From NCBI GenBank assembly GCA_009919175.1, contig RGCL01000029.1:1-33570 (forward strand): a DNA stretch of 33,570 nt, read 5' to 3'. The notes below the pieces were generated by a model. It had not been told where the DNA came from and did not search any database. It worked only from the letters and a program-made list of their open reading frames with translations. Each line of letters begins with the position of its first letter. Position 1 is the stretch's first letter. The stretch is from Betaproteobacteria bacterium. GTDB taxonomy: Bacteria; Pseudomonadota; Gammaproteobacteria; Burkholderiales; Burkholderiaceae_C. A program made the translations under genes and the position numbers. Positions 1 to 33,570 of this stretch are shown piece by piece.

Positions 1-2675
1 TGGCGCAGGGGCGGCTCATCGCCAGCCGCATCCAGATGGATGTTCGGGTGGTGCCAATGCGTTTGAAGGCTTTGCCACAGGTCTTTGGGCGCCTGGCGTT
101 GCAGCAACTTGCAAAGGGGGGCGCTGTCCAGGATGACCTTTTTTTTGTCTTTGATCCATTCGCCCTTGACCTCGCTCACGCCCAGCCACAGGTGCAGCCG
201 TGCGCGGGTCAGCGCCACATACAGCAAGCGCAGGTCTTCGGCTTGCTGATCCTCGCTGCTTGCATCGTCCAAATCGGTGTCCTCGTCTTCCTCATCGGCC
301 TGCGCGGCTTCTGAGGCGTCGGCGTCTTCGCCTTCGTCTTTCTTTTGACTGAGGGCTTTGCTCAGGGTGGAGAGGAAGGGCACCATCACCACGTCGTACT
401 CCAAGCCCTTGCTTTTGTGCACCGTCACCAAGGTGATGCAGGGGGCATCGGTGTAGAGCCGCGCCTGGGCAGCGGCATCGTCCACGTTGGGGGACTGCAT
501 CTCGTCGCTCAGCCGGCGCAGCAAGGCGCTGCGCCCCAGGCCATGGGTGCTGGCCGCTTGCAGCCATTGCCCCAGGTGGGTGAACTGCCCAATGAGCCGC
601 TCGCCCTGGGCTTGGGCCAACCAGCGTGCGGCCGCGCCACTGGCATGCAGCCAGTGTTGCAGGGCGGCCAGCACACCCAGGCGGTCCCAGCGCTCGCGCG
701 CTTCGAGGCACAGCGCTTGCTGGGCTTCAATGACTTCGTCGTCCAGCAAGGCCTGTTCCCACTGGGCAAGGGGCAATGCCCACAGTGCGGTGGCCATGGC
801 GGCGCGCAGCATGCCCAGTTGTTCGGGCTCGTCAAAAGCCCGCAGCAGTCGCCACACATCCAGGGCAATGGGCTCGGCAAGCACGCTGTTGCGATCAGAC
901 AGGAACACACTGGCCAAACCGCAGGCCTGCAAGGCTTGCGCCATCATGCGGGCTTGCAGTTTGTCGCGCACCAGGATGGCCACTTGGTTGGGCGTGTACC
1001 AGCCCGATTGCATCTGCGTCACCAGCGTGTGCGCTGCAAGTTGGGCCATGTGCGCTTCATAGCGCTTGCGCGGCACGGGTTTGAAGCCCTTCTCGGCTAC
1101 CACGGCAGGTGCAGGCCAATGCGACACCCAGATGGCCGGGTGCTGGCCTTGGTTCAAGCCCAGCAAATCGGGTTTGCCAGCCTCGACCTGCGCGGAGGAG
1201 TGGTGCAAGAGGCTCAGGCCGGGTCGATCAAACACCTGGTTGAGGGCTTGGATCAGCTTGGGCGTGGAGCGGAAGTTGACCTGCAGGCTGTGGACCGAGT
1301 CTGCCGTGTTGCGGGCAATTTGGTAGGTGGGCAAATCTGCCCCCCTGAAGCGGTAAATCGATTGCTTGGGGTCACCAATCATGACCCAGCAGCTGGGGCT
1401 GCCTTTGGGATAGATGGCAGCGAGGCTTTCATATTGCCAGGGGTCGGTGTCCTGGAACTCGTCCACCAGGGCAGCCGGATAGGTCTCGCGCACCCGCTCG
1501 CAGAAATTCGAGGCCGTGTCATGGCAGGCCTGGTGCAGTCGCCGAAGCAAGTCATTGAACTCGAACTGATCCAGCGCCTGCTTGCGCGCCTGGATGTCGT
1601 GCCAGCACTGGCCCGCTGCCCAGGTCAACAACTGGTTGAGGTCATGCTGAGGGAAATCGGCACGCGCTTCGTAAAGGCTTTGCACGGCGGCAGAAAAGGG
1701 CCATTGCAAGTGACCCTGCCAGCCATCCTTGCCCAGGAAGCTGCTGCCCCAGTAGGACAACTGTTTGATCTCGATGTCGTGGCCACCCAACCAGCGGCGC
1801 AAATGGGCTGTGCGCGTGCTCAACCAATTCGCTTGGTATCCCCGGATTGCACGCGCCTGGACGGCCTCGTGCACCGCCATGCAGGCGTCTTCACCGAACG
1901 CAGCGCGAGCAGCGTGCTCCAGGCTGTGGACGCGCTCGCTCCATTGGGTGAGCGCATTCAAGTGGGCGGTCGCGTCCAGCTCGGGCCAGGTGTGATGTGG
2001 GCTGCGCTCATGCGCCGCCCACAGGCGTTTCAACACGGCCAGCAAATCCTCGGGGGTCTTGGCCACCTTGTTCGTCCAGGCTTGCATGGCCTCGGCGGGC
2101 AGGGTGGTGATGTGACTGCGCCAGAAGGTGCGCACGGCTTGGCGATGCAAGGCCATGGGTTGGGGCACGGGCGCAGCGCCAAAGGCTTGACCCGATGTCA
2201 GGGCGTGGCGCTTGAGTGTGCGCAAGGCCCAGCCGTGCAAGGTGTGAATGGCGGCTTCGTCCAGATTGGCCAGGGCTTGGGTGAGCCTGGCTTGGGCCTG
2301 GGGCCAAAAGGGCGTGGGGATGGCACGGCGCAGCTCGCTCAGGAATTCATCGTCGAGTTGCGCATCGCTGGGGCCGGGTTGGGCAAAGGCGGTGACGGCG
2401 CGGGCGAGTCGCGCATGCACGCGTTCGCGCAACTCGGCCGTGGCGGCCTCGGTGAAGGTCACCACCAGGATTTGATGGGGCATGAGGGGTTCATCCCACA
2501 CCGGCTCTTGCGCGCCTGGGTCATCGGCCGCCTGGATGTCACGCAAGCCCAGCACCAGGCGCACGACCAGGCCGGTGAGCGTCCAGGTCTTGCCCGTGCC
2601 AGCGCTGGCTTCAATGAGCCGTCGCCCTGTGAGCGGCAATTGCCATACCACGTGGTCGCGAATCGAGGCACTCAT
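1..2675 (-). CDS. recB: RecBCD enzyme subunit RecB, 3' end cut by window edge
   Basis: This is the beta subunit of exodeoxyribonuclease V, the 3'-5' helicase and nuclease of double-strand-break repair. About 891 N-terminal residues are visible. Seen directly: Walker A ASAGTGKT at residues 23-30, the UvrD-type helicase motif LVVTFTEAATAELRERV, Walker B DEFQDT at 405-410, the GDPKQSIYRFRGAD motif, and motif VI YVALTRAR from residue 819. The C-terminal nuclease domain of the family lies beyond the left edge. The ATG at 2675-2673 overlaps the recC stop as ATGA, so the two are probably translationally coupled. A strongly acidic linker at residues 780-814 (19 of 35 are D or E) precedes motif VI. 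recD would be expected next, outside the window. Family assignment is very secure. Confidence 0.97.
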   Translation of the reverse strand, partial: MSASIRDHVVWQLPLTGRRLIEASAGTGKTWTLTGLVVRLVLGLRDIQAADDPGAQEPVWDEPLMPHQILVVTFTEAATAELRERVHARLARAVTAFAQPGPSDAQLDDEFLSELRRAIPTPFWPQAQARLTQALANLDEAAIHTLHGWALRTLKRHALTSGQAFGAAPVPQPMALHRQAVRTFWRSHITTLPAEAMQAWTNKVAKTPEDLLAVLKRLWAAHERSPHHTWPELDATAHLNALTQWSERVHSLEHAARAAFGEDACMAVHEAVQARAIRGYQANWLSTRTAHLRRWLGGHDIEIKQLSYWGSSFLGKDGWQGHLQWPFSAAVQSLYEARADFPQHDLNQLLTWAAGQCWHDIQARKQALDQFEFNDLLRRLHQACHDTASNFCERVRETYPAALVDEFQDTDPWQYESLAAIYPKGSPSCWVMIGDPKQSIYRFRGADLPTYQIARNTADSVHSLQVNFRSTPKLIQALNQVFDRPGLSLLHHSSAQVEAGKPDLLGLNQGQHPAIWVSHWPAPAVVAEKGFKPVPRKRYEAHMAQLAAHTLVTQMQSGWYTPNQVAILVRDKLQARMMAQALQACGLASVFLSDRNSVLAEPIALDVWRLLRAFDEPEQLGMLRAAMATALWALPLAQWEQALLDDEVIEAQQALCLEARERWDRLGVLAALQHWLHASGAAARWLAQAQGERLIGQFTHLGQWLQAASTHGLGRSALLRRLSDEMQSPNVDDAAAQARLYTDAPCITLVTVHKSKGLEYDVVMVPFLSTLSKALSQKKDEGEDADASEAAQADEEDEDTDLDDASSEDQQAEDLRLLYVALTRARLHLWLGVSEVKGEWIKDKKKVILDSAPLCKLLQRQAPKDLWQSLQTHWHHPNIHLDAAGDEPPLR

Positions 2676-5600
2676 GGCGTCACCTCGGGGGTCGAGGGGC
2701 GTGCCATCCACACATGTCGAGGTCCGTCTGGCAGGGTCACCTGCAAGGGCTCGAGCAAAGGCAGGTACAAAGGCTCAGCCCATTGGGTGACCGCATGGAG
2801 TGCCGCAGCGACATCGGGCAAGAAGCGTTGCGTCAGGGCATGGCGCTTGAGGTCCCAGGACGCTGAGCGATGGGTTGGATCGGCCTTGAGCAAGACCGCC
2901 TCATCGGCCTTGGCTTGGGCGACGCCGGGCTCCAGCGCAGGCGAATGCAAGAGCGTGAGCCATTCGCCAGCGAGGTCGCACACCACAGGCATGGGCGCGC
3001 GCCAGGCGGCTTCATGCAAGGTGCACCATTGCGCCAGCACAGCGCGGGCTTGCGCCTGACTCAAGGCTGGCCAATCCAGGATGGCATCGGGACCAATCAA
3101 ATGGGTGTGAATGGCCTGACCACTCGCGCAGGCCAGCACATGCGCCACGCCCGCGCGCAAGAGCTGGGGCAGGCGAGGGCGCAAGGCATGGGTGCGACCC
3201 TCGTGGGATTGTTTGAGCAAGGGCGCCTTGAGGTTGATCAGGCGCGACGCGCTCACCAGCGTGAGTTGCATGCCCGAGGTGGCTTGCCACAGCATGGCCT
3301 CGTGGAGCCGCCCGCGCAAGGTCCAGGGCGGCAGCGTGATGTCAAAGGCCAGATGGGGATCCAGCGCCGTCCATGCGCGGGTCAGGCTTTGCCAGCGTTG
3401 AGCCAGGGCCTGGGCTTCATGCGCCATGAGATCCCATTGCAATTGACCCAGGCTGCCGGGTGACAAGTCCCCACTGAGCCTGAGTGCGGCGGGCAGGGCT
3501 TGGTGCTGAGCACCCGCTTGCACCCATTGGTGCATTGCCAAGGCCGATACCTCATAGGGCTCGGCATCGGGCATGACTTCAGGGGGCTCATGCCACACCA
3601 CACCCAGCCGTTCCTTGGCAAAGGCGTCGATGGGGTGGCGCAGCCAGGCTACCAGAGCGGGCAGCGTCCATTCCAGTGGCGGTGATGCTTCGGGCGCAGA
3701 GGGCAAAGAGGGAACAACCAAGGGTCCGGTCTTCTTGGGGGCGCTGTCTTCTTCGCCGCCTGCAGCCGGGCTGGCACGCAAGCTGGCTTGGCGTGCCGCA
3801 TGCCATTCGCGGGCATGCGTGGACCAGGTGGGCGCCTGACTGGGTGTGACCTCGAAATACGCCATGCCATGGGCTTGCAGGGGCAAGGTGCGCACCGGCC
3901 ATGCTTGACCCACGGTGTGTTCAATCACCTCCAGCAACTGGTTCACCAGCACAGACGCTGGCAGGGGTTTGCCATCTTGAGCTTGAAAGCCCTGCCATGA
4001 GCCATAAAAGCCATCGCGTGCACTGAGCAGGGCTTGCAAAAGCAAATAGCGGTCATCGTCGTGGCGGGAGCGATCACCCGGCCTGCCCCAACCTGGCATG
4101 TCCAGCAAATCAAAGTCGCGTTTGGTGCGCAGGCGAGGGAACTGACCGTCGTTGAGGCCCAGCATGGCCACGCGCTTGAAGGGCACCGATTGCAAAGGCA
4201 TGGCCGTGGTGAAGACCACGCCACCGCTGATCAGTCGCGCGCCCATTTGTGCCGCACGCACCGATTCCAACCAATGCAGGCTCACCACGTTCAAGGGCAA
4301 GGGCGCATCAAAGCCGCAGGCCTCGCAGGCTTGCAGCCACTGATCCAGGGCTTGTTGAAGCTCGGTGAGCACCGCTTCCTGGGATTCATTGCAGGGCTTG
4401 AAAAGGCTGCTGAGCCACTGAGTGAGCACATCCCCCCAGGCCTTGGGATTGAGCTGCGCTTGCAGGGTCGCTTCAAACTGCCGCATGGCATCCAGGCAGC
4501 TCACCAGGCCATTGAGGCCATCGGCATTCACGCCGCCCACGCCGTCGAGCACCAGCAAGCCTTCCCAGGCGGGCGCTGCGCCGCTTGCAACCACGGCTGT
4601 GCCCATGGCGTGGCTGAGCAACAGGCGCTGCAAGCCCTGCACCCAGGTGTGGGCGGTGTGCGATTGCAGGGCTTGAGGCCAGCCATGGCGGGTGGCATGG
4701 TCCGCATCCAAGCCCCAGCGCACCGCACTGTCGTGCAGCCATTGACCCAACCGGTGCAAGTCGTCTTCATCCAGACCAAACTGGCTGCTCACCGCAGGAT
4801 GGGCCAGCCAGGCCAAGGTGTCGCCCAGGGTGAAAGGGCTTTGCATCAGGTTCAAGCCCGCTTGCACGCAGTCGAGCATGGCGGCTTGTTCGGGGTGAGG
4901 CCGCGCGATCTGAAAGGGCACATGCCGCGGGTCGGCTTCGTCAAACGCGCCCCATGTGGCTCGCACCAGCGGCTCAAAGGCTTGCAAGTCGCTCACCATC
5001 ACCACGATGTCGCGCGCTTGCAATTGCGGGTCGTTGGTCATCCACTCGAGCACCTGGTCGTGCAAGGCCTGCACCTCCCGCAAGGGGCTGTGGGCTTTGC
5101 AAAACACCAGCGACCCGTCGATGGGCAAGGGGTGCTTTGAGCTGCGCTGGGGATGGCGATTGGCCAGGATGTCGGCTTGCAAGTGAGCCAATGCGCTGGG
5201 CGTGTGGGCTTCACCCAGAGGGTCAACAAAGTGATCAACGCGCGGGCCGGTGTGGGGAGCGGCTTCGTCCACCAGGTGCAAGAAGTCGCGGGCTTGTTGT
5301 CCCCAGGCGGCCAGCAAGGGGTGGTCTTGCGCGCTGGGTGGTGCGCTCACATCGCTCGACGGCCAGGGGCTGCGTCGTTTGGCATCGCCCCAATAGGCCT
5401 GGCTGGGGTTGAGTGCAAACACCAGCACTTGCAGGTGGCGCGACAACGCACCCAGGGCGCGAATGTGTTCAATGGGCAAGGCAGACACACCCAGCAGGAT
5501 GAGGCGCTCGGGCAAGGCGCTGGCATGACGAAGACGCGGTGAGGCCAATGCACTCAGGAATGCCTCAAAGACCTGATCACGGCTCACCCACGGCAAGCCC

Positions 5601-6202
5601 GATTGCACCTTGGCCTCATGCACCAACTCGGTCCAGAGCAGGGCTTGCCATCGTTGTGCGTCGGGCAGCGCCCGCACCTGACCCGCACCGAGCCTGACCT
5701 GGGCGAGGCCATTGGCCCAGTCGCGCAGCCAGTCGGGTCTGTGCGTCTGGTAGGCATCGAGCACATCGGCCAGCTGCTGTGCGAGCTGGAACTGTCGGCG
5801 TGTGCGTTGCGAAGGGGGAGCGCCCTCCAGGTGGTGAACCAGGGCCTGCCAGGTGGGTTCATGCGGGGGCATGCGGCTGAGCCACGCCATGATGCGCCAC
5901 ACCAGTGCTGATTCATCCAGGGGCAGTTGAGCGGGCACGTGCTGGGGTCCGAGCACTTGGCGCTGCAACTCCCACAATGCCGAGGCCGGTTGCAGGATGC
6001 GCGTGGCCGCCAGGATGCCCAGCTGCGGGTGGGCAGCGGCCTGTGCCTCCAGCCAGGCCTTCATGCCATGGCCTTGCACCACCCACAGGTCGGGGCTCAG
6101 GTCTTGCAGCGGCTGATTGGCCACATGACCGAGCAGGATGTCGGCCAGCGCTTCCAGGCGGTTGCCATGAAAAATCAAAAGCCCGGTTGCGCGCTCACCC
6201 AT
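2672..6202 (-). CDS. recC: RecBCD enzyme subunit RecC
   Basis: This is the gamma subunit of exodeoxyribonuclease V, the Chi-recognising, catalytically dead helicase-like scaffold that binds RecB and RecD. The product is 1176 residues, slightly longer than the roughly 1120 of E. coli RecC. The N-terminus carries the family hallmark FHGNRLEALAD at about residues 11-21, followed by WVVQGHGMKAWLE; further in are VSALPIEHI and a long central region with MLGLNDGQFPR. No Walker A motif is visible, as expected for RecC. The ATG at 6202 lies 10 bases after the stop of the flavin-reductase-like gene; only a weak AAGG is near it, so a slightly later start is possible. The stop overlaps the recB start. 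Confidence 0.95.
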   Translation of the reverse strand: MGERATGLLIFHGNRLEALADILLGHVANQPLQDLSPDLWVVQGHGMKAWLEAQAAAHPQLGILAATRILQPASALWELQRQVLGPQHVPAQLPLDESALVWRIMAWLSRMPPHEPTWQALVHHLEGAPPSQRTRRQFQLAQQLADVLDAYQTHRPDWLRDWANGLAQVRLGAGQVRALPDAQRWQALLWTELVHEAKVQSGLPWVSRDQVFEAFLSALASPRLRHASALPERLILLGVSALPIEHIRALGALSRHLQVLVFALNPSQAYWGDAKRRSPWPSSDVSAPPSAQDHPLLAAWGQQARDFLHLVDEAAPHTGPRVDHFVDPLGEAHTPSALAHLQADILANRHPQRSSKHPLPIDGSLVFCKAHSPLREVQALHDQVLEWMTNDPQLQARDIVVMVSDLQAFEPLVRATWGAFDEADPRHVPFQIARPHPEQAAMLDCVQAGLNLMQSPFTLGDTLAWLAHPAVSSQFGLDEDDLHRLGQWLHDSAVRWGLDADHATRHGWPQALQSHTAHTWVQGLQRLLLSHAMGTAVVASGAAPAWEGLLVLDGVGGVNADGLNGLVSCLDAMRQFEATLQAQLNPKAWGDVLTQWLSSLFKPCNESQEAVLTELQQALDQWLQACEACGFDAPLPLNVVSLHWLESVRAAQMGARLISGGVVFTTAMPLQSVPFKRVAMLGLNDGQFPRLRTKRDFDLLDMPGWGRPGDRSRHDDDRYLLLQALLSARDGFYGSWQGFQAQDGKPLPASVLVNQLLEVIEHTVGQAWPVRTLPLQAHGMAYFEVTPSQAPTWSTHAREWHAARQASLRASPAAGGEEDSAPKKTGPLVVPSLPSAPEASPPLEWTLPALVAWLRHPIDAFAKERLGVVWHEPPEVMPDAEPYEVSALAMHQWVQAGAQHQALPAALRLSGDLSPGSLGQLQWDLMAHEAQALAQRWQSLTRAWTALDPHLAFDITLPPWTLRGRLHEAMLWQATSGMQLTLVSASRLINLKAPLLKQSHEGRTHALRPRLPQLLRAGVAHVLACASGQAIHTHLIGPDAILDWPALSQAQARAVLAQWCTLHEAAWRAPMPVVCDLAGEWLTLLHSPALEPGVAQAKADEAVLLKADPTHRSASWDLKRHALTQRFLPDVAAALHAVTQWAEPLYLPLLEPLQVTLPDGPRHVWMARPSTPEVTP

Positions 6203-6212
6203 GGCCTTGAAC

Positions 6213-6860
6213 TCAATCCTTGGCGCTGCGGTGCACGGTGTCCCAGTTGGCTGGCCGTGGCATGAGGAATTTGGATTCGGGTGTCACCACGAAATAGTCG
6301 GCAGGGCCACCGCCGCGTGTGATGGGGCGGGCCTTGGCGGTTTGGTAGATGCCGTCCTCGAGAAGCTGGGTGTCGATGTGAACCCCCACCACTTCGCCCA
6401 GCACCAGCCAGGCTTTGAGCAAAGAGCCCGACGCATCCTTGAGCTGAACAATCTGGGTGAGCTTGCATTCCATGGACACGGGGCTTTCGGCCACGCGCGG
6501 CGCCTTGACCAGGCGCGAGGGCGCTCGGTGCACGCCCGCGAGGTCAAATTCGCTTTGGTCGGGGGGCAAGGCCGAGCACGACAGATTCATGGCTTGCGCC
6601 AGGGGCTCGGTGACCAGGTTCCAGACAAATTCGCCGCTGGCCTCCACATGAGCCAGGCTGTCTTTGCGCATCAGGCTGCTAAAGCCAATGATGGGCGGCG
6701 TGTAATTGAAGGCGTTGAAAAAACTGTAGGGTGCCAGGTTGGCCACACCTTGTGCGCTCAGAGAAGAAATCCAGCCAATGGGGCGGGGGGCAATGATGGC
6801 GTTGAGCGGGTCATGGGGCAGGCCATGGCCGTCTTTGGGTTGGTAAAAGTGGGTGGACAT
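6213..6860 (-). CDS. flavin-reductase-like FMN-binding split-barrel protein
   Basis: A 215-residue protein of the DIM6/NTAB flavin reductase family. These bind FMN in a split beta-barrel and either reduce flavin for a partner or act as oxidoreductases; the substrate here is unknown. Seen in the sequence: NAIIAPRPIGWISS near residues 18-31, then NLAPYSFFNAF, PPIIGFSS, and a C-terminal IDTQLLEDGIYQT segment, all typical of the family. The ATG at 6860 was chosen because a GGAGG sits ten bases upstream; an in-frame extension upstream would run through the neighbouring terminator hairpin. It is the first gene of a run continuing into recC and recB, with 10 bases between it and recC. Co-transcription is inferred; a functional link to RecBCD is not evident. 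Confidence 0.85.
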   Translation of the reverse strand: MSTHFYQPKDGHGLPHDPLNAIIAPRPIGWISSLSAQGVANLAPYSFFNAFNYTPPIIGFSSLMRKDSLAHVEASGEFVWNLVTEPLAQAMNLSCSALPPDQSEFDLAGVHRAPSRLVKAPRVAESPVSMECKLTQIVQLKDASGSLLKAWLVLGEVVGVHIDTQLLEDGIYQTAKARPITRGGGPADYFVVTPESKFLMPRPANWDTVHRSAKD

Positions 6861-6928
6861 GAAGCCAGTTCCTCCAATGCGTGGCTTGATGCTAGCCTGA
6901 GAAGCCCCAGGCTCTGGAGGTCGGCATG

Positions 6929-6955
6929 AAAAAAGGCGCTCCGTAGAGCGCCTTT
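6929..6955 (-). terminator. Rho-independent terminator after the channel gene
   Basis: A perfect 7-bp stem GGCGCTC/GAGCGCC (6935-6941 with 6946-6952) has a 4-base loop, flanked by AAA/TTT that extends pairing. Read on the minus strand it is followed by six T. It lies 18 bases past the stop of the ion channel gene and before the flavin reductase gene, so it ends the channel operon. Confidence 0.85.
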
Positions 6956-6972
6956 CGATCAAGCCGATGGGA

Positions 6973-8601
6973 TCAGCTCTTTTGGCCGCTGATGTTTTGC
7001 CACAGTTGCAAGTCACCCTGGGTGAGGCGTTCCTTGTTACGGGCTTCGCTTTCAAAGGCCTGGGCATCCGACAACAAAGACAGCTGGCGAATCTGACCCA
7101 GCAGGTGCTTGTAGTGCTCCACTGCATGGGCGGGGTTTTGGGCAATCTTGTGCAAGGGCAGCTGGCTGAGGTCGTCCATCACCTCGCGCTGCCGTTTGGC
7201 CTTGTTGATGAGGTTTTGGAGTTCGTCCTCGGTCAAGTGCAAACGCTTGGCTTCACGTCGCAACATGTCTTCCTCTGCCGCATCCAGTTTGCCGTCAGCC
7301 ATCATGTCGTAGAGCTGATTGACCAACTTCTCGCGGTCGATGCGCAACTGGTCTGAAAACGCGGAGGACAGCAAAGCCGCAGGGATGGCAAAAATACCAA
7401 TGCCCAACAAGGCCAGCACAATCGTCATGGCCCGGCCAATGGGCGTTACGGGCGAGATGTCCCCGTAGCCCACAGAGGCCAGCGTGATCACTGCCCAATA
7501 AATGGAGGCAGGGATGTTTTCAAATTTTTCAGGCTGGGCTTCGTGCTCGAACAAATAGCCCAGAGATGCCGTCAAGATCACCAGCAACAGCATGATGAAA
7601 GCCGACGCGGCCATGATGGGCCATTCCCGCTTGATCACTACCGCCAGGGTCCGGGTGGCATCGGTGTAGCGGGTGAGCTTGAGCAGTCGCATCAAACGGA
7701 AGACCCGCAGGAAACGCAGATCGAACAGGTGGTGCAGCAAGGCTTCGAGCAGGAAGGGGATCACTGCCAGGAAATCGATGACGGCGTTGAACGAGGTCAC
7801 ATACCTCATGCGCCCGACCACCTTGCCTTGGTAGCGCGGGTCCTCTGTGCATGAATACAACCTCAACAGGTATTCAATGGTAAAGACCCCGACCGCCACG
7901 GCATCGAGCACCAGGAATTCCAGGTTGAGCACGTATTCCACGCTCTCCACCGATTCGAACACCACTTGCAGCACCGAAATCACCACCCAGAACACCACAA
8001 AGTTGTCGATCAGGTCGTGCAAGGTGCCACTGGTTTCTGTGGGGTTGAGCAGGGCGTAGATTTTTTGTTTGAAGGTCTTGCCACGGTTGAGTTGAACAAA
8101 CTCGTGGTAGGCCGGGATGAGCACGCGAAACAGCTTGAGGATTCGCAGCAGTCGCAAGAACCGCAGCATGCGCAGATCGACGGGGAAGAAGGCATGCAGA
8201 TAAAACGGCGCAATGGAAGCCAGGTCGATCAGGGCAAAAGGACTGGTGATGTACTTGAGATAGGGGTGACGGCTGTTCTTGAACTCATGGTCAACCGGAG
8301 CCAGGATCAGGCGCAGCAAATACTCGATGGAAAACACCACCACCGACAGCACTTCGAAGAAGTGAAACAGGGCTTCGCGGCCTGTGTACACCTGGGGAAT
8401 GTGTTCGCAGATGAGAGCAAACAGGTTGGCCACAATCAAATAGCCAACCCACTTCTCTACGCGTTTGGCATAGTTGCCGGGGATGTTTGGATCCAGCAGC
8501 CAGGCGTACAACCACTCACGCCAAGGCAGATTGCTCGGGATGTTGGGCGGCTCGTGCTGGCCGGTGAAGTCTTTGGCAGAAATGCCTGAGGAATTGGACA
8601 T
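6973..8601 (-). CDS. potassium-channel-like protein with two voltage-sensor domains and one pore
   Basis: A 542-residue integral membrane protein. Two S1-S4 voltage-sensor modules lie in tandem, followed by a single S5-pore-S6. Each module has the S2 motif (VFSIEYLLRL about residues 89-98; VFTIEYLLRL about 239-248) and an S3 motif (YITSPFALID; YVTSFNAVID). Each S4 has six basic residues exactly every third position: R144, R147, R150, R153, K156, R159 in the first and R296, R299, R302, R305, K308, R311 in the second. The filter is TLASVGYGD (373-381), the K+ channel signature with A-S where T-T is usual. S6 is LGIGIFAIPAALLSSAF. A helical cytosolic tail with ADGKLDAAEED (435-445) resembles TerB-like or EF-hand segments. 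The ATG at 8601 has GGGAG upstream; a TTG at 8619 overlapping the previous stop is the alternative. K+ selectivity is inferred. Confidence 0.9.
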   Translation of the reverse strand: MSNSSGISAKDFTGQHEPPNIPSNLPWREWLYAWLLDPNIPGNYAKRVEKWVGYLIVANLFALICEHIPQVYTGREALFHFFEVLSVVVFSIEYLLRLILAPVDHEFKNSRHPYLKYITSPFALIDLASIAPFYLHAFFPVDLRMLRFLRLLRILKLFRVLIPAYHEFVQLNRGKTFKQKIYALLNPTETSGTLHDLIDNFVVFWVVISVLQVVFESVESVEYVLNLEFLVLDAVAVGVFTIEYLLRLYSCTEDPRYQGKVVGRMRYVTSFNAVIDFLAVIPFLLEALLHHLFDLRFLRVFRLMRLLKLTRYTDATRTLAVVIKREWPIMAASAFIMLLLVILTASLGYLFEHEAQPEKFENIPASIYWAVITLASVGYGDISPVTPIGRAMTIVLALLGIGIFAIPAALLSSAFSDQLRIDREKLVNQLYDMMADGKLDAAEEDMLRREAKRLHLTEDELQNLINKAKRQREVMDDLSQLPLHKIAQNPAHAVEHYKHLLGQIRQLSLLSDAQAFESEARNKERLTQGDLQLWQNISGQKS

Positions 8602-8615
8602 GTCTGTCTCCCGGT

Positions 8616-9176
8616 TCAAAATTCAACTTCGCCAATGCTGATCGGGTAACCCCCGCGATCGCACACTTTGATTTGAATGACGCGAGGCACATCCAAGGTG
8701 GTGTCTGGCGTCAGGCCCACCACATTGGTGGGGGTGGCAGAGCCGGGTGGGTTGGCGTCAACCCGCTTGAAGACCAAATGGCCCGAGGTCTTGAGGTTGC
8801 CCGGAACACATGCATCGATGGCCGCTAGCTTCTCGCCGGAGTAGGGGTTGAGCAGGCTGGCCACGTTGGGCATGGCTTGAATCGCCTCGAAGCAACCTTC
8901 CCAGGTGTGAACGGGCTGACCCTCTTCGCTAAGTTTGTGGCAAGGCCCCGATTTGTCCCCAGATTTCATGCGCACTTCATGCAGATCCTTGAGGGTACTG
9001 AGCCAGGTTTCGCCGTTGCGCTTGGCGGTTTCGGTCTTCAGACCTTCATTGAAACTGTGTCGGCCTACCCAGGCCACGCCGACCAGGGCCAAGATCAGAA
9101 GAAGGATGAATAACTTATCAGAAAGATTAAGGCCAGGGGATGGGGGTACAACTTGTGCAGGGTTCGTGGATTCCAT
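8616..9176 (-). CDS. uncharacterised single-span membrane protein with periplasmic domain
   Basis: A 186-residue protein I do not recognise. Residues 1-19 are polar, 20-37 form one hydrophobic helix (FILLLILALVGVAWVG), and the rest is hydrophilic and probably periplasmic. It has four cysteines there (79, 95, 123, 172), enough for two disulfides, and a LLNPYSGEK segment loosely recalling pilin-like proteins. It has no cleavable signal-peptide look, so it is probably anchored. Its stop codon (8616-8618) overlaps a possible TTG start of the channel gene and lies within the channel's translation-start region, so the two are very likely one operon behind the promoter at 9206-9234. A role as accessory subunit of the channel is inference from this arrangement only. 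Confidence 0.8.
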   Translation of the reverse strand: MESTNPAQVVPPSPGLNLSDKLFILLLILALVGVAWVGRHSFNEGLKTETAKRNGETWLSTLKDLHEVRMKSGDKSGPCHKLSEEGQPVHTWEGCFEAIQAMPNVASLLNPYSGEKLAAIDACVPGNLKTSGHLVFKRVDANPPGSATPTNVVGLTPDTTLDVPRVIQIKVCDRGGYPISIGEVEF

Positions 9177-9205
9177 GACAACTCAACAGGAATTAGGATC
9201 GGGCG

Positions 9206-9234
9206 AGAATGCCCAGCTTCAAAACACCTGTCAA
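9206..9234 (-). promoter_or_regulatory. sigma-70-type promoter for the membrane protein/channel operon
   Basis: On the minus strand a perfect TTGACA (9234-9229) is followed after 17 bases by CATTCT (9211-9206), which matches TATAAT in three positions including the conserved second A and last T. It lies about 30 bases upstream of the ATG at 9176 and just inside the gap after the ABC permease stop, so it makes the downstream pair an independent unit. Confidence 0.6.
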
Positions 9235-9236
9235 GT

Positions 9237-10004
9237 TTAATTGTGTTGTGAGCCTCGGTGCGCCCAAGCGGTTGTATGTTTTTCCACAAATGAGAAGAAT
9301 TCATACATGGCCATCGCCATGGCGCCCACGACGACCAGGCCTGAAAAAGCCAAGCCCATTTGCATGGCTGAACCCGCAGAGATCAGCAAATACCCTATGC
9401 CTTCGTTGGAGGCCGTCATCTCCGACACGGTGGTGCCCACAAAGGCCAGAGTGATGGCCACTTTGAGCGAGCCATAGAAGTAGGGCATGGACCGGGGCAA
9501 ACCCACTTTGACCAAGACATCCCATCGACGTGCACCCAAAACGCGCAACACATCTTCGAGCTCGGGCTCGAGGGTGGCCAGCCCAGTGGCGATGTTGACG
9601 GTGATGGGGAAGAAGCTGATGAGGAACGCGGTCAGGATGGCTGGCCCGATGCCAATGCCAAACCAGACCACCAAGATGGGCACAAAGGCGGCCTTGGGCA
9701 AGGCGTTGAAGGCGGTCATCAAGGGGTAAATGGAGGCATAGGCCAGGCGTGAGCTGCCAATGACAAAACCCAGCAACACCCCCACCACAATGGCCAGGCC
9801 AAAGCCCACCATGGTCACCCAGAAGGTGCGCCAGGCGTGGCCACCGATCACCTGGCGGTATTCAATGGTTTGCTCGAGGATGCGTGAGGGGCTGGGGAAT
9901 ACAAATTCGGAGACCTGGAAGACGCGGCACAGCAATTCCCAGACCGCGACACAGACCACCAACAGGATCAGAGGGGACCAGCGTTCAAGAGAAGATGATT
10001 TCAT
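9237..10004 (-). CDS. ABC transporter permease, SsuC/TauC-like
   Basis: The inner-membrane permease of an NMT1-type importer, 255 residues, normal length for the BPD_transp_1 family. About six hydrophobic helices are visible, starting with PLILLVVCVAVWELL at residues 11-25. The cytoplasmic coupling loop has the EAA-type motif VLGARRWDVLVKVGLP, which contacts the ATPase. Family features include FPSPSRIL near the N-terminus and NALPKAAFVPILVVWFGIG in the core. It starts 12 bases after the ATPase stop, third in the order binding protein, ATPase, permease. No clear Shine-Dalgarno precedes the ATG, so coupling to the ATPase gene is likely. The substrate cannot be read from the sequence; relatives carry sulfonates, nitrate-like anions, pyrimidine precursors or other small organics. 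Confidence 0.92.
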   Translation of the reverse strand: MKSSSLERWSPLILLVVCVAVWELLCRVFQVSEFVFPSPSRILEQTIEYRQVIGGHAWRTFWVTMVGFGLAIVVGVLLGFVIGSSRLAYASIYPLMTAFNALPKAAFVPILVVWFGIGIGPAILTAFLISFFPITVNIATGLATLEPELEDVLRVLGARRWDVLVKVGLPRSMPYFYGSLKVAITLAFVGTTVSEMTASNEGIGYLLISAGSAMQMGLAFSGLVVVGAMAMAMYEFFSFVEKHTTAWAHRGSQHN

Positions 10005-10016
10005 GGTGGCTTGGGA

Positions 10017-10841
10017 TCATTGAGGCAGGGCGGCTTTGTCATTGCGCATGGCGCCGATGTGGCCGCGCAGCTCATGAACGATGTCGGTGAATTCTTTGGT
10101 GTAGGTGATTTCAAGATCGCGCGGTCGAGGCAGTTCGATTTCCTTGCGAACCACAAAGCGCCCGGGGCTCTTGCTCATCACATACACGGTGTCGGCGAGA
10201 AAGACGGATTCGCGCAGGTCGTGCGTGACCAAAATCACATTGAAGCGACGCTCCATCCAGATGTCTCTGAGGTTGCACCACAGTTCTTCGCGGGTGAAGG
10301 CATCGAGCGCGCCAAACGGCTCGTCCAGCAGCAGCATCTTGGGTTCATGGATGAGCGCGCGACAAATCGAGGCGCGCTGCTGCATCCCCCCCGAGAGTTG
10401 CCAGGGGAATTTGCGCTCATAGCCCTTGAGGCCGACGCTGTGGAGGAGTTCGATCGCGCGCTGCTCGTATTCGGCTTTCTTGGCCTTGAATTGCGAGCGG
10501 TAGGGCTCCACGATTTCCAGCGGCAACAAGACGTTGTCCAGTGTGGTGCGCCAGGGCAGCAGCGAAGGCGCCTGAAACGCCATGCCACTGATCTTGAGGG
10601 GACCATCCACGGCTTGACCATCGACATGGATGGTGCCCTTGGTGGGTGGGCGAAGCCCAGTGGTGAGCTTCATGAAAGTGGATTTGCCGCAACCCGATGG
10701 ACCAACGATGGCGATGAATTCGCCAGCGTTCACCTGCAGGTTAATGTCTTCCACTGCATAGTGGTTTTGCGCCTGCAGCTCTTGGTTATAGGCCAGCCAG
10801 ACGTTTTTGAAGTCGACAAAGGCTTTGGATGAATCGTTCAT
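10017..10841 (-). CDS. ABC transporter ATP-binding protein, SsuB/TauB-like
   Basis: The cytoplasmic ATPase that powers the importer, 274 residues. All nucleotide-binding motifs are intact: Walker A GPSGCGKST, Q-loop FQAPSLLPW, signature LSGGMQQRA, Walker B MLLLDEPFGALD, and the switch histidine in LVTHD. The pattern LLPWRTTLDNV is typical of the nitrate/sulfonate/taurine subfamily. It lies 61 bases downstream of the binding-protein gene, with a hairpin in that gap, and 12 bases upstream of the permease gene. The length is normal and no residue is missing. The family assignment is secure; the transported substrate is not known. Confidence 0.95.
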   Translation of the reverse strand: MNDSSKAFVDFKNVWLAYNQELQAQNHYAVEDINLQVNAGEFIAIVGPSGCGKSTFMKLTTGLRPPTKGTIHVDGQAVDGPLKISGMAFQAPSLLPWRTTLDNVLLPLEIVEPYRSQFKAKKAEYEQRAIELLHSVGLKGYERKFPWQLSGGMQQRASICRALIHEPKMLLLDEPFGALDAFTREELWCNLRDIWMERRFNVILVTHDLRESVFLADTVYVMSKSPGRFVVRKEIELPRPRDLEITYTKEFTDIVHELRGHIGAMRNDKAALPQ

Positions 10842-10852
10842 GGGGCAATCTG

Positions 10853-10886
10853 AAAAGGGTTCTGGTCACCGTTGCAACCAGAACCC
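10853..10886 (-). terminator. intercistronic hairpin between binding-protein and ATPase genes
   Basis: A perfect 10-bp stem GGGTTCTGGT/ACCAGAACCC (10857-10866 with 10877-10886) has a 10-base loop and is followed on the minus strand by only four T (10856-10853). It sits between the stop of the binding-protein gene and the start of the ATPase gene. A partial terminator or RNA-stabilising hairpin that keeps receptor expression above ATPase/permease expression is the likely role (inferred). Confidence 0.65.
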
Positions 10887-10902
10887 GGCTGGCAAAGCGA
10901 CA

Positions 10903-11928
10903 TCACTTCTTGGGAAGGATGTCCAGTTCCTTGTCGGTGGGCAGGAAAGAGCCATTCCAAACGGCATTGGCATCCACGCGGGTCTTGGTGTTGAAGGCGT
11001 CCGAAACTTGCGAGGACATCAGCGCCAAACGGGCGGGTACCACCTTGCCAAAGCCTTCAGAGCGGGCTGAGGGGCTGTTGATCACGGTATCGATGGCCAG
11101 CTTGAGGCGGCGGGTTTCCAGTTCCACATTGATGATGCCGTCACGGGCTTTCACGTCCTGAATCGCGGCGGCCGGGTTGGTGATCACGTCTTTGGCTCCC
11201 TTGGTGAAGGCTGCCAAAAAGGCTTTGACCGCAGCAGGGTTGGACTGCAGGAATTTGGGGCTGGCAATGATGGCGTTGCCATAGAGCTTCACGCCGTAGT
11301 CGGGGTACTGGAAGACCACCACGTCTTCAGCCTTGACGCCACGTGCCTCGATGTTGAGCAAGGAGGTGAAGGTAAAGCCGGTGATGGCATCCACATCGCC
11401 CTTGACCAGCATGGTTTCGCGCAGTGGAGGATCCATGGACACCCAGTTGGCACCCGAGACGTTGTTGGCTTTGGCAAAGATGGGGAAAGCGCGACGGCCA
11501 GCGTCAAACACGGGCGCGCCCAGTTTTTTGCCGTTGAGGTCGGCAGGCGACTTGATGCCGGATTTTTTGAGCGCCATGACCGAGGCCGGCGTATTGTTGT
11601 AGACCATCATGATGGCCACGGGCTTGTTGGGCGCATCCGGGTTGTTGGCATGGAATTCCATGAGCGCGGCCAGATCGGCAAAGCCCATGTCATAGGTGCC
11701 AGAGGCCACGCGGTTGACCGCGCCGCCAGAGCCGTTGCCGGAGTCCACGGTGACATCCAGACCCGCCTGGGTGAAATAGCCTTTGGCCACAGGAGTCAGG
11801 AAGAAGGCGGCGGGACCTTCAAAGCGCCAATCGAGTTGGAACTTGATGGGGGTGGCGGCCTGGGCAGACCCCAGAACCAGACCGGCTGCCAGGGCGAGAG
11901 CCGATTTCAACAACACACGTTTACTCAT
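10903..11928 (-). CDS. ABC transporter substrate-binding protein, NMT1/THI5-like
   Basis: The periplasmic receptor of the importer, 341 residues. An N-terminal signal peptide is clear: MSKR, a hydrophobic stretch (SALALAAGLVLG), then cleavage near AQAA at about residues 23-26. The mature part opens with IKFQLDWRFEGPAAFF, the equivalent of the LDW motif of NMT1/THI5 proteins, followed by GSGGAVNRVASGTYDMGFAD and LNGKKLGAPVFDAGR, typical of this two-lobed fold. The ATG at 11928 follows AGGAG at good spacing; an in-frame upstream extension would precede the signal peptide and is rejected. It is first gene of the ABC operon, behind a leader of up to 289 bases. The ligand is unknown; the first-lobe motif WRFEGP differs from classic thiamine-precursor binders. 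Confidence 0.92.
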   Translation of the reverse strand: MSKRVLLKSALALAAGLVLGSAQAATPIKFQLDWRFEGPAAFFLTPVAKGYFTQAGLDVTVDSGNGSGGAVNRVASGTYDMGFADLAALMEFHANNPDAPNKPVAIMMVYNNTPASVMALKKSGIKSPADLNGKKLGAPVFDAGRRAFPIFAKANNVSGANWVSMDPPLRETMLVKGDVDAITGFTFTSLLNIEARGVKAEDVVVFQYPDYGVKLYGNAIIASPKFLQSNPAAVKAFLAAFTKGAKDVITNPAAAIQDVKARDGIINVELETRRLKLAIDTVINSPSARSEGFGKVVPARLALMSSQVSDAFNTKTRVDANAVWNGSFLPTDKELDILPKK

Positions 11929-12217
11929 GAGAACTCCTGAAAAAAAATCGATGCGGAATGACAAGATCTCGCAAAAAAAGTGCCTGAGCTGGGGGCTTGC
12001 GCGAACCAAATCAGGGCGAATTGTCGGTGAGATTGATCAGCCCCCTTCCTCGGGATGACCCTTTGGGTGCGCTGGCCGCATTGGGCTGCACCTGATTGGT
12101 GCGCCCGGCTGGCGCACACACCCTGAGGGGCTTGTCATTCCTTTTGCATATGAAACTGTATACAAAGTTGGGCGGCGACCGATGCAGGTTTACCCCAGGG
12201 CTTGCGGGGTGGGGGCG
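11929..12217 (-). promoter_or_regulatory. leader and promoter region of the NMT1-type ABC operon
   Basis: A 289-base non-coding stretch between the protease stop and the binding-protein start. It holds a perfect 8-bp palindrome TGTATACA at 12157-12164, resembling operators used by some GntR-family regulators. Nearer the gene is a hairpin with a 7-bp stem GTGCGCC/GGCGCAC (12099-12105 with 12111-12117). A Shine-Dalgarno AGGAG lies just before the ATG at 11928. I looked for the CUGAGA and ACCUGAUCUGG signatures of a thiamine riboswitch and did not find them. No strong -35/-10 pair could be fixed. Confidence 0.5.
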
Positions 12218-13054
12218 TCAAGGGGTGCCAGGATCTGGCGGCGGGGCGTTGCGGCCAATCACAAAAAACACAGCGGATTCGGACTGTTTGTAAATTTGCA
12301 TGGGCCTGAGATTGATCTGCAAATTCAAGGGCTTGGCCTGGGCTGCAGCCGGGGTGTCCTTGAGAAATTCCAGAATCAGGGCTGATTTGAGGGCGTAGTT
12401 CACGTTGACCGCCAAGTCCTGCGAACGCTCGGCCACCGACATGGCATTGAGCTTGCGCTGCACCATGCCCACCACATTGCCGTCGCTGGCGATCACCGGT
12501 CCGCCCGAGTTGCCCTTGCTGACCTCGGCGCTGAACTGGAAGAAGCGCTGTTGGGACAAATCCTCCTGGTTGCTGCGGTTGCCATTGATGATGCCTTCGG
12601 TGATTTTTTTGCTAAAGCCCTGGTAGGCGGGCAGCGGATAACCAATCGCAAAGACTTCAAGACCAATGGGCACATCCTTCCAGTCGGCCAGAGGGAGAAC
12701 GGGCGAATCCAGCGGGACTTGCAGCAAAGCCAGGTCCAGGTTGGCATGGGTCTTGATCACCCGCGCCTTGAGCCATTTGCGTTGTGCGTTCGGTCCCACA
12801 AAGGCAAGTTCTTTGCCTTCGAGCAAATGTTGGGCAGTGAGCAAATAGCCTGGTGCCACCATGAAGCCCGAACCAAAGGAGTTGGCTGCGGCTTGTGCCG
12901 GTGGCGCAGTTTGTGCGGGCGGGGACGCGGGCGTCGCCGGTGCGGCGTTGGTGCCAGGGCCAACTTCCTGGGTGTGCGCGGGCATCAGGGCGCTGGCACA
13001 GATCAGACCTGCGATCAGGATAGGCTTGAGCATGGTGTGAGGGTGTGGGTTCAT
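12218..13054 (-). CDS. exported trypsin-like serine protease without PDZ domain
   Basis: A 278-residue HtrA-like protease. After a signal peptide (MLKPILIAGLICASALMPAHTQE from residue 8) comes a Pro/Ala-rich linker of about 25 residues, then a chymotrypsin-fold domain. The catalytic triad is visible: His76 in LLTAQHLL, Asp107 in NLDLALL, and Ser183 in KGNSGGPV. Length ends soon after the protease fold, so the C-terminal PDZ domains of DegP/DegS are absent. The start is uncertain: ATG at 13054 (used here) and ATG at 13033 both lack a clear Shine-Dalgarno, and a TTG at 13114 overlaps the stop of the regulator gene as TTGA. A regulator-like palindrome lies at 13083-13097. It probably acts in periplasmic protein quality control or processing; the target is unknown. 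Confidence 0.85.
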   Translation of the reverse strand: MNPHPHTMLKPILIAGLICASALMPAHTQEVGPGTNAAPATPASPPAQTAPPAQAAANSFGSGFMVAPGYLLTAQHLLEGKELAFVGPNAQRKWLKARVIKTHANLDLALLQVPLDSPVLPLADWKDVPIGLEVFAIGYPLPAYQGFSKKITEGIINGNRSNQEDLSQQRFFQFSAEVSKGNSGGPVIASDGNVVGMVQRKLNAMSVAERSQDLAVNVNYALKSALILEFLKDTPAAAQAKPLNLQINLRPMQIYKQSESAVFFVIGRNAPPPDPGTP

Positions 13055-13082
13055 GAAGGAGGGGCGGGCTGGATCTGGGTTG

Positions 13083-13097
13083 AGTTGTCTGACAACT
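13083..13097. promoter_or_regulatory. candidate operator for the FadR-type regulator
   Basis: A perfect 15-base palindrome AGTTGTCTGACAACT (7 bases each side of a central T). Its core TTGTCTGACAA fits the pattern TNGTNNNACNA reported for FadR-subfamily GntR proteins. It lies just after the stop of the regulator gene and upstream of the ATG starts of the protease. Nine of its bases recur at 13903-13911 in the divergent promoter region. Confidence 0.5.
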
Positions 13098-13110
13098 GAT
13101 GTGCCAGGAC

Positions 13111-13851
13111 TCAAGCCTGGCGCTGCTGGCGCAGCCGGTCCCGGCTGTTGGAGAGGTGGGTGCGCATGGCGGCGCGGGCGGCTTCGGCATCGCGGTTGCG
13201 GATCGCCGAAAAAATGCTCTCGTGCTCGCTGTGCACGCGCTGGAGGTAGGCCACGCGACCGGATTCATCCTGATCCGGGGTATTGATGCGCGTGCGCGGG
13301 ATCAGCCTCAGGCCCAGGTGGTTCATGAGGTCCACAAAGTGGCGATTGCCCGTGGCCTTGGCGATTTCAAGGTGGAACAAAAAGTCGTTGTCCACCACTT
13401 GGGCCTGGGTGGGGATGTCGCTGGCAAATGCCCTCAAGTGGGTTTCCATTTGCCTGAGGTGGTCGTCGCTTGCCCTCTGGGCAGCCAGCCCGGCGGATTC
13501 GGTCTCGAGGCTGATGCGCAACTCCAGTACAGCAATCACATCGTCCACGGTGGCGATGTCGGCCTCGACGATCTGGAAGTTGCTCGCTGGGCTGGGGGAC
13601 ACGACAAAGGTGCCCACGCCGTGGCGGGTCTCGACCAGGCCGGCGGCTTGCAGGCGGGAAATCGCCTCGCGGATGACCGTGCGGCTGACCTGGAGCTGGT
13701 CCATGATCGCCGACTCGCTGGGCAGCTTGGAGCCTGGCGCGAGCTGGGCGCTGCGGATTTGCTGTGCCAGGTGGTCCACCACTTCCGGCACCAGGCCGCC
13801 GCGCCGGTTTCGCAAGGGCGAGTGGGAAGAAAGGCTGGTGTTTGCACCCAT
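13111..13851 (-). CDS. GntR-family transcriptional regulator, FadR/FCD type, likely uronate-responsive
   Basis: A 246-residue DNA-binding regulator. Residues about 20-85 are a winged helix-turn-helix with the family pattern LAPGSKLPSESAIMDQLQVS and RTVIREAISRLQAAGLV, then GVGTFVV. The C-terminal FCD ligand domain shows its metal/ligand histidine pattern in DFLFHLEIAKATGN and RVHSEHESIFSAI. The ATG at 13851 was chosen because AAGG lies eight bases upstream; a GTG at 13890 has no such site. It is transcribed divergently from the uronate gene cluster with about 75 bases between, so it is the obvious candidate repressor of that cluster, by analogy with UxuR/ExuR. The ligand (uronate or aldarate) is inferred. 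Confidence 0.9.
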   Translation of the reverse strand: MGANTSLSSHSPLRNRRGGLVPEVVDHLAQQIRSAQLAPGSKLPSESAIMDQLQVSRTVIREAISRLQAAGLVETRHGVGTFVVSPSPASNFQIVEADIATVDDVIAVLELRISLETESAGLAAQRASDDHLRQMETHLRAFASDIPTQAQVVDNDFLFHLEIAKATGNRHFVDLMNHLGLRLIPRTRINTPDQDESGRVAYLQRVHSEHESIFSAIRNRDAEAARAAMRTHLSNSRDRLRQQRQA

Positions 13852-13926
13852 AGGGAAACCTTGATTGACAGTCCTTCGGCGAGGATACACAATCTCAAGA
13901 GATCAGACAACCTACAACTTACCCCA
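13852..13926. promoter_or_regulatory. divergent promoter region of regulator and uronate cluster
   Basis: These 75 bases separate the start codons of the GntR regulator and uronate dehydrogenase. It contains TCAGACAAC at 13903-13911, shared with the 15-base palindrome at 13083-13097, and a TCTC-AA-GAGA inverted repeat just before it (13893-13902). No convincing Shine-Dalgarno precedes the uronate dehydrogenase ATG, so a short or absent leader is possible. Confidence 0.45.
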
Positions 13927-14727
13927 ATGATTCCACGTTTGTTGTTGACCGGTGCTGCGGGCGGCTTGGGCAAAGCCCTCAGACCCCGCTTGAAGGGCGA
14001 TTGCCACATCCTGCGACTCAGTGACCTGGTGCCCCTGGATCCGCCTGCTGCCCACGAAGAGTGCATGCAGGTCGATTTGGGTGATGCCGATGCCGTCATG
14101 AAGATGGTTGAGGGCTGCGAGGCCATTGTTCACCTCGGCGGCATTTCGGTTGAAGCCCCTTGGTCCCACATCCTCAAGGCCAACATCGATGGCCTGGTCC
14201 ATTTGTACGAAGCTGCCCGCATCCACAAGGTTCGCCGCGTGGTTTTCGCCAGTTCCAATCACGTCATGGGCTTTCACCGTCAAGACCAGGTGGTCGATGC
14301 CCTCACCCCACCGCGTCCCGACGGCTTCTACGGCCTCTCCAAAGCCTTTGGGGAGGACTTGTCCCGGCTCTACTTTGACCGCTACGGCATCGAGACGGCG
14401 TGCGTTCGCATTGGTTCTTCCTATCCGGAACCCAAAGACCGGCGCATGCTGGCCACCTGGCTGAGCTACGACGACTTGCATCGCCTGGTGGTGGCCTGCC
14501 TCACCACGCCGGTGCTGGGTCACACCATCATTTACGGCACTTCTGACAACGCGGTGTCCTGGTACGACAACCGCTTGGCTCATCATGTGGGCTATCGGCC
14601 TCAAGACAGCGCCGATGTCTATCGAGATGCCGTCTATGCGCGCACCAAGGATCCCGATCTGACTGATCCCACCACCCTTTATCAAGGGGGTGCATTTGTC
14701 AAGATTGGGCCTTTGAGCGAATCTTGA
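13927..14727 (+). CDS. udh: uronate dehydrogenase
   Basis: An NAD-dependent short-chain-type dehydrogenase that oxidises D-galacturonate or D-glucuronate to the aldarolactone, first step of the oxidative uronate pathway. The protein has 266 residues, the usual Udh length. The Rossmann motif is [11 protein letters not shown] at residues 5-15; the active-site tyrosine and lysine are in [14 protein letters not shown]. The segments [11 protein letters not shown] and [18 protein letters not shown], then TWLSYDDL, are distinctive for Udh rather than generic sugar epimerases. It starts at ATG 13927 with no clear Shine-Dalgarno. It leads a same-strand run through a TRAP importer and two aldarate dehydratases, which supports the assignment strongly. 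Confidence 0.92.
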
Positions 14728-14780
14728 CCCCCCTGTTTTCCTCACGCATGATTCCCCCCATTTTTAAAGGAGACTCCCCC

Positions 14781-15743
14781 ATGACTTTCAAGTCCTCATT
14801 GATCGCAATGGCCGCCTTGTTGTGCTTTGGTGCCAAGGCCACCGAATTCCGTTCGGCGGACATCCACAACGCAGACGACTACCCCACCGTGGTGGCAGTC
14901 AAGCACATGAGCACCGTGCTTGAAAAGGCCAGCGGCGGCAAGCACAAGATCAAGGTCTTCAACAAGGGTGCCCTGGGCACCGAAAAAGAAACCGTGGATC
15001 AGGTGAAGATTGGTGCCCTCGACATGGTGCGCGTGAACGTCGCGCCCATGAACGCCGTGTGCCCCATGACCATGGTGCCCACCATGCCGTTCCTGTTCCG
15101 CTCGGTGGACCACATGCGCAAGTCGCTCGATGGCCCCGTGGGTGAAGAGATCCTCAAGAGCTGTGAATCCGCTGGCTTTGTTGGCCTGGCCTTTTATGAC
15201 AGTGGCGCTCGTTCCATTTACGCCAAAAAGCCCATCAAGACCGTGGCCGATGCCAAAGGCTTGAAGATTCGCGTCCAGCAGTCTGACCTGTGGGTGGCTC
15301 TGGTGAGCGCCATGGGTGCGAACGCAACCCCCATGCCCTATGGCGAGGTCTACACCGGCCTCAAAACGGGTTTGATCGATGCGGCTGAAAACAACATCCC
15401 CTCGTTTGACACGGCCAAGCACGCCGAGGCCGTGAAGATTTACTCGCGCACCGAGCACTCCATGGCGCCCGAGATTCTGGTGATGTCCAAGATCGTGTGG
15501 GACAAGCTTCCCCCCAACGAGCAAGCCATGATCCGTCAGGCCGCCAAAGAATCGGTGGCGGTGCAGCGCAAGGCCTGGGATGAGCAAGAAGCCAAGTCCC
15601 TGGCCAATGTCAAGGCCGCTGGCGCGCAAATCATTGAAGTCGACAAGGCTTCCTTCCAGGCCGTCATGGGTCCGGTGTATGACAAGTTCATGACCACGCC
15701 CGACATGAAGCGTTTGGTCAAGGCCATCCAAGACACCAAGTGA
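14781..15743 (+). CDS. dctP: TRAP transporter substrate-binding protein DctP, likely hexuronate
   Basis: A periplasmic receptor of a tripartite ATP-independent transporter, 320 residues. The signal peptide is [20 protein letters not shown]. The mature protein shows the DctP pattern: [22 protein letters not shown] around residues 61-82, the carboxylate-binding arginine R164 in [10 protein letters not shown], and [19 protein letters not shown]. The ATG at 14781 follows AAAGGAG; the upstream in-frame extension would overlap the previous gene's end and is rejected. Position between uronate dehydrogenase and aldarate dehydratases points to galacturonate/glucuronate, and related TRAP receptors are known to bind these. 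A 12-bp hairpin lies between it and the small permease gene. Confidence 0.93.
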
Positions 15744-15750
15744 AAACAGG

Positions 15751-15779
15751 GCGCAAGCCCTCGTCATGAGGGCTTGCGC
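15751..15779 (+). other. intercistronic 12-bp hairpin between dctP and dctQ
   Basis: A perfect stem GCGCAAGCCCTC/GAGGGCTTGCGC (15751-15762 with 15768-15779) has a 5-base loop. It is not followed by a T-run, so it is not a standard terminator; it more likely stabilises the upstream dctP message or slows translation of dctQ. Its 3' arm contains the only GAGGG near the dctQ start at 15788. Confidence 0.7.
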
Positions 15780-15787
15780 ATCGACCC

Positions 15788-16276
15788 ATGCTGACCAAAC
15801 TGTGTTCCTTTGTGGCCAAGCTGTGCTTGGTCTTGGCCGTCATTGGCCTGTTGCTGGTGGTCTTGTGCGTGCAGTGGCAAGTGATTGGCCGCTACATCCT
15901 CAATGACACGCCCACCTGGGCTGAAAACCTGGCCATGTTGCTGGTGTTGTTCGTGACGGCCTTTGGCTTGGGTGTGGGTGTTCGCGATGCGGGTCACATT
16001 GGCCTGGAGTCACTGGTGGTGCTCTTACCCGAGCAATGGCGCTTGCGCATTGAAGTCCTCATCCATGCCCTGGTGGCGGGTTTTGGGGCATTGATGATTC
16101 ACGGCGGCTGGGTTTGGGCGGCAGCCAAATGGTCCGAGAAAAAACCCATGTTGCCCGTCCCCGATGGCATCGACTACGTGCCCATCATGATTGCGGGCTG
16201 TTTGATCCTGCTGTTCTCCATTGAACACATGGTGGCCCTCTTCCGTGGTGTCGAGGTCGAACCCGTCTGGAACTGA
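15788..16276 (+). CDS. dctQ: TRAP transporter small permease DctQ
   Basis: The four-helix small membrane subunit of the uronate TRAP importer, 162 residues, normal for the family. Helix 1 starts about residue 9 (AKLCLVLAVIGLLLVVLCVQWQ). The family motif follows: QVIGRYILNDTPTWAENLAML at about 30-50, with the conserved R, W and E; helix 3 and 4 end at about residue 150. Between dctP and this gene is a strong hairpin whose 3' arm ends nine bases before the ATG, and no unpaired Shine-Dalgarno is apparent, so translation may be weak. The large permease gene starts four bases after this stop, so the two are coupled. Confidence 0.9.
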   Translation: MLTKLCSFVAKLCLVLAVIGLLLVVLCVQWQVIGRYILNDTPTWAENLAMLLVLFVTAFGLGVGVRDAGHIGLESLVVLLPEQWRLRIEVLIHALVAGFGALMIHGGWVWAAAKWSEKKPMLPVPDGIDYVPIMIAGCLILLFSIEHMVALFRGVEVEPVWN

Positions 16277-16280
16277 TGCC

Positions 16281-17570
16281 ATGGAACTCACCGTACTGAC
16301 CTTGAGCTTCGCGCTCTTTCTGATCATGGGCGTGCCCGTGGCCTTTGCCATTGGCCTGTCCTCTGTGGCCACCATCGTGGTGGCGGGCCTGCCCATTGCT
16401 GTCGTCTTCCAGAAGATGGTGGGTGGCATGCAGGTCTTTTCTTTTTTGGCCATTCCCTTTTTCGTCTTCGCGGGGGAGCTGATGCTCTACGGCGGCATTG
16501 CCGAGCGCATCGTGCGATTTGCCAACAGCCTGGTTGGCCATGTACGTGGCGGCCTGGGCATGAGCAACGTGCTGGGCTGCACCATTTTTGGCGGTGTGGC
16601 CGGTTCACCCCTGGCCGATGTGTCTGCCATGGGCTCGGTCATGATCCCGCTGATGAAAAAAGAAGGTTACGACGCGGACTACGCCGTGAACGTGACCACG
16701 CATGCAGCCTTGGTGGGCGCCATCATGCCCACCTCGCACAACATGATCATCTTCACGCTGGCCACCTCGGGCATTGCCTCGGTGAGCGTTTTGGGCCTCA
16801 TCCTTGCCGGCTTGGTGCCTGCGGTCATCCTGACCTTGTGCAACCTGGCGGCCGCGTACTGGGTGGCAGTGCGTCGTGGCTATCCCACCCACGGCCAGTT
16901 CCCTGGCTGGGGTGAAGTGTTCAAAGCCTTTGCAGCCTCGCTGCCGGGTCTGTTGGTGGTGGTCATCATCCTGGTGGGCATTTTGTCGGGCGCATTCACC
17001 GCGACCGAATCGGCCTCGGTGGCCGTGGCCTGGGCCTTGCTGGTGACGGTGCTGGTTTATCGCAGCATGACCCTGCACAACTTCCTCAAGGCCTGTGCCA
17101 AAGCCTGCAAGACCACCGGTGTGGTGCTGCTGCTCATTGGCATCTCCAGCGCCTTTGGGTATTTCATGGCCTTGTATGAAGTGCCCCAGAAGACCGGCGA
17201 GCTCATGACCATGGTCAGCTCCGAGCCCTGGGTCATCTTCCTCATGATCAACGTGTTGCTGTTCATCCTGGGCACCTTCCTGGACATGGCTGCGACCATC
17301 CTGATCTGCACCCCCATCTTCATGCCCATCGCCATGCAATTTGGCATGGATCCCTTGCAGTTTGGCATCCTCATGCTCATCAATTGCGCCCTGGGCTTGA
17401 ACACTCCCCCTGTGGGCACGGTGCAGTTTGTGGGCTGTGCCATTGGCGGCATCAGTGTGGGGCAGGTCATGCGAACGATTGCGCCGTTCTATGGTGCGCT
17501 GGGCATGTGCTTGCTGCTGGTGACCTATGTGCCCGCGTTCTCTCTGTGGCTGCCCAACCTCTTCAAATGA
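16281..17570 (+). CDS. dctM: TRAP transporter large permease DctM
   Basis: The 429-residue ion-transporter-like large subunit that moves the ligand with a sodium or proton gradient. About a dozen hydrophobic helices are visible. Family motifs are clear: ALFLIMGVPVAFAIGL near the N-terminus, FSFLAIPFFVFAGELM at about 53-68, GVAGSPLADVSAMGSVMIP with the conserved SADVSA-like turn, MPTSHNMI, GAFTATESASVAVAWAL, and the C-terminal NTPPVGTVQF. The ATG at 16281 was chosen since the MELTVL start fits the family; earlier in-frame residues would overlap dctQ. It sits four bases after dctQ and 21 bases before the galactarate dehydratase gene. Confidence 0.95.
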   Translation: MELTVLTLSFALFLIMGVPVAFAIGLSSVATIVVAGLPIAVVFQKMVGGMQVFSFLAIPFFVFAGELMLYGGIAERIVRFANSLVGHVRGGLGMSNVLGCTIFGGVAGSPLADVSAMGSVMIPLMKKEGYDADYAVNVTTHAALVGAIMPTSHNMIIFTLATSGIASVSVLGLILAGLVPAVILTLCNLAAAYWVAVRRGYPTHGQFPGWGEVFKAFAASLPGLLVVVIILVGILSGAFTATESASVAVAWALLVTVLVYRSMTLHNFLKACAKACKTTGVVLLLIGISSAFGYFMALYEVPQKTGELMTMVSSEPWVIFLMINVLLFILGTFLDMAATILICTPIFMPIAMQFGMDPLQFGILMLINCALGLNTPPVGTVQFVGCAIGGISVGQVMRTIAPFYGALGMCLLLVTYVPAFSLWLPNLFK

Positions 17571-17591
17571 TTCACGCCAGGGGGATGGGTC

Positions 17592-19145
17592 ATGAGTGAG
17601 CCACAGTCCTTGCCCATTGTGGTGCGCATGCAGGCCAGCGACAACGTGGCCATCGTGGCCAACGAGGGCGGCTTGGCCGTTGGTACCGAGCTGCCCGGTG
17701 GCCTGGTGCTGGTCGATCGCGTGCCTCAGGGGCACAAAGTGGCCTTGTCTGCCATTGCGGCAGGTGAGCCCGTGCTGCGTTACGGCGTATCGATTGGCAA
17801 GGCCAGACAAGACATTCCAGCGGGTGCGTGGGTGCACGAGCGCCTGCTCGACATGCCCAGCGCCCGCGCGCTCACGGGCTTGCCCATGGCCACCGTCCAA
17901 GCTGCGCCCGCCGAGGCCCTGAGCGGATACACCTTTGAAGGCTATGTGAATGCCGATGGCTCGGTGGGCACGCGCAACCTGCTGGCCATCACCACCACCG
18001 TGCAATGCGTGGCCGGTGTGCTGGCCGTGGCCGTCAAGCGCATCGAGCAAGACCTCTTGCCGCACTACCCCAACGTCGATGGCGTGGTCGGCCTGGAGCA
18101 CACCTACGGTTGTGGTGTGGCCATCGATGCGCCCGGCGCCGAAATCCCCATCCGCACCTTGCGCCACATCAGCCTCAACCCCAACTTTGGCGGCGAGGTG
18201 ATGGTGGTGAGCCTGGGCTGCGAGAAGTTGCAACCCGATCGCCTGCTGCCAGCGGGCAGCATCCCCTTGCAGCCCGATGGCCTGGACCTGGTGTGTTTGC
18301 AAGACGCGGCTCACGTGGGCTTTGAGTCCATGATCGCGCACATCGTCGAGCGGGCCAAACACCACCTCGAGCGACTCAACGCACGCCGCCGCCAGACCGT
18401 ACCCGCCAGCAAGCTGGTGGTGGGTGTCCAATGCGGCGGCAGCGATGCCTTCTCTGGCGTCACCGCCAACCCTGCGGTGGGTTACATGGCCGACCTGGTG
18501 GTGCGAGCCGGCGGCACCATCATGTTTTCTGAAAACACCGAGGTGCGAGACGCCGTGGAGCAACTCACCGCGCGCGCCGCCAACCCGGCGGTGGCGCAAG
18601 ACATCATTGACCAGCTCGGCTGGTACGACGACTACCTGCAACGCGGTCGAAGCGACCGCAGCGCCAACACCACGCCCGGCAACAAGGCAGGCGGTTTGTC
18701 CAACATCGTTGAAAAAGCCATGGGCTCCATCATCAAGAGTGGCAGCTCGGCCATCGCCAGTGTGTTGCCACCGGGCGAGAAGCTCGCCCCGGATCAAACC
18801 GGCCTGGTGTTTGCGGCCACCCCCGCGAGCGACTTCATTTGCGGCACCTTGCAATTGGCCGCTGGCATGAACCTGCATGTGTTCACCACGGGCCGGGGCA
18901 CGCCCTATGGTTTGGCCCAATGCCCGGTGATCAAGGTGGCCACGCGCACCGAATTGGCCAGGCGCTGGCACGACCTCATGGACTTCAACGCTGGCCGCAT
19001 TGCCGACGGCGAATGCACGGTGGAGGAGGCCGGCTGGGCGCTGTTCCGTCAATTGCTGGCGGTGGCCAGCGGCGAGCAAACCTGGGCAGAGCGGTGGAAG
19101 CTGCACAACGACCTGGTGCTCTTCAACCCTGCGCCCATCACCTGA
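17592..19145 (+). CDS. garD: galactarate dehydratase
   Basis: A cytoplasmic dehydratase that turns galactarate (meso-galactarate) into 5-keto-4-deoxy-D-glucarate. The product has 517 residues, like E. coli GarD (about 523). Residues about 10-85 form the SAF domain ([17 protein letters not shown] to GAWVHERLL); the catalytic part follows with [50 protein letters not shown] split over residues 275-300, and the C-terminal [19 protein letters not shown]. The ATG at 17592 follows a GGGGG-containing Shine-Dalgarno. It lies 21 bases after dctM and 29 bases before the glucarate dehydratase gene. UxaA-family altronate dehydratases are the alternative but the length and SAF arrangement favour GarD. Confidence 0.93.
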
Positions 19146-19174
19146 TTCCTTTTGTTGTTTGGACCTTGACCCCC

Positions 19175-20518
19175 ATGAATGCAAGCCCTCATCCCGACAC
19201 GCCAGTGGTGACCGATTTGCGAGCCATCCCTGTGGCTGGCCGCGATGGCATGTTGCTCAACCTGAGCGGCGCCCATGCGCCATTTTTCACCCGCAACCTG
19301 CTCTTGCTCACCGACAGCAGCGGGCGCGTGGGCGTGGGCGAAGTGCCGGGTGGCGAAGCCATCCGCAACACGCTGGAGGACGCGCGCGACATCGTGGTGG
19401 GTCAGCCCGTGGGGCGCTACCTCAGCATCTTGCAAGGCATGCAGCAAACCTTTGCCGATCGCGATGCGGGGGGCAGGGGGTTGCAGACCTTCGATTTGCG
19501 CACCACCATCCATGCGGTGACCGCAGTGGAGTCCGCCCTGCTCGATTTGCTGGGTCAATTTTTGGGTGTGCCCGTGGCCTCCTTGCTGGGCGAAGGCCAG
19601 CAGCGCAGCCAGGTCGAGATGCTGGGCTATTTGTTTTTTGTGGGCGACGCCCGCAAAACCGATTTGCCCTATGCCAGCGAACCCCAGGCCGACTGCGACT
19701 GGTTTCGTTTGCGCCATGAACCCGCCACCACGCCAGAGGCCGTGGTGCGCCTGGCCCAGGCAGCGCACGCGCGCTATGGCTTCAACGACTTCAAGCTCAA
19801 GGGCGGCGTCTTTTCGGGCGAGATGGAGGTGCAAACCATTCACGCCCTACACGAAGCCTTCCCCAAGGCGCGCATCACCTTAGACCCCAACGGGGGCTGG
19901 TTGCTCAAGGACGCGGTTCGCCTCATGCGCGACATGCACGGCGTTCTGGCTTACGCCGAAGACCCGTGCGGGGCAGAAGGGGGCTTTAGCGGGCGTGAAG
20001 TGATGGCCGAATTTCGTCGCGCGACAGGTTTGCCTACCGCCACCAACATGGTGGCCACCGACTGGCGCCAAATGGTGCATGCCTTGTCGCTGCAAAGCGT
20101 GGACATCCCCCTGGCCGACCCACACTTTTGGACCATGGCGGGTTCGGTGCGCGTGGCGCAAACCTGTCGCGACTGGGGACTCACCTGGGGCTCGCATTCC
20201 AACAATCACTTTGATGTGTCGCTGGCCATGTTCACGCACGTTGCGGCGGCAGCGCCCGGGCGCGTCACCGCCATTGATACGCACTGGATCTGGCAAGACG
20301 GCCAGCGCCTCACACGGGCGCCATTGCAAATCGTCAATGGCTTGGTCGATGTGCCGCAAGCGCCAGGACTGGGCATTGAGCTGGACATGGACAAGGTGGA
20401 GGCCGCGCACCAGTTGTATTTGCAGCATGGTTTGGGCTCCCGCGATGACGCCATGGCCATGCAATACCTGATCCCCGGTTGGCGTTTTGACCCCAAGCGG
20501 CCTTGCATGGTCCGATGA
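19175..20518 (+). CDS. gudD: glucarate dehydratase
   Basis: An enolase-superfamily dehydratase that converts D-glucarate (and often L-idarate) to 5-keto-4-deoxy-D-glucarate, the same product as GarD. The protein has 447 residues, as usual for GudD. Catalytic features seen: the K-x-K pair in FKLKGG, the metal ligands in TLDPNGGW and YAEDPCG, an Asn in ATNMVATDW, and the general-base histidine in [11 protein letters not shown]; the C-terminus has the family ending [13 protein letters not shown]. The ATG at 19175 lies 29 bases past the garD stop. It is the last gene of the uronate cluster; tRNA-Arg follows. Presence of both dehydratases suggests use of both galacturonate and glucuronate. Confidence 0.95.
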
Positions 20519-20551
20519 GCCCCACCCACGCGTGCTAGAATTTGCCTTGTT

Positions 20552-20628
20552 GCGGCTGTAGCTCAGTTGGATAGAGTACTTGGCTACGAACCAAGGGGTC
20601 GTGGGTTCGAATCCTGCCAGCCGCGCCA
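20552..20628 (+). tRNA. tRNA-Arg (anticodon ACG)
   Basis: A 77-base tRNA with encoded CCA. The acceptor stem pairs GCGGCTG with CAGCCGC, the D arm has AGCTCAGTTGGATAGAGT, and the anticodon stem CTTGG/CCAAG encloses CTACGAA, giving anticodon ACG for arginine CGU. The T arm has GGTTCGAATCC. A -10-like TAGAAT lies ten bases upstream (20536-20541); no clear -35 was found, so read-through from gudD may also occur. The A in the wobble position would be deaminated to inosine by TadA. Confidence 0.97.
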
Positions 20629-20636
20629 TTAAAGAG

Positions 20637-20663
20637 AAAGCCTCGAGAAATCGAGGCTTTTTT
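20637..20663 (+). terminator. Rho-independent terminator after tRNA-Arg
   Basis: A perfect 10-bp stem AAAGCCTCGA/TCGAGGCTTT (20637-20646 with 20651-20660) has a GAAA tetraloop and continues into a T-run. It ends the tRNA transcript and probably the whole uronate cluster, and separates it from the convergent metallo-hydrolase gene. Confidence 0.93.
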
Positions 20664-20720
20664 CTTTGAGTTTTCAACCGGGGCGCTCATCGCTCATGAA
20701 GGCCACGACTTGACCGGTGA

Positions 20721-21704
20721 TCATTTGCCGCTCTTCAACACATCCTTCTCAGCGTTCACAAATGCACCGTAGGCATTGAGTTTGTTGGCCGCTTCAAACG
20801 CAGGCAAGTCTTTGAAGTCGGACCAGTCGGTGCTGGCGTAGGCCTCCTCAAAGGTCTGCATCTCGCTCACGGCCTTGGCCATGGCTTGCCCCAAAAATTT
20901 CAAGTAACGCTGGGTGAGGGCAATGTCTTGGGCGGGGTTGTACGAGATGGGGCCGTGTCCAGGAATGGCCACCTTGGGGGTTTGCAGCATCATGTTGTCG
21001 ATGGCGCGCAGCCAGTCGTTGGGGTCTGCGTTGCCCACAAAGGGCAATCGGCCGGTGAAGAACAAATCTCCGGTGAACAACACCCCCAGTTCGTCGATGC
21101 GCATCATCAGGTCGTCTTCGGCATGGCCGGATCGGCCATCGAGCAAGGTGAAGTGATAGCGCCCCACTTGCAGGCGCTCGGCTTGCTGGCCATCGACCTT
21201 GGCCACCCGCGTGGGGGCGATCAGCCGCGTTTGCTCATTCACCCAGGGGAACAAATCCTGTTTGCGTTGCGCGAGGCGCTGTGCCGTGTTGTCGCTTTGA
21301 AAGACAGACAGGGCTTTGGGGTGAGCCACCACCTCCACGCCCGGCCCGAGCAGGCTTTGCAAGCCATAAAAATGGTCGGCATGGTAGTGGGAAACAACAA
21401 CCAGTTTGACCCGCTCGCCCGATGCGGTTTGAACCAGGCGAATGAACTTGTCGGCCAAGGCGGGTGAGCCCAGGCTGTCAAACACCACCAGGCCTGCGCC
21501 GGTGGCCACAGCGCCGGCATTGGAATTGAAGCCGGCATTGGCCGAACTGGCCACGCCCGGCAGCCCTTGGACGAAGTAGACATCCCGCCCCACGGTTTGC
21601 AGGGTCATGGGGGGCAAGCCATCGGCTTGCATCTGGGCTTTGGTCAAGCCACAGCCCATGATGAGCAGCAGGGGGCTCAGGCAACGCAACAATCGAGCAA
21701 TCAT
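20721..21704 (-). CDS. exported metallo-beta-lactamase-fold hydrolase
   Basis: A 327-residue zinc hydrolase of the metallo-beta-lactamase superfamily. The N-terminus (MIARLLRCLSPLLLIMGC) looks like a signal peptide with a possible lipidation Cys at 18. The metal motif HYHADH is at residues 106-111; later ligands are in RSGHAEDDL, LFTGDLFF and IPGHGPIS. Sequences of this type near sulfide/thiosulfate or quinoprotein genes are labelled SoxH-like or quinoprotein relay hydrolases; whether it acts on a sulfur compound is unknown. The ATG at 21704 follows AGAGGTG. It lies downstream of the FAD sulfide dehydrogenase gene but a strong terminator separates them, so it probably has its own promoter. 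Confidence 0.88.
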   Translation of the reverse strand: MIARLLRCLSPLLLIMGCGLTKAQMQADGLPPMTLQTVGRDVYFVQGLPGVASSANAGFNSNAGAVATGAGLVVFDSLGSPALADKFIRLVQTASGERVKLVVVSHYHADHFYGLQSLLGPGVEVVAHPKALSVFQSDNTAQRLAQRKQDLFPWVNEQTRLIAPTRVAKVDGQQAERLQVGRYHFTLLDGRSGHAEDDLMMRIDELGVLFTGDLFFTGRLPFVGNADPNDWLRAIDNMMLQTPKVAIPGHGPISYNPAQDIALTQRYLKFLGQAMAKAVSEMQTFEEAYASTDWSDFKDLPAFEAANKLNAYGAFVNAEKDVLKSGK

Positions 21705-21774
21705 GAATTCACCTCTGGACGCGAGTGTGCCTCAAACCCTGGCATGCGGCATGTGCGGTGCAGGACGCGCCATG

Positions 21775-21798
21775 AAAAAACCCCGGCAAGCCGGGGTT
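21775..21798 (-). terminator. Rho-independent terminator after the sulfide dehydrogenase gene
   Basis: A GC-rich stem CCCCGG/CCGGGG (21781-21786 with 21791-21796) with a CAAG loop is extended by AA/TT pairs, and six T follow on the minus strand. It sits 20 bases past the flavoprotein stop. Confidence 0.9.
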
Positions 21799-21820
21799 CG
21801 ATGGACAAGCCTGGGGAGAG

Positions 21821-23098
21821 TCAGGCGAGGGTATCTGCCCAAATGTTTTGTGCCCATGCCCAGGCATATCGGCCTTCGAGTTCGTTGGCCGCAGTGGACA
21901 GGCCGCCCGAGCCCGGCACCGTGACCATGGTCTTTTTCTCGGCGTCGTAGCGGTGCACGCTGGCCACGTGCACCACGTCGGTGGCGGTGACAAAGCTGTA
22001 GCAGGTGTTGTTGTAGAGGGGCATGGTGTCCACAGCTTGACCCTGGAGCATGGCCACCACGGCAGCGGCGCACACCTTGGCATGCTGGTTGGCCATGTGA
22101 CCCGACTTGGGCATGAGGGGCGCACTCAAGGTGGCGTCACCCAGCACATGGATGCCTGCTGCCGCCTTGGATTCGAAGGTGAGGAAATCCACTTCGCACC
22201 AGCGCTTGTTGGCCGTGGCCAGACCTGTTTTGACCGCAATGGCACCCGCGCGCATGCGCGGGATGTAGTTGAGCACATCGGCCTTGACGGGGTCGTTGAA
22301 CTCAAAGGTGAGAGTGCGCGTGTTGGCATCGACATCCATCACCTTGTGGTTGGGGCGGTAATCGATCATGCCCGCATAGTGATCTGCCCAGGCCTTGCGG
22401 AACAAACCGGCCTTGGAGGTGATGTCGGCGTTCTCGTCCAGGATGAGGATTTTGCTCTTGGGTTTGTGGGTTTTGAAATAGCTGGCCACCTGGCATGCCC
22501 GCTCGTAGGGGCCGGGGGGGCAGCGATAGGGCGCAGCGGGAATCGACATGGCGAACACGCCGCCATCGGGCATGGCTTCGAGCTGCTTGCGCAGGTTGAC
22601 CGTTTGCGGACCAGCTTTCCAGGCGTGGGGCACTTTCTCGGTGGCGCCTGAGATTTGCATGCCGGGCACTTCCTCGAACATGAAGTCGATGCCAGGCGAC
22701 ACGATGAGGCGGTCGTAGGGCAGGGTTTGGCCGCCCGCCAAGGTGACGGTTTTTTGGGTGGCATCGATGGCATCGACCATGCCCTTGACCAGCCGAACGC
22801 CATGGCGCTTGCCGAGGTTGTCGTAGGGGGTGGTGATGTCTTGCAGGGTCTTGTGGCCACCGATCACCAGGTTGGAGATGGGGCAGGAGACAAAGGCATC
22901 GTTGGGTTCGATGAGGGTCACATCGATCTTGCCCTCGGACCACATGCGGGTGTACTTGGCGGCGGTGGCGCCGGCATAGCCGCCACCGATGACCACCACT
23001 TTGGGCTGGTTGCCGCCCACTGTGGCGCAGCCGCTCAAGGCAGCGGCACTGGTGAGGGAGGCGGCACCGGCATATTGGATGAATTGACGACGTTTCAT
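21821..23098 (-). CDS. fccB: flavocytochrome c sulfide dehydrogenase, FAD subunit (FccB/SoxF-like)
   Basis: A periplasmic flavoprotein that oxidises sulfide to sulfur or polysulfide and passes electrons to a partner cytochrome c. It has 425 residues. The N-terminus is a Tat signal with KRRQFIQ followed by a hydrophobic stretch and ALSGCA. The FAD-binding motif is VVVIGGGYAGATAAKY at about residues 34-49. Three cysteines match those of known FccB: C72 in SCPISN (the covalent FAD position), C193 in YRCPPGPYER and C366 in NNTCYSF (the redox-active disulfide). The ATG at 23098 has AGGAG upstream, and the cytochrome stop lies in that ribosome-binding region, so the two are coupled. A GTG at 23113 is the weaker alternative start. 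Confidence 0.92.
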   Translation of the reverse strand: MKRRQFIQYAGAASLTSAAALSGCATVGGNQPKVVVIGGGYAGATAAKYTRMWSEGKIDVTLIEPNDAFVSCPISNLVIGGHKTLQDITTPYDNLGKRHGVRLVKGMVDAIDATQKTVTLAGGQTLPYDRLIVSPGIDFMFEEVPGMQISGATEKVPHAWKAGPQTVNLRKQLEAMPDGGVFAMSIPAAPYRCPPGPYERACQVASYFKTHKPKSKILILDENADITSKAGLFRKAWADHYAGMIDYRPNHKVMDVDANTRTLTFEFNDPVKADVLNYIPRMRAGAIAVKTGLATANKRWCEVDFLTFESKAAAGIHVLGDATLSAPLMPKSGHMANQHAKVCAAAVVAMLQGQAVDTMPLYNNTCYSFVTATDVVHVASVHRYDAEKKTMVTVPGSGGLSTAANELEGRYAWAWAQNIWADTLA

Positions 23099-23109
23099 GC
23101 GGGTGCTCC

Positions 23110-23424
23110 TCACTTGGGTTGTTTGGCGAAATAGGCGGCCAGTGCCTTGAGTTCATCATCGCTGTAGCCGGCGGCGATCTGGTGCATGAGGGTGGCGGGG
23201 ATCTTCTTGCCCTTGAAGTCGAGCAGCTTGCGCTCCAGGGTGGCCTGGTCAACGCCAGCGATGGGGTAAGCGTCGCCCGTGGGTTTGCCCGTGGTGCCGT
23301 GGCAGCTGGCGCACGCCGACGCCCAGGTGCGCAATTGGGTGGCCGATGGATTGGCCTGGCTCAGGGTGCTCAAGGCCAGCACACTGGCACCGAGCAGCAC
23401 GGTTTTCATGGCAGGGACGTGCAT
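23110..23424 (-). CDS. fccA: monoheme cytochrome c subunit of sulfide dehydrogenase (FccA/SoxE-like)
   Basis: A small exported class I cytochrome c, 104 residues, and the natural electron acceptor of the flavoprotein encoded just after it. After a signal peptide (MKTVLLGASVLALSTLSQA from residue 6) comes the heme-binding CASCH motif, followed by GTTGKPTGDAYPIAG; the distal methionine ligand is probably in PATLMHQIAAGYSDDELKALAAYFA. Only one heme site is present, unlike the diheme FccA of Allochromatium. The ATG at 23424 follows AAGGAG at ideal spacing; M6 is a second possibility. It is the first gene of the operon and is divergent from the TAXI-TRAP genes across 167 bases. Confidence 0.92.
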   Translation of the reverse strand: MHVPAMKTVLLGASVLALSTLSQANPSATQLRTWASACASCHGTTGKPTGDAYPIAGVDQATLERKLLDFKGKKIPATLMHQIAAGYSDDELKALAAYFAKQPK

Positions 23425-23591
23425 GAAGGGCTCCTTTATCTCAGCAAAATAGCCCAAGCATTTTCAGCCGGTGGAGATGGGCAAAGCATGGGGAGTTTCA
23501 CTCATACAGGTCCCTTGGCCTGTGTGAGGGCGCACGCATGTGCTAAAACGCACAGCTCAACAAGATCTTCCTCATCTTCATTGGAGTCCAC
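23425..23591. promoter_or_regulatory. divergent intergenic region between fccA and TAXI receptor
   Basis: This 167-base gap must hold promoters for both directions. It contains ACAGG/CCTGT repeats around an eight-base spacer at about 23505-23522 and a TGCTAAAAC sequence that could act as a -10 box on the plus strand. No confident -35 was found and no regulator gene is adjacent. Confidence 0.35.
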
Positions 23592-24545
23592 ATGCAACGT
23601 CGTTCCCTTTTGATCGCCCTGGGCCTGGCCCTGTCTGTGACCACCGCCGTCCAGGCACAGCAGTTTTTCCGCATTGGCACGGGCGGCACCGCCGGCACCT
23701 ACTACCCTGTGGGCGGCATGATTGCCAACGCCGTGAGTCAGCCCGGCAAGATCGTGGTGACGGCGCAAGCCTCCAATGGCTCGGTGGCCAACGTCAACGG
23801 CATTTCGGGTGGTGCGATGGAGTCGGGCTTTTCCCAGTCCGATGTGGCCACCTGGGCCTACACCGCAACCGGGGTCTTCGCTGGCAAGCCACCCGTGACC
23901 GACTTGCGCATGATTGCCAACCTCTATCCCGAGAGCATTCACCTGGTGGTCAAAAAAGGGTCGGGCATCAAAACTGTGGCCGACCTCAAGGGCAAGCGCG
24001 TTGCGCTCGATGAACCCGGCTCAGGCACCCTGGTCAATGCACGCGCTGTGCTGGCCGCCTGGGGGCTCAAGGAAAGCGACATCAAGCCCGACTACATCAA
24101 GCCCAACCAGGCTGGTGACAAGCTCAAGGACGGCGCACTCGATGCCTTCTTCTTTGTGGGCGGCTCACCGGCGGGTGCCATTGCTGAGCTGGCCTCCAGT
24201 GGCGCGGGCATCGAGCTGGTCCCCTTGAGCGGACCGCAAAGCGATGCCTTGCGCAAGGCCAACCCCTACCTGGCGGTGGACACCATTCCGGCAGGCACTT
24301 ACAAGGACGTGCCCGCAGTGCAAACCCTGGCCATGGGCGCACAGTGGGTGACCAGTTCCAAGGCCGATGCAGAAACGGTCTACCAGATCACCAAGGCCTT
24401 GTTCAGCAAGGAGACCCAGCAAGCCCTGGCTGCGGGTCACGCCAAGGGCAAGTACATCACCCTCAAGAATGCCGTGGATGGCGTGGGCATTCCCTTCCAT
24501 CCTGGTGCCGAACGCTTCTACAAAGAAGCGGGCGTCCTCAAGTGA
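23592..24545 (+). CDS. TAXI-family TRAP transporter solute-binding protein
   Basis: A periplasmic receptor of the TAXI type, 317 residues. Signal peptide MQRRSLLIALGLALSVTTAVQA; the mature protein opens with FFRIGTGGTAGTYYPVGG, the hallmark of TAXI proteins. Other family segments are QASNGSVANVNGI, ESGFSQSDVATWAY, GKRVALDEPGSGT and FHPGAERFYKE. The ATG at 23592 follows GGAG. It is transcribed with the fused permease gene 57 bases downstream, with a terminator-like hairpin in between. Ligands of TAXI receptors are little known (glutamate, 2-oxoglutarate and others have been reported in the family); nothing here fixes the substrate. Confidence 0.93.
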   Translation: MQRRSLLIALGLALSVTTAVQAQQFFRIGTGGTAGTYYPVGGMIANAVSQPGKIVVTAQASNGSVANVNGISGGAMESGFSQSDVATWAYTATGVFAGKPPVTDLRMIANLYPESIHLVVKKGSGIKTVADLKGKRVALDEPGSGTLVNARAVLAAWGLKESDIKPDYIKPNQAGDKLKDGALDAFFFVGGSPAGAIAELASSGAGIELVPLSGPQSDALRKANPYLAVDTIPAGTYKDVPAVQTLAMGAQWVTSSKADAETVYQITKALFSKETQQALAAGHAKGKYITLKNAVDGVGIPFHPGAERFYKEAGVLK

Positions 24546-24567
24546 TGCTTTGAACCCGTTCTCACAC

Positions 24568-24589
24568 AGGGGCCATCAGGCCCCTTTTT
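24568..24589 (+). terminator. terminator-like hairpin between TAXI receptor and permease genes
   Basis: A perfect 7-bp stem AGGGGCC/GGCCCCT (24568-24574 with 24579-24585) with an ATCA loop is followed by four further T. It lies inside the 56-base gap before the permease ATG and probably lets only part of transcription through (inferred). Confidence 0.75.
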
Positions 24590-24601
24590 GATGGAATCGC
24601 C

Positions 24602-26797
24602 ATGACGACACAGACCGCACCCAACCCAGTCGACTTGCAAGCGCTGGAAGAAAAGCTCGACCCCGAGATGCGCTTTCGCGCCTTGATCCCGCCCGCGAGC
24701 TCGGTGGTCAAGTTGTTGCTGATCGCTTTGTCGATCTTCCATTTCTACACCGCTGGCTTTGGCCTCTTGCGCGAGACCACGCATCGTGGGGTGCACCTGG
24801 CCTTTGTGCTGGGCCTGATTTTTCTGGTCTTTGCAGCGCGTCCCAACGCAGACCCACAGGGCGAGCGGTCTTCACGCTTTGCCTGGGGTGGTGTGCCCAT
24901 TCTGGATTGGCTGCTGGCCGTGGCCGTGGCCTTGAGCGTGCTCTACATCCCCTATGTGTTTGACGACCTCGCCTTTCGCGTGGGCAACCCCGGTTTTTGG
25001 GATGTGGCCTTTGGCACGGTGCTGCTGGTCACGCTGCTCGAAGCCACGCGCCGCTCCATGGGTTGGCCCTTGCCCCTCATCGCCATAGGCTTCACGGTGT
25101 ACGCCCTGGCAGGGCCGTATTTCCCAGGGCTGCTCAAGCATGCAGGCGCCTCTTGGAGCCAGATGATCAACCACCAGTACCTCACCAGCCAGGGCATTTA
25201 CGGCGTGGCAGTGGGCGTGGTGGCCACCTACGTTTTTCACTTTGTGCTCTTTGGCGTGATGGCCACACGAGTCGGCCTGGGTCAGCTGTTTTTGGATTTG
25301 GCCAGCAGCATCGCCGGGCGTTTTGCGGGGGGGCCTGCCAAGGTGAGTGTGTTTGGCTCGGGCCTGTTTGGCATGCTCAGTGGCAGCTCGGTGGCCAATG
25401 CCGTGACCGTGGGCTCGCTCACCATCCCAGCCATGATTCGCGTGGGCTACAAGCGTGAATTCGCTGGCGCGGTCGAAGCGGCGGCTTCCACAGGCGGACA
25501 GATCACGCCCCCCGTGATGGGGGCGGCCGCCTTCCTGATGGTGGAGTTCCTCAACATCTCCTACCAAAGCATCCTGGCGGCAGCGGCAGTGCCGGCCTTC
25601 ATGCATTTCTTTGGCGTCTTCATGCAGGTTCACTTTGTGGCCAAGCGCGACGGCTTGCGCGGCCTCACCCCCGAAGAGATGCCCCGCTTGCGCGAGTCCT
25701 TCCGCATGCGCTGGCCAACGCTCATTCCGCTGGTGCTGATGATTGGCATCCTGGTGTCTGGCCGCACCCCTTACCTGGCCGCTTTCACGGGCATCGTCTC
25801 TTGCATGATCGTGGGTCTGACTTCGCCCATCCAAGGCATGCGTGCCATCAATTGGCTGGGTCTGGTGGGCTTTCATGTGCTCTTGCTGAGCATGGCCTTC
25901 ATCGACTGGGGCATGGAGGCCGACTTCATCAAGCTCAGCCTGTTCATGGCGGGTGTGGTCGTGTGGTGGATCATGCAGCGCTTTGCCGGGCTACGTGGTC
26001 GCATCGACACCAGTGTCCTTGCCGAGGCCTTTGAAACCGGCGCCAAGTACGCATTGGCCGTGGGTGCGGCAGCGGCCACCGTGGGCATTGTGATTGGCGT
26101 GGTCACCCTCACGGGCGTGGGCTTCAAGATCAGCTTCATCGTCACCAGTTGGGCACAGGCCATTGCTGCTTGGGTGATGCTGTGGCTGCCAGCCTCGCTG
26201 GCCGACGTCAACACCCTGACCTTGCTGGCCGCCCTGTTCATGACGGGGCTGGTCTGCATCATCATGGGCTGCGGCATCCCCACCACCGCCAACTACATCA
26301 TCATGGTCACGGTGGCTGCACCCACCTTGGTCCAGCTCGGTGTGGAACCGCTGGTGGCGCACTTCTTCGTCTTCTATTACGGTGTGCTGGCCGACATCAC
26401 GCCGCCCGTGGCCTTGGCGGCTTATGCGGCCGCAGGCATGGCGGGCAGCGATCCCTTCAAAACCGGCACGCAAGCCTTCAAGCTGGGGCTGGCCAAAGCC
26501 CTGGTGCCCTTTGTGTTTGTGTTCTCCCCCTCACTGCTGCTGGTGACCAAGGGCTTCAACTGGAACGACTTCTTCATCACCTTGGTGGGCTGCATCGTGG
26601 GCATCGTGGTGCTGGCAGCCGCTTTGAGCCAGTTCTTGCTCGCGCCCATGAAGCGTTGGGAATCGCTGCTGTGTTTCCTCTCGGCCTTGTTGCTCATCGC
26701 GCCGGGCACGCAAAGCGGTCTGGTGGGGCTGGTGTTGCTGATCCCGGTGTTGCTCAACCAGTGGCGGCAGCGCGAGGCTGCCGGGGCTTTGACCTAG
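24602..26797 (+). CDS. TRAP transporter fused permease (DctQM)
   Basis: A 731-residue membrane protein in which the small and large TRAP permeases are fused, the usual partner of TAXI receptors. The N-terminal part has about four to five helices and corresponds to the DctQ-like domain; the large domain follows from about residue 210 with VSVFGSGLFGMLSGSSVANAV, then GAVEAAASTGGQITPPVMGAAAFLM, GCGIPTTANYI and DITPPVALAAYAAAG, all diagnostic of the TRAP 4TM/12TM family. The ATG at 24602 begins just after the intercistronic hairpin. The gene ends 18 bases before the convergent EamA remnant. Length and motifs are normal. Confidence 0.95.
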   Translation: MTTQTAPNPVDLQALEEKLDPEMRFRALIPPASSVVKLLLIALSIFHFYTAGFGLLRETTHRGVHLAFVLGLIFLVFAARPNADPQGERSSRFAWGGVPILDWLLAVAVALSVLYIPYVFDDLAFRVGNPGFWDVAFGTVLLVTLLEATRRSMGWPLPLIAIGFTVYALAGPYFPGLLKHAGASWSQMINHQYLTSQGIYGVAVGVVATYVFHFVLFGVMATRVGLGQLFLDLASSIAGRFAGGPAKVSVFGSGLFGMLSGSSVANAVTVGSLTIPAMIRVGYKREFAGAVEAAASTGGQITPPVMGAAAFLMVEFLNISYQSILAAAAVPAFMHFFGVFMQVHFVAKRDGLRGLTPEEMPRLRESFRMRWPTLIPLVLMIGILVSGRTPYLAAFTGIVSCMIVGLTSPIQGMRAINWLGLVGFHVLLLSMAFIDWGMEADFIKLSLFMAGVVVWWIMQRFAGLRGRIDTSVLAEAFETGAKYALAVGAAAATVGIVIGVVTLTGVGFKISFIVTSWAQAIAAWVMLWLPASLADVNTLTLLAALFMTGLVCIIMGCGIPTTANYIIMVTVAAPTLVQLGVEPLVAHFFVFYYGVLADITPPVALAAYAAAGMAGSDPFKTGTQAFKLGLAKALVPFVFVFSPSLLLVTKGFNWNDFFITLVGCIVGIVVLAAALSQFLLAPMKRWESLLCFLSALLLIAPGTQSGLVGLVLLIPVLLNQWRQREAAGALT

Positions 26798-26815
26798 ACG
26801 CAGGGTGAGCGCCGA

Positions 26816-27728
26816 TCAGGCGCGAAACTGGTTCTGGTAACGCAGCCACAGGTTGTTGGCCACCAGTGCTGCGATGACCAGGCTGGCGCCAACGATCTCG
26901 GTGCGGCGCAAGGCGGCACCCTCGGCCGCCCTCACCACGAAGGTGATCACGGGCATGAAGTGCAACATCAAGATGGCGTTGAGGGTGCCCAGCCTCACCG
27001 TGCCCAGGTTCCAGCACCACATGGCAGCGAGCACCCCCACCAGGGACAAAAAGGCCAAACGCCAACTCACCTCTGGCCATGCTGCGGGGCTGGGGATCAA
27101 GGCCCAGCCCAGGCTCAGGCTGAGCAGCCACACGGCAATCAGCAGCGGCATGGCGGTGAGGCAGGTCATGGCGGTGATCTCCAGGGGTGACCAGGCCTTG
27201 AGCTTGGCGCTGCCCAAGGTGTAGAACACCCAGGCTGCAGCACCGAACACCACCAGCGTGCAGCCCAGCAGTTCTTGCGCTGCCTCGTTCGAGCCGTGGG
27301 TGAACAAGTCGCCCCCGCGTGTCACCGCCCAGGCCAGGCCACCAAAGGCCACCAGCATGCACACCAGCGTCACGAACGCCGGGCGCTTGCGAAACATCAC
27401 CCATTCGGCGATGGCGGTCATGGCGGGCCAGGACGGCGATTTCTGGCCGAGTGAAACGAATGCCCAGGAACATCAGCGTGCTCGATCCCGCCATGCCAAT
27501 CGTGCCCACCCACCAGATGGCAGGCAGCCGCAAGCCCTGGTGCAAGCGCGCTGTGCCATGGCTCCACACCATCGAGCCCACCAGCACCAGGCTGGAGAGG
27601 CCATAGCGAAACAGGTTGATGCCAGTTGAATCGATGTGCTGCATGGCGCCAGCGGCGATGGGGAACTGCGCACCCCAGGCCATGACGGCCAGCAAGACGA
27701 AACCAATGCCTTGAGTGGTGGGGTGCAT
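26816..27728 (-). pseudogene. EamA/DMT-family transporter with a single-base frameshift
   Basis: A drug/metabolite transporter of about 303 residues that is split between two frames. The N-terminal part from ATG 27728 (MHPTTQGIGFVLLAVMAWG) reads up to GIRFTRPEIAVLA; the C-terminal part from about 27421 (MTAIAEWVMFRKRP) runs to the stop at 26816. Dropping one base at the GGG of 27425-27427 joins them exactly as VLAAMTAIAEW and gives one unbroken ten-helix protein with WNLGTVRLGTLNAI in the second EamA repeat. So this is either a recent frameshift mutation or a sequencing error in a short G-run. The downstream frame has its own ATG, but half a transporter is unlikely to work. Substrate unknown. 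It is divergent from the dehydrogenase gene. Confidence 0.85.
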
Positions 27729-27809
27729 GCGGACCAATGTATCAGCCGCGACCCTGGCTTGGCCTAGGTTTTGGCATCATGCGCGACAGCCCTCAACTAG
27801 GAGACACAA

Positions 27810-28703
27810 ATGAGCCAGGCATTTCAAATTGGCATGGTGGGCGTGGGCCTCATGGGGCATGGCATTGCCTACAACCTGCTGCAAAAGGGGTGGTCGGTGC
27901 GCTTGCTCGAGCATGCGGGCAACCAGCCGCTGGACGAACTCCTCGCCCTGGGGGGCAAGACTGCGTCCAGCCCCAGGGACTTGGCTCAGGCCTGCGACCT
28001 GATCCTGGTGGTGGTCACGGGCGCGCCTCAGGTCGAGGCCGTGATTGCAGGACCACAAGGTCTGCTCGAAGGCCTGCAGGCGGGCACGGTGGTGGTCGAT
28101 TGCTCCACCTCCTTGCCTGACACCACGGTGCGCATGGCCGAGCGCGTCCAAGCCCAGGGCGGCCATTTCATCGACGCCCCCATGACGCGACTGGCCAAGG
28201 ATGCCAGGGCAGGGCGGCTGAACCTGTTGGTGGGGGGAGATGCCCAGGTGCTCGATCGCATTCGCCCCGTCCTGGCCGCCTTTGCAGAAAACATCAATGC
28301 GGTGGGTCGTCTGGGCGATGGCCATCGCATGAAGCTGTTGCACAACTTTGTCTCGGTGGGCAGCATGACCCTGATCGCCGAGGCGGCCGCTCTGGCGCGC
28401 AGCGCAGGGGTGGACATGGCGGCCTTTGAGCAGGTCCTGGCCACGGGGGGCGGTGGCGGCATCGCCTTGCAACGCTTGAAGCCCGCCTTGCTCGAAGGCC
28501 AAACCGATGCCGTGCCGTTTTCATTGGGCAATGCCCACAAGGACTTGAGCTATTACCTGGACATGGCGCAGGCCTCGGGTGCGGCCAGCGACGTGGCCCA
28601 AGGCATCACCCGCACCCTGGCGCATCAGGTCGATGCAGGACATGCAGGCTTGTTCGTCTCGTCCCTGGTGAGCCTGCTCAGTTCCACCGCGCCTCAGAAG
28701 TGA
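27810..28703 (+). CDS. NAD(P)-dependent beta-hydroxyacid dehydrogenase, HIBADH family
   Basis: A cytoplasmic oxidoreductase of the 3-hydroxyisobutyrate / tartronate-semialdehyde reductase family, 297 residues, normal length. The Rossmann motif GVGLMG is at residues 11-16; VVVDCSTSLPDT follows; the catalytic lysine is K175 with N179 in GHRMKLLHNF. The substrate loop reads DAPMTRLAKDARAG where the usual members have DAPVSGG, so the natural substrate probably differs from 3-hydroxyisobutyrate. The ATG at 27810 follows AGGAG. The gene overlaps the convergent aldolase-like gene by ten bases. It might serve a sugar-acid or hydroxy-amino-acid route, but the sequence does not decide it. Confidence 0.9.
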   Translation: MSQAFQIGMVGVGLMGHGIAYNLLQKGWSVRLLEHAGNQPLDELLALGGKTASSPRDLAQACDLILVVVTGAPQVEAVIAGPQGLLEGLQAGTVVVDCSTSLPDTTVRMAERVQAQGGHFIDAPMTRLAKDARAGRLNLLVGGDAQVLDRIRPVLAAFAENINAVGRLGDGHRMKLLHNFVSVGSMTLIAEAAALARSAGVDMAAFEQVLATGGGGGIALQRLKPALLEGQTDAVPFSLGNAHKDLSYYLDMAQASGAASDVAQGITRTLAHQVDAGHAGLFVSSLVSLLSSTAPQK

Positions 28704-29989
28704 ATGGAAATCGCATCAACCACAAGGTAGTCGTCATCCACCACAGGCATCCAGCGCCATTTGTCAAAGGTGGTGCAAGGGTGTGAGATGCCACAGCCCA
28801 CGATGTCGCCCACCCTCGGGTGGCTGCGTTCATCGCTGTGGGGGTCAAAGCGCAAATAGGCATGCTGGTCATTGAGCGCGGTGATGCGCCACGAGGCCGC
28901 GCCCTCACAGGGCGTGGTCTGGCGCTGGCCCGGCCGGGCGCGCCACAGCGGCACGGGCAGGTCCAGGTCGTAGGACACATCGCGTTTGCCCATGGTGAGC
29001 AAGGCCAGCCCCGGCTCGGGGCAAGACTGCACGGCGCTGATGAGCTCGATGGCGGGCAACAGGGTCTGGGTTTGGCCCAGGCGTTGCCCCACCTGTTGCA
29101 GATGACGGTGGTATTGCACATGGTCGTGGGTGAGGTAACAGCCCGAGCGCAAGATGCCCCGCGTGGGCATGCCCAGTTGCGGGCGCAGGTGTTGCGCCAC
29201 GAGGTCAAACACCGCCGACCCCCCCGCTGTGAACAAGATCTCCTGGGTTTGCAACAGGGATTCGGTCTGGCATTGCTGCGCCAATTGGGCGAGGTGGTGC
29301 ATCAGGGTGTCCACCGCCTGGCGGTCTTGTTCGTGCTGCCCAGTGGCCAAGCCCCCTTCATAGCATTCCAGCCCCACCAGGCTCAGGGCCGGGCTTTGAC
29401 GAATGGCGCGTGCCACCTGCAGGCCTTGCGCGATGCTGCGCACACCGGTGCGTTTGCCCGCAATGCCCAACTCCAGCAAGACCTCGAAGTGGGCCTGGGG
29501 GTGTTGCGCTTGCCAATCGTGAATCAGGGTGACTTGCTCGATGGAATCGACCAGGAACACCACGCGAGCCTGCGGGTGGCGCTGCTGCAAGGTGTGCAAG
29601 GCCAACAAGTCCACGGTCTGCATCACCTGGTTGGCGATGAGCACACGCTCGACCCCATGACGCAGACCCACACCGGCTTGCTGCACATTGGCAAAGCTGA
29701 TGCCCCAGGCGCCAGCTTGCAACTGGCGTTGATACAACTCAGGCGACAGGGTGGTCTTGCCGTGCGGGGCGATGTCGATGCCCCGCGCCTGGCAAAACGC
29801 CTTCATCCATTGGAGGTTGTGGTCGAGCGCCGATGCCTTGAGCAAGGCCAGCGGAAACGGCAGGTCGCCATCGAGCACGCGCCAGCCCTGGGCGCTCACC
29901 TGGTCCAGGCGCAATTCGGGGGCGTGCGGTGGATAGCCCTTGGTGTAGGGACCCAGGGTCGACACATGGGTCAGGAGCGGTGAAGTCAT
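28694..29989 (-). CDS. D-threonine aldolase / D-serine dehydratase-like PLP enzyme
   Basis: A fold-type-III, alanine-racemase-like PLP enzyme, 431 residues. The PLP lysine is K78 in IAPHGKTTLSPE. At the C-terminus, H403 and C405 in CGISHPCTTFDKW match the metal site of the D-serine dehydratase-like domain found in D-threonine aldolases and eukaryotic D-serine dehydratases. It probably cleaves or deaminates a D-3-hydroxy amino acid; which one is not fixed. The start is uncertain: ATG 29989 gives the family-like N-terminus (GPYTKGYPPHAPE) but has no strong Shine-Dalgarno; ATG 30031 would add 14 residues. Its 3' end overlaps the dehydrogenase gene by ten bases. Confidence 0.88.
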   Translation of the reverse strand: MTSPLLTHVSTLGPYTKGYPPHAPELRLDQVSAQGWRVLDGDLPFPLALLKASALDHNLQWMKAFCQARGIDIAPHGKTTLSPELYQRQLQAGAWGISFANVQQAGVGLRHGVERVLIANQVMQTVDLLALHTLQQRHPQARVVFLVDSIEQVTLIHDWQAQHPQAHFEVLLELGIAGKRTGVRSIAQGLQVARAIRQSPALSLVGLECYEGGLATGQHEQDRQAVDTLMHHLAQLAQQCQTESLLQTQEILFTAGGSAVFDLVAQHLRPQLGMPTRGILRSGCYLTHDHVQYHRHLQQVGQRLGQTQTLLPAIELISAVQSCPEPGLALLTMGKRDVSYDLDLPVPLWRARPGQRQTTPCEGAASWRITALNDQHAYLRFDPHSDERSHPRVGDIVGCGISHPCTTFDKWRWMPVVDDDYLVVDAISIHF

Positions 29990-30105
29990 GGCGTGCAAAG
30001 TCTTGTGATGGACAGGAAATGACCCAGCCATTATGGTTCTGACTTTGAATGCGTGGGTCCATCCCGTGGTGGGATTGAAAGCAACGACCGCAATCGCAAA
30101 ACAAC

Positions 30106-30555
30106 ATGTGGCGCAACACCTTGAAGCTCATCCTCAATCGCCTTCTGGTCATGGCCGGTTGCATGGGGGTGCTTGCCTGGCTCTCACCTGCTGCCTTGGC
30201 CTGGAGTCTGCTCGGTTCAAGCGATGTGGTGGAAAAGCCCTTGCTCAAAGAGGAATACCAGCGGCTTCAGATCAAGGCGGGCTGGCCGGATGATCAACCC
30301 ACCAAGCTCATCTTCGAGATTGGCAACCGCATGGAGGCGCCCATTCAGTGCGTGGGCGCCACGGTGGAACTCAAAGAGGGGCGCAGCCTCAACAAGACCT
30401 TTTCGCCCAAGGTGTTTGTGCCAGGTAAATCCCAACGCAATGGCAGCGTGCAGGATGTCGTCAAGGGCAGTATGAAAGACTATGCAGTGTTGTGCACCTG
30501 CTTTCGCCAACAAGGCCAAGGCGCTTGTGTCAACCCTTTGAAACGCAACGGATGA
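30106..30555 (+). CDS. small secreted protein of unknown function
   Basis: A 149-residue protein I do not recognise. Residues about 8-32 form a hydrophobic signal or anchor (RLLVMAGCMGVLAWLSPAAL within it, cleavage possible near ALA). The rest is hydrophilic with three cysteines near the C-terminus (C129 and C131 in LCTCF, then C140) plus C82 in IQCVGA, and a beta-rich look around TVELKEG and VFVPGKSQ, loosely resembling an extracytoplasmic beta-sandwich. The start codon lacks a clear Shine-Dalgarno. Its stop overlaps the ATG of the serine hydrolase gene as ATGA, so the two are translationally coupled, which suggests a joint envelope function (inference). Confidence 0.75.
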   Translation: MWRNTLKLILNRLLVMAGCMGVLAWLSPAALAWSLLGSSDVVEKPLLKEEYQRLQIKAGWPDDQPTKLIFEIGNRMEAPIQCVGATVELKEGRSLNKTFSPKVFVPGKSQRNGSVQDVVKGSMKDYAVLCTCFRQQGQGACVNPLKRNG

Positions 30556-31880
30556 AGATCAGCATGAACACCCCCACAACTACCAACCATCCCTTGAGCC
30601 CCCTCTGGCGCAAGGCCACCGTGCTGGCCTTGGGCTTTGCCGCTCAGGGGCTCTTTGCCCAGTCGCTGGTGGTGATCAAGCCCGATGGTCCCCGAGCCGA
30701 GCTGCTGGGTCAGGGCAGCGGATACGCCGCCTGCCCCCAGCCTTTGATCAGGCCCGAATGCCGCGTGGGCGAGTGGTCGGGCCAGGGCAGCAAGGGCGCA
30801 TGGCGCTGGATTGAACCAGCGGCGCAGCCTTTGCCCTTGCCCGATGCGTCCAATCCACCTGCCATCACCTGGCGCTGGGGCTTTGGCACTCGCACCATCG
30901 ATGACTACCTCAATGAGGTCCAGGTCACGGGCTTGCTCATCATCAAGGACGGGCAGGTGGTGGCGGAGCGCTACCAATATGGACGACAGCCAGGCATGCC
31001 CATGCGGTCTTTTTCCATGGCCAAAACCTTCACCGCCATGCTGGTGGGCATTGCGCTGGACAAGGGTTTCATCAAGTCCTTGGACGATCGCGTGGCCGAC
31101 TATTGGCCCGAGATTGCCCAGTCTGCCTATGGGCAAACCACGCTGAGGAATTTGTTGCGCATGGGCTCTGGTGTTCGCTTCAAAGAGCTCTACAACTGGA
31201 CGCCTGACGACGACATCTTTGTCTGGGGCCAACTGCTCTACCACCCCAACAACCGCAATTCACCCCAGCGGCTGGAGGCGCACCTGAACGCCAAAAAAGA
31301 ACGTGAAGCCGAGCAAGGCATTCGCTTCAAGTACGCATCCATCGAGACCGACATCTTGGGTCGCGTCTTGCTCAGGGCGACCGGCAAGACGGCCTCGGAG
31401 CTGACGCAGGCGTGGATTTGGCAACCCATGGGTGCCGAGCACCGGGCGGCCTGGACGGTGACCGAGATCGACAACGCGGCGGGTTTCGCGGGCAACTTCA
31501 ATGCCTCACTCAAGGACTATGGGCGCTTTGGCATGCTCTTGGCCAACGATGGCGTGATCAACGGCCAGACCATCATCCCCAAAGCCTATTTGCTGGAAGC
31601 CACCGATGCCAACCAGCAGCCGCGCGCCTTTCAACCCAAGGTGGCCACCAATTACATGGGCTATGGCTATCAGACCTGGTTGCTGCCCTACAAGACACGC
31701 ACCTTTGCCTTGCAAGGCATTCATGGTCAAACGATTTATGTGCAGCCCAGCACCAAGATCGTGATGGTGCAAACCGCCATCTACGACAAGGCCAGCGGCG
31801 CGCAGGACCTCAAGCCCTTTTTATACCGGGGTGCCTTGTGGGAAGGGGTGCTCAACAGCCTGGGCGGCGTGGTCGATTGA
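30552..31880 (+). CDS. exported serine hydrolase, beta-lactamase/PBP (class C) family
   Basis: A 442-residue penicillin-binding-protein-like hydrolase (beta-lactamase pfam00144 type; 6-aminohexanoate-dimer hydrolases belong here too). The N-terminus has a hydrophobic signal segment (ATVLALGFAAQGLFAQS). The nucleophile and general base are S155 and K158 in FSMAKTF; the tyrosine motif is YAS in FKYASIETD; the third box reads IHGQTIYV where class C enzymes have KTG. Thus it is probably an esterase, amidase or peptidase rather than an antibiotic-destroying beta-lactamase. The ATG at 30552 overlaps the preceding gene's stop; an upstream in-frame start would lie within that gene and is rejected. 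It converges on the monooxygenase gene 12 bases away. Confidence 0.88.
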   Translation: MKISMNTPTTTNHPLSPLWRKATVLALGFAAQGLFAQSLVVIKPDGPRAELLGQGSGYAACPQPLIRPECRVGEWSGQGSKGAWRWIEPAAQPLPLPDASNPPAITWRWGFGTRTIDDYLNEVQVTGLLIIKDGQVVAERYQYGRQPGMPMRSFSMAKTFTAMLVGIALDKGFIKSLDDRVADYWPEIAQSAYGQTTLRNLLRMGSGVRFKELYNWTPDDDIFVWGQLLYHPNNRNSPQRLEAHLNAKKEREAEQGIRFKYASIETDILGRVLLRATGKTASELTQAWIWQPMGAEHRAAWTVTEIDNAAGFAGNFNASLKDYGRFGMLLANDGVINGQTIIPKAYLLEATDANQQPRAFQPKVATNYMGYGYQTWLLPYKTRTFALQGIHGQTIYVQPSTKIVMVQTAIYDKASGAQDLKPFLYRGALWEGVLNSLGGVVD

Positions 31881-31892
31881 TCCGCCGGCCAT

Positions 31893-33570
31893 TCACACCG
31901 CGTTGAGCACGCCTTTGAAAAACCGCGCTAGGCCTGGGTGGTCGTTCAGAGGCAGCACCTCGGCCACGTATTGATCGGGGCGCACCACCACCATGCACCC
32001 TTGGGCGCGGTCCATGCCGCGCATCTCGTAGATGTGCTTGCCCTGTTTGTCATCCGGGCAAAACACCTTTTCATAGTCCTTGAGCCCGTACTTGCCCTTG
32101 GTGGGCAAAAGCAAGGGGTGCAGGTCCTCTAGGCGCATCTGTCGATGCGGGGTCTGGAGCACCGCACGCAGATCGATGACCGCATCCAGGGGCGCACCCC
32201 AAGGGGTGTGACGACGCAAGGGCGAATCCGGGTCATGTTGCAAGAACTCGCACAACGCGCGAATGCCGCAGGACTCGGACATGGGCGCGGCCGCGCCCGC
32301 AAAGGCAAACACACGCCAGCGCGCATCTGCCTCGATGCAGTGGCCCAGTTGCATGGGCAAGGCATCCGAGAGTCGAATCACCGGGGCGGAATGAAAGCGC
32401 ATGCCCAGCACCTGCCCTTTGGCCAGGTGCTGGTGCGTACCCGTGCCCACCAGGACTGACGGTTTGTACTGGATGGCAGTGCCCGCAGTGAAGCGGCCAA
32501 ACTGGACAAAGTAGCGCTGGAACTCGGCAGGATCCACGCCATCGGGGTTCTCGGCAGAGCGGGGCTTGGCACTGAACATCTTGGCCAGCTCCCTGTCAAA
32601 GTCGATGAGCATCTTGGCGATGTCTTGCCGCTCGGCAGAATAGGTCTGCAGCAAGCTGGCGTCGGCTTGACCCCGCAACACATGGGCCAATTTCCAGCCC
32701 AGGTTCCAGGTGTCGTTGACCGAGGTGTTGAGGCCCTGGCCGGCTTTGGGGCTGTGGGTGTGGCAAGCGTCACCCGCCAAAAACACACGCGGTGCGCGGC
32801 CAGGCTCGGCATCGTCAAACGCGGTGGTGAGCCGCTGGCCAATTTCATACACGCTCCACCAGGCCACTTCTTTCACATCCACCTGATAGGGCTGCATGAT
32901 GCGTTGCGAGGCGGCGATCAAGTAATCGGCTGTGATGTCGTCGCGCGAAATGCGCTGGTTCTCCTTGAGCTTGTCGAGCTCGATGTACAAGCGCACCATG
33001 TAGCCGCCTTCACGCGGGATGATGAGCATGTTGCCTTCGTGGTTGGAGTGGATCACCGACTTGAGCCGGATGTCGGGGAAGTCCGTGACCACCAGCACAT
33101 CCATGACCCCCCAGGCCTGGTTGAGGGCGTCGCCCACCAGCTCGCGGCCAATCGATTTGCGCACGGTGGAGCGCGCCCCATCACAGCCCACCACATAGCG
33201 CGCCTTGACCACTTCCAGCGCCTTGGAGGTCTGTGAATGCGTGACCGCCCGCTCAAAGGTGAGCGTGACCGGATGATCGGTGTTGCTGGGGTCGACCTTG
33301 AGGTCAACGAGCCGGCGCGAGTAATGCGGTTCGATCTTGGCCGGATTCCTGCGCATGACATCGAGGAACATGTCGTGCACACGAGCCTGGTTGATGATGA
33401 CGTGGGGCATCTCGGACAAGTCGTCCTCCACATCCTGGATGCGGTCGCTGCGCATGATGGTCGTGGGCGCATCGGGGTTGGGTTTCCAGAAGCAGACCTC
33501 GTTGACCCCATAAGCCTCCTGGATGATCTGATCGGCAAAACCATAGGCCTGGTACATCTCCAGGGTGCGG
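31893..33570 (-). CDS. FAD-dependent aromatic hydroxylase, phenol 2-monooxygenase / 3-hydroxybenzoate 4-monooxygenase type, 5' end cut
   Basis: A class A flavoprotein monooxygenase that hydroxylates a phenolic ring using NAD(P)H and O2. About 558 residues are visible; the N-terminal GxGxxG FAD motif lies beyond the right edge, and reading frame continues to the last base (RTLEMYQAYGF). Seen: the DG motif VVGCDGARSTVRKSIG, the second FAD motif FLAGDACHTHSPKAGQGLNTS, and a C-terminal thioredoxin-like domain ending HPGLARFFKGVLNAV. Segments VMDVLVVTDFPDIRLK and IPREGGYMVRLYIE closely recall MobA-type 3-hydroxybenzoate 4-hydroxylases; phenol 2-monooxygenase is the alternative. No partner gene is inside the window. 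Confidence 0.9.
   Translation of the reverse strand, partial: RTLEMYQAYGFADQIIQEAYGVNEVCFWKPNPDAPTTIMRSDRIQDVEDDLSEMPHVIINQARVHDMFLDVMRRNPAKIEPHYSRRLVDLKVDPSNTDHPVTLTFERAVTHSQTSKALEVVKARYVVGCDGARSTVRKSIGRELVGDALNQAWGVMDVLVVTDFPDIRLKSVIHSNHEGNMLIIPREGGYMVRLYIELDKLKENQRISRDDITADYLIAASQRIMQPYQVDVKEVAWWSVYEIGQRLTTAFDDAEPGRAPRVFLAGDACHTHSPKAGQGLNTSVNDTWNLGWKLAHVLRGQADASLLQTYSAERQDIAKMLIDFDRELAKMFSAKPRSAENPDGVDPAEFQRYFVQFGRFTAGTAIQYKPSVLVGTGTHQHLAKGQVLGMRFHSAPVIRLSDALPMQLGHCIEADARWRVFAFAGAAAPMSESCGIRALCEFLQHDPDSPLRRHTPWGAPLDAVIDLRAVLQTPHRQMRLEDLHPLLLPTKGKYGLKDYEKVFCPDDKQGKHIYEMRGMDRAQGCMVVVRPDQYVAEVLPLNDHPGLARFFKGVLNAV

Follow-up and report, generated by a model that had tools for sequence, protein, structure and literature searches.

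A conserved sensor-sensor-pore layout in a predicted voltage-gated potassium channel of Burkholderiales

The channel gene and its neighbors

The window, by which we mean the whole stretch of 33,570 nucleotides analyzed here (contig RGCL01000029.1 of assembly GCA_009919175.1, a betaproteobacterium), carries on its minus strand a gene for a protein of 542 amino acids. The ATG start codon lies at 8601 and the stop codon at 6973-6975, a GGGAG stretch resembling a ribosome-binding site is found immediately 5′ of the ATG, and the plus-strand frame over 6973-8601 is interrupted by stops. A scan for promoters and terminators around the gene gave matches at chance level only. Pfam analysis of the protein returned Ion_trans twice and Ion_trans_2 once, and a whole-protein, single-chain structural model contained ten membrane helices and a pore helix. 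Together, the Pfam matches and the model give ten transmembrane helices in the order first sensor, second sensor, pore (Table 1). Confidence in the model was low at filter residues 378-381 (pLDDT below 50). The initial annotation had described two S1-S4 modules about 150 residues apart in one polypeptide, with a pore after the second only, and both statements were borne out. We regard the sensor-sensor-pore architecture itself as practically certain.

Table 1. Features of the channel locus, with residues numbered in the encoded protein
Feature	Position in window	Strand	Evidence
Double-sensor voltage-gated K+ channel gene (predicted), 542 aa	6973..8601 (stop included)	minus	ORF, Pfam, homologue coverage
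First voltage sensor, residues 28-165, pre-S1 to S4	8107..8520	minus	
S4 of sensor 1: R144, R147, R150, R153, K156, R159	8122..8175	minus	Sequence, alignment
Linker joining the two sensors (S4 of the first, pre-S1 of the second), residues 161-191	8029..8121	minus	Alignment, model
Second voltage sensor, residues 178-317	7651..8070	minus	Pfam, sequence, alignment, structural match
S4 of sensor 2: R296, R299, R302, R305, K308, R311	7666..7719	minus	Sequence, alignment
Pore domain S5-P-S6, residues 325-412	7366..7629	minus	Ion_trans_2, 64.9 bits (cut-off 22.5); structural match to Kv4.2 over residues 176-441
K+ selectivity filter SVGYGD, residues 376-381	7459..7476	minus	Sequence; same SVGYGD in 80/80 loci (best 80 of 447)
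Helical C-terminus with weak TerB-like stretch	6976..7365	minus	18.3 bits (Pfam cut-off 24.4); model
Single-pass membrane protein, 186 aa, candidate auxiliary subunit	8616..9176	minus	Upstream of channel; Cys invariance; co-occurrence

Both S4 segments carry the series R-R-R-R-K-R with a basic residue at every third position (R144 to R159 and R296 to R311), as had been claimed from the sequence, and the two ladders lie 152 residues apart. A Kv-type charge-transfer center, made up of an S2 phenylalanine and glutamate and an S3 aspartate, is present in both sensors (E83, F90, E93, and D126 in sensor 1; D233, F240, E243, and D276 in sensor 2). No pore lies between the sensors, only some 30 residues of linker and pre-S1 helix. 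In the model, S4 of sensor 1 continues as a single helix over residues 143-171 and is followed by a helix over residues 177-185, the pre-S1 helix of sensor 2. Linker residues P163, A164, and N172 were invariant in 61 aligned sequences. The initial annotation had further called the two modules near-identical in S2, S3, and S4. The seven-residue string IEYLLRL is indeed common to both S2 segments, but the description was too strong, as only 42 of 134 residues are shared over the whole domain (about 31%; 30.4% in a second comparison).

Sensor 1 by itself matches Pfam Ion_trans and is of the Kv type also by sequence match to the PDB. Modeled alone, it adopted a Kv-type sensor fold with a mean pLDDT of 85.1. 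A Foldseek search with that model gave a best E value of 3.3e-3 (none below 0.001), with a probability of 1.00 and a TM score of 0.65 by query length, and in a structural re-alignment (VIA) all 50 entries among the matches listed were voltage-gated channels. Taking the re-alignment, the Pfam match, and the PDB sequence match jointly, we conclude that sensor 1 is, by prediction, a Kv-type sensor.

Directly upstream of the channel gene and on the same strand is an open reading frame that ends 14 bases before the channel ATG. Its product has one hydrophobic helix, and Pfam reported no family above cut-off for its 186 residues. Inspected by eye, its topology is ambiguous: the flanking charges favor a C-terminus inside, and the invariant cysteines favor outside. 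Four cysteines showed no variation in 13 of 13 aligned proteins. Of 80 channel loci taken from a genome scan described below, 74 have a contig that extends 600 bases or more beyond the channel on its upstream side, and every one of these 74 has a relative of the upstream protein directly upstream; the other six were left out of the count because the contig begins too near the channel. When 61 relative genomes were searched, 34 matches were obtained in 33 genomes, and 33 of these adjoin a double-sensor gene, one of which is split by a stop; the remaining match, in genome G022, lies 92 bases from a contig end. The upstream protein was not found in G011, G012, G029, and G030 or in 24 genomes of other genera within the same 61, and in the loci that were fetched no single-sensor channel had it directly upstream.

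At L053, L054 (3174), L055 (3501), L058, L068 (3308), L072, L174, L175, and L176, a double-sensor paralogue has no partner gene upstream, and the partner protein is thus not general to the double-sensor layout. The second copy in the window genome is among these paralogues.

Other channel genes occur near some relatives. Two small six-helix channels lie directly downstream of the double-sensor gene at L054:7823-9698 (minus strand) and at other loci. Their filters depart from VGYGD and read TSGYGN (or TAGYGN, GFGN) in one and SGWGN in the other. Of 62 loci whose contig continues for 2.2 kb or more past the channel, 33 have both small channels and 28 have neither; they do not lie beside the window gene. 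A channel gene with a TLESWA filter, which we take to resemble NaChBac, overlaps a double-sensor paralogue by 4 bases at five loci (L054:4763-5623, L055:5090-5905, L122:9615-10430, L159:11729-12559, and L163:9202-10017), of which L055 and L163 are apparently one contig fetched twice. Of nine double-sensor paralogue copies checked, two have a different gene upstream and two showed no upstream open reading frame. Four of nine sodium-channel open reading frames did not adjoin a double-sensor paralogue, one of them at a contig end. Directly downstream of the window channel, on the same strand, is a flavin reductase-like gene (6216-6860, minus strand; Flavin_Reduct, 73 bits).

Conservation and distribution of the double-sensor layout

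To survey homologues of the channel, 8,000 candidates were scored, 3,719 proteins passed an E value of 1e-3, and 120 of these were examined. Coverage of the 542-residue query was 95-100% in 119 of the 120 matches listed and 81% in the other (P0010, 461 residues), and both S4 ladders were present in all 120. Public databases name these homologues "ion transporter" or "voltage-gated potassium channel." A separate scan of one genome per species over 84,980 species gave 447 relatives, and each of the best 80 loci encoded two sensors and an SVGYGD filter. The presence of both ladders in all of the homologues listed and of the whole layout in all 80 loci rules out chance.

Conservation of single residues was counted over 111 alignment rows, not all of them independent. 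In sensor 1, R3, R4, K5, R6, and the S3 aspartate were present in all 111 rows, and the S2 phenylalanine and glutamate were present in 110, the other row having a gap. R2 was arginine in 106 rows and lysine in 5, and R1 was arginine in 105, histidine in 5, and glutamine in 1. In sensor 2, R1 through K5 were present in all rows, and R6 was arginine in 110 and lysine in 1. S4 was the best-conserved part of sensor 1, with a mean column entropy of 0.67 bit compared to 1.0-1.3 for S1-S3. The initial annotation had argued that the first sensor is not decaying, and the near-invariance of both ladders, together with the constant layout of the best 80 loci, leads us to the same view. Such a pattern would be expected of a functional sensor under purifying selection.

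Hosts of the best 80 relatives include Limnohabitans (Rim11), Polynucleobacter (UB-Piko-W3), Rhodoferax, Ramlibacter, Rubrivivax, Polaromonas, and many other Burkholderiales. Rim11 and UB-Piko-W3 carry no metagenome label and were therefore taken for isolates. The hosts apparently come from fresh water, as lakes (Erken, Baikal, and Lanier) figure in a number of bin names. Two metagenome bins, those of loci L156 and L169, are labeled Rickettsia typhi and Bordetella parapertussis, and their channel genes are of the type seen at Burkholderiales loci; L156 also has two companion channels of that type. Both labels are probably wrong.

Within the genus of the window genome, the main type of double-sensor gene was found in 32 of 37 genomes, the copy in G020 being cut by a contig end. 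The remaining five gave weak matches only (G029), no match (G022), single-sensor relatives (G011 and G030), or a more distant copy that is truncated by the start of its contig (G012). The window genome itself carries a second double-sensor gene (L053:4874-6475 on G000:C147) that is 51% identical to the window gene, has glutamine in the R1 place of the sensor-1 S4, and is not preceded by the four-cysteine partner gene.

Wider samples were also searched, each of which counts the window genome in its n. In the family sample (E value of 1e-60), 2 of 150 genomes matched and both belong to the genus of the window genome, so that no double-sensor gene was found beyond the genus in that sample. In the order sample, 4 of 300 genomes matched at 1e-60, with double-sensor genes in G746 and G824 and a single-sensor gene in G773. 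In the class sample (1e-40), 34 of 370 genomes matched, and all but the window genome had single-sensor relatives; a double-sensor gene beyond the window genome was not seen among those 370. Finally, 23 of 397 genomes matched in the phylum sample (1e-45), with a double-sensor gene in G1123, of the same order. For the genomes sampled, the counts point to rarity of the double-sensor channel outside Burkholderiales but do not prove it. When viral contigs were scanned for the window protein, no match was obtained, and a viral origin was rejected on that ground.

The fetched relatives keep sensor 1 and its arginines, whose loss in homologues the initial annotation had named as a ground for refutation. 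In the models, loci, and literature covered here, neither this nor its other two grounds, a first module that fails to model as a sensor and an already described family of this architecture, was found. More distant single-sensor channels do lack the first sensor. These single-sensor relatives are 388-406 residues long and 41-48% identical to the window protein over residues about 150-540, and their natural occurrence means that sensor 1 is evidently not required for the existence of such a channel.

Origin of the first sensor and relation to known channels

A tree was built from 106 sensor domains over 140 columns. All 25 first sensors formed one clade (support 100/99) and all 25 second sensors formed another (98/83), and the second-sensor clade was sister to seven of the eight single-sensor long channels (99/96), with L075 apart on a long branch. 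The topology is compatible with a layout that arose once, ahead of the divergence of the paralogues. Family-wide, first sensors were on average 33.5% identical to second sensors and 36.2% identical to other single-sensor channels, and sensor 1 of the window had a mean identity of 36% and a maximum of 42% to 28 other single-sensor channels. The idea that sensor 1 arose by recent duplication within the gene was rejected, because the two sensors share so few residues and sensor 1 is closer to other single-sensor channels. Approximately unbiased (AU) tests did not reject one clade for first and second sensors (p = 0.153) or one clade for first sensors, second sensors, and single-sensor long channels (p = 0.347); thus, fusion and old duplication both stand. 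Fusion with the sensor of another channel is favored, not proven, with backing from the tree and, slightly, from identity. The small companion channels next door were also considered as a source of sensor 1 and rejected, as they group together (100/100) and apart from the first sensors, in a tree whose deep placing of them is weak (62/80).

In its parts the protein resembles the voltage-gated K+ channel superfamily. Both sensors have S4 basic residues at every third place, the S2 phenylalanine and glutamate, and the S3 aspartate, and SVGYGD conforms to the superfamily filter (S/T)-x-G-Y-G-D between S5 and S6. Classical Kv channels have one sensor per pore domain in each subunit. Unlike those six-helix channels (Kv4, Kv2, and KCNQ; Pfam Ion_trans), the window channel has two sensors for one pore, with an additional full sensor, about 150 residues long, in front; it also has no T1-type domain among its Pfam matches, and a bacterial membrane protein is encoded in linkage upstream. 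In two-pore channels (TPC) and in four-domain Nav and Cav channels, each polypeptide has more than one sensor, with sensor and pore alternating, whereas here two sensors precede a single pore. In Hv1 and the voltage-sensing phosphatases the sensor is not directly joined to a pore; in contrast, the window channel holds both sensors and a K+ pore in one chain, with no catalytic domain among its Pfam matches. The single-sensor channels of the same genus and order (L061-L067, L075, and L180) share the second sensor, the pore, and the long C-terminus, but they lack the first sensor and, in the loci read, a partner gene directly upstream. NCBIfam NF040645 (K_channel_Meth, hyperpolarization-activated voltage-gated K+ channel) matches residues 206-399 weakly, at 48.2 bits, far below the family cut-off of 300, and its 203-position model fits one sensor only.

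The initial annotation knew of no described system with this layout, and we likewise found no description of it in the portions consulted of the open-licence full-text literature in PMC. No such layout appeared in the portions consulted of a 2025 review of K+ channel modules (PMC12332018), a 2024 review of voltage sensors (PMC13095418), or PMC4878010. Judged from sequence, the channel appears to belong by its parts to the voltage-gated K+ channel superfamily and to represent a conserved new architecture by its layout.

A proposed role for the first sensor

We propose that the protein is a Kv channel whose gate is driven by sensor 2, with sensor 1 as an allosteric modulator and the partner as an auxiliary subunit, a reading that we consider reasonably probable. 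By analogy with other K+ channels, the subunit would presumably be tetrameric around a single pore, which would place eight sensors in the complex. Both S4 helices would move with membrane voltage, and sensor 2 would open the gate through its S4-S5 linker, like ordinary Kv channels. As the S4 of sensor 1 leads to no S4-S5 linker, sensor 1 is expected to influence sensor 2 rather than to operate the gate directly; its S4 helix, which runs to the pre-S1 helix of sensor 2, could thereby shift the voltage range or the steepness of that sensor. A modulating role fits the single-sensor relatives, because sensor 2 and pore can exist without sensor 1. The upstream single-pass protein may bind the complex as its auxiliary subunit, and the likely task of the whole would be to let K+ flow upon depolarization and so restore the membrane potential. 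A more elaborate version of this scheme, to which we give about one chance in three, is an eight-sensor K+ channel in which functional sensors, arranged as two rings that differ in voltage range, gate one pore, for example to give a steep or band-pass response, with the four-cysteine protein as auxiliary subunit; the position of some sister paralogues behind a NaChBac-like gene, with a 4-base overlap, would then reflect a paired Na+/K+ gene set for fast voltage swings.

Sensor 1 might instead be a docking or assembly module that holds the partner or neighboring subunits near the pore, with voltage response a minor matter. Such a role would suit both the existence of single-sensor relatives and the distribution of the partner gene, which is tightly linked to the main double-sensor group and was not found directly upstream of single-sensor channels in the fetched loci. 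Docking needs no charge ladder, however, yet R3 through R6 and the S3 aspartate of sensor 1 are invariant and the S2 phenylalanine and glutamate nearly so, and sensor 1 is kept also in double-sensor paralogues that have no partner. We consider docking unlikely. Stand-alone sensors that conduct or signal do exist, as in Hv1 and the voltage-sensing phosphatase, and sensor 1 could be a separate voltage device of this kind that signals to the upstream protein, or conducts protons or cations through a gating pore of its own, while hardly coupled to the K+ pore. The adjacent partner gene and the fact that sensor 1 ends in a linker, rather than in an S4-S5 linker to the pore, speak for such a device. 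Against it, the invariant residues of the linker to sensor 2 suggest mechanical coupling, and the position in the window channel that by eye corresponds to the S1 aspartate of Hv1 is occupied by Asn59; we hold a separate device to be quite improbable.

That sensor 1 is a decaying duplicate or the product of a chimeric assembly, and without function, would accord with two stop-interrupted double-sensor genes from the genus, one reported in G017 and the other in G006. In the G006 copy (L181:3772-5439) the stop falls between the two sensors, and the same genome has an uninterrupted copy (L182:5197-6930). Loss of function is contradicted by the layout of all of the best 80 of 447 loci, by the conserved ladders, and by the one well-supported clade that each sensor forms, and we give it almost no credence. 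Allosteric modulation of sensor 2 by sensor 1 is the reading that we retain.

How the number of sensors per pore affects a channel, and how sensors might be stacked to tune voltage dependence, appears to have been asked mostly with engineered channels. The double-sensor channel offers a natural and conserved case for testing the effect of extra sensors, for which the single-sensor relatives from its own genus could serve as controls and for which some named strains are apparently in culture. It further draws attention to an unexplored set of proteins in freshwater bacteria, made up of voltage-gated channels, their partners, and sodium channels, and bears on the uses that bacteria make of electrical signals.
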